Positions 1-49,503 of a stretch of 49,503 bases of DNA are shown here, piece by piece. The first letter of the stretch is position 1. Every line of letters starts with the position of its first letter. Both the position numbers and the translations under genes were made by a program. The notes below the pieces were generated by a model, which worked only from the letters and a program-made list of their open reading frames with translations, was not told the DNA's origin and did not search any database. The stretch comes from a virus: the IMG/VR virus record IMGVR_UViG_3300025086_000045, positions 1 to 49,503 of that record; one strand, 5' to 3'.

Positions 1-335
1 TATCTTTTAAGATAATCTATCAATGATTCAGGTAAATAACGCTGCATTAGGACTAAATCCGTGTTACATGCAATGTCTACCATGGTATATACTGGATCCT
101 GCTGATCAGGGACCTTGGTAAAACCTTTCTCCCACTCTACAACAGAATTAAATATATCATCTACATTTTCGTTTACAAATACTCTATGACCATTATACCT
201 TGACATATAACAATAGGTATCTACACAACCTCCAAAGCAACCGTATACTAGGTTAGGGGCTATGCAGTTTGCACTATTGTTATTGTCTTTGGTAACTAGG
301 GTTTTAGTATTTTGATGCTTAATTTCCGCATTCAT
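1..335 (-). CDS. Radical-SAM-like protein, spore photoproduct lyase type (3' part cut by window edge)
   Basis: Only the first 111 residues are inside the window; the gene continues past position 1. The visible part starts at an ATG at 335 and reads without a stop. Residues 34-44 contain YGCFGGCVDTYCY, which resembles the iron-sulfur signature of the spore photoproduct lyase branch of radical SAM enzymes (Cys cluster followed by YCY), but the spacing is CX3CX4C rather than the usual CX3CX2C. About 55 residues later comes VDIACNTDL, similar to the strand ending in a tDp/tDl motif in that branch. Such enzymes cleave S-adenosylmethionine to start radical chemistry; the substrate here cannot be told. 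It follows the gene at 344-571 by 8 bases, so it is the distal gene of the same operon. The family call is an inference from a short stretch. Confidence 0.5.
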   Translation of the reverse strand, partial: MNAEIKHQNTKTLVTKDNNNSANCIAPNLVYGCFGGCVDTYCYMSRYNGHRVFVNENVDDIFNSVVEWEKGFTKVPDQQDPVYTMVDIACNTDLVLMQRYLPESLIDYLKR

Positions 336-343
336 TGTTTATT

Positions 344-571
344 CTAAAAAGCTTCTTCTTCTTTTTGATTTTTTCTCTTGTCTGTCTCCCAGTCAAATTT
401 TGTGAGATCTTTTGTATTATAATCTGCCTCCGCAATTGCCTTGTTGTACTCATCCCAATTATATATTTTTAATTTGTACATTCTTAACACATCGCTTGAT
501 GTTATCTCAGGAGGTAATTCTCCATCATTTGCATTACATATGTCTATATATAAGTTTTTCATATGTCCCAT
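344..571 (-). CDS. Small hypothetical protein
   Basis: A 75-residue charged soluble protein without a domain I recognise. Two ATGs lie close together (571 and 562); the second, giving MKNLYIDICN, is an equally good start. The C-terminus is rich in Lys and Glu. It lies 2 bases after the stop of the putative regulator upstream and 8 bases before the radical-SAM-like gene, so the three are probably cotranscribed and translated in sequence. Confidence 0.7.
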   Translation of the reverse strand: MGHMKNLYIDICNANDGELPPEITSSDVLRMYKLKIYNWDEYNKAIAEADYNTKDLTKFDWETDKRKNQKEEEAF

Positions 572-573
572 AG

Positions 574-1053
574 TTATGATCTTACTAATTTTACTTTATA
601 ACCACTCTCATCAATTTTAAGACCTGCCTCTAACAGTTTTCTTACCGCTTGATTTTTAGTAATACTATATTTTCTAGAATACACCTCAAGTCTTTTATTA
701 CACTTTAATGATATTGGTGTATTAAGATGTGCATCAATGCCATTTACTATAGTTTCTGGAACATCATATGGAAACTTTTTATATAAATCTCCTATGTTTC
801 TAAGAAACCTAGCATCATTTTCTTTTATGTACATCCCAGCTTGTCTTTTAGCAATAGAAACAGATGGCCTACTTAATCTAAATGTGGTTAGCTTAAATAT
901 ATCAGAAATCTCTTTCTCAGTATAATCAAACTTATAAAATAAAAGAGCTATGATATAGTTTCTCTTATCAATATAGGCTCTTTCTCTAGTAGTTACTGGT
1001 GGTAATAAATGTTTTATTTCCAATAGTACTTCTTTTTCTGTAAAATATTTCAT
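574..1053 (-). CDS. Putative DNA-binding protein with N-terminal HTH and C-terminal ribbon-helix-helix
   Basis: The protein has 159 residues. Residues 45-72 (TEKEISDIFKLT followed by RPSVSIAKRQAG) read like a sigma/LuxR-type helix-turn-helix, where a short helix, a turn and a recognition helix are visible. The last third (TPISLKCNKRLEVY, then ITKNQAVRKLLEAGL) has the strand-helix-helix pattern of Arc/MetJ ribbon-helix-helix proteins. This suggests a phage transcription regulator in the early block, but no close relative is recognised and the two-domain reading is inference. The C-terminus is basic (KVKLVRS), consistent with nucleic-acid binding. The tiny membrane gene upstream ends 4 bases before this start. 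Confidence 0.7.
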   Translation of the reverse strand: MKYFTEKEVLLEIKHLLPPVTTRERAYIDKRNYIIALLFYKFDYTEKEISDIFKLTTFRLSRPSVSIAKRQAGMYIKENDARFLRNIGDLYKKFPYDVPETIVNGIDAHLNTPISLKCNKRLEVYSRKYSITKNQAVRKLLEAGLKIDESGYKVKLVRS

Positions 1054-1057
1054 GTTT

Positions 1058-1237
1058 TTAAATAAAAAATGGCCACAGTAGACCCTTAAATTCTCCTACA
1101 AATGGCCCGATAAATAATGTTGTAATGAACTCATGATTCTGCGCAAATAGATACCAAAAATATAGTGCTGCACATTGCGACACTATAAAGTATAATACTA
1201 GCAGAATCATTGATCCCTCAAAGATTCTTTCTCCCAT
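1058..1237 (-). CDS. Small membrane protein (59 aa)
   Basis: This short gene starts at the ATG at 1237 (MGERIFEGSMILLVLY) and stops with TAA at 1058. Residues 10-32 form a long hydrophobic stretch rich in Leu, Ile, Tyr and Phe, and a second hydrophobic segment (FITTLFIGPFVG and LLWPFFI) occupies the C-terminal half, so it looks like an inner-membrane protein with one or two spans. It fills the gap between two well-supported genes with only 4 and 14 bases on either side, which argues that it is real. No function can be assigned; small phage membrane proteins of this kind often act on the host envelope or in superinfection exclusion. Confidence 0.65.
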   Translation of the reverse strand: MGERIFEGSMILLVLYFIVSQCAALYFWYLFAQNHEFITTLFIGPFVGEFKGLLWPFFI

Positions 1238-1251
1238 AAATTAATTGTTAT

Positions 1252-1581
1252 TTAAGCTAAGGTAGATAAATCAGCATCATCTGCATAAACCTCTACAGCT
1301 TTTTTTATTTCTTCTTCAATTCTCTCATCATAACTCTCTGCACGTTCTTTAAACTTAATCATAGAATCCTCAGGTACAAGTAAAAATCTTTCAATTGCAT
1401 AATATTTATATGGTGCAGAAGCTTGAGTTAACTTAACTTCTTCAAGAGCAATACCTAAATTACCATCTTGTAAAGCTAACTCAACTACTTCTGTAATAGT
1501 GTAAACTACACCTTCTTCAATCCATTCTTCTTCTGAAATACCGTCTGGTTTATTACTGCTATCTATACAAATTGCTTTCAT
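1252..1581 (-). CDS. Hypothetical acidic protein
   Basis: A 109-residue acidic protein. The first 75 residues alternate short strands and turns (MKAICIDSSNKPDGI, EEGVVYTITEVV, APYKYYAIERFLLVP), a pattern I associate with small beta-barrel proteins common in phages of Bacteroidota but to which no function is attached. The C-terminal 35 residues are a Glu-rich helix. The start overlaps the end of the ClpS-like gene upstream by 23 bases, so the two are probably translationally coupled. Confidence 0.75.
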   Translation of the reverse strand: MKAICIDSSNKPDGISEEEWIEEGVVYTITEVVELALQDGNLGIALEEVKLTQASAPYKYYAIERFLLVPEDSMIKFKERAESYDERIEEEIKKAVEVYADDADLSTLA

Positions 1582-1816
1582 ATTCTTCTAAACTTGCTTC
1601 AATGTTTACGTGATCTAAAGTTTCTAAAATCTCATACATTTTATCAAAAGATCCAGATGCAATATCTATTTGACCTTTTTCATGTGCAATAAGAGCACAT
1701 TGCTCTGCTTGAATAGGCGTATGTTTACATATTTCTATTAAGCATCCAACAACATATTGAAAACTCAATACGTCATCATTATACAAAGTAACCTTATGTG
1801 TTTTATATTTACCCAT
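1559..1816 (-). CDS. clpS: ClpS-like N-degron adaptor
   Basis: An 85-residue protein that matches the ClpS core over nearly its whole length. ClpS binds proteins with destabilising N-terminal residues and hands them to ClpAP/ClpCP. The E. coli pocket residues Asn34, Asp35 and His66 have counterparts Asn13, Asp14 and His45 here, with exactly the same 32-residue spacing (YNDDVLSF ... ALIAHEKG). The gate residue Met40 is replaced by Phe19, and Val43 is kept as Val22. The flexible N-terminal extension that host ClpS uses to engage ClpA is almost absent: only 8 residues precede the first strand. It overlaps the next gene by 23 bases. A phage-borne adaptor could redirect host proteolysis or act as an anti-adaptor; which one is not visible. 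Confidence 0.85.
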   Translation of the reverse strand: MGKYKTHKVTLYNDDVLSFQYVVGCLIEICKHTPIQAEQCALIAHEKGQIDIASGSFDKMYEILETLDHVNIEASLEEYESNLYR

Positions 1817-1853
1817 ATAATAATATACTAATTTTTGGGCAGATATTAGGTAT

Positions 1854-2951
1854 CTAACCCAGGTTAACGTTGTAATTCTTCCATTCTATTTTAGAACTAT
1901 CTAGACCTTCTAAAGCTGTCTTGACCCATTTTTCATCTACAGTATGTTTATAACATAATATATGTACTATAGCTTTTTCATCTGGATTAAGCCTTAGTAA
2001 CCTTCCTATCCTCTGAGCAGACTTTCTTTCATTACCATATGCATGCATAATAATCCCTTGTCTAAGATTTGGAATGTTTACACCCTCATTTAACTGCATT
2101 ACAGAAGATAATTTATTTATAGTACCTTCTTTAAATAATTCAAGATTTGCTTCTGAGTCTATGTTATTACTATGATAGCTATACTCACAAAGTCTATCAG
2201 CTTGTTCTTGAGTATTAGCAAACATTATACACTTATCTTTTATACTAGTAAATAGTAATTTAGCATATTGCTCCTTGCTCGGATACTCTTTCATAGCCTT
2301 CATTCGCATTATACGTAGCATATGCATAGATCCTGCACCAGTATCGATCCTATTACACCAATAACCATAATTCTTTTGCTCTGAAGTTTTAAAACTTTTA
2401 TTCTTCATTTCTACTAGATAATTATTTTTTGTACTTAATTCAAGTTCATGTACAAGTATCTGGTAATCATTAAGAATATTATTATTTACAGCACTATCAG
2501 TAACAAATTCATATACTATTGGACAGAATTCATCTACCAATCTACCTTTTTCAGACTTGTGATATTTAGGTGGTGTACCTGTAAGACCCAGAATCTTACC
2601 ATTATACTCATTTAGAAACTCTCTATGAGAATCTAACAAACTATGGCATTCGTCTAGATATACAATATCAAAATCTTTTGGATTTTTCTTATTTAAGCTT
2701 AAGTAAGTTGTGAATGTAGCTTTTGTTAATAACTTTTGCTTATCAAATTTAAGGGCTTCTGCTCTCCAACTATCAAAAATTGATAGCTTTGGTGCAACCA
2801 CAAGTATGTTTAACATCGGAGAATAATTATTCTCTAAGTGATTTAATGCTACAAGTGTCTTACCAACACCTGTGGCCAATCCTAAACCGCATCTGTTAAT
2901 ACCTATAGTTTTCTTAAGAGCTTCAGCTTGCACTTTATCTCTATCTACCAT
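1854..2951 (-). CDS. SF2 DEAD/DEAH-type helicase (DECH box)
   Basis: A 365-residue ATP-dependent helicase. Motif I is ATGVGKT at residues 26-32, motif II is DECH at 100-103, motif III is LTGTP a little further on, and the second RecA-like domain carries IMFANTQEQADRL and motif VI QRIGRLLR near 315-322. It is short for a superfamily 2 helicase, with little beyond the two RecA folds, as in phage helicases of the UvsW/ResIII kind. It probably acts in phage DNA replication or recombination. It overlaps the preceding gene by 11 bases and is followed by the ClpS-like gene after 37 bases. Confidence 0.9.
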   Translation of the reverse strand: MVDRDKVQAEALKKTIGINRCGLGLATGVGKTLVALNHLENNYSPMLNILVVAPKLSIFDSWRAEALKFDKQKLLTKATFTTYLSLNKKNPKDFDIVYLDECHSLLDSHREFLNEYNGKILGLTGTPPKYHKSEKGRLVDEFCPIVYEFVTDSAVNNNILNDYQILVHELELSTKNNYLVEMKNKSFKTSEQKNYGYWCNRIDTGAGSMHMLRIMRMKAMKEYPSKEQYAKLLFTSIKDKCIMFANTQEQADRLCEYSYHSNNIDSEANLELFKEGTINKLSSVMQLNEGVNIPNLRQGIIMHAYGNERKSAQRIGRLLRLNPDEKAIVHILCYKHTVDEKWVKTALEGLDSSKIEWKNYNVNLG

Positions 2952-3192
2952 ATCTTATTTTTTGTTTATCTTCTAAATATGTTAATACTTTATACCAATG
3001 AGACTTTGCAGTCTCTCTTGCCAATTCTTTAACTGTCACAATTGCTGCTTGCAATGCTTCCCTATGCTCTAATTTTTCTCCTATTACATTTTTAGAAGGT
3101 GAATCAAACTTTAAATGTTTTGCAATTAAATCTTCAGCTGCATCTTTTGCTTTTGGGTAATCTGTATTAAACTCTTGTTTTTGATGTATCAT
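2941..3192 (-). CDS. Hypothetical small alpha-helical protein
   Basis: An 83-residue, mostly helical, charged protein with no recognised domain. It overlaps the helicase start by 11 bases and the preceding gene by 4 bases (ATGA), so it is embedded in the same translationally coupled chain. The C-terminus is basic (KQKIRYGR). A helper role for the helicase is possible from position alone. Confidence 0.7.
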   Translation of the reverse strand: MIHQKQEFNTDYPKAKDAAEDLIAKHLKFDSPSKNVIGEKLEHREALQAAIVTVKELARETAKSHWYKVLTYLEDKQKIRYGR

Positions 3193-3410
3193 TTTACTGT
3201 ACCTTTTAATTTTAATTTTATTTCATCTGCCCAATAACCTTTAACTTCTATTCTTTTCTTCTTTCTATTAAAGTTAGTTATCCATGCTTTAGGTATCCAA
3301 AACTTTACACCTGGTCTAACTTCAATAAAATGAGCACCAGCTGTAGAATTATACAGTTTAGTATAATTAAAAAAGACTGTAGTTCTATTGTCAGCTCTAA
3401 ATTGTCTCAT
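3189..3410 (-). CDS. Hypothetical small basic beta-rich protein
   Basis: A 73-residue basic protein whose sequence alternates strands and turns (TVFFNYTKLYN, GVKFWIPKAWI, RIEVKGYWADEI). The shape suggests a small beta barrel of the OB or SH3 kind, which would fit nucleic-acid binding beside a helicase and an HNH nuclease, but nothing diagnostic is present. It ends in a 4-base overlap with the next gene and starts 4 bases after the HNH gene stop. Confidence 0.65.
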   Translation of the reverse strand: MRQFRADNRTTVFFNYTKLYNSTAGAHFIEVRPGVKFWIPKAWITNFNRKKKRIEVKGYWADEIKLKLKGTVK

Positions 3411-3414
3411 AAAA

Positions 3415-3822
3415 TTATTTTAAATATTTCATAATTCTTGCCTTTTTTGGATTATCATGTATCCAATTATGACAATTCCTGCAGACAGGAATCCATGTAC
3501 TTTGAATTAAATAGTAAGTATCACGGTTACTACCTGCATATGTATGGTGGATATCAGTAGCAGAACTACTGCATCCTTGAACTTTAACTTTACATGTGGA
3601 ATTGTCATTAAGATACCTTTCTCTTAACTTAAGATACTCAGCATCTTTCTTCTTTCTTTTAGCAGAAACACGAGGGATAATAGAAGCGTTTGGTTTCTGT
3701 GACTTGTTAGTACTGCTTTTGTGGCAACTCCAGCAATATTTACAGTATCTATTACCCTCATGATTCTTCCATATGACAGTCATCTTTTGACAACCATCAC
3801 ATTCTTTTAACTTTGGTTTCAT
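3415..3822 (-). CDS. HNH endonuclease with N-terminal zinc finger
   Basis: The 135-residue protein has an N-terminal zinc-ribbon (Cys8, Cys11, Cys27, Cys30, with a further Cys33), a basic linker, and a C-terminal HNH fold: Cys77 and Cys84, then DIHHTY with His92/His93, then CRNCHNWIH with Cys114, Cys117, His118 and His122. The His-His pair, the central Asn116/Asn119 and the last His fit a beta-beta-alpha metal nuclease, and the surrounding cysteines a structural zinc. Such proteins in phages act in recombination, packaging or as homing-type nucleases; the NinG-like recombination family is one possibility. It shares TAATG with the upstream stop. Confidence 0.8.
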   Translation of the reverse strand: MKPKLKECDGCQKMTVIWKNHEGNRYCKYCWSCHKSSTNKSQKPNASIIPRVSAKRKKKDAEYLKLRERYLNDNSTCKVKVQGCSSSATDIHHTYAGSNRDTYYLIQSTWIPVCRNCHNWIHDNPKKARIMKYLK

Positions 3823-4343
3823 TAAACATTTTTAAGTCTAGGCAATTGATTAGGATCTCTAGTTAAACTTAAAAAGTTTGAACTCAAGATTCCTTCTTCA
3901 ATAAATATACGAATTATTTCATGCTTATCAATATTTAAATCTTTAAAATTTAAAGTATTTCTAACTTTGAAATCTGTATCCGTATTACCAAGCATAAACT
4001 TAGTAAATTTTGTATCAGGAAACCATTTAGCAAACATTTTATTAGTAATTGCTATTACTTTTCTTTGTTTTGCCTCATTAAGAACACGTTGTGCTCTTCT
4101 ATTAACTCTTTGGATTCTTATTTTCTTTTGCTTACTCATCTTTTCTACTTCTGCAGTAGGTAAAGACTTCAGACCATACAGTGCTCTCTTATACAGAAAG
4201 TTTTGATACTGTGAATATTGATCTGTTTCATATTTAGTATAAGTATTTTTCTTATACAACTGATACTCTTCTAACTTTCCAGAGTACTCAAATTTTTGTT
4301 TTTTAGTCGAACTCATATACAACTTGTTTTTTATTAAATTCAT
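3822..4343 (-). CDS. Hypothetical basic protein
   Basis: A 173-residue basic protein with long helical stretches rich in Lys, Arg and Tyr and a run KQKKIRIQRVNRRAQRVL near the middle. I do not recognise it. The ATG at 4343 lies immediately behind the U-tract of the terminator at 4348-4384, so a transcript starting beyond the terminator would be leaderless there; the ATG at 4316 (MSSTKKQKFE) is an alternative start. It is the first gene of the 335-4343 operon apart from read-through from upstream. Confidence 0.65.
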   Translation of the reverse strand: MNLIKNKLYMSSTKKQKFEYSGKLEEYQLYKKNTYTKYETDQYSQYQNFLYKRALYGLKSLPTAEVEKMSKQKKIRIQRVNRRAQRVLNEAKQRKVIAITNKMFAKWFPDTKFTKFMLGNTDTDFKVRNTLNFKDLNIDKHEIIRIFIEEGILSSNFLSLTRDPNQLPRLKNV

Positions 4344-4347
4344 AACA

Positions 4348-4384
4348 TAAAAAAAGGGGGCTTATGTCAACAACCCCCTTTTCT
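4348..4384 (-). terminator. Rho-independent terminator after the gene at 4408-4884
   Basis: On the minus strand the sequence reads AAAAGGGGG, a 13-base loop, CCCCC, then TTTTTTT. A 5-bp all-GC stem with an A/T extension and a U-tract is a standard intrinsic terminator. It separates the gene at 4408-4884 from the helicase/HNH operon and may allow partial read-through. Confidence 0.85.
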
Positions 4385-4407
4385 CGATTTACTAACCATT
4401 AAAATTT

Positions 4408-4884
4408 CTACCCTCCGATAGAAAAGTCTTCATTTGGCTGTGTAACAGCACTTGTTTTATTTGCATTATATGCACGGATTTCATCCTTATTATCATGTGC
4501 AATTAACTCATCCTCTAGATTTGCATCTACAGTCCAAGTTCTTTGCTGATAAATTGGTTTACCCATAAGAGTACATACTGGTGCATTTTCACCACCTGCT
4601 CTCTTCATTTGCTTTTCAACATTTACATCTGAAAATGGCTCTAAAGATTCTTGTGTACGAATCTTACCAGGAAGCTCTTGTCCCTCATAGAAACCTGCTT
4701 CTGTTAGTTTAACCATTTCACCTGGTACTAATGCAGTAACTCTTTTAACGTCAAGCCATCCATTTGCGCCTGTCACAACTCTTGATTGTGCAACTCTAAC
4801 ATAACCATACTCTGGCTTGTTTTCATTAACGTTAATAACTGCTTTTGTTTTTTCATCTGCTAATACTACTACTTTTGAATTCAT
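4408..4884 (-). CDS. Conserved phage protein of unknown function
   Basis: A 158-residue acidic protein. The N-terminal two thirds look beta-rich (KVVVLADEKTKAVINV, YGYVRVAQSRVV, RVTALVPGEMVKLTEAG, GQELPGKIRT) and the C-terminus is a disordered polar tail. The pattern is one I associate with crAss-like phages and related mobile elements of Bacteroidota, but no activity is established; a nucleic-acid-binding or regulatory role is only a guess. It has its own leader with a near-perfect 26-bp dyad and its own strong terminator, which points to independently controlled, probably high expression. Confidence 0.75.
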   Translation of the reverse strand: MNSKVVVLADEKTKAVINVNENKPEYGYVRVAQSRVVTGANGWLDVKRVTALVPGEMVKLTEAGFYEGQELPGKIRTQESLEPFSDVNVEKQMKRAGGENAPVCTLMGKPIYQQRTWTVDANLEDELIAHDNKDEIRAYNANKTSAVTQPNEDFSIGG

Positions 4885-4932
4885 AATATAATTTTAAAAA
4901 ATTAAATAATTGATTTTGTGAGCACAATACTA

Positions 4933-4958
4933 TACCTGTACTTGCTCAAATACAGGTA
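4933..4958 (-). promoter_or_regulatory. 26-bp dyad upstream of the 4408-4884 gene
   Basis: The arms TACCTGTA and TACAGGTA are perfect complements, and the inner bases TTG and CAA also match across the centre, so nearly all of the 26 bp are symmetric. It lies 49-74 bases upstream of the ATG at 4884. TAGTATTG follows directly downstream on the minus strand and is one base from the Bacteroidota -7 consensus TAnnTTTG. An operator for a dimeric repressor or a leader hairpin are both possible. Confidence 0.5.
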
Positions 4959-4984
4959 AGTGGACTTTATTAAGTCTATTTACA

Positions 4985-5227
4985 TTAAGATAAATCGGAT
5001 ATGTTTATGTCAGGAAAACTTTCACCATCATCACCTGTGTCTAAAAACTCTCTAGGTTCTGTTGGTTCCATTTTACCTTTTGTGTCTACAGCTGATCCAC
5101 TGAAGGGATTATTTACTGTATCACCATAGTCTAGTGCGATAAGATGCTGGATATCTTCATCAGTCAAGGACAAGTACTCTTCTATAGAGATATAGATAAC
5201 TTTTCCATTAGGTAACTGATAATTCAT
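4985..5227 (-). CDS. Hypothetical acidic protein
   Basis: An 80-residue acidic protein. The first 45 residues (LPNGKVIYISIEEYLSLTDED, then HLIALDYGDTVNNPF) look folded, with a short strand pair followed by two helices; the rest is an acidic, Pro/Gly-rich, probably disordered tail. I have an impression that similar N-terminal sequences occur in other crAss-like phages, without a known function. It is followed by the 100-base leader of the next gene. Confidence 0.7.
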   Translation of the reverse strand: MNYQLPNGKVIYISIEEYLSLTDEDIQHLIALDYGDTVNNPFSGSAVDTKGKMEPTEPREFLDTGDDGESFPDINISDLS

Positions 5228-5234
5228 ATACTAA

Positions 5235-5345
5235 TTACGCAATAAATTTTGACATGTTGGCTATCCAACAATAAAAAATTGCCATTATATAGCTAACAAG
5301 GGAAAAATAGTTTAAGATTCTCCCCTTGTCATTTGCTACAAGCAT
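5235..5345 (-). CDS. Putative membrane micropeptide (36 aa)
   Basis: A short open frame from the ATG at 5345 (MLVANDKGRILNYFS) to TAA at 5235. Residues 13-35 are a continuous hydrophobic helix (YFSLVSYIMAIFYCWIANM). It fits neatly between its neighbours, 24 bases after the upstream stop and 7 bases before the downstream start, in the same orientation. It is short enough to be chance; the operon-like spacing and the membrane helix favour a real micropeptide. Confidence 0.4.
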   Translation of the reverse strand: MLVANDKGRILNYFSLVSYIMAIFYCWIANMSKFIA

Positions 5346-5369
5346 ATATTCGACTAAAATATAATATGT

Positions 5370-5804
5370 TTAGGTTAATACATCTTCAAATCCCATACTT
5401 GCTGAAGCATAAAGATCATCTCCATACTTAAATTCTACAGTATATGGGAAATATTCTGTATAACCTCTAAATGCTGTTATCCTACAAGTGACTTCATCAT
5501 CTTCATTAAGCAGATTATTCTGCTCTAGCATTTCAAATGTTTTAGCTGCATCTGATAGACCCACTTTAAGTCTTTTCCATTTGCATCTGACTACATCTCC
5601 TTCACATAATGCCTCTGGTAAACCATTACCTAGCATAATTTGCACAAACAGTGTAGATGCTTCAGTACTCTTTAATAAAAGTTCTGTAAATAAATTTGTA
5701 ATATCATTTGATTTATCAAGACCTTGTGCTGTCTTACAAATATTATTAATCATTGCTGCAATATCCTTTTCTGTAATATTTACACCTATTTTCTTTACTT
5801 GCAT
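5370..5804 (-). CDS. Hypothetical protein
   Basis: The protein has 144 residues when started at the ATG at 5804 (MQVKKIGVNI). A GTG at 5867 would add 21 residues, but that stretch overlaps a stable hairpin and the A-rich leader typical of this phage, so the ATG is preferred. The N-terminal half is helical, and the C-terminal half alternates strands (GDVVRCKWKRLKVGL, VTCRITAFRGYTEYF, YTVEFKYGDDLY). No family is recognised. Confidence 0.7.
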   Translation of the reverse strand: MQVKKIGVNITEKDIAAMINNICKTAQGLDKSNDITNLFTELLLKSTEASTLFVQIMLGNGLPEALCEGDVVRCKWKRLKVGLSDAAKTFEMLEQNNLLNEDDEVTCRITAFRGYTEYFPYTVEFKYGDDLYASASMGFEDVLT

Positions 5805-5820
5805 AATTTTGTTTTTTAAA

Positions 5821-5858
5821 GGCTTAAGGCTGGAGACATTACATCTCCAACCTTTGCC
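5821..5858 (-). promoter_or_regulatory. Stable leader hairpin
   Basis: On the minus strand GGTTGGAGA pairs with TCTCCAGCC (nine pairs, one G-U) around a 7-base loop, and an outer GGC/GCC pair extends it across a small internal loop. It is 24 bases upstream of the ATG at 5804 and covers the alternative GTG start region. No U-tract follows, so it is more likely an RNA leader structure or processing signal than a terminator. Confidence 0.5.
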
Positions 5859-5878
5859 CGTATCCACTTAAAAAATCT

Positions 5879-6109
5879 TTAACTACAAATATGAGAGTTT
5901 CCTATACTTGCTAATATGGCAAATAGTATTACTATAACAGTTACAATTAATGCTACTGTTTGAACGTTATACTGGTATTTTAAACTACGATATTTATTTC
6001 TTGTGCTATTTAGTCTATTTAAAGTAGCTTTTTCAATATGCTTTGACATGCTTAAATCATGTTCTAAATCATTTTCTAATGCATGTATTACTTTTTCAGC
6101 TTGCTTCAT
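5879..6109 (-). CDS. Tail-anchored coiled-coil membrane protein
   Basis: The start at 6109 (MKQAEKVIHALEND) gives 76 residues; an upstream ATG at 6157 would run across most of the lipoprotein gene and is less likely. Residues 1-45 are a charged helix with coiled-coil character, and residues 52-70 are a strong transmembrane helix (TVALIVTVIVILFAILASI) near the C-terminus, so the protein should be anchored by its tail. It overlaps the end of the lipoprotein gene upstream by 14 bases, suggesting that the pair is made together. No function is known. Confidence 0.6.
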   Translation of the reverse strand: MKQAEKVIHALENDLEHDLSMSKHIEKATLNRLNSTRNKYRSLKYQYNVQTVALIVTVIVILFAILASIGNSHICS

Positions 6110-6275
6110 CTTCTGATATGTCCCCATATTCCATATTATTGTGACCATAAGCCTCACAGGATGCAGTTGATTTACATCCTGAGCTTAATAATCCGATTAA
6201 TACTACTATAAAAATAATCATAACACTGCCAAATATCTTGACGAATGCTGATGTTGGTATTTTTCTTACTTTCAT
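6096..6275 (-). CDS. Small predicted lipoprotein
   Basis: A 59-residue protein starting at the ATG at 6275. It begins with a basic N-region (MKVRKIPTS), then a hydrophobic core (VMIIFIVVLIGLL), then the lipobox LSSGC with Cys34 as the lipidation site, and a short polar mature part of 26 residues. The start overlaps the stop of the upstream gene as ATGA and the end overlaps the tail-anchored gene, so translation is tightly coupled. An envelope function such as superinfection exclusion or an accessory spanin part is possible; the lysis cassette on the other strand has its own spanin. Confidence 0.7.
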   Translation of the reverse strand: MKVRKIPTSAFVKIFGSVMIIFIVVLIGLLSSGCKSTASCEAYGHNNMEYGDISEDEAS

Positions 6276-6469
6276 AATTCAAAATTTGGGAGACCATACT
6301 GTGGAACCATCATCTGATGATGTAATAAAAGCAATTGAGCTTTAATTCCTTTTAAATTTAATGTAGTAATCCTACAATCATATTTGCTTTCTATTTCTTC
6401 TACTCTTATTTCTTCTTGATGTACAGCCAAATGTAGGTCTTGTACTTCTTCAATCATATCTTCAATCAT
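6272..6469 (-). CDS. Hypothetical small protein
   Basis: A 65-residue protein with an acidic helical N-terminal half (MIEDMIEEVQDLHLAVHQEE) that could form a coiled coil, and a more hydrophobic C-terminus. The stop TGA overlaps the ATG of the lipoprotein gene (ATGA). No family is recognised. Confidence 0.6.
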   Translation of the reverse strand: MIEDMIEEVQDLHLAVHQEEIRVEEIESKYDCRITTLNLKGIKAQLLLLHHQMMVPQYGLPNFEL

Positions 6470-6481
6470 AATTTCTAATTT

Positions 6482-6619
6482 TTAAGTGATGTTTTTAATT
6501 GTTTTTAATCTAATTTCTGTGCCTTCATCTGCTCTTTTGTGAGCAAGGTCTTCATTGGAAGTGAAACACTCCTTTCCATTTCTCATGTATATGTAATACA
6601 CTGTTGATTCTTCTACCAT
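6482..6619 (-). CDS. Hypothetical very small protein (45 aa)
   Basis: The ATG at 6619 (MVEESTVYYIYMRNGKE) is preferred to one at 6673, because the longer version would begin inside the terminator at 6651-6690. The product looks like a three-stranded beta unit (STVYYIYMRNGK, EIRLKTIKN). It is followed by 12 bases before the next gene. Confidence 0.5.
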   Translation of the reverse strand: MVEESTVYYIYMRNGKECFTSNEDLAHKRADEGTEIRLKTIKNIT

Positions 6620-6650
6620 AGTAAAATTTAATTTGTTTTTAAGTAAATAA

Positions 6651-6690
6651 ATAAAAAGGGGTAGTTTTATCACAGACTACCCCTTACTTT
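6651..6690 (-). terminator. Rho-independent terminator
   Basis: On the minus strand AAGGGGTAG pairs with CTACCCCTT (nine perfect pairs, 12-base loop) and is followed by TTTATTTATTT. It ends the unit that contains the genes at 6716-7237. Confidence 0.85.
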
Positions 6691-6715
6691 CAGTGGCCTA
6701 ATTCTCATACAGACA

Positions 6716-6907
6716 TTAGCTAAATGCCCAAGGTTTCGTGCTATTTTCACTGACTGGGTTCCACCAGCTTAGAGTCCCATGCGATTTTAAAGAGTAAATT
6801 TGGACTGTACAACCTCTATTACCTGCTGTGTCAGGCAATTTCTTAATGTGTGCAGTTTTGTTACGCTGAGATAACTGCAAACTCCTATTACCTTCTAGTA
6901 AAACCAT
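6716..6907 (-). CDS. Hypothetical small protein
   Basis: The start at 6907 (MVLLEGNRSLQLS) gives 63 residues and a 20-base overlap with the gene upstream; the longer frame from 6946 would overlap it by 59 bases. The sequence is polar, with a single Cys and two Trp near the C-terminus (GTLSWWNPV). It is not recognised. It lies directly before a terminator. Confidence 0.5.
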   Translation of the reverse strand: MVLLEGNRSLQLSQRNKTAHIKKLPDTAGNRGCTVQIYSLKSHGTLSWWNPVSENSTKPWAFS

Positions 6908-7118
6908 TACGCATATAAAATAGATCATCTTCAATTTCTTCTTCACGGAAATTACGCTCTATACCTCCTATAGGCATACTACGATCAGGCTCCTCATTCT
7001 TAATAAGACTTTCATAATACGATATAATCTTACCGACACTAACTCCTGGAAGGATATCTCCATCCAAGAGATTAGTGAATTTCTTTCTTGTATTAGTTAA
7101 TGCTTCTTCTTTAGTCAT
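6888..7118 (-). CDS. Hypothetical small protein
   Basis: A 76-residue charged protein, helical at the N-terminus (MTKEEALTNTRKKFTNLL) with an acidic patch (REEEIEDDLFY) near the end. Its ATG overlaps the stop of the membrane micropeptide upstream as ATGA, which fixes the start. No function is known. Confidence 0.65.
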   Translation of the reverse strand: MTKEEALTNTRKKFTNLLDGDILPGVSVGKIISYYESLIKNEEPDRSMPIGGIERNFREEEIEDDLFYMRNGFTRR

Positions 7119-7237
7119 AATAACTGCTTTACAAAATTAATAATTTTACAAGGTAAATAAAAATCATTAGCGATAATCATGCTAACGAACAATAAGCTAC
7201 CCCATACGATCAAACTAATTTTAAGTTCTTTGTTCAT
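7115..7237 (-). CDS. Small membrane protein (40 aa)
   Basis: Starts at the ATG at 7237 (MNKELKISLIVWGSLL) and stops with TGA at 7115-7117, overlapping the ATG of the next gene. Residues 7-23 form one hydrophobic helix. The exact ATGA overlap and the A-rich leader with an ACTTAAA box support a real gene. Function unknown. Confidence 0.6.
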   Translation of the reverse strand: MNKELKISLIVWGSLLFVSMIIANDFYLPCKIINFVKQLL

Positions 7238-7452
7238 AATAGTGGTTTAAGTGAATAAATAAAATATCAGGTCTGATTACTAAGTGTAATCTATTTATAA
7301 GATTGATGGACAAACAGTCTCACTAACCTGATTAAGAAAGTCAAAGTCAACAGAATCGTATTCGGGTAACTTGAGTCAAACATAACATACTGCAGATACA
7401 TTATGCTATTCATCAAGGAATGGATTATCATTCATCTCTCTCAACCCATCAA

Positions 7453-7499
7453 CTCTTTATTGCTTAAAGCGAATTGCGCTAATATAAAACAATAAAGAG
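7453..7499. repeat. Inverted repeat with 10-bp perfect arms
   Basis: CTCTTTATTG at 7453-7462 is the exact reverse complement of CAATAAAGAG at 7490-7499. The 27-base interval contains a smaller dyad (AGCG and CGCT around AATTG). There is no U-tract in either direction, so it is not an ordinary terminator. Confidence 0.6.
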
Positions 7500-7844
7500 G
7501 CTAGACTGCCTCTTGCCCTCTGACTTAATTTTCTAAATGCGGGAAACTATGATGCTCTTCTTCTATATAGAGAGAGTACTAATATACTATAAGGTAAACA
7601 TCACTCTGTTTTACAACAAAGTTAGCTATATAAAATATTATATATACTATATACTATTAATAAATAATAATATACACTTACTACCAATGATATACATAGA
7701 TGTTGTACTATCTTATAAAGATTAAAACACACAAGTATTTCCGCAAAAACAAAAACAAAATTCAATTTCTGCTTACTAATTCCAAATATGCGTACTATTT
7801 TGATCCTTGTGTCTTTGTTTTCTTTTAAAAGCTTGACATTATTC

Positions 7845-7903
7845 ATGCAAAGCAAGTATTGCTTTTGCATTTGGCTTGCCAATGACATCAACGTAAGTTG
7901 ATG
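7845..7903. repeat. Two adjacent hairpins
   Basis: ATGCAAAGCAA (7845-7855) pairs with TTGCTTTTGCAT (7859-7870) with one bulged base and a GTA loop. CATCAAC (7886-7892) pairs with GTTGATG (7897-7903) with a GTAA loop, and an imperfect outer stem extends the second one. They lie downstream of the terminator of the 7978-8511 gene, as seen on the minus strand. Confidence 0.55.
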
Positions 7904-7920
7904 GTTAGCAAAAAAAGGGA

Positions 7921-7966
7921 AAAAGAAAAAGAAAAGCCAAGAGCCCCAAAGGGATCTCTTGGTTCT
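7921..7966 (-). terminator. Rho-independent terminator after the 7978-8511 gene
   Basis: On the minus strand CCAAGAG pairs with CTCTTGG, with a nested TCCC/GGGG extension closing a UUU loop, followed by CTTTTCTTTTTC. A long stem with a pyrimidine tract directly after the gene stop is a clear intrinsic terminator. Confidence 0.85.
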
Positions 7967-7977
7967 TTTCTCAAAGA

Positions 7978-8511
7978 TTAAGACTTTGTCTTCTTCTTTG
8001 CAGCTGATGCAATCTTCTGTGCAATGCTTGCAGCATCAACGGAAGGTTCTTCAGCTACAGATGATGTTGCTTCAGCTACTTCATCTGAATCCTGATAGTC
8101 TTGTGCAATAGCATGAGCAAGGCTTGTCCTTGCCTCTGATATGCAGAAGTCTAGATTAGATGGTCCATATTCTTTAATGGCATCATTAACGAATTTGACC
8201 AATCTAAGGTCAGGATTGATGGACCCTTTGTTGATACCCACTTGGGTTTCCAACATAGGGAAACGTTCATTTAGCAATCTGCTTATTGGTTTATCCAATG
8301 AGAAGTGCAAAGGAACTTTCTGTCCATCACTGTTTAACACAGGAGTGACTTGGTCATTCTGGGTTAAATAGGATACAGTTCTGCCTTTCTTTAGAATGGA
8401 AGAAGTGTATTGATCAAGTTCATCATCAGTCCCGTGGACTTTGAAGATGTGCTTGCCACTTACGGTAGTTTTGTAAAAAGTGGCGTAAAAGGTTGAATTT
8501 TGATTATCCAT
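7978..8511 (-). CDS. Hypothetical early protein
   Basis: A 177-residue protein. Residues 1-75 look beta-rich (STFYATFYKTTVSGKHIFKV, RTVSYLTQNDQVTPVL), and a helical middle part (LRLVKFVNDAIKEYG) leads to a low-complexity Ala/Ser/Glu linker and a basic tail (SAAKKKTKS). Its codon use is visibly more GC-rich than that of the neighbours, as in highly expressed genes. It stands alone between its own leader and a strong terminator. A DNA-binding role is conceivable from the layout (folded domain plus basic tail), but no family is recognised. Confidence 0.7.
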   Translation of the reverse strand: MDNQNSTFYATFYKTTVSGKHIFKVHGTDDELDQYTSSILKKGRTVSYLTQNDQVTPVLNSDGQKVPLHFSLDKPISRLLNERFPMLETQVGINKGSINPDLRLVKFVNDAIKEYGPSNLDFCISEARTSLAHAIAQDYQDSDEVAEATSSVAEEPSVDAASIAQKIASAAKKKTKS

Positions 8512-8577
8512 GATAATTGAAATTTAAGTGAATATTGATTTATCAATTGAATATTAAGGCTAGTAGAAGAAGGGAAA

Positions 8578-8602
8578 GAAAAAAAAGGCTTATTCAGCCT
8601 TT
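8578..8602 (-). terminator. Terminator overlapping the stop of the 8590-8826 gene
   Basis: On the minus strand AAAGGCT, a GAATA loop and AGCCTTT form a 7-bp stem followed by more Ts. The stop codon TAA of the gene lies in the loop and right arm. Confidence 0.75.
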
Positions 8603-8826
8603 GTTAATACATCACCTGTGTATGTATCAGGGAAATCTTCATTGTATTTCCACTCGCTAAAGCCTGTGGAAATCCATTGGAGTATTTCTCCTTTGTAGGC
8701 ATATTCTATTGCTATACCTGGTTCAGGGTATAAGCAATAAAGAGGCCTACCTTCGTTGTCACCTTGTGGGGCAACCATGCCTGCATCAAGCAGGGCTTTG
8801 AATACAATTAAAACTATAGTTTTCAT
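8590..8826 (-). CDS. Hypothetical small protein, first gene of the minus-strand block
   Basis: A 78-residue protein. The N-terminus (MKTIVLIVFKALLDAG) is hydrophobic but lacks a clear signal-peptide cleavage site; the rest is acidic and aromatic-rich (GIAIEYAYKGEILQW). It is the promoter-proximal gene of the leftward block, next to the divergent intergenic region, and so likely one of the first genes expressed. Many first genes of this kind are host-takeover proteins, but nothing in the sequence shows it. Confidence 0.65.
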   Translation of the reverse strand: MKTIVLIVFKALLDAGMVAPQGDNEGRPLYCLYPEPGIAIEYAYKGEILQWISTGFSEWKYNEDFPDTYTGDVLTKAE

Positions 8827-8835
8827 TTTATTTTT

Positions 8836-8855
8836 GTTTAAAGTTCTCTTTAAAC
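8836..8855. promoter_or_regulatory. Perfect palindrome in the leader of the leftmost early gene
   Basis: GTTTAAAG, TTCT, CTTTAAAC: two perfect 8-bp arms around 4 bases, placed 9 bases upstream of the ATG at 8826. It could be an operator or a hairpin that covers the translation start region. Confidence 0.5.
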
Positions 8856-9187
8856 ATTCGGGCTAGGGAGAAGTAGTAGTAGTAGTAATGGGTATATAGA
8901 ATAATAATTTATATAATAGATACCAAGTTATAATAGATACTCAGTATGATTAGTATATACAATACATATAAATAATATATATAATACATACCACATCTTA
9001 GTAGCAACCTATCCATAGAGGTATCACATTATCCCACTGTCAAAAAAAATAGGAATTACTTTTGCAAAAAAAGTTTTTTGTTTTAAAAATGATAGGGGGT
9101 GTGCACCAACTCAGTACAGTGGTGGGGTCAGCCAGCATAGGATCCACTACTACCTCTTACATGGAGTATTTCTACTACCGTTAAATA
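8856..9187. other. Divergent intergenic region
   Basis: About 330 bases with no gene, between the leftward and rightward blocks. It contains TAG-triplet repeats at about 8872-8887, a very AT-rich stretch (8895-8990), a run of A and T blocks at 9042-9082, and a GC-richer patch at 9090-9160. Leftward early promoters must lie here, but none can be placed with confidence. Confidence 0.5.
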
Positions 9188-9203
9188 AATTTTATTATAT
9201 TTG
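9188..9203 (+). promoter_or_regulatory. Promoter box for the GroES-like unit
   Basis: AATTTTATTATATTTG ends in TATATTTG, an exact match to the Bacteroidota -7 consensus TAnnTTTG, and lies 19 bases before the ATG at 9222. Similar boxes precede other plus-strand units. Confidence 0.6.
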
Positions 9204-9221
9204 TCTAAAACCAACACAATC

Positions 9222-9521
9222 ATGAGTAAATTTATTTTAAGAGGAAATAAGGTCTTGATAGACAAGCCTGAGAAAAAAAAAGAAGAGAACAAACTTGATC
9301 TTATCCTGTCTGAGGATGATGAGAAGGCTATAGAGAAGGATATGATGAAGGAGTGGACTCATCTTAATGTCTTTGCAGTGGGGGAAGAAGTTAATGATGT
9401 AAAGGTGGGGGATAAAGTATATGTCCGTACTGGCGCCCTTCATAGTGCTGAGATTATAGATATGGACGGAAGTATCAAGATGATGGTATTGGTACATGAT
9501 ATTGTAATGATATGGCAATAA
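9222..9521 (+). CDS. GroES-like co-chaperonin
   Basis: A 99-residue protein starting at the ATG at 9222; an in-frame TTG at 9201 lies inside the promoter box and is rejected. It opens with LRGNKVLIDKP, as the first strand of a chaperonin-10 barrel, and the C-terminal half carries VFAVGEEVNDVKVGDKVYVR and then LVHDIVMIW, matching the VGDKV and final-strand pattern of GroES. The usual mobile loop motif is replaced by a Lys/Glu-rich insert at about residues 17-40. Phage GroES homologues such as T4 gp31 replace host GroES so that the chaperonin can fold the capsid protein; that role is inferred. It is the first rightward gene. Confidence 0.75.
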   Translation: MSKFILRGNKVLIDKPEKKKEENKLDLILSEDDEKAIEKDMMKEWTHLNVFAVGEEVNDVKVGDKVYVRTGALHSAEIIDMDGSIKMMVLVHDIVMIWQ

Positions 9522-9802
9522 AAGAATCAGCTAAAGATTGGTATAAGGAGATGCATGGTAACTCTGTATATGGTAATATGAGTGATGGTGTTGTCCCACT
9601 TCCGCCAGTTGAAGAAGATAGTATAGTAGAATCTGTACTTGAGAAGTATCAGGAAAGATCTGAAACAGGTAAACTAAAGTATGGAAAGACTTTAGATAGA
9701 AAAGACCTTACTATGAAGCAATGGTTAACTCATTTACAAGAGGAGTTAATGGATGCTACGTTATATGTCGAGAAATTATTAAAAGAAATAAAGTCGTTAT
9801 GA
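9512..9802 (+). CDS. MazG-like nucleotide pyrophosphohydrolase family protein
   Basis: A 96-residue protein. Its C-terminal 60 residues (SIVESVLEKYQERS, KYGKTLDRKDL, then HLQEELMDATLYVEKL) match the helical layout of small MazG/DUF550-type phage proteins, in which EELxDAxxY carries metal-binding acidic residues. Only part of the canonical metal-binding set is clear, so activity on dNTPs is not certain. The start overlaps the GroES-like gene by 10 bases and the end overlaps the next gene as ATGA. Confidence 0.6.
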   Translation: MAIKESAKDWYKEMHGNSVYGNMSDGVVPLPPVEEDSIVESVLEKYQERSETGKLKYGKTLDRKDLTMKQWLTHLQEELMDATLYVEKLLKEIKSL

Positions 9803-9999
9803 TTATAAAAATATTAATTACCTTATTTGGATTATCGTGTGCTATACTATTAGCAATATTATCTCATGCTCTTATGCAAGATATAGTAGATCCAGTAACA
9901 AAAAGAAGAGTTCGAGATAACCAGGCAAGAACGTATGGGTTTATTGGATATCTTGTAAGTAGTAGTATTATATTCGGATTATATCACTATTTATTTTAA
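9799..9999 (+). CDS. Small two-span membrane protein
   Basis: A 66-residue protein starting at 9799, fixed by the ATGA overlap with the gene before. Two hydrophobic helices are visible, at residues 3-24 (IKILITLFGLSCAILLAILS) and 46-64 (YGFIGYLVSSSIIFGLYHY), with a basic loop between (TKRRVRDNQ). It is followed by two tandem hairpins ending in a U-tract. No function is recognised. Confidence 0.7.
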   Translation: MIIKILITLFGLSCAILLAILSHALMQDIVDPVTKRRVRDNQARTYGFIGYLVSSSIIFGLYHYLF

Positions 10000-10007
10000 A
10001 TGATTAC

Positions 10008-10082
10008 GAAAACAATACTTTAATCCATTTTTCGCCAAGGTATTGTTTTATAGCCCTTAGTTTTCTACTAGGGGCTTTTTTA
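10008..10082 (+). terminator. Tandem hairpins with terminator
   Basis: AACAATACTT (from 10010) pairs with AAGGTATTGTT (10037-10047), and a second stem AGCCCTTAG / CTAGGGGCT (10052-10076, one G-U) is followed directly by TTTTTT. The second is a textbook intrinsic terminator closing the GroES-like operon. Confidence 0.85.
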
Positions 10083-10090
10083 TATCAATA

Positions 10091-10122
10091 ATTTTTATTA
10101 TATTATAACTGTATATTTATTT
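10091..10122 (+). promoter_or_regulatory. Promoter region for the fibre module
   Basis: Contains TTTTTATTATATTATAA and, slightly downstream, CTGTATATTTATTT, both close to the recurring phage box. It lies just after a terminator and 16 bases before the gene at 10138, so transcription of the fibre operon should start here. Confidence 0.5.
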
Positions 10123-10137
10123 AAAAAAGGAAAACAA

Positions 10138-10752
10138 ATGGCAACAGGATTAAAAAGATCTAGTATCTTAACAGAATTTGCGTCTAAGAGAACGCAGCTT
10201 TGGCAATATTTAAATACAAGCATTGATGCTTTTCTTAAAGATGCAGGTTTAAGAACAACAGCTACTTTAGTAGAAGGTGCAACAAATGACTGGCCTTGTT
10301 CAGCTACAAAGTGTGCAAATGAAACTTATGTTAGAGATGGTGTCACTTATGATGTTTGGAGATATCAAGCTCAAGGACCTCTTCAAGCAAGTGATACAGC
10401 ATCACCAGGAGTTCAGTGGGTATCTACTAATGAATTTGGAACTGTAAACGTTTCAAAAGGTGGAGCAATTGAAATTATTAGTGATAGCAGTTTAGTATCT
10501 GCAAGAGATGGTGCAAACACTATTGACAGAACACCATTAGCTAATGATGCTTCATTAGTAGGAGATGGCGCAGGTGGAGCATCTCAGTTTATACAAATAC
10601 TTTACTTAACAGTTTATAATGACTCAGCTCCACTTACAGAGAATTGGGTGAGAGTGCAGGGTGTAAATAATGCTGATTATGACGGTAATTTAAATATAGA
10701 CTTTAAATTTATTGTAGAACAAGGAGCAACTGTTGAAGTAACAGTATCATAA
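10138..10752 (+). CDS. Putative virion protein, first gene of the fibre operon
   Basis: A 204-residue protein with a helical N-terminus (SILTEFASKRTQLWQYLNTS) and a beta-rich remainder with two closely placed Cys (WPCSATKCAN). The C-terminal strand pattern (NLNIDFKFIVEQGATVEVTV) resembles phage structural or fibre-base proteins. I do not recognise a family. It has a strong promoter region and an A-rich leader, so it is probably abundant. Confidence 0.6.
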   Translation: MATGLKRSSILTEFASKRTQLWQYLNTSIDAFLKDAGLRTTATLVEGATNDWPCSATKCANETYVRDGVTYDVWRYQAQGPLQASDTASPGVQWVSTNEFGTVNVSKGGAIEIISDSSLVSARDGANTIDRTPLANDASLVGDGAGGASQFIQILYLTVYNDSAPLTENWVRVQGVNNADYDGNLNIDFKFIVEQGATVEVTVS

Positions 10753-10785
10753 ATATTAAAATATTAAAATATTAAATAAGAAATA

Positions 10786-11244
10786 ATGGCAATAGTAAGA
10801 TTACTTAATACCGCAGGAACACCTTTACCAAGAATGGTTGCTGCATTAAAAGGAAACTGGATTGGAGTTGATTCTAAAGGATCAGAAGTAAGAACAGAAG
10901 CTGTATCAAAAGCAGAATTTTCAAAAGGAGTGTGGCAAGGTGACTTTTCACAACCAGAACCAAAAGAAGGAGTAACAATTAGTTACTTAGAATTAGAAGC
11001 AGATTTTTCTGATAATACTTTTTATCAAGATACTAGACTTAAAGTTAAAGTAAAGAAAGAGTGTGAAAAAGTTAAAGGTAAAGATGGTAAAGTTACAGAA
11101 ATATGTAGATACATTACTCCTTCTGATATATCAATATTTGCTACAAACATTACACGCGATGCAGCTCAAATGAATGTTAGAAGAGAACAAATAAACAGTG
11201 ATATTGTAGCTGCTGCAATTAAAAAAGTTAAAGAAAGCAAGTAA
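10786..11244 (+). CDS. Hypothetical protein of the fibre operon
   Basis: A 152-residue basic protein. The first 90 residues are beta-rich (AIVRLLNTAGTPLPR, TISYLELEADF), followed by a segment with two Cys (KKECEKVKG, TEICRYITP) and a C-terminal helix. It sits between two putative virion genes with a short spacer. No family is recognised; a structural or assembly part for the fibres is possible from context. Confidence 0.6.
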   Translation: MAIVRLLNTAGTPLPRMVAALKGNWIGVDSKGSEVRTEAVSKAEFSKGVWQGDFSQPEPKEGVTISYLELEADFSDNTFYQDTRLKVKVKKECEKVKGKDGKVTEICRYITPSDISIFATNITRDAAQMNVRREQINSDIVAAAIKKVKESK

Positions 11245-11247
11245 AAG

Positions 11248-11979
11248 ATGAAAAAGTTTATACCACAATCACCTGATCCATTTTTAAATTCAGGAGAAGA
11301 TATGTCTCCTGCTAAATTTGGGCATCTTAATGAAATAGTAAAAGAAATAAATGCTGGTGTCGGTGGTGGAGTTACGTCTGTAACAGCAATTGCACCATGT
11401 GTATCTTCAGGAGGAACAACTCCTGCTATTGGCATACCTGCAGCAGATGGTTTAACGGATGGTTATTGTAAAGCAACAGACTTTGCAACTTTTAGTGGTA
11501 AACAAGATGCTTTAACTTTAACTACAACAGGAAGTGGTGCAGCTACTCTAGTAGGTAGTACTTTAAATGTACCTACACCTGCAGCGTCTCCATTATTAAC
11601 TGCTACAGCAACCTTAACAGCTGCTAATATTATAGCAGGTGCTGGTGTAACTATACTTCCAGCTCCACTTGCTACAAAGTATTATGTAATACATAGCCTT
11701 GTTATGAAATTTAAAGGTGGAAGTGTAGCTTTTGATCAGGGTGTAAATTATAGACTTTTTCTAGAAAAAGGTGTGACTGATCTTAGCGGAACCCCTTCAG
11801 GTCCTAACCAGGCAATAGCAATACCTACAAATACATCAGATGCTTTTTTATATTGGAGTACTGCAATTAAAGGTGTAGGCCAAGCTGTTTCAGCAAATTG
11901 GGATAATATAGGAAGCTTACCTACAGTAGGAGATAGCGATGTGGTATTTGATATTACATATGAGTTAAAAGACTTTTAA
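11248..11979 (+). CDS. Tail fibre-like protein
   Basis: A 243-residue protein. After a short N-terminal part (SPDPFLNSGEDMSPAKF), it has the low-complexity sequence VTSVTAIAPCVSSGG typical of phage fibre shafts, then a Thr/Ala-rich beta region and a C-terminal domain of regular strands ending FDITYELKDF that could be a jelly-roll receptor-binding head. It starts 3 bases after the previous stop. Confidence 0.65.
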   Translation: MKKFIPQSPDPFLNSGEDMSPAKFGHLNEIVKEINAGVGGGVTSVTAIAPCVSSGGTTPAIGIPAADGLTDGYCKATDFATFSGKQDALTLTTTGSGAATLVGSTLNVPTPAASPLLTATATLTAANIIAGAGVTILPAPLATKYYVIHSLVMKFKGGSVAFDQGVNYRLFLEKGVTDLSGTPSGPNQAIAIPTNTSDAFLYWSTAIKGVGQAVSANWDNIGSLPTVGDSDVVFDITYELKDF

Positions 11980-11989
11980 AAAATAAATT

Positions 11990-12796
11990 ATGTCATTAAG
12001 AAATATTAGTAACTTCTTTAACATTATTAAAAAAGGTAGACTTAAGAGTCAACTTGCTGATACTGATATGATACCTGTTGGTACAAGAGATGTTACTAAC
12101 AGATCTGTATATCAAGATACAGCAATTAGTTTTAAAGATCTTGAAATACAGTTAGGTGGCGCAGGTGGTGTTGGCCCTCAAGGACCTCCAGGACCTCCAG
12201 GAGCAAATGGTTTGCCAGGTGCTACAGGGGCAACAGGACCTATAGGCCCTCCAGGACCAGTAGGTGCAGCAGGATTAAACTTTACAGGTACATGGAGTGC
12301 AGCATCTACATATGCAGTAGATGATGTAGCATTCTTTGACGGATCTAGTTATGTATGTACTAATCCAGTAGGACCAAGTGCTACAGACCCTTCGGCAGAT
12401 ACAGCTAATTGGGCTTTTTTAGCATTACAAGGTTTGCAAGGACCTCAAGGACCAATAGGTCTTACAGGACCTGCAGGAGCTAGTTTATGGTCTCCAGCAG
12501 TTTCTTTGACATTTAATACGGCATCAAGCACAATTGACTTATCTACAGGCAATACATTTTTAATAACCATTTCTACAGATACTACTATAGAAATGACATT
12601 ACCAGGATCTCCAATAGGAGATTATATCTTTATCATTGATAACAGTGGTGGCCATGTTGCTACACTTCAAACTGGTACAAACATGTACACTAATAATGGT
12701 TTACAACCTGTTATTTCAGGAACTACACTAATGAAAGGAACTTCAGATGGTACTAAAGTTTACATAACTTCATTAGAAAATATGCAAATAACATAA
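11990..12796 (+). CDS. Collagen-like fibre protein with carbohydrate-binding insert
   Basis: A 268-residue protein. Residues 57-95 are Gly-X-Y repeats (GPQGPPGPPG, GATGATGPIG), then comes a module with the layout of carbohydrate-binding family 5/12 (TWSAASTYAVDDVAFFDGSSYV, closing with NWAF), then a second collagen stretch (GLQGPQGPIGLTGPAG), then a C-terminal beta domain. Collagen triple helices form rigid stalks in phage fibres, so the protein should be a trimeric stalk with sugar-binding heads. It starts with a basic N-terminal helix that could anchor it to the virion. Confidence 0.75.
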   Translation: MSLRNISNFFNIIKKGRLKSQLADTDMIPVGTRDVTNRSVYQDTAISFKDLEIQLGGAGGVGPQGPPGPPGANGLPGATGATGPIGPPGPVGAAGLNFTGTWSAASTYAVDDVAFFDGSSYVCTNPVGPSATDPSADTANWAFLALQGLQGPQGPIGLTGPAGASLWSPAVSLTFNTASSTIDLSTGNTFLITISTDTTIEMTLPGSPIGDYIFIIDNSGGHVATLQTGTNMYTNNGLQPVISGTTLMKGTSDGTKVYITSLENMQIT

Positions 12797-12797
12797 T

Positions 12798-14237
12798 ATG
12801 ATTCCAGTTAGAAGAAATATAGACACAGATGAATTAATCATGTGGCTAGATCCTTCTAGTCCTTTATCTTATGTTGGAAATGAATGTGCAGTAGGTGTAG
12901 GAGCTAAAGGTAAAAATCAATTTCCTGGAACTGTTAACTTCACAAATACAAGTACTGCAGTTCAATCAAGAAGTTGGGCTGGTACATCAGACGGTATAGA
13001 AAAAGCCACCGTAGCTAATGAACCATTAGTAGCTGATCCAGATGGTAATACTCGTACTACAGCTTTTATTGAAACAGCTGAAACTGGTAACCATTATTTA
13101 CAATGTAGAATTGAAACAGTACCACCTGCCCCTCAAGATTCTTCAATTAAAGATACAATTACATATTCTCTTTATGTTAAACAAGGCCCAGGAAGTGATA
13201 GAAATATTAGAATATCGCATACAAGTGCATCTCCTAGTGTTACTGTAATTTTTGATTTTGCTACAAATACTATTATATCTGCTACAGGAACAACTGAGTA
13301 TGGTAGTATAGATGCAGGAGGGGGATGGTATAGAATATGGTATACTTTTCAAGTAAATGTAACTACAGTTCTTAATAATATTCAGGCTTCTACATTTATT
13401 TATCTGCTAACATCTGCTAATGCAGCTGTATATGCGGGTAATGGAACATCAGGTGTTTACATTTGGGGTCCACAGTGGGAACAAGGAGCACTTTCTAATT
13501 ATACAGAAAGAGATCCTGCATCTGAATTTAATTATTTTCGGAATAATAAATTTGTAAGACTTGCTAGTGATGGAACACCAGCAAACCCTATAATAGATAC
13601 TACAACATTTGGTGGCACTAACTTTAGATTTAATGGTACGACTAGAGGATTATACGGAGGTGCTGATCTTAGAAGAGCATTTAGACCTGATCCAAGTAAT
13701 ACAGCTTTACTAGATCATTCAGCATTTGCATGGGTAAAGTTAGATAAATCAGGCACTCCTGATGCAGGTAGCTCGTGGAGTCCTAATGTTAAAGTATTTG
13801 CTGTTTTAGGTAGTATAGGTGGTAGAAGTAATAATGGTGTATTTGGTATTGATGAGGCGGGTACTTCATTAGTTTATAAACAAAGATTAATAAAAAGTGC
13901 GGGAGGAACTATACAACCTGTATTACAATCATCTACTTTTTCTGATATAGATAATGAGTGGCATTTAGTTGGTTTTAGTTTTGATCTTTCAGCAGGACAG
14001 GTAGATTTTTATCTTGATGGAGCTTTAGTAAACTCTGTTACAACACCTGCTCCAGTTTCGGATGTAGTTGGAGGAACAGGATCTGTTACTTTAGGGTATT
14101 TTAGTGTATCTGGGCAACCAACACCATCTGGACAATTTAAAGGTTTGATGAATACTGTAGGATTCTACAATAAGACTTTAAATGCAACAGAACATAAAGC
14201 ACTGTATGATGCAACTAAATATAGATTTATAAATTAA
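12798..14237 (+). CDS. LamG-domain adhesin
   Basis: A 479-residue protein that starts 1 base after the previous stop. The N-terminal 240 residues are one or two beta-sandwich modules (TITYSLYVKQGPGSD, GGGWYRIWYTFQVNV, VYIWGPQWEQG), the last phrase being typical of phage fibre carbohydrate-binding domains. The C-terminal half is a concanavalin-like LamG_3 domain (SAFAWVKLDKSG, WHLVGFSFDLSAGQVDFYLD, GLMNTVGFYNKTLNATEHKA). It probably binds surface glycans of the host. Confidence 0.75.
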   Translation: MIPVRRNIDTDELIMWLDPSSPLSYVGNECAVGVGAKGKNQFPGTVNFTNTSTAVQSRSWAGTSDGIEKATVANEPLVADPDGNTRTTAFIETAETGNHYLQCRIETVPPAPQDSSIKDTITYSLYVKQGPGSDRNIRISHTSASPSVTVIFDFATNTIISATGTTEYGSIDAGGGWYRIWYTFQVNVTTVLNNIQASTFIYLLTSANAAVYAGNGTSGVYIWGPQWEQGALSNYTERDPASEFNYFRNNKFVRLASDGTPANPIIDTTTFGGTNFRFNGTTRGLYGGADLRRAFRPDPSNTALLDHSAFAWVKLDKSGTPDAGSSWSPNVKVFAVLGSIGGRSNNGVFGIDEAGTSLVYKQRLIKSAGGTIQPVLQSSTFSDIDNEWHLVGFSFDLSAGQVDFYLDGALVNSVTTPAPVSDVVGGTGSVTLGYFSVSGQPTPSGQFKGLMNTVGFYNKTLNATEHKALYDATKYRFIN

Positions 14238-14251
14238 TAAAATAAAATAAA

Positions 14252-15034
14252 ATGTCAATAGGAAATTTAAAAACAGATGGTGGCAAAGGTACTAATTGGC
14301 CTTGGCAATATAGAATGCTACTTGGTTTGGATAAAATTGCAGCAGCAATTGTAACAGGTGGTAAAGATTATGAATCAGATTTAGTATCTATTACTTGCGC
14401 AGGACCCCTTCCTCCCGCAGGTACGGTACTAAGATTAGAAGTAAGAGTATTTGATACTACTACTGGAGCATTTACTAGTGTATCTTATTATGAACCAGGA
14501 AACATTACTCCTGATCCAGCAGATTATTCTGGATGTACTATTACATATTTAGAAGCAGGTGATGCTACAGAAGCTACATTACAAGCTATTCTTACTAAGA
14601 ATACAGAAATAGAAGTAACGGCTGATGCTATATTGGCTAAGAATACTGAGATTGAGACAACAGCTAATGCTATTGAAACCATAAATACAAATATTTTAGC
14701 TGATACTGCCGCTATTGAAACTAATACTGCTGATATTGAATCTAACACTTCTGATACTAAAGATGCTCTATCTGAAGAAGGTAATACACCTGTAATGGTT
14801 AGAGCTACAGCAGCTGGACAAGTGACAATTGGAAGTGCTGTAAAATCAATTTCTTTTTATAATGCATCTGCTGCAGATACAGCACATGTACTTACAGTTG
14901 ACCTTAAGCCAGGAGAAACAGTAAACTTTGATGCAGGTGGTAACGGTAATAAGTTTACAGCTTCTACATTTACCTATGATCCTGACACAACAGGTGGTGG
15001 TGCAGGAGATCTTCTGATAATTTATGTAGAATAA
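14252..15034 (+). CDS. Fibre protein with heptad/undecad repeat stalk
   Basis: A 260-residue protein. Residues 1-105 form a beta-rich head; residues 108-172 are a series of near repeats of the form ILTKNTEIE, ADAILAKNTEIET, TNILADTAAIETN, ending in DTKDALSEE, with I/L/A at regular spacing as in trimeric coiled-coil stalks. The C-terminal part is a small beta domain (KSISFYNASAADTAHVLTV, PGETVNFDAGG) like domains in other Bacteroidota phage fibres. It is probably a trimeric spike component. Confidence 0.65.
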   Translation: MSIGNLKTDGGKGTNWPWQYRMLLGLDKIAAAIVTGGKDYESDLVSITCAGPLPPAGTVLRLEVRVFDTTTGAFTSVSYYEPGNITPDPADYSGCTITYLEAGDATEATLQAILTKNTEIEVTADAILAKNTEIETTANAIETINTNILADTAAIETNTADIESNTSDTKDALSEEGNTPVMVRATAAGQVTIGSAVKSISFYNASAADTAHVLTVDLKPGETVNFDAGGNGNKFTASTFTYDPDTTGGGAGDLLIIYVE

Positions 15035-15037
15035 ATC

Positions 15038-15811
15038 ATGGGTGTTTCTATAAACACACATAAAACCCTTGGGGTAAATACTCATACACGTATTGTTCCT
15101 CCTTTAGCTTCAGGATTTGAAAATAAATATGCTATTGAGGTTGATGGTATAGATGATCATCTTCAAATACCTTCATTTACAAGTATTGATGGATTAGATA
15201 AATTTACAATATCTGCTTGGGTTAAAATGCCTTCAGGTGGAGGAGGTGGTCTTATGGGTAAAAATCATTCAAGTAGTTTTAATGCTCAAAGAGTTAAATG
15301 GATTCTAAGTTTAACAGCAGTTCAAATATATGTTAATAATATTACTTTTGCAGCATCTCTTTCTCTTTCGGCAGACACTTGGTATCATGTTGTGTGGAGA
15401 TATGATAAAACATTATCTGGGAATTTTAGTAAGTCAAGAATTTCAATAAATAATGTTAATGTTACTAATACTAATGGAAGTAATACACAAACAGTAGTTG
15501 CTGATACAGACCCATTTACAATAGGTGCTATATTTAGAGGTACATCAAGTCCGATTGTTGTATCTGCTTTTGAAGGAAATATTGATGAAGTATCTATATG
15601 GAATACAGCATTAAGTGATGCTGAAATGCTAAATATTTATAACGGTGGTACTCCTAATGATGTTAGTGCTCTTGGCATTAGCGGATTATTAAATTGGTGG
15701 AGAATGGGAGACAATGATGAGATAACAGGAACAACAGTAACAGATGAATCTGGAAGCAATACTGGTACATTAATAAATGGAGCAAGCTTTATTGCAGATA
15801 CACCAACTTAA
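15038..15811 (+). CDS. LamG-domain adhesin with shared N-terminal anchor
   Basis: A 257-residue protein. It begins MGVSINTHKTLGV, almost the same as the next protein (MGVNINTNKTLGV), and then forms a single LamG/concanavalin domain (YAIEVDGIDDHLQIP, KFTISAWVKMPSG, DTWYHVVWRYDK, GNIDEVSIWNTALSDAE, LLNWWRMGD). The shared short N-terminus looks like a docking tag to a common site on the virion, with an exchangeable glycan-binding body. The start follows the upstream stop by 3 bases. Confidence 0.75.
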   Translation: MGVSINTHKTLGVNTHTRIVPPLASGFENKYAIEVDGIDDHLQIPSFTSIDGLDKFTISAWVKMPSGGGGGLMGKNHSSSFNAQRVKWILSLTAVQIYVNNITFAASLSLSADTWYHVVWRYDKTLSGNFSKSRISINNVNVTNTNGSNTQTVVADTDPFTIGAIFRGTSSPIVVSAFEGNIDEVSIWNTALSDAEMLNIYNGGTPNDVSALGISGLLNWWRMGDNDEITGTTVTDESGSNTGTLINGASFIADTPT

Positions 15812-15813
15812 TT

Positions 15814-16686
15814 ATGGGAGTAAATATAAATACAAATAAGACCCTTGGGGTAGCTGCAGGAACTGGTATTATAGCTCCTGGAGTAAATTTATTATTATTA
15901 GACACATACACAAATTCGGCTGTGGCTTATTCATTAAGAAAACTATCATCCACATATAGTGGTTCGGCTATTAGAGTAAGACGGTCAAATGATAATGCAG
16001 AACAAGACATAGGTTTTGTAAACAACGAACTTGATATAACAAGTTTAACGTCTTTTATAGGTTCTAATGATGGGCTTGTTACTACTATATATGACCAAAG
16101 TGGTAACGGCAATAACTTAACACAGTCTACAGCAGCCAATCAAGGTCAAATTGCAAGTAGTGGCTCTGTAAATACAGTAAATAGCAAACCTTGTATTAAC
16201 TTAAGCGCATCACCAGTATTTTATCAATCATTATCAAGTTTAAGTGGCAACTCAAAAAGCTTTTTTATGACTACTAAAAACAATGGTGCCGATAGTGGTT
16301 TTTATCATAATTTATTTATAATATCAACAAGCGTCACGGTCACAGGAAACTTTGCACAGTTGTATAGTACAAACGCAACTAATACATTAATTTTTAATTT
16401 TTCGACTAATAGTTTAGATATTACTACTTCACAAGCTTGGACTTCACAAACCTTAATAAGTGGAATAAAAAGTGCAACTAGCAGTAGTTCCGAGTTATTT
16501 AAGAATGGTGCAAGTATTGGCACAGGTTCAGGAACACAAAATTTACAAACTAATTTATTTGTAAATAGATATAGTAATAACTATGCCAACCAACAGTTGC
16601 AAGAATTAATAATGTTTGATACCGATGAAAGCAGTAATAGGTCAGGCATAGAAACTAATATAAACGACTTTTACACAATATTCTAA
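15814..16686 (+). CDS. Arabinofuranosidase-B-like fibre protein with shared N-terminal anchor
   Basis: A 290-residue protein. After MGVNINTNKTLGV and a Gly/Ala linker, residues 27-180 match the pattern of the alpha-L-arabinofuranosidase B-like fold often seen in phage and flavobacterial surface proteins (AVAYSLRKLSSTYSGSAIRV, DIGFVNNELD, TTIYDQSGNGNN). The remainder is a concanavalin-like beta sandwich ending in IMFDTDESS. Whether it cuts or only binds glycan is unknown. It overlaps the next gene by one base (TAATG). Confidence 0.7.
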   Translation: MGVNINTNKTLGVAAGTGIIAPGVNLLLLDTYTNSAVAYSLRKLSSTYSGSAIRVRRSNDNAEQDIGFVNNELDITSLTSFIGSNDGLVTTIYDQSGNGNNLTQSTAANQGQIASSGSVNTVNSKPCINLSASPVFYQSLSSLSGNSKSFFMTTKNNGADSGFYHNLFIISTSVTVTGNFAQLYSTNATNTLIFNFSTNSLDITTSQAWTSQTLISGIKSATSSSSELFKNGASIGTGSGTQNLQTNLFVNRYSNNYANQQLQELIMFDTDESSNRSGIETNINDFYTIF

Positions 16687-16928
16687 TGGAAGTATCAGGC
16701 TACAAATACACGGATGAAGCAGAAGCTATTGAAGCACGAAAAGAATGTGCTGATTTTTATGGATTACCTAAAACACCAAGCGATGAAACAATCTATTGGG
16801 TAGACTACAATGAAGCAACCGAAGATAGTCCTATATTTTGGTATATTGTTTTTGATGAATCAATACAAGAAATATTAGGAAATCCAACAAGCTTTATAGT
16901 AATAGACCAGCCAATACCAAAAAAATGA
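16686..16928 (+). CDS. Small fibre-module protein
   Basis: An 80-residue acidic protein (MEVSGYKYTDEAEAIEARKE, then PIFWYIVFDESIQEILG). TAATG couples it to the arabinofuranosidase-like gene and ATGA to the next one. Small genes behind adhesins are often fibre-assembly chaperones, but the sequence does not show this. Function unknown. Confidence 0.6.
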   Translation: MEVSGYKYTDEAEAIEARKECADFYGLPKTPSDETIYWVDYNEATEDSPIFWYIVFDESIQEILGNPTSFIVIDQPIPKK

Positions 16929-17182
16929 AAAAAATAGCAGAAACATACGCAATAATTAATATAGCAGATTTAGAAAATATTGACTTTTCACAAGTAGGCG
17001 AAACATCTGAAAATACAATAAGAAAATCAATAGACGAATCACAGTTTGTTTTAAAGTGGAATAGCACACCAAGTTTTATAACAGATGGTACTATTACACC
17101 AGTAGAAACTTTAACACATTCAGAAGCACTTGCTTTGATGAGCACAAATACATGGTCTTTACCTGATTCTGATCTTGATTAG
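16925..17182 (+). CDS. Small fibre-module protein
   Basis: An 85-residue acidic protein. The middle (FVLKWNSTPSFITDG) reads like a short beta-hairpin and the end (LTHSEALALMSTNTWSLPD) like an amphipathic helix. It is the last gene of the fibre operon, overlapping the gene before as ATGA, and is followed by 89 bases without a clear terminator. No function is recognised. Confidence 0.6.
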   Translation: MKKIAETYAIINIADLENIDFSQVGETSENTIRKSIDESQFVLKWNSTPSFITDGTITPVETLTHSEALALMSTNTWSLPDSDLD

Positions 17183-17271
17183 ACAAATAAGTTTGGTTTT
17201 TGTTAAGAATTTACTAAATTAGTGGACATTGTAAAAAATGGGTCTCTCCAAAGAACCATAAAAATAAAAAT

Positions 17272-18165
17272 ATGAAATTAATTAAACATGCTAATAACAT
17301 CCATGAGCTTAAGCTTGAGGGTAGTAAAGCACGTATTGCAATGTTTTCAGATTTACATTGGGATAATCCTAAATGTGATTGGAAACTATTAAAAAAAGAT
17401 TTAGATTACTGTTTAAAAGAATCCATTCCAATTCATATAAATGGCGATATGTTTTGCTTGATGCAAGGAAGAGGTGACAATAGACGAAATAAATCAGATA
17501 TTAGACCAGAACATAATAATGCTCAGTATTTAGATAGTATTGTAGAAACAGCGGTAGATTGGTGGTCACCATATGCTCATTTAATAACAGTTATTGGGTA
17601 TGGTAATCATGAAACAGCTATTATTAAATTTCAAGAAACCGATATACTAGCTAGATTTGTAAAACTTCTTAATCTTAAAAATGACTCTAATGTAATGGCA
17701 GGAGGTTATGGTGGTTGGTTTATAGTAAATCAGATAGTAAGAAAGAAGCCTAATACAAAAGATTCTACAAGGTCTATTAAAATAAAATACTTCCACGGTT
17801 CTGGGGGTGGTGGTGTAGTAACTAAAGGAGCACTTAATCTTACTAGAGCATTGGAAATGTACGAAGACTTTGATGTATTTACTATGGGTCATATACATGA
17901 AAACGCTGCTAGAAATGATGTTAGAGATGTTTGTGTACAAGGAGGAGCTTCTTATAGGCATGTGCAAAAACAACTTCACATGATGATCACAGGAACCTAT
18001 AAAGAGGAATATGGATCAGGTAGTAAAGGGTGGCATGTTGAAAGAGGTGCACCAATAAAGCCTACAGGAGGTCGCATTTTAAATATAGAATATAGACGCA
18101 TTAATAGTAAAGAAAAAGGAGATGTCCATTTGTGTCAAGTAGACTCCCATAAATTTCCTATTTAA
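17272..18165 (+). CDS. Calcineurin-like metallophosphoesterase
   Basis: A 297-residue protein with all metal-binding blocks of the family in order: SDLHWD near residue 26 (DxH), NGDMF near 57 (GD), YGNHET near 110 (GNHE), FHGSGGGG near 175 (His) and GHIHEN near 206 (GHxH). These bind two metals and hydrolyse phosphomono- or diesters. It has no signal peptide, so it should act in the cytoplasm, perhaps on nucleic acid or a nucleotide signal. It lies alone between the fibre module and the lysis cassette, with a promoter box right after it. Confidence 0.85.
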   Translation: MKLIKHANNIHELKLEGSKARIAMFSDLHWDNPKCDWKLLKKDLDYCLKESIPIHINGDMFCLMQGRGDNRRNKSDIRPEHNNAQYLDSIVETAVDWWSPYAHLITVIGYGNHETAIIKFQETDILARFVKLLNLKNDSNVMAGGYGGWFIVNQIVRKKPNTKDSTRSIKIKYFHGSGGGGVVTKGALNLTRALEMYEDFDVFTMGHIHENAARNDVRDVCVQGGASYRHVQKQLHMMITGTYKEEYGSGSKGWHVERGAPIKPTGGRILNIEYRRINSKEKGDVHLCQVDSHKFPI

Positions 18166-18194
18166 ACCTACGTATTTACTGGTATATTTAAATA

Positions 18195-18210
18195 TTTTTT
18201 GTATATTATA
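18195..18210 (+). promoter_or_regulatory. Late promoter box before the lysis cassette
   Basis: TTTTTTGTATATTATA matches the recurring phage box and lies 30 bases before the first lysis gene at 18241. Confidence 0.6.
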
Positions 18211-18240
18211 GTTATATGTTTATTATTTATACAAGAGAGA

Positions 18241-18567
18241 ATGGATGTTTCAGGTTTACAAATAGGTTTTGATGCTTTTATAGCATTATTAGTATCATTA
18301 ACTGGTGCTTTAGGTGTATGGCACACTTTAAAAGGAAAAGTAACTATACAACAATTAACACTAGACAATCTTACTAAAGATTTAGAGGAAATGAAAACTA
18401 CTAAAAAGGAGGCCTCTGAAAGAGTGCATAAAAGAATTGATGATTTAAAGACTAAGGTTGATGTAAATAGAGAAAAGAATGAACAATCTATTTCTCAACT
18501 TAGAGAAGATATGGCTAAAATGAAAATAGAAATTATTGAGGCTATACACGCAATAAAATTAAAATAG
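18241..18567 (+). CDS. Membrane-anchored coiled-coil protein of the lysis cassette
   Basis: A 108-residue protein started at the ATG at 18241 (MDVSGLQIGFDAF); an in-frame TTG at 18199 lies in the promoter box. Residues 9-30 form one transmembrane helix (FDAFIALLVSLTGALGVW), and residues 35-100 are a long charged coiled coil (KDLEEMKTTKKEASERVHKR). The layout recalls small proteins found next to holins in many phages. It is followed immediately by a zinc-ribbon reading frame that lacks an ATG. Confidence 0.7.
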   Translation: MDVSGLQIGFDAFIALLVSLTGALGVWHTLKGKVTIQQLTLDNLTKDLEEMKTTKKEASERVHKRIDDLKTKVDVNREKNEQSISQLREDMAKMKIEIIEAIHAIKLK

Positions 18568-18689
18568 GTATTAGTAAGCTTATTACACACTATTGTCCAA
18601 ACTGTATAGGATATACCAAACAAAAAGGTAAAACTTGCACGGTTTGTGGATACAAAAGAAAAAGAGATTACTCATTTATCCCAAAGGAT
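18564..18689 (+). other. Zinc-ribbon reading frame without a standard start codon
   Basis: The frame opened by ATA at 18564 (overlapping the TAG of the gene before) reads GISKLITHYCPNC, then KTCTVCGYKRKRDY: two CxxC knuckles with the basic flanks of a zinc ribbon. There is no ATG, GTG or TTG before the cysteines, and the frame runs on into the spanin ATG at 18690. It may be a gene with an ATA start, a product of -1 frameshifting from the upstream gene, or a decayed gene. The conserved-looking knuckles make chance less likely. Confidence 0.35.
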
Positions 18690-19145
18690 ATGAAAATAAT
18701 ATTTTATTTACTGCTAACTAGTTTAGTTTTAGCATGCACTCCGCAAAGAAGATTTACTAGACTTATTGATAAATTTCCACATTTACTTACTACAGATACT
18801 TTAACTATACACGATACGGTTAGAGTAGAAGTTCCTAAAGTAGTACATGATACAGTTATTAGTCAACACTTCTTTACACAGATAACAAGAGACACTTTAG
18901 TTCTTCAAAAAGAAAGACTTACTGTAAAAATATTCCACGACACAATAAAAAAGAATGTGTATATTAAAGGGGAATGTGATACTATTACAGTAGAAAAGAT
19001 AGTAGAAAGAAAAATTCCAATTAAATATTATGAAAGAACTCCAACTTGGAAAAAAATAATAAATTGGATTTTATTAGTTGCTATCATTCTTGTTATATTA
19101 TACGGTCTATACAGATTATTTAACTTTATAAAAAAAAAGAGATGA
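18690..19145 (+). CDS. Unimolecular spanin (u-spanin)
   Basis: A 151-residue protein with both membrane anchors of a u-spanin: an N-terminal lipoprotein signal (MKIIFYLLLTSLVLAC, lipidated Cys16) for the outer membrane and a C-terminal transmembrane helix near residues 124-145 (IINWILLVAIILVILYGLY) with a basic end for the inner membrane. The periplasmic part is beta-rich with repeated HDT phrases (IHDTVRVEVPK, VHDTVISQ, FHDTIKKN). T1 gp11 is the model for this design, which fuses outer and inner membranes in the last lysis step. It overlaps the holin gene as ATGA. Confidence 0.85.
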   Translation: MKIIFYLLLTSLVLACTPQRRFTRLIDKFPHLLTTDTLTIHDTVRVEVPKVVHDTVISQHFFTQITRDTLVLQKERLTVKIFHDTIKKNVYIKGECDTITVEKIVERKIPIKYYERTPTWKKIINWILLVAIILVILYGLYRLFNFIKKKR

Positions 19146-19375
19146 AAACATTTTTTAAAGAATTATTAAGTGATGAAACAGGAGTTTACTCTTCTAAAAG
19201 ATTAGGTGGTTTACTTTGCGTATTAGCATTAGTTGTTTCATTAATAGCAAATACATTTACTCACGGTGATATTAAACCAGCTGAGTATTTAGTAGATGCT
19301 GTAGCATTATTTGCATTTGGATCACTAGGATTAACTTCTATTGATAAATTAACACGGATTAGAAACAAAAAATAA
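19142..19375 (+). CDS. Putative holin
   Basis: A 77-residue protein with two hydrophobic helices, about residues 20-37 (LGGLLCVLALVVSLIAN) and 50-67 (LVDAVALFAFGSLGLTS), a charged N-terminus and a basic C-terminus (KLTRIRNKK). Size, topology and position between spanin and amidase fit a holin of Bacteroidota phages. The frame stays open after its TAA for another 28 codons of hydrophobic sequence (see 19377-19462). Confidence 0.75.
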   Translation: MKTFFKELLSDETGVYSSKRLGGLLCVLALVVSLIANTFTHGDIKPAEYLVDAVALFAFGSLGLTSIDKLTRIRNKK

Positions 19376-19376
19376 A

Positions 19377-19462
19377 ATGGGGTAACTCCGCTATTCTTAT
19401 TCTTATACTTTGCAGCTTTCTTTGTATTGCCTGCTATAATTAGATCTATATGGAAAAAATAA
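19377..19462 (+). pseudogene. 29-codon membrane-peptide frame broken by one base after its ATG
   Basis: The sequence reads ATG GGG TAA, which stops at once. One more G in the four-G run would give MGVTPLFLLFLYFAAFFVLP and on to a TAA at 19460-19462 overlapping the amidase start. The downstream codons are in frame with the holin instead. A membrane peptide with a basic end (RSIWKK) wedged between holin and amidase looks like a real gene with a one-base lesion, a sequencing or assembly error, or a slippage signal. Confidence 0.4.
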
Positions 19463-20151
19463 TAACATGTCCACACTGTAATACAAAATTTGATTTATCA
19501 ATTACAGAAGTGGATCCAAATGAATCAAAATATTTATGGATATTTGACAATGGTCATGGTGGCATAATAGATGGTGTATATCAAACAGCTGGTAAAAGAT
19601 CTCCTGTTTGGGATGATGGTTCTATTCTTTATGAAGGAGAATTTAATAGAGCTATAGTAGATAGATTAGTTAGGATGTGTCAAGCGAATAACATTTTGCA
19701 TGTTAACTTAGTAGATACCCAAGAAGACGTAAGTCTCTCAGATCGCGTTAATTCAGCTAATAAGATAGCCAAGTCATCAGATAAACCTTGCATATATGTA
19801 AGTATACATGCAGATGCTTTTTCTGATGAGTCTGCTAATGGCTGGAGTGTATACACTTCACCAGGACAAACTAAATCAGATGACATAGCTACAGTACTCT
19901 TTGAAAAAGCTGCACGAGAGTTCAAAGGAGAGTATATGAGATCAGATAAATGGTCTGATGGTGATAATGATAAGGAAGCTAGTTTTACTGTACTTACAGG
20001 AACATCTATGCCTGCAATACTAAGTGAAAACTTTTTTATGACAAACTATAATAACTGTCATAAATATTTACTTTCAGAAGAAGGTAGAGATAGAATAGCA
20101 AGAGTTCATTTTCAGATGATACAACAAGTAGAGGCTGAAGGTAAAGTATAA
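19450..20151 (+). CDS. N-acetylmuramoyl-L-alanine amidase (endolysin)
   Basis: A 233-residue Amidase_3-type enzyme that cuts the bond between muramic acid and the peptide stem. Zinc ligands are His36 (DNGHGG), Glu62 (LYEGEFN) and His120 (SIHADAF); the catalytic Glu is Glu193 (LSENFF). An N-terminal knuckle CPHC at residues 7-10 stands alone, so it may be half of a zinc site completed by dimerisation or a remnant. There is no signal peptide, in keeping with release through a holin. A terminator follows. Confidence 0.9.
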   Translation: MEKIITCPHCNTKFDLSITEVDPNESKYLWIFDNGHGGIIDGVYQTAGKRSPVWDDGSILYEGEFNRAIVDRLVRMCQANNILHVNLVDTQEDVSLSDRVNSANKIAKSSDKPCIYVSIHADAFSDESANGWSVYTSPGQTKSDDIATVLFEKAAREFKGEYMRSDKWSDGDNDKEASFTVLTGTSMPAILSENFFMTNYNNCHKYLLSEEGRDRIARVHFQMIQQVEAEGKV

Positions 20152-20171
20152 TTTTTTCATAGGTGAGTTAT

Positions 20172-20202
20172 AAAACCTGGGTTTAAAAGCTCAGGTTTTT
20201 TT
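20172..20202 (+). terminator. Rho-independent terminator after the amidase
   Basis: AACCTG and CAGGTT pair across a loop of about 11 bases, followed by TTTTTTATTT. It closes the lysis cassette. Confidence 0.8.
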
Positions 20203-20225
20203 ATTTAAACCATAGAAGTTTAAAC

Positions 20226-20241
20226 TTTATTTGTATATTTG
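20226..20241 (+). promoter_or_regulatory. Late promoter box before the packaging genes
   Basis: TTTATTTGTATATTTG ends in TATATTTG, an exact TAnnTTTG match, directly after a terminator and 21 bases before the gene at 20263. Confidence 0.65.
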
Positions 20242-20262
20242 ATTAAATAAAAATTTAAACCA

Positions 20263-20532
20263 ATGGAAAATCCAGAAAATTTATCACCAGAAGAACTTGC
20301 ACAAAGAAAAGAGGAAATGTTAAAGTTTTACACGGAATCTATGCCTTATCTTGAAGCACAGTTAAATTATGAAACAAAGCTATCTGAAATTGATGAAATG
20401 AGACTTAAAAGAACTCAAATTCAAATGGCATATGCGCAAATGATGAATCCTCAAGAGGAAGAACCAATGCCTGAAGCACCTGATGCAAAACCTAAGGCTA
20501 AAAAGAGAACCTTGAAAAAACAAGATGCATAA
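20263..20532 (+). CDS. Hypothetical coiled-coil protein of the packaging operon
   Basis: An 89-residue, mostly helical, acidic protein (LSPEELAQRKEEMLKFYTES, YETKLSEIDEMRLKRTQIQM) with a Pro/Glu-rich then basic tail (KAKKRTLKKQDA). First gene of the packaging/head operon; its stop overlaps the next start by one base (TAATG). No family is recognised. Confidence 0.7.
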   Translation: MENPENLSPEELAQRKEEMLKFYTESMPYLEAQLNYETKLSEIDEMRLKRTQIQMAYAQMMNPQEEEPMPEAPDAKPKAKKRTLKKQDA

Positions 20533-20891
20533 TGGCTATTGTTAAACAGGTTCAAAAAAAAGTAATAATGTCTAAAAGAGACATTATTAAATTTCAACTA
20601 ATTACTCACTGTTATTTGAATAAAATAACGGTGAGTGATTCAGATCTTGAATGTTTAACATTACTTAGTATTTTAGGACCTATAGAATTAACTCACTTTT
20701 GTTATGATGCTGCTGAAGAACATAAGATATTTAAATCGCAGCAAACTGTAAGAAATTGTATTAATAAGTGTATTAAGTCTAAACTTATTATCAAAGATTC
20801 TAAAAATAAAAAAGTAATTGAGATTAATAAAAATCTTAATGTAGAAACTTTGGGAACTGTAATGTTAGATTATAAATTTCTAGCTAAATGA
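20532..20891 (+). CDS. Putative winged-helix DNA-binding protein
   Basis: A 119-residue basic protein. The order of helices (SDLECLTLLSILG, ELTHFCYDAAEEHKIF, SQQTVRNCINKCIKSKLI) followed by a possible wing (KDSKNKKVIEINKNL) looks like a winged helix-turn-helix. It stands directly before the IHF-like gene with ATGA overlap, a place where I recall a similar small protein in other crAss-like genomes. The DNA-binding role is an inference. Confidence 0.65.
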   Translation: MAIVKQVQKKVIMSKRDIIKFQLITHCYLNKITVSDSDLECLTLLSILGPIELTHFCYDAAEEHKIFKSQQTVRNCINKCIKSKLIIKDSKNKKVIEINKNLNVETLGTVMLDYKFLAK

Positions 20892-21271
20892 AACCTAAAA
20901 AAGCTAATGTTTTATATCAAGAAATAGCTGATAGGAATGATGTATCAAAACTTTTAGTAGAGAGTGTAATAGAATTTTATTATAAAAATGTAAGAACATT
21001 ATTAAGTGAGCTTCATCATCCAAGAATAAATATAACAGGTCTGGGTGTTTTTGCAGCTAAAAAAAGATCTATAGATAAAGGTATACCAAGATTTGAAAAA
21101 TATTTAGAAAATCATGATACATCTACATATTCAGCATATTATAATAAAAAACTTTTAGAAGATAAGTTAGAAGGTTTATATTCAATAAAAGACCAAATAG
21201 AAGCTGAACAAAAAAGAAAAGAAGAATTTTTAAAAAATAAACGTGGACTTAAAAAAAATTTGGAAGAATAG
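20888..21271 (+). CDS. IHF/HU-like DNA-bending protein
   Basis: A 127-residue protein. The first 80 residues follow the HU/IHF plan: an N-terminal helix pair (YQEIADRNDVSKLLVESVIE, then FYYKNVRTLLSE) and the start of the beta arm (PRINITGLGVFAAKKRS). The beta arm itself is short and degenerate, and a Lys/Glu-rich C-terminal helix of about 40 residues (IEAEQKRKEEFLKNKRGLKK) replaces the usual end. IHF-like proteins are a hallmark of crAss-like phages and could assist packaging or genome condensation. It overlaps the next gene by 29 bases. Confidence 0.75.
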   Translation: MKPKKANVLYQEIADRNDVSKLLVESVIEFYYKNVRTLLSELHHPRINITGLGVFAAKKRSIDKGIPRFEKYLENHDTSTYSAYYNKKLLEDKLEGLYSIKDQIEAEQKRKEEFLKNKRGLKKNLEE

Positions 21272-21539
21272 AAAGCAAATTTATGAGGGTATTAAAAACT
21301 CTGTAATGCGAGATGATTTTGTAGAGGATGTATCTGCAAAAAGAATGGCAATATGTAAAGAATGTTTAGAAATAAACTTAGATGGTTCAAAGTGTGAAGT
21401 ACCTGGTACACAACCATGTTGTGGTAATTGTGGATGCTCTCTTGGATTTAAAACAAGAGCTTTATCTGCAGAATGTCCAATAGGAGAATGGACGGCTTTG
21501 ATGACAGAATCTGAAGAAGATAAATTAGGAGAATTATGA
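21243..21539 (+). CDS. Small cysteine-rich zinc-binding protein
   Basis: A 98-residue protein. A GTG at 21243 is the best start because the segment KKIWKNRKQIYEGIKNSV looks structured; the first ATG (21306) would remove it. Seven cysteines are clustered: ICKECLE, SKCEVPG, then PCCGNCGCSL and AECPIGEW, an arrangement that should bind one or two zincs. I recall a similar small protein near the terminase in other crAss-like phages; its function is not established. Both ends overlap neighbours. Confidence 0.65.
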   Translation: MDLKKIWKNRKQIYEGIKNSVMRDDFVEDVSAKRMAICKECLEINLDGSKCEVPGTQPCCGNCGCSLGFKTRALSAECPIGEWTALMTESEEDKLGEL

Positions 21540-22372
21540 GTATAGTATTTACAGAAAAAGATCATAGCTATAAATCGTTAAATCAAGATGATTATATAGA
21601 CTGGGTAAGTGTAACAACACTTACTTCATTTTTTAAAGAACCTTTTGATGCTAAAAAAGTAGCACAAAAAGTGTCTAAAAGAAAAAAGTCTAAGTGGTAT
21701 GGAATGAAACCAAAAGATATAGAAGCTGTGTGGAAAAAAGAATCTGAAAGAGCTATGTCATTGGGAACATTTTATCATAATCAAAGAGAATCTGATTTAT
21801 GTTCTTTGGCTTCAATAGAAAGAGAAGGAACTACAGTTCCTATATTTACACCAATATTAAAAGAAAATGGTGTAAAGCATGCACCAAAACAAAAATTAGA
21901 TCCAGGTGTATATCCAGAGCATATGGTATATTTAAAATCTGCAGGAATCTGTGGACAATCTGATCTAGTTGAAGTTGTTAATGGTAAAGTAAGTATTATA
22001 GATTATAAAACTAATAAAGAAATTAAAATGCAATCTTATGTAGATTGGGAAGGTGTTTCTCAAAAAATGCAGTTTCCGCTTAATCACTTAGATGATTGCA
22101 ACTTTAGTCATTATGCTTTACAACTCAGTATTTATATGTATATTATAATAAAGCATAATCCAAAGTTAAGGGCTGGGTCTATGTTTATTCATCACGTTCA
22201 GTTTGAAGAAGAAGGTAAAGATGAACATGGTTATCCTATTACTAAATACACAAAAGAAGGAGATCCCGTGTTAAAAGATTTAGTTCAAATACCAGTTCCT
22301 TATTTAAAGGATGAAGTAATATCATTAATACATTATTTACATGATAATAGAAAAAAATTAAAAAAGAAATGA
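21536..22372 (+). CDS. PD-(D/E)XK superfamily nuclease
   Basis: A 278-residue protein. The active-site set is visible: GTFYHNQRE near residue 77 (helix with Glu), GQSDLVEVV near 140 (Asp), IIDYKTNK near 155 (D-x-K) and HYALQLSIYMY near 194 (the Gln-containing helix of the RecB/Cas4 branch). Such enzymes cut DNA in recombination or packaging. It sits two genes before the large terminase, the place it has in other crAss-like phages. ATGA overlaps link it to both neighbours. Confidence 0.85.
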   Translation: MSIVFTEKDHSYKSLNQDDYIDWVSVTTLTSFFKEPFDAKKVAQKVSKRKKSKWYGMKPKDIEAVWKKESERAMSLGTFYHNQRESDLCSLASIEREGTTVPIFTPILKENGVKHAPKQKLDPGVYPEHMVYLKSAGICGQSDLVEVVNGKVSIIDYKTNKEIKMQSYVDWEGVSQKMQFPLNHLDDCNFSHYALQLSIYMYIIIKHNPKLRAGSMFIHHVQFEEEGKDEHGYPITKYTKEGDPVLKDLVQIPVPYLKDEVISLIHYLHDNRKKLKKK

Positions 22373-22884
22373 TTGCAAAACTATTTGATATACAAAACGG
22401 TAAAGTAGTTCCTACGGAACATTGTTATACATTAAAATCTCTTAAAGATGTAATGGATAATTATCCAGAAGACTATTTAAAGATTTACCAGTATTTATTT
22501 TATATGACCTGTCCTAATCCTGATATGAATCCTTTCTTTCATACTCCTGAACATGAAAAAGAAGAAGTTATAATGAAAGAAGTAGAAGGTGAGTTTTCTA
22601 CAGAAGATGATGATGTATGGGCAGCACTTAAGTTTTGTGAAAAGATGTATCAGACACCAACATCCAGAGCATATAAAGGTATTGCAGCTATGTTAGATAG
22701 ATTGGGTAGATATATGCAAACTACACCCATTGAACATGGTAGAGATGGTAACATCAACTCTTTGGTAAATGCAGCTGCTAAATATCAACAAATTAGAGAA
22801 TCATTTAAAGGAGCTTATAAAGACCTTCAGGAAGAACAACAAAGTAATGTAAGGGGTGGGATAGGATTAGGATATGACCAATGA
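22369..22884 (+). CDS. Conserved protein upstream of the terminase, candidate small terminase
   Basis: A 171-residue protein, acidic and helical: an N-terminal part (LFDIQNGKVVPTEHCYTL, LKSLKDVMDNYPEDYLKIYQ) and a C-terminal helix set (NSLVNAAAKYQQIRESFKGA). It overlaps the start of the large terminase by 11 bases. Position and size suit a small terminase subunit or other packaging factor, but no DNA-binding domain is evident, so the name is only a positional suggestion. Confidence 0.65.
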   Translation: MIAKLFDIQNGKVVPTEHCYTLKSLKDVMDNYPEDYLKIYQYLFYMTCPNPDMNPFFHTPEHEKEEVIMKEVEGEFSTEDDDVWAALKFCEKMYQTPTSRAYKGIAAMLDRLGRYMQTTPIEHGRDGNINSLVNAAAKYQQIRESFKGAYKDLQEEQQSNVRGGIGLGYDQ

Positions 22885-25090
22885 TACGGAAATATATCAG
22901 GATATTCCTACTTGGAATAATGGTACATGGACTAGTACAGACTTTAATACTAGGGAAGAGTTTGCAGCTTACGTAAGAGGTTTGTTTAAAGAACCTGGTC
23001 AGTATGACTTTGATGAAACTTCTGAAGAATTTAATGGAGAAGCTACTAAGTTTAATAAACAAGGATTTTATTGTGCAGCTCCGTTTAAATCTAGGGATTT
23101 TATTAATTACTGGGAAGGTGAAAAGAAGAAATGCAGAAAAGGAGTAATATTTAAATCAAAAGATAAGGTTTGGTATATAGCAAGAGACTACTATATGTGG
23201 TTAAACTTCTTACCAATATTTAATAAAGAAATACAAAAGTTTGGATTTGCTGATATTAGAGATGCTCAATATCATATGGCATTATATGAGATACTAGCAG
23301 AGTTAAACTACAAACATGTTGCTATATTAAAGAAACGTCAGATAGCATCTTCTTATTATCACATGGCAAAGCTTATTAATCAACAATGGTTTGAGCCAGG
23401 GGTAACGCTAAAGATAGGGGCTAGTCTTAAAGATTACATTAATGAAAAAGGATCTTGGAAGTTTTTAGATGAATATGCTGCATTCTTAAATGAACATACT
23501 GCATGGTATAGACCAATGAACCCAAGCAAGGTAATGATGTGGCAGCAAAAGATTGAGGTTAGAAAAGGTAACAGAAAAACTGAAGTAGGTCTTAAAGGAA
23601 CTATACAAGGTATGTCATTTGAGAAAGATCCAACAAATGGTGTAGGGGGTCCTGTTAAATACTTCTTTCATGAGGAGGCTGGAATTGCACCTAAGATGGA
23701 TAAGACATATGAGTATATGAGACCCGCAATGAGATCAGGACTTACTACTACAGGATTATTTATAGCAGCGGGATCCGTAGGTGACTTGTCACAATGTAAC
23801 CCGCTCAAAGATATGATCCTCAATCCTACTTCTAAAGATGTTTATGCTGTAGAAACTAATTTAATAGATCATAAAGGTACTGAAGGTATGTCAGGTTTAT
23901 TTATTCCTGAACAATGGTCAATGCCCCCGCACATAGATCAATATGGCAACTCCAAAGTAGAAGAAGCTACTGTAGCTTTACAAGAACAGTTTGATAATTG
24001 GAAAAGAGAGCTAGCTCCAGAAGATTATCAACTTAGAATATCCCAGCACCCAAGAAATATAAAAGAAGCATTTGATAATAGATCTGTTTCTGTGTTTCCT
24101 ACTCATCTTCTTTCTGCGCAAGCTAGAAGAATAGAGGAAAAAGAATATGGGTATGAATTTTTAGATATAACAACAGATGCTAATGGTAAACCAACTGTTA
24201 CAAAAAGTAATAAGCAACCTATACGTGAGTTCCCAGTAAATAAAAAAACTGAAGATAAAACAGGTTGTCTTGTAGTATGGGAAAGACCTAATAAAGAAAA
24301 ACCAGACTTTGGAAGTTATTATGCTTCTATTGACCCTGTAGCAGAAGGTAAAACTACAACATCAGATTCTTTGTGTTCTATTTATGTAATGAAAAATTCT
24401 GTAGAAGTCACAAAAGTAACGGGAACAGAAACTGAAACATATATTGAGCAAAGTAAAATTGTAGCAGCATGGTGCGGAAGATTTGATGATATAAAACAAA
24501 CACACCAAAGATTAGAACTTATTATAGAATGGTATAATGCATGGACTGTAATAGAGAATAACATCTCTTTATTTATTAACTATATGATAAGTAGAAAGAA
24601 ACAAAAGTATTTAGTTCCTAAAAGTCAAATAATGTTTTTAAAAGATTTAGGCGCTAATAAGAATGTATTCCAAGAATATGGTTGGAAAAATACGGGTACT
24701 TTATTTAAGTCACATCTTCTTAGTTATGGGATAGAATTTGTAAGAGAAGAACTTGATCAAGAAACAAAAGAGGATGGAACTGTTGTTAGAACAACTTATG
24801 GAATAGAAAGAATTCCTGATCCTATGTTAATAAAAGAAATGCAAGAATATGCAGATGGAGTTAACGTGGATAGATTAGTATCATTTGTGGCACTTGTATC
24901 TTTTATGAGAATACAAGAATCTAATAGGGGATATACTAAGCAAATCATAAGAGATGATGCGGCTAAAAAGTTGCAAAAGTCAGAAAATTTGTTTAAATTA
25001 AATAGTAGTCCGTTTAGACATATGGGGAGAAAAAGAAAGAAAATAAATGGTAAATCTATAAAACGATCTGCCTTTAAAAATATTAAATAA
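22874..25090 (+). CDS. terL: Large terminase subunit
   Basis: A 738-residue packaging motor protein. The ATPase part has a degenerate Walker A, LKKRQIASSY near residues 153-162, in the position of the T4-type RQxGKT, and a Walker B with catalytic Glu, KYFFHEEAG near 262-270. The nuclease part starts with YYASIDPVAEGK near 482 (first catalytic Asp), then IENNISLFINY near 560 and LKDLGANKNV near 593. The order and length fit crAss-like terminases. It drives genome translocation into the head through the portal encoded next, 5 bases downstream. Confidence 0.9.
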   Translation: MTNDTEIYQDIPTWNNGTWTSTDFNTREEFAAYVRGLFKEPGQYDFDETSEEFNGEATKFNKQGFYCAAPFKSRDFINYWEGEKKKCRKGVIFKSKDKVWYIARDYYMWLNFLPIFNKEIQKFGFADIRDAQYHMALYEILAELNYKHVAILKKRQIASSYYHMAKLINQQWFEPGVTLKIGASLKDYINEKGSWKFLDEYAAFLNEHTAWYRPMNPSKVMMWQQKIEVRKGNRKTEVGLKGTIQGMSFEKDPTNGVGGPVKYFFHEEAGIAPKMDKTYEYMRPAMRSGLTTTGLFIAAGSVGDLSQCNPLKDMILNPTSKDVYAVETNLIDHKGTEGMSGLFIPEQWSMPPHIDQYGNSKVEEATVALQEQFDNWKRELAPEDYQLRISQHPRNIKEAFDNRSVSVFPTHLLSAQARRIEEKEYGYEFLDITTDANGKPTVTKSNKQPIREFPVNKKTEDKTGCLVVWERPNKEKPDFGSYYASIDPVAEGKTTTSDSLCSIYVMKNSVEVTKVTGTETETYIEQSKIVAAWCGRFDDIKQTHQRLELIIEWYNAWTVIENNISLFINYMISRKKQKYLVPKSQIMFLKDLGANKNVFQEYGWKNTGTLFKSHLLSYGIEFVREELDQETKEDGTVVRTTYGIERIPDPMLIKEMQEYADGVNVDRLVSFVALVSFMRIQESNRGYTKQIIRDDAAKKLQKSENLFKLNSSPFRHMGRKRKKINGKSIKRSAFKNIK

Positions 25091-25095
25091 AAACT

Positions 25096-27870
25096 ATGCA
25101 GGTATATAATGCACTTCAGTTAAAAAAAGGAGCTAAGGTTGAAAGAAATAGAATGGGTGCTATTACTCAACCACTTCAGTTCTTATCTAGTAAGAAAAAA
25201 AATGAAGAATGGGCTGCTTGGAATCTAGATTGGTTAGAGTGGGAAGGTCTTAAACAAATCCGAAGAAACTCGAGAAGACTAATGAAAAATTATAAACTTG
25301 CAAAAGGTATAATTGATAAATCAGATTACATTATAGAAGAAAATAATGAGTATGCTGACATAGTAGATATGTTAGCAAATCGAGATGAAGATGCCGCATT
25401 AGAGCTTAAATTTTACCCAATTATACCTAATGTAATAAATGTATTAACTGCAGAGTTTGCAAAAAGATCTACTAAACTTACTTATAGAGCTGTTGATGAG
25501 CATTCATATAATGAGCTTATGGAACAGAAAAGACAAATGGTAGAAGAGACTCTAATGTCTGATGCAGAAGAAAAAATTATTGCTGCATTAATTTCGCAAG
25601 GAATGGACCCAAAATCAGAAGAAGCTCAAAAGCAACTTAATCCTGATAATATTAAATCTTTGCCAGAAATAGAATCTTTCTTTAAAAAAGATTATAGATC
25701 TATGTTAGAGCAGTGGGCAACACATCAACATAGTGTAGATACAGAAAGATATAGAATGGATGAGCTTGAAGAAAGGGCATTTAGAGATATGCTTATTACA
25801 GATAGAGAATTCTGGCATATGCGAATGATGGAAGATGACTATGATATTGAACTTTGGAATCCTGTATTAACATTTTATCATAAATCACCTCAAGCAAGAT
25901 ATATTTCTCAATCTAATTGGGTTGGTAAAACTGATATGTTAACCCCATCAGATGTAATAGATCAATATGGATACTTGATGTCAGAAAAACAATTGGCATC
26001 TTTAGAAGCTGCATATCCTATTCAATCTGCAACTTATGCAATGGGTGGGTATCAAAATGATGGAACTTTCTATGATGCAAGTAGATCTCATGCTTGGAAT
26101 ACAGAAATGCCTTCACTAGCAATGAGACAATATACTACAGCACTGGCTAATGATCAAACAAGTAATGGAGATGTAGTAAATCAAATCTTACAAGAAGGCG
26201 AAGGTTATGATAATAACATTTATAATCAAAATAACTTAATTAGGGTAACAACTACATATTGGAAATCTCAAAGAAAACTAGGTCATCTTACAAAAATAGA
26301 TGAGACGGGTAATGTGTTTACTGATATAGTTACTGAAGATTATAAAGTAATGGATAAACCCGTTTATGATAATAGATTATTTAAAAATAAAAGCAAAGAT
26401 AATTTATTATTTGGTGAGCATCTTGAATGGATATGGATTAATCAAGTTTGGGGTGGTATAAAAATAGGACCAAATATTCCAAGCTATTACGGTATGGATA
26501 TTAATAATGGCTTTACTCCTATTTATATTGGTGTAGATAGAAAAACACCAGGACCTCTTAAATTCCAATTTAAAGGTGATAGTAATTTATATGGCTGCAA
26601 GCTTCCTGTAGAAGGAGCTGTATTCTCAGATAGAAATACAAAGTCAACATCATTAATTGACTTAATGAAACCTTTTCAAATTGGATATAATCTAGTAAAT
26701 AATCAGATTGCTGATATACTAGTAGATGAATTAGGTACAGTTATTATGCTTGATCAAAATACACTTCCTAAACATTCATTAGGAGAAGATTGGGGTAAAG
26801 GTAACTTAGCTAAAGCTTATGTAGCTATGAAAGATTTCCAGATGTTACCTCTTGATACTTCTATTACAAATACAGAAAATGCATTAAACTTTCAACATTT
26901 TCAAAAATTAGATCTAGAACAAACTAATAGACTTATGTCTAGAATTCAACTATCTAATTATTTTAAACAGCAAGCTTATGAGACAATCGGTGTTAATCCT
27001 CAAAGGATGGGTCAACAGTTATCTCAAATGACAGCAACAGGTGTAGAACAAGCCGCTAGTGCATCTTATGCCCAAACTGAAATGTATTTTATTCAACATG
27101 CTGATTATTTAATGCCTAGAGTTCATCAAATGAGAACAGACCTAGCTCAGTTCTATCACAGTACAAATCCTTCTAAAAGGCTTACATATCTTACAAATAA
27201 AGAAGAAAAAGTAAACTTTGAGATAGAGGGTACAGATATGTTACTAAGAGAGCTAAATATATTTTGTACAACTACAGCTAATCATAGAGCTGTCTTAGAA
27301 CAATTAAAACAATTGGCTATGAATAATAATACTACAGGTGCTAGTATTTATGATCTAGGTCAAATTATTCAATCTGATTCTGTAGCTGAATTATCACACG
27401 TATTGAAAGACAGCCAAGATAAACAAGAGAAGCAGAAACAAGAAGAAATGCAGCAACAGCAACAAATGCAACAGCAGCAAGCTCAATCTCAACAGCAATT
27501 ACAGCAATCTAAACTTGACGCTGATGCTGAAGAAGCAGAAAAAGAAAGGCAGAAAGATATTCTTATTGCAGAAATTAGAGCTGCTGGTTATGGTTCTATG
27601 GTAGATCTAGATAAAAATAATCAGAATGATTATAGAGATGAGATGGCAGATATTAGAAAAAGTGAGCAATATACTCAACAAACTAATATACAAAGACAAA
27701 AACTAAGTGATGATATGGTCAAACATTCTCAAAAAATGACTATTGAAGAACAAAGAATACAAGCTCAAAAAGAAATAGCAGATAAACAATTGCAAATAGC
27801 TAGAGAAAATAAGAATAAATATGATGTTCAAAGTCCTCCAAAAAAGACTTCTAAGAAAAAGAAAAAATAG
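25096..27870 (+). CDS. Portal protein
   Basis: A 924-residue protein, very long for a portal but normal for crAss-like phages. The N-terminal part (RRNSRRLMKNYKLAKGIID, FYPIIPNVINVLTAEFAKRS) and the central part (FDITG-like core replaced by NLYGCKLPVEGAVF and LIDLMKPFQIGYNLVNNQIA) fit the wing and stem; residues around 620-700 (QLSNYFKQQAYETIGVNPQR) are the crown-side helices. The last 170 residues are a coiled coil with Gln-rich runs and a Lys-rich end, which may reach into the head as a barrel. Its position between terminase and scaffold supports the call. Confidence 0.85.
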   Translation: MQVYNALQLKKGAKVERNRMGAITQPLQFLSSKKKNEEWAAWNLDWLEWEGLKQIRRNSRRLMKNYKLAKGIIDKSDYIIEENNEYADIVDMLANRDEDAALELKFYPIIPNVINVLTAEFAKRSTKLTYRAVDEHSYNELMEQKRQMVEETLMSDAEEKIIAALISQGMDPKSEEAQKQLNPDNIKSLPEIESFFKKDYRSMLEQWATHQHSVDTERYRMDELEERAFRDMLITDREFWHMRMMEDDYDIELWNPVLTFYHKSPQARYISQSNWVGKTDMLTPSDVIDQYGYLMSEKQLASLEAAYPIQSATYAMGGYQNDGTFYDASRSHAWNTEMPSLAMRQYTTALANDQTSNGDVVNQILQEGEGYDNNIYNQNNLIRVTTTYWKSQRKLGHLTKIDETGNVFTDIVTEDYKVMDKPVYDNRLFKNKSKDNLLFGEHLEWIWINQVWGGIKIGPNIPSYYGMDINNGFTPIYIGVDRKTPGPLKFQFKGDSNLYGCKLPVEGAVFSDRNTKSTSLIDLMKPFQIGYNLVNNQIADILVDELGTVIMLDQNTLPKHSLGEDWGKGNLAKAYVAMKDFQMLPLDTSITNTENALNFQHFQKLDLEQTNRLMSRIQLSNYFKQQAYETIGVNPQRMGQQLSQMTATGVEQAASASYAQTEMYFIQHADYLMPRVHQMRTDLAQFYHSTNPSKRLTYLTNKEEKVNFEIEGTDMLLRELNIFCTTTANHRAVLEQLKQLAMNNNTTGASIYDLGQIIQSDSVAELSHVLKDSQDKQEKQKQEEMQQQQQMQQQQAQSQQQLQQSKLDADAEEAEKERQKDILIAEIRAAGYGSMVDLDKNNQNDYRDEMADIRKSEQYTQQTNIQRQKLSDDMVKHSQKMTIEEQRIQAQKEIADKQLQIARENKNKYDVQSPPKKTSKKKKK

Positions 27871-27930
27871 TTTAGCTATATAATGCAAAAAAAGTGTATA
27901 AAATTTTAGCATAATTTTAAATCTTTAAGA

Positions 27931-27950
27931 TTTATTTTAGTATATTAAAG
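27931..27950 (+). promoter_or_regulatory. Late promoter box before the scaffold and capsid genes
   Basis: TTTATTTTAGTATATTAAAG matches the recurring box and lies 24 bases before the gene at 27974. A short dyad (AAATCTT/AAGATTT, about 27919-27933) precedes it. Confidence 0.65.
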
Positions 27951-27973
27951 TAATAACCAACAAAAACTGACAC

Positions 27974-29275
27974 ATGGCAGAAGAAACAAATGAGGAAACT
28001 CAAGTACAAGACTCTACAACGGTAGAGGAAGTAGATGTAAATATTGATGAGATTTTTGGTCAACCAGGCGCTGAAAGCATTATGTTACCAGCAGATGAGG
28101 TTGAACCAGAACCAGAAGAAAAAAAGTCAAATCTCTTCTCTAAACCAGAAGAACTTGACACAACGTTCATTGACAAGACTGAGACTACAACTGAAGAAGT
28201 AGAAGCAAATGCAGAAGAACCTATAACACCTGAAGCAACAAAAGAATTAGTTGATGAGGCGTTGGCAGAGTTAGATGATGCAATTACGGAAGAAGAAGTT
28301 GGAGAATCTAAAAAAGGTAGACGCAAAACTGATAAAAGCGGTTTACTTGATTTAGCTAATAAAATGATTGAGGAAGGTACTCTTTTTGGCTTTGATGATG
28401 AAAAACCTCTTGAAGATTATACTACTAAAGATTTTAGAGAATTGTTTGAAGCTAACTTTCAAGAAAGAGAAGCTAAGATTAGAAAAGATACTCCTAAAGA
28501 ATTTTTTAACTCACTTCCATCTGAACTTCAAGTAGCTGCAAAATATGTTGCAGATGGTGGTACTGATATGAAAGGTTTATTTAGAACTTTATCTAATGTA
28601 GAAGAAGTTATACAGTTAAATCCAGAAAATGTAAACCATCAAGCAGAAATTGCAAGGCAATATCTTACGGCTACTAACTTTGGTACGGCTGAAGAAATAG
28701 AAGCTGAAATACAAGATTGGGCTGATATTGAAAGGTTAGAAAAAAAGGCAAAGCAGTTTAAACCAAAGCTAGATAAAATGCAAGAGAAAATGGTTTCTCA
28801 AAAACTAGCTGAACAAGAACAAAAGAAAGTTCAACAAGAACAAGCTGCCCAAGACTATATGGATAATGTATATAACACTCTTTCAACAGGTTCACTAGGA
28901 GATATCAAGTTAGATAGAAAATTGCAAAATCAATTATACTCTGGATTAGTACAACCTAATTATCCTTCTATATCAGGAAAGCCTACAAATTTATTAGGAC
29001 ATCTTCTTGAAAAATATCAGTTTGTAGAACCAAGACATGATTTAATCGCAGAAGCATTATGGTTGCTTTCAGATCCAACGGGATATAAAGAAAAGGTTAA
29101 AAGTCTTGGCAGTCAAGCGGCTGTTGCAGATACAGTAAGAAAATTAAAAACTGCACAGTCTAAAAAAATGAGTTCTTCATCTCAAGCACAAGCCTCAGGT
29201 AATGCAAGGAGGAGTGGAACAACAAGAAGAAAACCAACAGTACAAAGAAAGAACAATATGTTCAAAAGATTTTAA
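27974..29275 (+). CDS. Capsid scaffold-like protein
   Basis: A 433-residue protein. The first 120 residues are acidic and disordered (Glu, Asp, Thr and Pro), the middle is helical with a coiled coil (LEKKAKQFKPKLDKMQEKMV, EQEQKKVQQEQAAQ), and the C-terminal 40 residues are strongly basic (RRSGTTRRKPTVQRKN). An acidic helical body with a basic end, encoded between portal and capsid, is the classic plan of an internal scaffold whose basic tail grips the capsid shell. No protease domain was seen. Confidence 0.75.
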   Translation: MAEETNEETQVQDSTTVEEVDVNIDEIFGQPGAESIMLPADEVEPEPEEKKSNLFSKPEELDTTFIDKTETTTEEVEANAEEPITPEATKELVDEALAELDDAITEEEVGESKKGRRKTDKSGLLDLANKMIEEGTLFGFDDEKPLEDYTTKDFRELFEANFQEREAKIRKDTPKEFFNSLPSELQVAAKYVADGGTDMKGLFRTLSNVEEVIQLNPENVNHQAEIARQYLTATNFGTAEEIEAEIQDWADIERLEKKAKQFKPKLDKMQEKMVSQKLAEQEQKKVQQEQAAQDYMDNVYNTLSTGSLGDIKLDRKLQNQLYSGLVQPNYPSISGKPTNLLGHLLEKYQFVEPRHDLIAEALWLLSDPTGYKEKVKSLGSQAAVADTVRKLKTAQSKKMSSSSQAQASGNARRSGTTRRKPTVQRKNNMFKRF

Positions 29276-29307
29276 ATTAGTAAACAAATAAAAACAAATA
29301 ATAACAA

Positions 29308-30924
29308 ATGGCAACTCCAGTTTTAAACAATGGTATCTTTCTACGGGATACAGCGTACAGCGCAAGTTCACACGTAGATTCTTACCACTTGGTTAACATG
29401 TTGAAAGATGCAGAACCAATGGACTTAGGTCCAGTGGACTTATGGGCAATGTCTCAGAAAGTTGAAATGCCTCTTTATCAAATGTCTAGCTTTGGTGGAA
29501 AGAACGTAATTGAAGTAGATAATGCTCGTGGAGAGTATAAGTGGCAAACTCCTGTATCTAGGGATCTTCCTTACATTGTTGAGGATTTAGCACCTGGTGA
29601 TGATACACGAGGAGCAGATGGCACAACTTTCCAAATTAAAATGAGCTGCAGAGAATTTGGACATGGTGATATCATCACATATGACAAATACAATGGAGCT
29701 GAGCTTTATATCACAGATGAGGATATTCTTCCAATGGGTGATGGATTTATCTACACTGTGCAGATGGTTAACAATAACAACTCTGCAACTTTTGATTCTC
29801 GTTTCTTGGCTAATGGAACTAAGTTCTTTAGAAAAGGTTCTGCAAGAGGTGAGTATGGTGAGAGATTCTCTGACATTTCTACAGGAACTGGTTTCCGTGA
29901 ATTCTACAACTATGTAGGTGGAGCAGAAGCACACGTTCACTATTCAGTTTCTTCTAGAGCTGATCTTATGATCAAAGGTGGAATGAATGCTGATGGTACT
30001 GTACCTGTAACTGAGATCTGGAGATCTTCAGGAGATAACATGGATCCTTCTGTAGCTTCATTAGATGATATGGTTAAGAAAATGGGTAAAGATGGTGTTA
30101 AGAGAGCTTTTGATAATGGCGATCTTTCTAGATCTTTCCTTACTCAAATGGAAGCTGCTCACTTGACAAAAGTAGCAAATGACATTGAGTCTTACCTAAT
30201 GTGGGGACAAGGTGGTAGAGTTAGACAAGACGGACCAGATGATTTGAGATTATCTGTAGGTCTTTGGCAACAACTTGATAACTCTTTCAAAAGAGTATAT
30301 AACAAGAACAACTTTAACCTTGACCTATTCCGTTCTGAGATCTATAACTTCTTTAACGGTAAAGTTGAATTCCAAGGTCCAGATCCACAAAGACAATTGA
30401 TTGTCCAAACTGGTATGGGTGGAATGAGAATGGTAAACGAAGCTATCAAGAGAGAAGCTGTTGCTTCAGGTCTTGTAATTCAAGCTGCTGATATCGGTGC
30501 TATCACTGGTCAAGGTATGGACTTGAACTTTGGATTTGCTTATACTTCTTATGTAATTCCTTTCCTTGCTAATGTTAAGTTTGTACTTAACCCAGCATTT
30601 GATAATGTAAATACTAATGATATTGAGAACCCAATTATTGATGGATTCCCATTATCTTCTTATTCATTCATTATCTTTGACATCACTGATAACACTAATG
30701 ACAATATCTTCTTACTGAAGTTGTCTTGGGATAATCAACTTAAGTGGTGGTATCAAAATGGTACAATGGACTACATGGGACGTAGCCAAGGATTCCAGTC
30801 TTCTGGTCAATTCAACGGATACAGAGTTATGATGTCACAAACAATGCCTGCAATCTGGGTAAAAGACCCAACTAAGGTATTGAAGATTGTTATGAGAAAC
30901 CCAGTTACTGGAGGATCGTTCTAA
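29308..30924 (+). CDS. Major capsid protein (HK97 fold, crAss-like)
   Basis: A 538-residue protein. The sequence (NNGIFLRDTAYSASSHVDSY, PVDLWAMSQKVEMPLYQMSS) and the C-terminal strands (GYRVMMSQTMPAIWVKDP, LKIVMRNPVTGGSF) follow the crAss-like major capsid pattern. Codon use is more GC-rich and even than that of the neighbours, as expected for the most abundant protein. It follows the scaffold gene by 32 bases and is closed by a strong terminator. Confidence 0.9.
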   Translation: MATPVLNNGIFLRDTAYSASSHVDSYHLVNMLKDAEPMDLGPVDLWAMSQKVEMPLYQMSSFGGKNVIEVDNARGEYKWQTPVSRDLPYIVEDLAPGDDTRGADGTTFQIKMSCREFGHGDIITYDKYNGAELYITDEDILPMGDGFIYTVQMVNNNNSATFDSRFLANGTKFFRKGSARGEYGERFSDISTGTGFREFYNYVGGAEAHVHYSVSSRADLMIKGGMNADGTVPVTEIWRSSGDNMDPSVASLDDMVKKMGKDGVKRAFDNGDLSRSFLTQMEAAHLTKVANDIESYLMWGQGGRVRQDGPDDLRLSVGLWQQLDNSFKRVYNKNNFNLDLFRSEIYNFFNGKVEFQGPDPQRQLIVQTGMGGMRMVNEAIKREAVASGLVIQAADIGAITGQGMDLNFGFAYTSYVIPFLANVKFVLNPAFDNVNTNDIENPIIDGFPLSSYSFIIFDITDNTNDNIFLLKLSWDNQLKWWYQNGTMDYMGRSQGFQSSGQFNGYRVMMSQTMPAIWVKDPTKVLKIVMRNPVTGGSF

Positions 30925-30944
30925 TCTAAACAATAAATTCTTAA

Positions 30945-30978
30945 AAGGGGGAGGGCTATTCCTCTCCCTTTTTTTTTA
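30945..30978 (+). terminator. Rho-independent terminator after the capsid gene
   Basis: AAGGGGGAGG pairs with CCTCTCCCTT (ten pairs, one G-U, six-base loop) and is followed by a run of Ts. It ends the scaffold/capsid unit. Confidence 0.9.
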
Positions 30979-31016
30979 ACCAACAAAATAAATAACCAAT
31001 AACAAAAACAAAACCA

Positions 31017-32036
31017 ATGGCAAAAGAAACATTTACAATGGTGGAAACACCATCAGCAAGTAGAGAATCAAAAATCTCTATTAAACCATATTTTGATGCA
31101 CGAGCAGAAAACATGGGATTAGAAAATTATGGATTAAGTTTATTTGATGGAATTAAACATCAAGAGCAGTTAGCATGTCTAGAGATTAATGGAATTAATA
31201 GATATCTAACAGGTCTTAATGAGTTTGCTCCAGAAATTAAAAAACTTCCTAAAGAAAAAAGAGAAGCTAAGGTAAAACAGATAAGAGAATCTGTTGCAGA
31301 CTTAGAAGCAGAATTAGCTTCCAATATACTTGACCCAGAAGATAAAGACTTTTGGAATAAAGTAAAGTTATTAAAACCAGACAATAATGAATTCTGGAAT
31401 AAGATTGATATAAGTGTAGGAAATGATAGTAAATTTCTTAACATGAACGATCCTTATGATAGAATTAAATTACATGCTATTGAGGCAGGAGGGTTTTCTT
31501 TAATTGCAAAAAGTTATGAAGATGCAAAGGCAAAACCAAAACCACCTAAGTTTTATTTAGATAAAGACGCAGAGACTGTATCTAGTAGAACTGAATATAA
31601 GAAGCTTAGAAATAAAGCGCTATCTGAACTACAGAAGTTATTTGATAAGAATAGTACTAAACTGTTCTATGTAGCAAAAGTTGTAGATGCAAGTAGCACA
31701 CAGTACAAAAAGTCTACTCCAGGAGATATTCTATATGAAAATATGGATACACATATCCATGGAGAAGGAGCTGAAAGCAATATGGAAAGAGCCGTGAATC
31801 AATTTTTAGATGCTACTAATTGTGACATGGAAACATTAAAAATTAGAAGTATTGTTAAAGATTCCAGTTTTTTTAAGTATATTATTACTAAGAGCGATGG
31901 ACATATTTATCATAACAAGAAGAATGTCATGTTAGGAAGAAATGTGTCTGATGTAGTTGAATTCTTAAAGAATCCTCTTAATGAAGATATCTTAGATGAT
32001 TTAACTAAAGAATGTGAAAAGTATTGGAAAAGTTAA
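31017..32036 (+). CDS. Conserved head protein of unknown role
   Basis: A 339-residue protein, rich in Lys and Glu, with a long helix (KKLPKEKREAKVKQIRESVA) and a mixed C-terminal half (KLFYVAKVVDASSTQYKKS, SFFKYIITKSDGHIYHNKKN). It sits directly after the capsid gene. I have the impression of similar proteins at this place in other crAss-like genomes, where they are virion-associated, but no function is established. No promoter box is evident in front of it, so it depends on read-through of the capsid terminator or a diverged promoter. Confidence 0.7.
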   Translation: MAKETFTMVETPSASRESKISIKPYFDARAENMGLENYGLSLFDGIKHQEQLACLEINGINRYLTGLNEFAPEIKKLPKEKREAKVKQIRESVADLEAELASNILDPEDKDFWNKVKLLKPDNNEFWNKIDISVGNDSKFLNMNDPYDRIKLHAIEAGGFSLIAKSYEDAKAKPKPPKFYLDKDAETVSSRTEYKKLRNKALSELQKLFDKNSTKLFYVAKVVDASSTQYKKSTPGDILYENMDTHIHGEGAESNMERAVNQFLDATNCDMETLKIRSIVKDSSFFKYIITKSDGHIYHNKKNVMLGRNVSDVVEFLKNPLNEDILDDLTKECEKYWKS

Positions 32037-32109
32037 AATAAATATATTATACCAGGTAAAATGCTAAGAAATCTAAAAGGTAGTAGTAGATCTTTATAAA
32101 ATAAAAGTT

Positions 32110-32352
32110 ATGAAAAAATGCATGAAATGTGATGGAAGTGAGAAAGTAAAAATGAAGGCAGGTGGTTCACTAGATCCAATCCCTGCAGGTAATAAAGGAT
32201 TACCTAAATTATCTAAAACTGTAAGAAATAAAATGGGTTACATGGGAATGGGTGGATCTGCATTAGAGTCATCTATGAATGGAATGATGTACAAGCATGG
32301 AGGTTCTTGCGGTAAAAGAATGAGATATAACAGAACAAATAAATCTTTTTAA
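32110..32352 (+). CDS. Small basic protein, start of the basic-protein chain
   Basis: An 80-residue basic protein rich in Gly, Met, Lys and Ser (CMKCDGSEKVKMKAGGS, KMGYMGMGGSALESSMNGMM). A CxxC pair opens it and a further Cys lies near the end (GGSCGKRMRYNR). The Gly/Met-rich middle is probably flexible. It starts the run of tiny basic genes 2 bases before the next one. A spacer of 73 bases in front contains TAAATATATTATA, a diverged promoter box, and a 12-codon basic frame at about 32061. Virion cargo or DNA-binding is inferred from charge and context. Confidence 0.65.
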   Translation: MKKCMKCDGSEKVKMKAGGSLDPIPAGNKGLPKLSKTVRNKMGYMGMGGSALESSMNGMMYKHGGSCGKRMRYNRTNKSF

Positions 32353-32354
32353 TT

Positions 32355-32573
32355 ATGGCAATGAAACAAAAAGGCGGAGGCTGTGGATGTAGTAAAACTA
32401 TGCCCAAGTACTCTAATAATCCTAGATCAATGCAAGGTAGAGTTCTTCGCGATGGAGGAATGGTAAATGCTTATATGTCAGGAGGAACTATGAAAGGTGA
32501 TAGAGTTACTAAAGGTTCTATGTACAGAAGAGGAGCTGAAGTAAAAATGATGAAACAAGGTGGTTATAAATGA
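32355..32573 (+). CDS. Small basic Gly/Met-rich protein
   Basis: A 72-residue basic protein that shares style with the one before: a Gly/Cys cluster (KQKGGGCGCSK) and Gly-Gly-Met phrases (RDGGMVNAYMSGGTMKGD). The two may be diverged copies. The end overlaps the next gene as ATGA. No family is recognised. Confidence 0.65.
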   Translation: MAMKQKGGGCGCSKTMPKYSNNPRSMQGRVLRDGGMVNAYMSGGTMKGDRVTKGSMYRRGAEVKMMKQGGYK

Positions 32574-32797
32574 TTAAACTTACTAACATGACAAAGAAAG
32601 ACATGAGAGAGTTTGAAGTACAATCAGCAATGAGTACTTTACAAAGAGCTCAAGATATCCAAAAAGATGCTAAGTTAATGAAAGAAGTAAGAAGCATGGC
32701 TAGTAAAGAAGCTCAGAAGTTTCAAGCACTAGCTGGTGGTGGATCAGTAGCACCTAAGAAAACTTTATCTAGAAAGAAAACTTTAAAACGTAAATAA
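32570..32797 (+). CDS. Small basic helical protein
   Basis: A 75-residue protein; helical first 55 residues (KKDMREFEVQSAMSTLQRAQ) then a Gly-rich hinge (ALAGGGSVAP) and a basic tail (KKTLSRKKTLKRK). A helical body with a histone-like tail suits DNA binding, which is inference. Start fixed by the ATGA overlap; one base separates it from the next gene. Confidence 0.65.
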   Translation: MIKLTNMTKKDMREFEVQSAMSTLQRAQDIQKDAKLMKEVRSMASKEAQKFQALAGGGSVAPKKTLSRKKTLKRK

Positions 32798-32798
32798 G

Positions 32799-33161
32799 AT
32801 GGCAAATAAGAATGAAGATCCCCCTAGCTGGCTAAGACAATTGCTAGGTCGAATGGGTCCAGATGCAGATGCAGAACCAATGGGAAACAAATACAAAAAA
32901 ATTGGTGCTGCTGGTTTACTTACTACAGCTCTTGGTATGGGTATTCAATCAAGAAAAAAGAAAAAGGACGCTTTTCAAAAAGCAAATGATATACTAGATT
33001 ATGACAGAAAACGTGATAAAGAGGACTTTAAACAATATAGAAAAGACCAAAGAGCTTTACCAAAAGATAAGCGTTATCAAAAAGACGGTGGTACTGTTTT
33101 TTCAAGAAAATCTAGAATAACTGATTACAATGGCAAGAAAAAAGGCAAAGGCAAAAAGTAA
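32799..33161 (+). CDS. Small basic protein
   Basis: A 120-residue basic protein. An N-terminal amphipathic part (PPSWLRQLLGRMG), a short hydrophobic stretch (GAAGLLTTALGMG) and a charged C-terminal half (KRDKEDFKQYRKDQRALPKD) ending in KGKGKK. The hydrophobic stretch is too short for a sure membrane span. It overlaps the following gene by 32 bases in another frame. Confidence 0.65.
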   Translation: MANKNEDPPSWLRQLLGRMGPDADAEPMGNKYKKIGAAGLLTTALGMGIQSRKKKKDAFQKANDILDYDRKRDKEDFKQYRKDQRALPKDKRYQKDGGTVFSRKSRITDYNGKKKGKGKK

Positions 33162-33306
33162 AACTAAAAAGGACTCATGCTATTATGCAGCTAAAAGAGC
33201 TCATAAAGTATTTCCTTCTGCTTATGCTAGTGGTATGATTGCTAAGTGTAGAAAGAAGAAAGCTGGTAAAAGTAAGACTAAGGCCAAAAAGAAGAAGAAA
33301 AAATAA
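33130..33306 (+). CDS. Small basic protein with a SCYYxxKxxYKVFPSAYASG motif
   Basis: A 58-residue protein starting at 33130 inside the end of the gene before. Its core (KKDSCYYAAKRAHKVFPSAY then ASGMIAKCRK) is a motif I recognise from small basic proteins of many tailed phages and some larger viruses, flanked here by Lys-rich ends. Two Cys at the ends of the core could bind a metal or form a disulfide. Function unknown in general; virion-associated DNA binding is likely. TAATG joins it to the next gene. Confidence 0.75.
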   Translation: MARKKAKAKSKTKKDSCYYAAKRAHKVFPSAYASGMIAKCRKKKAGKSKTKAKKKKKK

Positions 33307-33578
33307 TGGCAATTAGAAAGACAAAGAAAGGTGCAGCTCTTAAACGCTGGTTCAAAGAAAAGTGGACTGATGAAAAGGGTAATGCTTGCGGATCTTCTAA
33401 GAATAAAAAAACTAAGAAGTGTAGACCTAGTAAAAGAGTTTCTAAAAAGACTCCTAGAACCTGGGGTTCTATGTCTAAGTCACAAAAGAGAAAAGCTGTT
33501 GCAGAAAAGAAAAGAGTTGGTATGGGTAGAAGAACCAGTGCTATTAGAAAAAGGAAAACAACTAAAAAGAAGAAATAA
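33306..33578 (+). CDS. Small basic protein, WFKEKW family
   Basis: A 90-residue protein, with the phrase LKRWFKEKWTDEKGNACG followed by KKCRPSKRVSKKTPRTWGSM. This arrangement (WFKEKW, two Cys, then RPSKRVSxKTPxTW) is a widespread phage family with no proven role (DUF5872 by memory, to be checked). The C-terminus is extremely basic (IRKRKTTKKKK). TAATG at both ends makes it part of the coupled chain. Confidence 0.75.
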   Translation: MAIRKTKKGAALKRWFKEKWTDEKGNACGSSKNKKTKKCRPSKRVSKKTPRTWGSMSKSQKRKAVAEKKRVGMGRRTSAIRKRKTTKKKK

Positions 33579-33757
33579 TGGGAAAGATGCCAAAAACTTT
33601 ATATAAAAAAGGTGGAGCTGCAAAAAAGTTCAAACCTCATATGATGTATGATCCTAAAACAGGAAAAGGTTATAAAGCAAAAGTTATGGCCGATCATACC
33701 CGTATGAAAAAGAAAGGTTATACACATACTAAACCAAAAGCTAAAAAGAAGAAATAA
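33578..33757 (+). CDS. Small basic protein (59 aa)
   Basis: Starts at the ATG at 33578, which shares TAATG with the gene before, and stops at 33755-33757, again TAATG with the gene after. The protein is Lys-rich throughout (MGKMPKTLYKKGGAAKKFK, HMMYDPKTGKGYKAKVMADH, TKPKAKKKK). The segment YDPKTGKGYKAKVMADHTRM looks like a small folded unit. No family name is known to me. Confidence 0.7.
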   Translation: MGKMPKTLYKKGGAAKKFKPHMMYDPKTGKGYKAKVMADHTRMKKKGYTHTKPKAKKKK

Positions 33758-33969
33758 TGGAAAAAATAGATGCAAATAAAGTACTAGGTACTTTTAGAAA
33801 AAACTATGAAGATAGAAAAAAGTCTATGATGAAAAGTTATATGGAAGGGGGACTTGCTGAAACTGCTACAGAAGGATGTGCAGCTGGGGAAGATTGTACA
33901 CCAGGACGTAGGAGAAAAAGAAAGAGAAGAAATAAGAGACGTATTAGAAGATCAAGAGCAAGATACTAA
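33757..33969 (+). CDS. Small protein with an Arg-rich, protamine-like tail
   Basis: A 70-residue protein. A helical first part (NKVLGTFRKNYEDRKKSMMK), a short acidic part with two Cys (EGCAAGEDCTPG) and a C-terminal tail that is almost only Arg and Lys (GRRRKRKRRNKRRIRRSRAR). The tail resembles protamines and viral core proteins and should bind DNA without sequence specificity. TAATG at both ends. Confidence 0.75.
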   Translation: MEKIDANKVLGTFRKNYEDRKKSMMKSYMEGGLAETATEGCAAGEDCTPGRRRKRKRRNKRRIRRSRARY

Positions 33970-34241
33970 TGGCAACTAAAAAAAGTAGTAAGAAAAAAGG
34001 AGCAATGAAAGGCTGTACAATCAAGAATGGTTGTAAGTCTAAGAAAGGTGGTCTTACTGCTAAGGGTCGTAAAAGTATCAACCGTAAAACTGGATCTAAT
34101 CTTAAAGCACCTCAACCAGGTGGTGGGGCTAGAAAAAGAAGTTACTGTGCAAGATCTAAAGGTCAGATGAAAAAGTTTCCTAAAGCTGCTAAAGATCCAA
34201 ACAGCCGTTTGAGAAAAGCAAGGAGAAGATGGAAATGCTGA
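33969..34241 (+). CDS. Small basic protein, GLTAKGR family
   Basis: A 90-residue basic protein with a core seen in many phages: GLTAKGRKSINRKTGSNLKA, PQPGGGARKRSYCARSKGQ and KDPNSRLRKARRRWKC (DUF6321 by memory, to be checked). The function is unknown; a virion DNA-binding role fits the charge and the site. It is the last gene before an internal promoter box. Confidence 0.75.
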   Translation: MATKKSSKKKGAMKGCTIKNGCKSKKGGLTAKGRKSINRKTGSNLKAPQPGGGARKRSYCARSKGQMKKFPKAAKDPNSRLRKARRRWKC

Positions 34242-34243
34242 TG

Positions 34244-34259
34244 ATTTTTTTGTATATTA
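34244..34259 (+). promoter_or_regulatory. Late promoter box inside the basic-protein chain
   Basis: ATTTTTTTGTATATTA matches the recurring box; it begins 2 bases after the stop at 34241 and lies 5 bases before the small frame at 34264. Confidence 0.6.
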
Positions 34260-34263
34260 CTAT

Positions 34264-34329
34264 ATGAGTAAAACTTTTAAAGAACCCGAAGAAACAGATG
34301 ATCAAATCTTTATCTACTGGGATTATTAA
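34264..34329 (+). CDS. Acidic micropeptide (21 aa)
   Basis: ATG at 34264, TAA at 34327-34329: MSKTFKEPEETDDQIFIYWD plus Tyr. It is acidic, unlike its neighbours, and fits between a promoter box and the next ATG with only 2 bases to spare. It may be real or a leader peptide; the length allows chance. Confidence 0.35.
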   Translation: MSKTFKEPEETDDQIFIYWDY

Positions 34330-34331
34330 AA

Positions 34332-34508
34332 ATGGCAACAAAAAAGAAAGATAAAAAGTGGATGCAAAAAGTTACCAAGTCAATCAAAAGACGTGGTACT
34401 AAAGGTAAATGTACACCTATTACAAAGAAGACTTGTACAGGTAAAGCTAAAACACTTGCTAAAACTTTTAAGAAAATTGCCGCTAAAAGAAAAAAGAAAA
34501 AGAAATGA
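34332..34508 (+). CDS. Small Lys-rich protein (58 aa)
   Basis: Starts at the ATG at 34332 (MATKKKDKKWMQKVTKSIKR) and ends with TGA at 34506-34508, overlapping the next ATG. The centre (GTKGKCTPITKKTCTGKAKT) has two Cys, and the end is a long Lys/Arg run (KKIAAKRKKKKK). Same style as the rest of the chain; DNA binding by charge is inferred. Confidence 0.7.
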   Translation: MATKKKDKKWMQKVTKSIKRRGTKGKCTPITKKTCTGKAKTLAKTFKKIAAKRKKKKK

Positions 34509-34849
34509 AAAGTAAGAAAACAAACATGAATCCTGCAGAAGCTCTTGGTAAAATGCAAAGAGCTAAGATGGGAAAATCAGTAGGTTCATATCTTGAAGGT
34601 GGTAGAATAATGTATAATGATGGAGATCCCAAGAAAAAGGGTAAATTAAAAGAACAAAATCTAGATGAAGTAGATGCTAATACAAGTAATATTTTTCAAA
34701 AAGGTTTGTTTAGAAAAGCAAGGGCAAGAAACTATGCTAAAAATAATCCAGGAACTGCTTCAAGTGTCAGAAACTATGGAAAACGTAGAGTAGTTACTAC
34801 ATATAATGATGACGGTTTTAAAGGAAAAGCAATCCGTAAAAATGTTTAG
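34505..34849 (+). CDS. Small basic protein, end of the basic-protein chain
   Basis: A 114-residue basic protein (MNPAEALGKMQRAKMGKSVG, SYLEGGRIMYNDGDPKKKGK, then RKARARNYAKNNPGTASSV). The phrase SYLEGG recalls SYMEGG in the protein at 33757-33969 and the Gly-Gly phrases of the first genes, so some members may share a common peptide, perhaps a targeting or protease-recognition tag. Start fixed by ATGA. Confidence 0.65.
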   Translation: MKSKKTNMNPAEALGKMQRAKMGKSVGSYLEGGRIMYNDGDPKKKGKLKEQNLDEVDANTSNIFQKGLFRKARARNYAKNNPGTASSVRNYGKRRVVTTYNDDGFKGKAIRKNV

Positions 34850-34852
34850 ATA

Positions 34853-35551
34853 ATGTTAAATAGTGCAATAGTCATAAAATTAAAACAAAGGATCAACAAG
34901 CTTGATAGCCAAGACTATGATAATATAGAATGTTGGCAAGCTGTTGAAGCTTTTAATAAAGCACAAGTAGAATGGTGCAGAAGACAGTTGCATGGACTTA
35001 ACATTGTTAAGGAGGGTGATGAGCAATCTACTAGAAGAAAAGATGATCTTCAAGTATTGCTTTCTGATAATGAACTTTCATTAACTGATAAGAAAGATTA
35101 TTTCCGTGGAGCTATTCCTGGAAACTATCTGCAGTTTAAAAGGGTAGATGTATTTGCTTGTAAAGATTGCTGTAAAGATAGAAGAATGACTGTATATCTT
35201 TCAGAAGAAGGTAACTTAAATCAATTATTAAGAGATAAATCTAAGAAACCTTCATTTGAATGGGCAGAAACGTTTGTTACATTAATTGGTGGTCAAGTTC
35301 ATATTTACACTAATAATGACTTTGAAATATCAGAAGCAAATTTAATTTATTACAGACAACCAAGAAAAATTCAAATTCAAGGTTGTGTAGATCCTTATAC
35401 TAACGAAGAAACTTTAGTAGAAGTAGAATCTGAATTTAAAGATGATATAATTGAAGTAATTATTGATGAAGCTGTTAGTGTATTAGCTGGTGATATAGAA
35501 TCTCCAGTACAATACCCAAGAGGTACTCAAACTGCTGAAAGAAATAATTAA
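34853..35551 (+). CDS. Connector/ring-like structural protein
   Basis: A 232-residue protein. The N-terminal helical part (IVIKLKQRINKLDSQDYDNI, ECWQAVEAFNKAQVEWCRRQ) and the later strands (TFVTLIGGQVHIYTNNDFEI, ANLIYYRQPRKIQIQGCVDP) with the helical end (DIIEVIIDEAVSVLAGDIE) follow the pattern of crAss-like head-to-tail connector or ring proteins that sit below the portal. A CKDCCKD cluster may bind metal. It begins 3 bases after the basic chain. Confidence 0.6.
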   Translation: MLNSAIVIKLKQRINKLDSQDYDNIECWQAVEAFNKAQVEWCRRQLHGLNIVKEGDEQSTRRKDDLQVLLSDNELSLTDKKDYFRGAIPGNYLQFKRVDVFACKDCCKDRRMTVYLSEEGNLNQLLRDKSKKPSFEWAETFVTLIGGQVHIYTNNDFEISEANLIYYRQPRKIQIQGCVDPYTNEETLVEVESEFKDDIIEVIIDEAVSVLAGDIESPVQYPRGTQTAERNN

Positions 35552-35570
35552 TCTTAGGTTTGATTAATTA
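35545..35570 (+). terminator. AT-rich stem at the end of the connector gene
   Basis: TAATTAATC and GATTAATTA pair perfectly over nine bases around an 8-base loop and overlap the stop codon at 35549-35551. AAAAACTTTT follows, so the U-tract is poor; it may be a weak terminator or an RNA-processing hairpin. Confidence 0.45.
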
Positions 35571-35576
35571 AAAAAC

Positions 35577-35600
35577 TTTTAGTATATTATAGTATATTAT
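35577..35600 (+). promoter_or_regulatory. Late promoter box with tandem 10-bp repeat
   Basis: TTTTAGTATATTAT is followed at once by a second AGTATATTAT, so the core box is present twice in direct repeat (35581-35590 and 35591-35600), 28 bases before the gene at 35629. Two overlapping promoters would suit a very highly expressed gene. Confidence 0.65.
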
Positions 35601-35628
35601 TTATTTATAAAATTTAAAAAAAGAAAAA

Positions 35629-37023
35629 ATGGCTTATTTTAATCACGCATTTAAAAAGACATTCATTATGTCTTCTTATGTTGATCCTGTACCAGGTACA
35701 CCTACTGCTGCTAGTGGTGCGCTAACTTCAGGACAATTATCTTTGTATGATGCAAAGACTTGGGCTCCACTAGATGTGGCTACTCCATCACAATGTCAAT
35801 TCATTATCGCATCAGGTGCTCCTTATGCAGATGACAGAATTGGACCTTTCCACGGTGGTTATCAAGAATCAATTAAATCAAAAGGAATTAATCCTAAGTT
35901 TGTAACTAAGGTTTGGGAAGCTCCTGCACATGATGCTCAGAATTCTATTCTACATATTGGTACTACACCATTTACTGCTGGGGATGCAAATTGCTGCCCA
36001 ACTTTCTTATGTGGTGAGAACTATCACTTAAGAGTAGATGTAAAAGGATCTCCTGCATTGAGAATGTTAAATCACCAAGCATACCAAGAAGTTACTGCTT
36101 ATACAGGATGTTGTGATGATGCTTCAATTGCTCCTGTAGCTGTTAACCCAGCTATTGTAATGCTTGCATGGCAAGAAGGAATTCAAGAGAGTGTTATCCT
36201 AACAGGAAGAGGGCCTAATGGACGTGCTAATGCAGAACCATTTGTTATTCCTGTAGTTACTGTAACTGCTGCTGGTGCTGGTGGTGCTGTAGGAAACGGA
36301 ACAACTCTAGTATATCCTGAAGGAACTGCTGCTGGTGTACTTACTGCTGCTGTTGCTGCAACTAATACCTTCTTAGGTTTAGTTGGTCCAGCTACAGTTA
36401 TTGCAACTACTGCTGATGCTTATACTCCTGCTGCTTACACTGATGAGTGTGCTGGATTAACATTAGTTGGTGCTTACGAAGAAACTAGATTTGGAGATTG
36501 TACTTTCCAACCATCAGATTTCTACGGAACTGAGCCTCTAAGAATTTATGCTTCTGAAGTTGACTTAAATGGTGATCCATGTGAGTTTACTGGAGTATGT
36601 ATTCAGCATGAGTGTGAAGGTAGAAAAGCTAATGGTCTTGGTGAGACTGTTGCTAGAGACTTTATCTTGTCAGAATCTTACAGACAAGTTCCTTTTGCAA
36701 CTGATCTAAGAATCCGTGAGATTACTCAAGGTAATGATATGTTAGGTGCTGGAGCTGGACAAGTTGATAGAACTGCATCTTATGATAGATTAATGATTCT
36801 ACATAGCATTCCAAGATACAATAACCCAACAGGTACATTTGATAATGATCAATATTTACTTGAGATTGTTGGTCCTGCAGGAACATTAGCTGCTGGAGCA
36901 TTGAAAGATCTTAGAGATGATGTTGATGCTGTATTAACTGCTGCTGGTAACGGAGCTTGTGTTGAGCAAGATGTTTCAGGTGGTAATGCATGTGCCGCTG
37001 CAAGTGTTGTTGTAGTAGCATAA
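35629..37023 (+). CDS. Abundant virion structural protein
   Basis: A 464-residue protein with even, GC-richer codon use, a doubled promoter box in front and a strong terminator behind, all signs of high expression. It is rich in Ala, Gly, Thr and Val in the middle (TVTAAGAGGAVGNGTTL), with paired cysteines at several places (NCCPTFLCG, GCCDDAS, HECEGR). The C-terminal part (FATDLRIREITQGNDMLGAG, YLLEIVGPAGTLAAGA) looks like a folded shell or tube domain. Auxiliary capsid protein or tail-tube-like protein are the main options; I cannot separate them. Confidence 0.7.
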   Translation: MAYFNHAFKKTFIMSSYVDPVPGTPTAASGALTSGQLSLYDAKTWAPLDVATPSQCQFIIASGAPYADDRIGPFHGGYQESIKSKGINPKFVTKVWEAPAHDAQNSILHIGTTPFTAGDANCCPTFLCGENYHLRVDVKGSPALRMLNHQAYQEVTAYTGCCDDASIAPVAVNPAIVMLAWQEGIQESVILTGRGPNGRANAEPFVIPVVTVTAAGAGGAVGNGTTLVYPEGTAAGVLTAAVAATNTFLGLVGPATVIATTADAYTPAAYTDECAGLTLVGAYEETRFGDCTFQPSDFYGTEPLRIYASEVDLNGDPCEFTGVCIQHECEGRKANGLGETVARDFILSESYRQVPFATDLRIREITQGNDMLGAGAGQVDRTASYDRLMILHSIPRYNNPTGTFDNDQYLLEIVGPAGTLAAGALKDLRDDVDAVLTAAGNGACVEQDVSGGNACAAASVVVVA

Positions 37024-37042
37024 TATAATTAATTACTCATTA

Positions 37043-37080
37043 AAGGGAGAGTGAGATTTATTTTCTCCTCTCCCTTTTTT
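37043..37080 (+). terminator. Rho-independent terminator
   Basis: GGGAGAG (37045-37051) and CTCTCCC (37068-37074) pair around a 16-base loop, followed by TTTTTTTTA. Confidence 0.9.
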
Positions 37081-37091
37081 TATTCATCAAT

Positions 37092-37634
37092 ATGGCAAAT
37101 CATGTATTAAGTTTAGAAGTACCCCCTGTAGGAAATGCCTGTGTCATGAAAATTTTTGATACAAGTGTGTATTCTCCACAGGTTGCTATTTTTGAACCAA
37201 AACTTCAAATTACAGTTCCTGGGTATACCTATGCTGCAGAAGTTCATTTTCAACCTGAGTCATCTTGTAATCTAACAGGATGTGATTTAGGATTACAAAC
37301 AGAACACTGTGGTCAATCATACGTGAATTTACCAGATGGAATATATGTAATAAAATATGTAGTAGACCCAAGTCATGTGGTTTATGTAGAATATAATCAT
37401 TTAAGAATGACTCAAGCTATGGATCTATATCAAAAGATTTTATGTGACATAGATGTGGCAGATTGCGATCCACCTAAAGCCGTAAAAGATAAACTAAGGC
37501 ATCTTAGATTGATTAGAATGTATTTAGATGCAGCAAAAGCTAAAGTAGAAACATGTCATGATCAACAAGAGGGAATGACACTTTACAACTATGCTTTAAA
37601 GCTTCTTAAAAAATTAGATTGTAGACATTGTTAA
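37092..37634 (+). CDS. Conserved structural/connector protein
   Basis: A 180-residue protein with a beta-rich first half (HVLSLEVPPVGNACVMKIFD, SYVNLPDGIYVIKYVVDPSH) and a helical second half (RMTQAMDLYQKILCDIDVA, YNYALKLLKKLDCRHC). Eight or more Cys suggest disulfides or metal. Its place between the abundant structural protein and the large Cys-rich protein implies a virion part, perhaps a ring of the head-tail joint. Confidence 0.65.
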   Translation: MANHVLSLEVPPVGNACVMKIFDTSVYSPQVAIFEPKLQITVPGYTYAAEVHFQPESSCNLTGCDLGLQTEHCGQSYVNLPDGIYVIKYVVDPSHVVYVEYNHLRMTQAMDLYQKILCDIDVADCDPPKAVKDKLRHLRLIRMYLDAAKAKVETCHDQQEGMTLYNYALKLLKKLDCRHC

Positions 37635-37655
37635 ACCAAATTAAACCAACAAATT

Positions 37656-37811
37656 ATGGCAGCAGGAACAAAATGTAAAAGTTGTAATAGAACTTTAACT
37701 TGTGGATGTCAAAAAAGAAAAGCATCAGATGGTACTCAAGTTTGTTCATCTTGTGCAGCAGCTTATGAAGCTAAACTAAAACAAGGAAGATTAAATAAAT
37801 TTGTAAAATAA
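37656..37811 (+). CDS. Zinc-ribbon micropeptide (51 aa)
   Basis: ATG at 37656, TAA at 37809-37811. Cysteines form two CxxC knuckles, KCKSCNR and VCSSCAA, with an intermediate CGC; the C-terminus is a basic helix (YEAKLKQGRLNKFVK). It fills the gap between two structural genes with one base to the next ATG. A small zinc ribbon of this type could bind nucleic acid or be part of a virion protein contact. Confidence 0.7.
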   Translation: MAAGTKCKSCNRTLTCGCQKRKASDGTQVCSSCAAAYEAKLKQGRLNKFVK

Positions 37812-37812
37812 A

Positions 37813-40674
37813 ATGGCGGGTGTAGCATATTATAGATTAGTAGACTGTTGTAATGCTGATAATTTTACTTTAATAAATATTCCAGCATCACCAGGTATAG
37901 TACCTGATGGTATATATACGTTTACTACAGACATACCTAATGTTGGTGGAACTACGTTTGATATTGTAAGTGGTAATTGTTATAATTTAACATATGAATC
38001 CAGTGTATTTAACTCATATCCTTCTGTACCCTATGCAACATTGGTATTAGAGCAAGCAGGAACATTTGCGGATTGTACAGCTGCTACTACTTGTCCTGAT
38101 TGTAATACAGGTCAGTATTATATAAAAGCAGATCCCTGTTGCGGAGGTGATGCTATATTTTTAAGAGGAGAACCTTATATTGGAGGTGGTCAAGGTGGAG
38201 CAATGCCTTCATTTAGTATCACTGATTTTGATGGTATATATTTAGTTATAGCACCTAATGCACCTGGAAATCCAAACCGTTTAGTACGCAATGAATGTTA
38301 TACTTTTTCACATGGTGTAGTTGGAGATGGTCTTCCTGGTGCTCCTGCAGATATGGCGGCATATAATCTTTTATTATATCCACCTTTTGTTAGTGAACTT
38401 TATTTTATGCATCCTGATGATTGTACAGCTCTCAGTGTTAGTGGTGATGGTGTAAGATGTCCAGAATGCGATCCTATATGCTATTTACTTACTAATTGTG
38501 ATGGAGAAACAATCCAAACTACTATAGATGCTTTTTCTACTTTAGTTGGAAGTTATGTTGAATTACAAGGGTTACCAGGTTCGTGGTTTGTTCAAATAAA
38601 TGAAGGAGTTTGTACGGATCCTGTTTTAAGTTTAAAAATAACTAATACTAGTGCTGACCCTTGTCCTTGCAACTGTTATGAAGTAATCAGTGCACCAGGA
38701 TTAGTTACATATATTGATTGTAATGGAGTTCCTCAATCTACATATGCACCAGATAAATTTTGTGCACAGTCTCCTCCTCTAGTAAAAGAAGTTGAGAATG
38801 AACCTTCACCTGTTGTTGTTACAAGAGGTCTTTGTGAAGATGGAGAATGTCCAGATAGATGTTTTCAATTAATTAATTGTGATCCTACAAAATATCCAGA
38901 TCAGAATGCAATTATAACATCTACACTTCAAAGCTTATACCAATATATAAATCCAAGTTCTGTAGTTGAATTAGCAGGATATGAAGGATGCTGGACGGTA
39001 ATAGAAGCAACATGTTTATGCATATCCGTTGACATTAATGGGTCATTATATGAAGCAAACTATTCTGGAAGTACATACAACGATAATAAAGTATTTACTC
39101 TAGAAGTTTTAGGTGTTACTTACTATATTTGGGCAAATTTAACTGCTGGAAGTTGGGTAATTAGTCAATCAGTAGGTGCTGATACAGGGTCAACATTACT
39201 AGCTGAAATAAAAAGTGGAGTTCCAGATTGTCCTATAGCAGACTCTTCTGTTTGGCAAAATGGTCAATTACCTGATGGCGGTGCTGTAACTGCAGTAGCA
39301 ACAGTTGAATGTCCTGGTGAGCAGGCTTGTGATTGTCCTGTAGATGTAACTGTATTGCAAGATTATAGAACTTGTATAGAATGCATAGGACCTACAGCAT
39401 ATAAACTTACCAACTGTGATGGTGGAGAAGTCACATACAGTATTCAAGATTTATCTGAATATGTAGATAGCATTATAAAAGATGACTGTCATTGCTGGCT
39501 TGTAGAAGAAATTGATTATGAACCACCTAGTAATGCAACTATAAGTAATATTGTAGAATTTACAGATTGTGCTTCATGTTTAGCTACTTTTTATCAGTTA
39601 ACCATTTGTGATGTAACCTCAACACTACCACCAATAATTACACCTACAAATTTATCAGCTTACTTAAATCAAGTTGTTCAGTTAGAAGGATGTGATGGAT
39701 GTTATACGGTTACATTATATGCGGGAACAGGTCAACCTCCTAATCAACAACCTGTAGAAGTTACGTCTGCATTTGCAACATGTTTAGAATGCGAAACTGT
39801 AGTACCTAGATGTTCTACAGTATTTAATACAAGTACAGAAGATCAAGTATTTCAATACATTGATGTAAATGGAAATACTCAATCTACTGATACAATTTGT
39901 TCTGGACATTCTTCTTTAAGATATTGTGTACAAAAATGGATTGAACCAGCTAAAGCACCTAACAGTGGTATATTTAATTACTATGGGGATTGTAGTGTAT
40001 TTGATGTAATAGGTAGTCCTGATGGATGTGATTGTGTAAACATAAGTATTACAGCCACTGATGGAACAACTTTTAGTGGTCTTGCAGTATGGGATGGAAC
40101 AACTTACGATGGTAGAAACATTTTATCATTTGTACTGCCCACAGTTTCAGGAGATATTACATATTATATATGGTATGCTGCAGGAACTCAATCTTGGCAT
40201 ATAACTCAAAATGTTGGAGTTGTTAGTTTTAATGATATAGGTAATTTTACATCAACTAGTCAATGTCCAATATTTACAGATGCTGAATGGGTAAAACAGA
40301 TGTGGCCTGATCCTTTACAAGCAATAACTTTTTTACAGACTACGGAAAGCAGTAAGTGTGCAGTAAGAAAATATAAAATTGGAGAATGTATTCAATACTT
40401 TCCTAATGATAGAAAAGTAAAACCAGGATATAATACACCTATATGTTCTGCGCAAAAGTATGATAAGATTACATGTAACTTTGCAGAAATAGCTTACAAA
40501 GAAGCATTAGCATTAAGATATGGTATATCCAACTGTTGTCCAGAATTAGATGAGAAGTGGTTGATAAGTAAAGAACTAATAGAATTACAAGCATTATATG
40601 ATCCTCAATTTAAGTGTGCTCCAATTACAGATTGTTGCGATAATACTGGGTCTGATTGTTCTTGCAATTCTTAA
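37813..40674 (+). CDS. Large Cys-rich repeat protein, putative virion adhesin
   Basis: A 953-residue protein built of repeats. A unit of about 50-70 residues that starts Y/F-x-L-x-N/I-C-D occurs several times (CYLLTNCDGETI, CFQLINCDPTKY, AYKLTNCDGGEV, FYQLTICDVTST) and ends in a GC-W/Y-x-V phrase (GCWTVIE, GCYTVTL). A second module is present twice (VTYYIWANLTAGSWVISQS and ITYYIWYAAGTQSWHITQN). The last 120 residues are different and helical (ICSAQKYDKITCNFAEIAYK), perhaps the attachment to the particle. Cys-stabilised beta repeats of this kind are typical of surface fibres in phages of Bacteroidota. Confidence 0.7.
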   Translation: MAGVAYYRLVDCCNADNFTLINIPASPGIVPDGIYTFTTDIPNVGGTTFDIVSGNCYNLTYESSVFNSYPSVPYATLVLEQAGTFADCTAATTCPDCNTGQYYIKADPCCGGDAIFLRGEPYIGGGQGGAMPSFSITDFDGIYLVIAPNAPGNPNRLVRNECYTFSHGVVGDGLPGAPADMAAYNLLLYPPFVSELYFMHPDDCTALSVSGDGVRCPECDPICYLLTNCDGETIQTTIDAFSTLVGSYVELQGLPGSWFVQINEGVCTDPVLSLKITNTSADPCPCNCYEVISAPGLVTYIDCNGVPQSTYAPDKFCAQSPPLVKEVENEPSPVVVTRGLCEDGECPDRCFQLINCDPTKYPDQNAIITSTLQSLYQYINPSSVVELAGYEGCWTVIEATCLCISVDINGSLYEANYSGSTYNDNKVFTLEVLGVTYYIWANLTAGSWVISQSVGADTGSTLLAEIKSGVPDCPIADSSVWQNGQLPDGGAVTAVATVECPGEQACDCPVDVTVLQDYRTCIECIGPTAYKLTNCDGGEVTYSIQDLSEYVDSIIKDDCHCWLVEEIDYEPPSNATISNIVEFTDCASCLATFYQLTICDVTSTLPPIITPTNLSAYLNQVVQLEGCDGCYTVTLYAGTGQPPNQQPVEVTSAFATCLECETVVPRCSTVFNTSTEDQVFQYIDVNGNTQSTDTICSGHSSLRYCVQKWIEPAKAPNSGIFNYYGDCSVFDVIGSPDGCDCVNISITATDGTTFSGLAVWDGTTYDGRNILSFVLPTVSGDITYYIWYAAGTQSWHITQNVGVVSFNDIGNFTSTSQCPIFTDAEWVKQMWPDPLQAITFLQTTESSKCAVRKYKIGECIQYFPNDRKVKPGYNTPICSAQKYDKITCNFAEIAYKEALALRYGISNCCPELDEKWLISKELIELQALYDPQFKCAPITDCCDNTGSDCSCNS

Positions 40675-40678
40675 TAAT

Positions 40679-40694
40679 AATTTGTATATTATAA
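40679..40694 (+). promoter_or_regulatory. Late promoter box
   Basis: AATTTGTATATTATAA, 12 bases before the gene at 40707; one of the recurring boxes. Confidence 0.55.
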
Positions 40695-40706
40695 ATAACA
40701 AGAAAT

Positions 40707-42428
40707 ATGAAACCGTTAAATTTAGATAATAAGCCCTGTAGCCCTATCTCTTCAAACTGTGTAGTTTGGCAAGGACCTGATATTCCTTGTATTCATTTAT
40801 GCACGGGAGATAGTATTTCTGAGGTCATACATAAGTTGGCAACAGAGCTTTGTGAGGTATTAGAAACATTAAAAGTTTCTAATTATGATTTAACATGTTT
40901 TAGTACAATATCTTGTGGACCTCAAAACTTTCAAGAGTTAGTTCAGTTCATACTTGATCAACTATGTCTTTTAGAAGGTGGTACTCCATCTTCTTCAGGA
41001 GGAACTGTTGTTCCTATTGCTAGACCAGTTCAACCAATTGGCATGGCTGAACAGCTTGAGATAATTTCCAAACCTACATTTACAACAGCTCGTGCTAGTG
41101 AAACTTGTCCAGATTGTGTAGTTACTGTACCTGATGAATTTGTAGTAGGTACACAAAGAACAATGCAGTTAGTAGACTATGCTGTAACTATGGGAGAAAG
41201 AATTGCTGGGATTGTTACAGAAGTAAGTTTGCAAAAAGATCAAATTACTGATATAACTATTAGATTAACAGATTTAGAAAATGCACCAGCTCCTGTATTT
41301 CCTGCATTAACTGTTCAGGCAAACTGTGATATTGGTACAGTTCCTGCTGCAACAGATAGTGATGTTCAGATAATTCTACAACAATTTTTTAATGCCTTAT
41401 GGTGTGATTTTTATGCAGTAACAGGTACTACAACAGCATTAACAACTGCAATTAGTACACAGTCCATTGCAAATACAGATAATACATTAACTAATCCTGC
41501 TGCAGATTATCAAACAGAATATCCGACATGGGTAACAACGCCTACAACAGTAGCAAATACATTAACAAATATATGGTTGGCTATCTATGATATTTATACA
41601 AGCCTACCTCCTACAGCAGTAACTGTAGATACTACAAATACTGTAGAATTAGATATTACAGCAGGTTTACAAATATCAGCAAAAATTAAAGATACAGGTT
41701 GGGCTGATCTTAATGGATTTGACTTTTATTCTGGAACAGCTGTTAAACCTCAAGTAAGACGAGTAGGAAATGTATTACACTTTAGAGGATTTGTTTTTGT
41801 ACCACTTGATAATGGTGCAGGAGGTATTCACGGTCTTTCTAGTTATACAGATTATAATAATATACCAACGTGTATTCCTGGAACTGCAGGAGCAGGAGCA
41901 GTCTCAATCAGTACTGGTGGAGTAATTTCATTTAATGGTGGTATAAGTGCTATCCCTGCATCAATAACAGGAGATAATTTAGATGGGACTTATAGACTAC
42001 CTTATCCTGCTGTTTTAAGTAGACCTATGATTATTTCAGGAACAGTTGGTACATCTTTAACAGCAGCATCAAATCTTGGAATAACAGACGCAGGAGTATT
42101 GTATATTGCATCTTTAAGAGACCAAGAACAAACAGGTACTACTACAGGTGTTATAGGAGGTTCTCATTTAAGATTTATAACAAGTAATGTTAGATCAGGA
42201 GAAAGTGTTCCTAATTATATTAATTCTGCTACAGATATTCATAATTTTCCAGCAGCAGGTGTAAACAACCTTGTTGGAGAAACTGATTTCGGTGGAATAG
42301 ATTATACGTGGCCTTTTACATGCGATGCAGGAGACTCTGGTAATTTAGGAGGATTCTTTGTAAGTATAGATGGATTAACCGCGTTTTTAGATTGTAGCGC
42401 TGATATAACAGCAACTACATGTTATTAA
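40707..42428 (+). CDS. Head or tail fibre protein with Cys-rich N-terminal anchor
   Basis: A 573-residue protein. The N-terminus (CSPISSNCVVWQGPDIPCIH, then DSISEVIHKLATELCEVLET) is an anchor type common in fibres of Bacteroidota phages. A Pro/Ser/Thr linker, a coiled-coil part (GIVTEVSLQKDQITDITIRL) and a long beta-rich body follow, ending in a globular domain (GWADLNGFDFYSGTAVKPQV, VLHFRGFVFVP) that resembles receptor-binding heads. The next protein has a related anchor. Confidence 0.7.
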   Translation: MKPLNLDNKPCSPISSNCVVWQGPDIPCIHLCTGDSISEVIHKLATELCEVLETLKVSNYDLTCFSTISCGPQNFQELVQFILDQLCLLEGGTPSSSGGTVVPIARPVQPIGMAEQLEIISKPTFTTARASETCPDCVVTVPDEFVVGTQRTMQLVDYAVTMGERIAGIVTEVSLQKDQITDITIRLTDLENAPAPVFPALTVQANCDIGTVPAATDSDVQIILQQFFNALWCDFYAVTGTTTALTTAISTQSIANTDNTLTNPAADYQTEYPTWVTTPTTVANTLTNIWLAIYDIYTSLPPTAVTVDTTNTVELDITAGLQISAKIKDTGWADLNGFDFYSGTAVKPQVRRVGNVLHFRGFVFVPLDNGAGGIHGLSSYTDYNNIPTCIPGTAGAGAVSISTGGVISFNGGISAIPASITGDNLDGTYRLPYPAVLSRPMIISGTVGTSLTAASNLGITDAGVLYIASLRDQEQTGTTTGVIGGSHLRFITSNVRSGESVPNYINSATDIHNFPAAGVNNLVGETDFGGIDYTWPFTCDAGDSGNLGGFFVSIDGLTAFLDCSADITATTCY

Positions 42429-42442
42429 AAAGTAAAATTGTA

Positions 42443-42458
42443 AATTGTATATATATAA
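42443..42458 (+). promoter_or_regulatory. Late promoter box (variant)
   Basis: AATTGTATATATATAA, 17 bases before the gene at 42476. It differs from the consensus at the end of the core (TATATAT in place of TATATTA). Confidence 0.45.
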
Positions 42459-42475
42459 ATTAAATTAAAATAAAA

Positions 42476-44152
42476 ATGGCTTGTTCAAATTGTAATACCC
42501 CCAGTTGTGGATGTTCTGGAACTTATGTAGTTTCTCAGACTTGTCCACCAGCATGCTCTGAGGTTTTTAACTCATCATGCATTGTCTACACAGGTGTAGA
42601 TATAACGTGCATTAATTCTGTTACAGGATTAAGTAGTACAGTAGTTTCTAGAAATGATTATTTAGATACTGCTTTAACTAGCATTGTAAACTTTTTCTGC
42701 GCTAGAGTAAATGAATCATTGACTTCTACTGTAGTAGCATCAGGAGATGCATATATAGATGTTGCTTCTGCTGTTGTAGGTTCAGTTACTACGTACACTA
42801 TTACCTTAGATCCAACATCTTTACCATCTGCCTCAATTGTTACAGGTGGAGCTAATGCTGTTGTAACAGGTACAGGTGCTGCACTTGATCCTTATGTGGT
42901 AAATGCTAATGAAAGTGTAGTAGCTGTAGATGCAGCTTCTGCTTTAACTTTAGTTGTTGATCCATCAACACCAGGTCCGTATGAGACTACTTATACTATT
43001 GGTATTGATGCATCACTTTTACCAGATACGGTACTTCAAACTTCATTTGGGCACATTTCTATTACAGAAATTCCAAATACTCCAACAGCTGGAGATACAA
43101 CTTATACTTTAGAAGTTGATGAAGTTACTATAACTAGCATTGATCCTAAACTTGATGTTGTATTAACTAATGCTGGTGGTATCGCACCATTTGAAAGAAC
43201 ATTTACAGTAGATATTGATGATACTGAAATGGGTAACTTTATTATGGATACTGCTGGGGCTAACATTGTAGCTGCAGGTGGTATCACAGTAGCATATGAT
43301 GCAATTGCTCATCAAATTACTATTGGAGAAACAATTGGTGTTCCAGATCAATGGAAAATCATTAGTGATGGTGTAACTGATATTACTGCAGGTTCTGCAA
43401 CTGATAAGTTAAGAGTTGTTGCTGGTACTGGTGCTTCTGTAGGTTTAGCTTCAGGTCCTGGTGCTAATGAAGCAACTTTTACAATTACAAATACTGACTT
43501 AGGTTCGTCTCAATTAATCTTTGGAAGTGTAGACTGTAACAATGGTGGTCCTTCAGTAGGAACATGTTCTGCAGCTACAAATACAGATGCATTAACTTTA
43601 GTTGGTGGAGATGATATTACACTAGGTGTAGCAGGTAATACTATTACAATTAATAATGACATTGATAATGTATACTCTGATGTTATTGCTGACTCAGGTG
43701 GTTCACTTCAAGCAGCAACTACTACAGCTACTTTACAAGTTTTAGGTGGGACCGCTATTAGCACGGTTGGTGCAGCGGGACCAACTAATTCAATCACTAT
43801 TAATAATGATGGTGTAACTTCTGCTCTTGCTGGTGAAGGTATTGCAGTAAGTGGTGCAACAGGTGCTGTAACAATGTCAAATACAGGTGCAAAACATACT
43901 ACAGTAGATATTACGATTGCTGGTGGAGTTGTTACTGCCCCTGCAGCAGGTGCAATTAATGTAAGTGGTGCTGGTATATCATCAGCATATATGAACGTAC
44001 AGTTATATAGCAGCGCAGGAGCATTGGTAACACATGACTCAGCAGTATGGCAAATTACTGGAATGGGTGCTGCACCAGGACAATGCACAATTGCTAATAC
44101 CTCATTAGCAGATGGTACATATGTACTTTCTATAGTGGGTAATTTACTATAA
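42476..44152 (+). CDS. Beta-rich fibre protein with Cys-rich N-terminal anchor
   Basis: A 558-residue protein. It opens with a Cys cluster (CSNCNTPSCGCSG) and the anchor phrase CSEVFNSSCIVYTGVDITC, close to that of the gene before (CSPISSNCVVWQGPDIPC). The body is a Thr/Val/Ala/Gly-rich beta repeat of a fibre shaft (GSATDKLRVVAGTGASVGLA, GGDDITLGVAGNTITINND) and a C-terminal head (ISSAYMNVQLYSSAGALVTH, QITGMGAAPGQCTIAN). It is closed by a terminator. Confidence 0.7.
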   Translation: MACSNCNTPSCGCSGTYVVSQTCPPACSEVFNSSCIVYTGVDITCINSVTGLSSTVVSRNDYLDTALTSIVNFFCARVNESLTSTVVASGDAYIDVASAVVGSVTTYTITLDPTSLPSASIVTGGANAVVTGTGAALDPYVVNANESVVAVDAASALTLVVDPSTPGPYETTYTIGIDASLLPDTVLQTSFGHISITEIPNTPTAGDTTYTLEVDEVTITSIDPKLDVVLTNAGGIAPFERTFTVDIDDTEMGNFIMDTAGANIVAAGGITVAYDAIAHQITIGETIGVPDQWKIISDGVTDITAGSATDKLRVVAGTGASVGLASGPGANEATFTITNTDLGSSQLIFGSVDCNNGGPSVGTCSAATNTDALTLVGGDDITLGVAGNTITINNDIDNVYSDVIADSGGSLQAATTTATLQVLGGTAISTVGAAGPTNSITINNDGVTSALAGEGIAVSGATGAVTMSNTGAKHTTVDITIAGGVVTAPAAGAINVSGAGISSAYMNVQLYSSAGALVTHDSAVWQITGMGAAPGQCTIANTSLADGTYVLSIVGNLL

Positions 44153-44191
44153 TATTGTCGCAGTTTGTTGGTTTCTGTGGCTAACAACGGG

Positions 44192-44225
44192 AAAGCCCTC
44201 ACACTAGTGGGGGTTTTCTTTTTTC
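44192..44225 (+). terminator. Rho-independent terminator after the fibre gene
   Basis: AAAGCCCTCAC pairs with GTGGGGGTTTT (eleven pairs including G-U) around a 4-base loop and is followed by CTTTTTT. Confidence 0.85.
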
Positions 44226-44274
44226 AGTATATTTTATTAACTTGCTAATCTCATTAATTTTTAGTATATTATTT
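44221..44274 (+). promoter_or_regulatory. Two late promoter boxes in series
   Basis: TTTTCAGTATATTTTA at 44221-44236 and AATTTTTAGTATATTATTT at 44256-44274. The second ends only 7 bases before the ATG at 44282, so transcripts from it would have almost no leader; the first would give a leader of usual length. Confidence 0.6.
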
Positions 44275-44281
44275 AAGTAGT

Positions 44282-44863
44282 ATGGAACCATTTAACGCAC
44301 CCGACTTACAAGCTCCAAGATTTAGAACAGATACTTATGAAGTTTTAAATAAAGAGTTCTTTGACAGATTTAGAGAAAAATATCCAAGGTATAAAAACTT
44401 TAAGGATAAAGAATTAAGACCAATTATTAAGTCCTTTAATAAATTGGTTTATGAAACAGTGATTGATAATAGAAATGGCGTAGAGCTACCTGAATCACTA
44501 GGCTGGTTGTTTATTGGAACATGTCAAGCCAGTAAGAAAAAAAATATTGACTTTGCTAAATCTAGAAAATATGGTGTTAAGGTTTCTAATAAGAATTGGG
44601 ACAGTGATGGTAAACTGGCTAAGATTTTTTTTACAAATGGTGCTTTAAAACATAAATTTAAAAATAGAGAGTTTTGGGGATTTACAGCTTGTAGAGAATT
44701 TAAAAGAACTGTTGCTAAAACGTATCCTGAAAATTGGAATAATTATATAGTAGTTGATCCAAGACAAAAATTAAAATTAGCATACAATAAAAAGGTAGCT
44801 AATGAAATAAGATTAAAAAAGCAAGAACACGCTTTAAAAGATTATAATGAATTTGACTTATGA
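44282..44863 (+). CDS. Conserved crAss-like structural or assembly protein
   Basis: A 193-residue basic protein (NKEFFDRFREKYPRYKNFKD, KELRPIIKSFNKLVYETVID, then ESLGWLFIGTCQASKKKNID). The aromatic-basic style and the place before the ring and muzzle genes match a protein I associate with crAss-like genomes, without a proven role. The C-terminus is a charged helix. It overlaps the next gene as ATGA. Confidence 0.65.
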   Translation: MEPFNAPDLQAPRFRTDTYEVLNKEFFDRFREKYPRYKNFKDKELRPIIKSFNKLVYETVIDNRNGVELPESLGWLFIGTCQASKKKNIDFAKSRKYGVKVSNKNWDSDGKLAKIFFTNGALKHKFKNREFWGFTACREFKRTVAKTYPENWNNYIVVDPRQKLKLAYNKKVANEIRLKKQEHALKDYNEFDL

Positions 44864-45525
44864 GCACAACCGTTGGAGAATCAATATCAAGAGTAAGAAA
44901 TACACTTAAAGCTGTTAAGGAAGATCCTTTCTTGACGGATAGAACTATTTATTACTCCATCATTAAGTATGGGCAGTCTCTTATGAAAAGAGAAGATAAC
45001 CAACTTAGACTAATGAAGATAAGTAATATCTTTAGAACAATGCCTTATGTTGAGCTTATTGAAGTAGATAAAGTAGATGCTGCTTGTCACGGTGTATATT
45101 CAGGATGCTATTTTAAAAGAACAAAAGAAAAACTACCAGAAGTATTAACGGGTATACTAGGACCCATATTTAGAACTGTATCTTCAGTTGATGGTTCTAT
45201 AGAGTTATTTAGAACTGATCCTGGTACTTGGATTTCTATGACTAAAACTACTACTTTTAAATACAATAAAAGACAATACTTTTGGTTTCTTGATGGACAC
45301 TTGTACTTTCCAAACTTAGAATGGGATGCAGTTAAGATTGAGGCAATATTTGAAAATGATGTTGAGACTTGTGATTCTGATGAGTGTACTATACGTCAGG
45401 ATCAATCATTAAATATACCAGACTATTTATTTTCTGAAATAGAACAATATGTAGTTAAAGAATTAACCATGACTATGCAAGTTCCTACTGATGGTCCTGA
45501 TGATGGTCAAAATACACTTAGATAA
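44860..45525 (+). CDS. Ring/tail-stub protein
   Basis: A 221-residue protein with an N-terminal helical part (TIYYSIIKYGQSLMKREDNQ) and a beta sandwich (YVELIEVDKVDAACHGVYSG, MTKTTTFKYNKRQYFWFLDG, HLYFPNLEWDAVKIEAIFEN) with a helical end (YLFSEIEQYVVKELTMTMQV). This plan is that of crAss-like ring proteins stacked under the portal. It overlaps both neighbours (ATGA and TAATG). Confidence 0.7.
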   Translation: MSTTVGESISRVRNTLKAVKEDPFLTDRTIYYSIIKYGQSLMKREDNQLRLMKISNIFRTMPYVELIEVDKVDAACHGVYSGCYFKRTKEKLPEVLTGILGPIFRTVSSVDGSIELFRTDPGTWISMTKTTTFKYNKRQYFWFLDGHLYFPNLEWDAVKIEAIFENDVETCDSDECTIRQDQSLNIPDYLFSEIEQYVVKELTMTMQVPTDGPDDGQNTLR

Positions 45526-46562
45526 TGGATTATAACTATACATTAAAATATAGAACCTTTGATCAACTTTTAGAAGATGTAACTATAGATTTAAGTTCAT
45601 TAGCTCTAGAAAATATGATTGAGCCTCAACAGCTTATTAAGCTCGCTAAGAAGCTTAATTACGATTTAGGTCTTAGGATCAATCAGCAAAAAGAAATCAT
45701 CTTAGATGTCTGCCATGGTAAAGTAAAGTTACCAGATGACTTTTATACTTTTAACTATGCATTAATTTGCGGAGACTACGAAAGAAAAATTGGATATGAT
45801 GGTATAGCAAGTGGAACTCATATGGTAGAAATGCCTATTACTACAGGCACCCTTCCTGTAACATATAGTGACTTTCCAAAAGATGTCCCAGATCCTTGTA
45901 ATGTAAGCACACCAACACCATGTTGTGATGATAAAGGCAACTTGGGTACTTGTCTTGTAAATGATCCTTCACAACCTTATGGTGATGCTTTGACTAAACC
46001 TAGAGTTTTTATGAACTGTAAAGGTGAATCTTATGAATTAATTCAAGTAATTAATGCTTCAGAAACTTTAGTGTATAAGCAACTGCTTCCATTAAAGATG
46101 AAGGCTAGTCAGAATATTGATTGTGAGTGTCCTAATTTATATCATAATACTGAAAATGAAGGTTGGATTAAACACGGATTTCTTTTTACAAATTTTAAAA
46201 CAGGTAGGGTATATTTAAACTATCAAGGTCAGATGGAAGATCACGATGGTAATTTACTAGTTCCTGATCATGATCTTATAAATGAATATTATGAATATGC
46301 ATTTAAATCTAGAATCCTTGAAAATTTATATATTAACGGTGAGGATGTTGCTCAGAGGATGCAACTTGTTGAGCAAAGGTTAAGGGGTGCTAGAAACAAT
46401 GCATTAAGCGTAGTTAATACACCTAACTTTAGAGAATTAAAAGAAATAACAAATGCTAATAGAAAAGCAATGTATGCTAGATATTACAATATGTTTAGTT
46501 CACACTCTCCAAATTTATTTACTAACAGACGTGTAAGACATAATATTCACAGTAATGGCTAA
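45525..46562 (+). CDS. Ring/tail-stub protein next to the muzzle gene
   Basis: A 345-residue protein: helical N-terminus (TFDQLLEDVTIDLSSLALEN, PQQLIKLAKKLNYDLGLRIN), a beta part (IILDVCHGKVKLPDDFYTFN, YALICGDYERK), a Cys-rich insert (DPCNVSTPTPCCDDKG), and a C-terminal helical part (DHDLINEYYEYAFKSRILEN). It fits the ring protein that contacts the muzzle in crAss-like tails. It overlaps the muzzle start by 8 bases. Confidence 0.75.
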   Translation: MDYNYTLKYRTFDQLLEDVTIDLSSLALENMIEPQQLIKLAKKLNYDLGLRINQQKEIILDVCHGKVKLPDDFYTFNYALICGDYERKIGYDGIASGTHMVEMPITTGTLPVTYSDFPKDVPDPCNVSTPTPCCDDKGNLGTCLVNDPSQPYGDALTKPRVFMNCKGESYELIQVINASETLVYKQLLPLKMKASQNIDCECPNLYHNTENEGWIKHGFLFTNFKTGRVYLNYQGQMEDHDGNLLVPDHDLINEYYEYAFKSRILENLYINGEDVAQRMQLVEQRLRGARNNALSVVNTPNFRELKEITNANRKAMYARYYNMFSSHSPNLFTNRRVRHNIHSNG

Positions 46563-49503
46563 ACAAAGGAAACAACAGTCTGGAAATACAACAAGTGTAC
46601 AGACTAATACTTTTATTAAAGGACTGAATAAAGATTCTGATCCTTCTTTTGTACAACAAGGCATGTGGACTCATGCACGAAATGCTAGTAATAATACATC
46701 TAGTGGAGACTTAGGAACTATTTCTAATGAAGAATCAAATGCATTGTGCGCTCAAGCAATGTATGCAGTTACAGGTGAGAATAAAGATATTATTGGTACT
46801 ATACATTTATTTAGTGATAAGTGGGTAATATATAGTGTACAATATACTGAGTTAGATGGTAGACCGCTTAATTCTGAAATAGGTCTATTTGAAGAAGATA
46901 CTTGTACATATAGAGTAATAGTAAATGATAAATGTTTAAACTTTGATAAGTTATATTTAATTACAGGAGCATCTAGATTATTAGATGATTGCTCATGGCA
47001 AGTATATTGGGCTGATAATTTAAACCCAGATAGGTATATGAATATTGGAGATCCAAAACTTTGGATTGATGAACCATTTACTTATTTAAATGGTCAACCT
47101 GGAAGTACTACAGTAAATTATTATACAGATGGAACTGATCAAGTTTTATGGCCAGGAGTAGCATGGGAAGAAACATGTGTCACTTTAGATAATGATTTAC
47201 CTACTACACCAGAACAAGATTCAGGATGTATTGTATGCTCTCCTACTAATAAATTAGATTGTGATAAATTAAGATTAGCAAGATTAGTTAAAACACCTTC
47301 TTCTAATATTAAACGTGGTGAACAACCAGGGTCACTAGGTAATGGTTCTTATGCTGTAGCAATTGCATATACTATAGATCAAGTAAGAGTGACTAATTAT
47401 TTTTCTGTTGGGTACCCGCAACCAATTTACTATGATCCAGATTTAAGAGGATCCTTGGATATAGATGTTGATGTAGATGAAAATGCATTTGATGAGTTTG
47501 AGTTAGTAGTAATAAGATTTACTAATCAAAATGAAGATGCAAGATCTATAGGATATTATTCAACTCAAACAAAACGGGTTATAGTAGATTTGTTTACTGA
47601 TCAAAATCCTCGAATAGATAAAACAACTATTTTACTTCAAGACTATGTTTTTGAAAAATCAGAGCAAATACTTGCTGCAAATAATTATCTATTAAGAATA
47701 GGACCTACATCTAAGTTTGACTTTAATTATCAACCTTTAGCAAATTTAATTGAAGCAGAATGGTTATCTATAGAATATGATGAAAAGTATTATACAGATG
47801 GTGGAAAGAATGCTGGATACTTAAGGGATGAAATCTATGCATTTTTCATAAGATGGGTGTATGACACAGGAGACAAATCTGCATCATATCATATACCAGG
47901 TAGACCTCCTGGAACCTATGTAACACCTGAAGGTGTTGTAACAACAGATATAGCTGAACTTAATGATCAGAATAGTGTAGGTACAACTCCATTATATGAG
48001 GATAATCAAATCTTTCATGTCCTAAATACAGCTACACAAACTTCAACTACTATAGAACCATTAGATGATGGTGGCCAAATAATTGCAAATGGTAAAATGG
48101 GTTATTGGCAATCAACTGAAAAGTATCCTGATAGACATCCTGAAGTATGGAACTCTACCGCTCATTGTTGGACAGGTGTAAATTCCGATGATAATAGATA
48201 TGATTTATGTGGACAACCCATAAGGCATCATAGATTTCCTGATAATGCATTGACAGAATCCACTTATCACTTTAAGAAAAATAGTGATGGGCAGTTTAAG
48301 ATCAGGTTAATGGGGGTAAGGTTTAATAATATCATTATGCCAAAAGATAATGATGGTAATGATATTCCTAATATAGTTGGTTATGAAATACTAAGAGGTT
48401 CTAGAAATGGTAATAAAACTATTCTAGCTAAAGGTATGATAAACAACTTTAGAAACTATAGTATACAAGGAACTCCGAGACCTCTGGGTAATAATGATGT
48501 TCCAGGATTAGTTGGTCTTTATGCAAACTATCCATATAACTGTTTAATACCTAGAGCTAATTGTACTATAGGTGCTCTTTGTGGTCCCCCAATAAATACA
48601 GCAGATTACTTATATAATGATCCTTTTATAGTTAGACGAGCTGTAGATTCAGATCTTGGTGGTGTGAGTGATTCAGATGAGAATGGTGGTTCAAAGTTAT
48701 ACAAAAGATTACCGCAGAATATTCCTGTAGATATACAATCATTTCATTCTCCTGATACAAGTTATAATAACCCTACATTAAGTGCATCTGAATTAAAAGT
48801 TTATGGATGGTTAAAAGGTACAGCTACTCAGCAATTTATTGAACCAGAAAAACATCCTGAGTTTAAATTACTTGGAAATGAAGTAGTACTTTTTGCTGTA
48901 CTAGGTGGTATAATAAATATGATATTAAACATGGTTAGTGAGCTGAACATTAACTATCCTTCAAAAAATTATACTATACCTAGATTTGCAGAACGAGAAT
49001 TTGAAAGGGAGAGAAATAATTGGACTCTTACTCCTGGAACGGATGGTTGGACCTTAACAGGCGCAGGAGATCAATCTGCAGCTGCGGTAACTAATGATGA
49101 AGATTTTGCAGGTACTGACCATGAAGCGGAGGTAGCTGAAGGTCTTAATACAGGAGAGGTTACAAACCCTACAACTGGGCAACCTTATCCACCTGGTGCT
49201 AACGCAGCCTGGCAAGAGGCATTAGATAACGCTGTAAATGCAAGTATTGCTGATTTTTTTACAGGTAATAGTGCAGCTGCTCAAGCATTATTAAATGGTG
49301 AGGATCCTTTACCAGATGCTAATGAGACGTTGAGAGAAAAATATGAGCAGAATGCGGGTAATTATACAACTCCTGGATATAATAAAAAATATACAGGTTA
49401 TCAATTATTGCCTTCTTTTTTAGAGGGTGCTACTAACCTTATTCCTGGTATTACTTTACTACAACAATCTTTTTTCTATTTTGCAGAAGGAGCTAAAGAT
49501 ACT
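46555..49503 (+). CDS. Tail muzzle-like protein (3' part cut by window edge)
   Basis: The frame runs from the ATG at 46555 to the right edge, 983 codons without a stop. The N-terminus carries NTFIKGLNKDSDPSFVQQGM, WTHARNASNN and GDLGTISNEES, then IGTIHLFSDKWVIYSV, CLNFDKLYLITGAS and CSWQVYWADNLNPDRYMNIG. I recognise this series from the large muzzle or tail-stabilisation proteins of crAss-like phages, which form the tip of the short tail. The part in the window is beta-rich up to about residue 600; a hydrophobic stretch (LGNEVVLFAVLGGIINMILN) appears near 780. Confidence 0.85.
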   Translation, partial: MAKQRKQQSGNTTSVQTNTFIKGLNKDSDPSFVQQGMWTHARNASNNTSSGDLGTISNEESNALCAQAMYAVTGENKDIIGTIHLFSDKWVIYSVQYTELDGRPLNSEIGLFEEDTCTYRVIVNDKCLNFDKLYLITGASRLLDDCSWQVYWADNLNPDRYMNIGDPKLWIDEPFTYLNGQPGSTTVNYYTDGTDQVLWPGVAWEETCVTLDNDLPTTPEQDSGCIVCSPTNKLDCDKLRLARLVKTPSSNIKRGEQPGSLGNGSYAVAIAYTIDQVRVTNYFSVGYPQPIYYDPDLRGSLDIDVDVDENAFDEFELVVIRFTNQNEDARSIGYYSTQTKRVIVDLFTDQNPRIDKTTILLQDYVFEKSEQILAANNYLLRIGPTSKFDFNYQPLANLIEAEWLSIEYDEKYYTDGGKNAGYLRDEIYAFFIRWVYDTGDKSASYHIPGRPPGTYVTPEGVVTTDIAELNDQNSVGTTPLYEDNQIFHVLNTATQTSTTIEPLDDGGQIIANGKMGYWQSTEKYPDRHPEVWNSTAHCWTGVNSDDNRYDLCGQPIRHHRFPDNALTESTYHFKKNSDGQFKIRLMGVRFNNIIMPKDNDGNDIPNIVGYEILRGSRNGNKTILAKGMINNFRNYSIQGTPRPLGNNDVPGLVGLYANYPYNCLIPRANCTIGALCGPPINTADYLYNDPFIVRRAVDSDLGGVSDSDENGGSKLYKRLPQNIPVDIQSFHSPDTSYNNPTLSASELKVYGWLKGTATQQFIEPEKHPEFKLLGNEVVLFAVLGGIINMILNMVSELNINYPSKNYTIPRFAEREFERERNNWTLTPGTDGWTLTGAGDQSAAAVTNDEDFAGTDHEAEVAEGLNTGEVTNPTTGQPYPPGANAAWQEALDNAVNASIADFFTGNSAAAQALLNGEDPLPDANETLREKYEQNAGNYTTPGYNKKYTGYQLLPSFLEGATNLIPGITLLQQSFFYFAEGAKDT

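Follow-up and report, generated by a model that had tools for sequence, protein, structure and literature searches.

A block of small basic genes between the head and tail-ring genes of a crAss-like phage: candidate internal head proteins

Layout of the gene block

We analyzed positions 1 to 49,503 of the IMG/VR record IMGVR_UViG_3300025086_000045 (the window, 49,503 nucleotides) and studied the feature at 32110-34849. As the initial annotation had described, the ORF listing and the sequence contain here twelve consecutive, tightly packed frames of 21-120 codons on the plus strand, starting at 32110, 32355, 32570, 32799, 33130, 33306, 33578, 33757, 33969, 34264, 34332 and 34505 (s1 to s12). 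Their placement between head and connector genes was confirmed, with a gp33-like gene (g0) on the left and a tail-barrel ring gene on the right. Judging from its major capsid protein (MCP), portal, TerL and ring protein, all of crAss type, the phage is crAss-like, as had been proposed. The features are as follows.

29308..30924, + strand: major capsid protein, given for context (PHROG 11589, 1.1e-32; crAss001 gp32 structure 7qof, 3.5e-4)
31017..32036, + strand: g0, left border, homologue of crAss001 gp33, pI 6.2, not basic (blastp 3e-6, HMM 2.1e-6)
32110..32352, + strand: s1, 80 aa, pI 10.1, three [MY]xxGG motifs; relative in locus L012 (ORF listing, motif count)
32355..32573, + strand: s2, 72 aa, pI 10.3, GG motifs; relative in L015 (ORF listing, motif count)
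32570..32797, + strand: s3, 75 aa, pI 10.5, GG motif and basic tail; in 26 of 46 loci; dN/dS 0.33-0.60
32799..33161, + strand: s4, 120 aa, pI 10.1; in the window and L007 only
33130..33306, + strand: s5, 58 aa, SCYYxxK...FPSAYASG two-cysteine basic domain, the N-terminal half of DUF5872 (PHROG 727/3477/38880; DUF5872 profile across fused s5-s6)
33306..33578, + strand: s6, 90 aa, WFKEKW domain, the C-terminal half of DUF5872 (PF19197, 1.7e-14, profile positions 48-112)
33578..33757, + strand: s7, 59 aa, leader KMPKTLYKKGGA and basic body; dN/dS 0.23-0.46
33757..33969, + strand: s8, 70 aa, common KVLxxFRK leader, MEGG and a protamine-like Arg tail
33969..34241, + strand: s9, 90 aa, GLTAKGR/DUF6321 domain (PF19846, 2.7e-16); in 37 of 46 loci and 366 phage records
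34249..34259, + strand: promoter-like T[TA]GTATATTA inside the gene chain (consensus match only)
34264..34329, + strand: s10, 21-aa acidic peptide with a conserved DQIFIYWDY end
34332..34508, + strand: s11, 58 aa, W[IM]QK...two-cysteine basic domain; in 27 of 46 loci; dN/dS 0.12-0.15
34505..34849, + strand: s12, 114 aa, pI 10.3, YLEGG motif
34853..35551, + strand: right border, crAss tail-barrel ring protein, a connector protein (csAssE-Sib ring, 6e-15; PHROG 29507)

The frames had been described as joined by TAATG, ATGA or very short gaps. This is correct for most junctions: TAATG is found at 33306, 33578, 33757 and 33969, ATGA at 32570 and 34505, and the gaps are otherwise of 1-3 nt; the description fails for s4 and s5, which overlap by 32 nt, and for the 22-nt gap preceding 34264, within which the promoter-like site lies. 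Sites resembling T[TA]GTATATTA, again by consensus match only, are also present 18-47 nt upstream of 27974, 35629, 40707 and 44282.

The left-border homologue crAss001 gp33 is annotated with a dsDNA-binding domain, and the HMM of the right-border ring protein also matches phi4:1 gp062 (MS/MS-annotated) and crAss001 gp34. In crAss001, csAssE-Sib, phi4:1 and Lbo-JY46 the gp33-like and ring genes are 0-5 nt apart, an arrangement common to the four compared phages and no formal Crassvirales criterion, whereas here a 2.8-kb block separates them; because of this difference we regard the block as a lineage-specific cassette. A search of the examined stretches of these four phages gave no member of family s3, s5, s6, s9 or s11. 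Gut crAss phages lack the cassette, so packaging does not depend on it.

Charge, conservation and selection

Eleven of the twelve products are basic (pI 10.1-11.8, net charge +12 to +33), the sole acidic one being s10 (pI 4.1), and the protamine-like Arg tail that had been noticed is that of s8. All 11 basic frames were recovered independently by a codon-usage ORF caller. For comparison we used 46 related contigs and, in each, the interval between the crAss001 gp33-like gene and the tail-ring gene. In this interval 322 of 324 called ORFs have a pI above 9.5, which bears out the claim of a Lys/Arg-rich set; outside the interval in the same contigs, this is true of 14.5% of small ORFs and 5.4% of all ORFs.

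The gene content of the interval changes fast: the 46 loci contain 41 families and 54 singleton ORFs, and the first and last genes are variable. Genes s4 and s8 were found only in the near-identical contig L007, s12 is matched at 43% in L012, and the acidic mini-gene s10 is conserved in L008/L009 and L018. Family s6 and another family, F5, are mutually exclusive among the loci (P 0.0018). The order of a skeleton consisting of the DUF5872 halves, s3, DUF6321, F2 and s11 is nevertheless kept, s9 preceding F2 in 21:0 and s3 preceding s9 in 18:0 cases. Conserved gene order in related crAss-like phages, which had been suggested as a check, was thus observed.

For s5, s6, s9 and s11 the dN/dS ratios with the closest relatives are 0.03-0.31 (for s5, 0.03-0.23, and 0.59 with L012), with values of up to about 0.65 for variable genes and for the pairs that are farthest apart. 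At the level of substitution patterns, the skeleton is under purifying selection. The strand is AT-rich and A-skewed, which favors Lys codons, and the frames could in principle be an artefact of A-rich sequence; this is highly improbable given dN/dS well below one for s3, s5, s6, s7, s9 and s11, the conservation of frame and order in relatives, the opposite of frame-breaking changes, and the Pfam matches. Only s4, s8 and s12 lack support from dN/dS, conservation or Pfam.

DUF5872 and DUF6321 domains in other viruses

The three families singled out by their SCYY/FPSAYASG, WFKEKW and GLTAKGR motifs correspond to s5 and s6 (DUF5872) and to s9 (DUF6321). The match of s6 to DUF5872 (PF19197) scores 54.8 bits, above the gathering cut-off of 27.5, and that of s9 to DUF6321 (PF19846) 60.4 bits, above the cut-off of 28.5. 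Fused s5-s6 ORFs of relatives match the DUF5872 profile over positions 14-111 (50.7 bits), so that in the window DUF5872 is split mid-family into two overlapping genes. DNA-level similarity to the phage collection is confined to the s9 region and short matches; TBLASTN with s5 alone gave no match at 1e-3, and its family was reached via PHROGs.

In other phages homologues of s9, s5 and s6 adjoin MCP, TerS, TerL or portal genes, and cyanophages and pelagiphages repeatedly carry DUF5872-like and DUF6321 domains next to genes for the head and for packaging. Phages in culture with such domains include S-SCSM1, P-SCSP1a and HTVC103P. In the T4-like cyanophage S-SCSM1, gp029 combines s5, F15-type and DUF6321 domains with a DUF5872-like N-terminal part. 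It is labelled 'virion protein' in its record, where 47 CDS bear such a label; the S-SCSM1 paper reports 45 MS-detected proteins (PMC9602691). The homologue gp114 in the syn9 record is not marked structural, while gp14 and gp15 are, and the S-SM1 homologue is called hypothetical. The DUF6321 domain of s9 and gp029 is also that of S-P4 GC0119 (T4-like cyanophage cluster GC119), where, as in gp029, it occurs together with s5- and F15-like domains; GC119 is one protein of 517-530 aa in cyanophages, whereas the window has separate small genes. The annotation of the algal virus CpV-BQ1 includes a DUF5872 protein (PMC12085832). In the open-access literature we found no earlier paper linking DUF5872 or DUF6321 to phage virions.

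The AF2 model of s9 is helical (pLDDT 79.9, pTM 0.44) and has no match among PDB folds; its matches among viral predicted structures are mainly DUF6321 phage proteins, including the S-SCSM1 'Virion protein'. Confidence is low for the model of s5-s6 (pLDDT 71, pTM 0.34), and no solved homologues of s9, s6 or the S-SCSM1 fusion were found.

A glycine motif and shared leaders

The block also carries a modular leader and GG system, which the initial annotation had missed. The interval proteins contain 292 [MY]xxGG motifs compared to 27.9±5.6 in shuffles, an approximately tenfold enrichment, with the consensus K-[MY]-K-x-GG-[SAT]-[TV]; 186 of the 324 proteins have none. In all 27 extended versions GG is located at the N-terminal border of the domain, compared to 30% of background windows. 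An N-terminal KVLxFFR leader is common to different basic bodies, and of the 127 members of six families all but one (126) have an even number of cysteines.

The adenovirus processing motif is (M/I/L)XGG. Processing of the adenovirus type was set aside, because the enriched M/Y sits three residues before the first G. No protease of the C39 (double-glycine) or C48 (Ulp1-like) type and no prohead protease of the S78 or S77 type was found in six long relatives, the C48 and S77 searches being made without a positive control. The motif may be a new capsid-targeting or processing motif.

Possible role of the cassette

We consider it fairly probable that this lineage-specific cassette encodes internal head (core) proteins that accompany the packaged DNA and act in the manner of T4 internal proteins or of the condensing proteins of chloroviruses and ascoviruses. 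The small basic proteins would be made in many copies late in infection and would enter the prohead by incorporation or recruitment, in part through the short N-terminal leaders and [MY]xxGG. They would remain with the packaged DNA, where they would neutralize some of its charge and shape or protect it; some fast-turning members may be delivered into the cell along with it. Location in the virion of this phage, DNA binding, prohead targeting and delivery are what we infer. One copy of each block protein sums to a charge of only +217, and therefore hundreds of copies would be needed to matter. The proposal that the genes are a phage chromatin or core-protein set is supported in part: homologous domains neighbor genes for the head and for packaging in other phages, and a cyanophage protein that bears a virion label contains them in fused form. 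It does not stand as a fixed kit, since much of the block varies and neither gut crAss phages nor other crAss-like isolates have the set.

The high turnover, with its 54 singletons and variable end genes, fits equally well with injected anti-host cargo, that is, host-takeover or counter-defence proteins like T4 IPI, whose charge would serve loading beside DNA or binding of host nucleic acid. The mutual exclusion of s6 and F5 is in line with this, crAss001 packs a large protein cargo (PMC10172136), and T4 internal proteins (IPs) are basic, DNA-binding and ejected (PMC9026906). We regard this explanation as unlikely, as the best conserved s9 and s5-s6 occur in phages whose hosts differ widely, a pattern not usual among counter-defence proteins, and no enzymatic or toxin-like domain was found with Pfam or PHROGs. 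The multi-copy GG motif and the location between capsid and ring genes would also suit capsid-lining or scaffold-associated assembly factors, in which GG motifs bind a repeated site of the inner capsid or core lattice and basic bodies bridge shell and DNA or aid head assembly, comparable to the influence of IPIII on T4 head shape (PMC9026906). However, the motif is missing from more than half of the interval proteins and the heads of close crAss relatives assemble without the cassette, making this role quite unlikely. Non-virion late factors, such as RNA-binding proteins or modulators of transcription or translation encoded in the late structural block by chance, are very unlikely: charge alone cannot tell DNA from RNA binding, and S-SCSM1 alone, of the cyanophage records examined, has an MS-tied label, but that label exists, and head and packaging genes are recurrent neighbors in unrelated phages.

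Among known systems the set resembles T4 IPI, IPII and IPIII in its small, basic predicted products, its place in the head module and its short N-terminal leaders; the T4 proteins bind DNA in low salt and are present in about 300 copies each (PMC9026906). It differs in having many more genes, and GG motifs where T4 has its known targeting sequence; no protease of the gp21 type was detected in the six long relatives, and the window proteins have no PHROG match to annotated internal-protein families. The chlorovirus PBCV-1 DNA-binding virion proteins with the basic adaptor domain (A278L/A282L) are likewise basic and are proposed neutralizers of a large dsDNA genome (PMC3281028); the window proteins have no Pfam match to this domain and no kinase fusion. 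Two-cysteine modules with basic stretches recall ascovirus P64, which combines a virus-specific two-cysteine adaptor with a basic tail and was shown to condense DNA (PMC6163548), although its repeats are Arg/Ser and the window proteins are Lys-rich, with no Pfam match to the vs2C adaptor PF08793. Proteins stored inside a crAss-like virion are known from crAss001, namely gp45, gp46 and RNAP subunits (PMC10172136), which, unlike the block products, are large (60-277 kDa) and encoded elsewhere.

A broader reading, possible but doubtful, is that of a modular phage nucleoprotein system packaging DNA with protein, in which swappable two-cysteine basic domains would be assembled by means of a shared leader and of [MY]xxGG as a code at the junctions, would occur in operon or single-fusion form, and would have at least one domain family in common with large algal viruses.

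Packaged dsDNA phage genomes are usually held to be neutralized by cations and polyamines, not proteins, with no evidence of much contribution from basic proteins (PMC3281028), a statement that counts against the proposed role. In a large aquatic crAss-like clade, some 2-4 kb at a constant location seem to be given over solely to basic mini-proteins. Their domains are found again in hundreds of records of cyanophages and pelagiphages, and one family is annotated in an algal virus. The proposed role in the head would account for genes often missed by annotation and would give DUF5872 and DUF6321 a concrete, testable role, while the kinship to a labelled virion protein of an ocean cyanophage makes phage 'chromatin' a testable idea.

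A basic gene cassette at a conserved junction

The interval 32110-34849 is filled by twelve consecutive plus-strand frames (s1-s12), as the ORF listing and the sequence show and as the initial annotation had claimed. The tight junctions it described are found throughout, except that s4 and s5 overlap by 32 nt and a 22-nt gap precedes 34264. Its statement that nearly all products are basic holds: eleven of the twelve have a pI of 10.1-11.8 and a net charge between +12 and +33, with Lys and Arg making up as much as 45% of residues, and the one exception is the acidic 21-aa product of the frame at 34264. All eleven basic frames were recovered by a codon-usage ORF caller trained on large genes.

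Its genes mark the window as crAss-like phage DNA: TerL, portal and MCP all have matches among the head-and-packaging PHROGs, the MCP also matches crAss001 gp32, and the chain is flanked by a crAss001 gp33 homologue on the left and a tail-barrel ring protein on the right (ring-protein roles taken from PMC10172136). These matches bear out both the crAss-like assignment and the proposed position between head and connector genes. The gp33-like and ring genes are separated by 5 nt in crAss001, 4 nt in csAssE-Sib and 1 nt in Cellulophaga phi4:1; in Leptolyngbya phage Lbo-JY46 they overlap. Because this junction is empty in all four, the chain represents a cassette at a conserved junction.

Additional features of the window
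34264-34329, plus strand: the acidic peptide, conserved, mid-chain, ending in DQIFIYWDY (contig L012 has a similar LIFIYWE end)
30930-31000 (before the gp33-like gene) and 37040-37080 (before 37092): GC-rich, inverted-repeat look, then T runs; possible terminators
18198, 27937, 34249, 35579, 40681, 44261: sites resembling T[TA]GTATATTA, most of them 12-47 nt ahead of a gene start (at 1 mismatch, 15 matches vs 6.4 expected); a possible late promoter of this phage
20888-21271: weak match to the bacterial HU/IHF DNA-binding family PF00216 (E 0.0027, below cut-off); possibly a second DNA-architecture protein

Conservation in related loci

Forty six loci with both borders present, including the window, were drawn from 80 MCP relatives. 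The interval varies from 0.28 to 4.0 kb, and 322 of its 324 called ORFs have pI >9.5; outside it, with the same caller, the share is 14.5% among small ORFs and 5.4% overall. These ORFs form 41 families with at least two members and 54 singletons. A skeleton recurs, comprising s9 (the GLTAKGR domain; 37 loci), s11 (27), the further family F2 (27), s3 (26) and s6 (the WFKEKW domain; 22). Since the loci are related, the counts are non-independent (40 remain after collapsing identical strings). The comparison among crAss-like relatives called for initially showed that skeleton order is nearly invariant: s9 precedes F2 (21:0), s3 precedes s9 (18:0) and s6 precedes s9 (17:0). s6 and another family, F5, are mutually exclusive (P 0.0018). 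Against the closest relatives, dN/dS is 0.03-0.31 for s5, s6, s9 and s11 and 0.23-0.65 for s1, s2, s3 and s7.

In L053 (10956-12497) and L064 (10964-12364) the second cassette gene encodes a basic Pro/Lys/Ser/Thr-rich protein of 466-513 aa with repeated TRxGVxKGNTPG units and an MxKKGG end. In other crAss-like contigs, L112 (3305-6261, 8603-9948) and L119, s5/s9 genes lie not after the MCP but upstream of homologues of window genes 21536 and 22369 (pre-terminase block).

Domains shared with other phages

Pfam matches identify s6 as DUF5872 and s9 as DUF6321. Many relatives carry a 112-aa fusion of s5 (the SCYYxxK...FPSAYASG domain) and s6, which the DUF5872 profile spans, so the window splits DUF5872 into two overlapping genes. 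Phage records containing an s9 relative number 366, most of them from cyanophages and pelagiphages.

Positions of s9 and s6 relatives
s9, P-SCSP1a: between MCP and tail tube
s9, HTVC103P: directly downstream of the capsid gene
s9, L100: directly upstream of TerL
s9, L164: directly upstream of TerS-TerL-portal
s9, T4-like cyanophages: between TerS and TerL
s6, P-SCSP2: between scaffold and MCP

In T4-like cyanophages, GC119 is a single 517-530-aa protein combining a DUF5872-like N-terminal part (recognised by eye, below the Pfam cut-off), the s5 domain, a CWxGYxKKG...NC element resembling family F15, and DUF6321. One such protein, S-SCSM1 gp029, is labelled 'virion protein'. This label very probably reflects mass-spectrometry detection, because the record has 47 virion-labelled CDS (hand count) and 45 proteins were found by mass spectrometry (PMC9602691); however, the homologue is not marked structural in the syn9 record and is hypothetical in that of S-SM1.

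Another small basic family, CIGKVKGVDVC...HHTKKHISMMVNAMKNG..FGASHKIAQKKVGK, lacking a Pfam match, lies near s9/s5 in unrelated phages (L088 4604, L114 5776, L115 5428).

GG motif, leader and cysteines

The motif [MY]xxGG (consensus K-[MY]-K-x-GG-[SAT]-[TV]) occurs 292 times in interval proteins, versus 27.9+/-5.6 in within-protein shuffles. In all 27 proteins whose conserved domain (s9, s11, F15, s5 or s3) is N-terminally extended, GG lies at most 16 aa before the domain, versus 30% of background windows. A leader, (A/T)xKVLxFFRx...GG, is common to the s5 extensions of L012, L015, L018 and L045 and to short proteins of L046 and L070, with a divergent form in window s8; the bodies behind it otherwise differ. 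Motif and leader together look like a tag for targeting or a site for processing. The region may instead be a flexible linker, and searches of six long relatives for C39, C48, S78 and S77 (C48 and S77 without positive control) found no known maturation protease. Of 127 cysteine-bearing proteins in six families, 126 have an even number of cysteines, which suggests disulfides or metal binding.

Proposed role

We favour the interpretation that the cassette encodes internal head proteins lying with the packaged DNA. The genes, their charge, selection, site and order, the domain sharing and the motif enrichment are observed; we infer that this phage packages the proteins, that they bind DNA, and that they are targeted and injected. 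One copy of each chain protein has a computed summed charge of +217; at 60 copies apiece the set would balance 6.5% of the phosphates in a genome of 100 kb, and at about 300 apiece, the figure for the T4 internal proteins (PMC9026906), about a third. The main rival is that the basic proteins are injected host-takeover cargo, as the gene turnover in the cassette suggests. It is plausible that both hold, with a conserved skeleton that associates with DNA and other, variable members that serve as cargo.

T4 (PMC9026906), chloroviruses (PMC3281028) and ascoviruses (PMC6163548) already provide examples of basic internal proteins. Set against the open literature that was searched, the following are new: the leader/GG modules, the splitting of DUF5872 into two genes, the correspondence between an operon here and a single fused, virion-labelled protein in a cyanophage, and the swappable cassette of many genes that this crAss-like clade from aquatic habitats carries.
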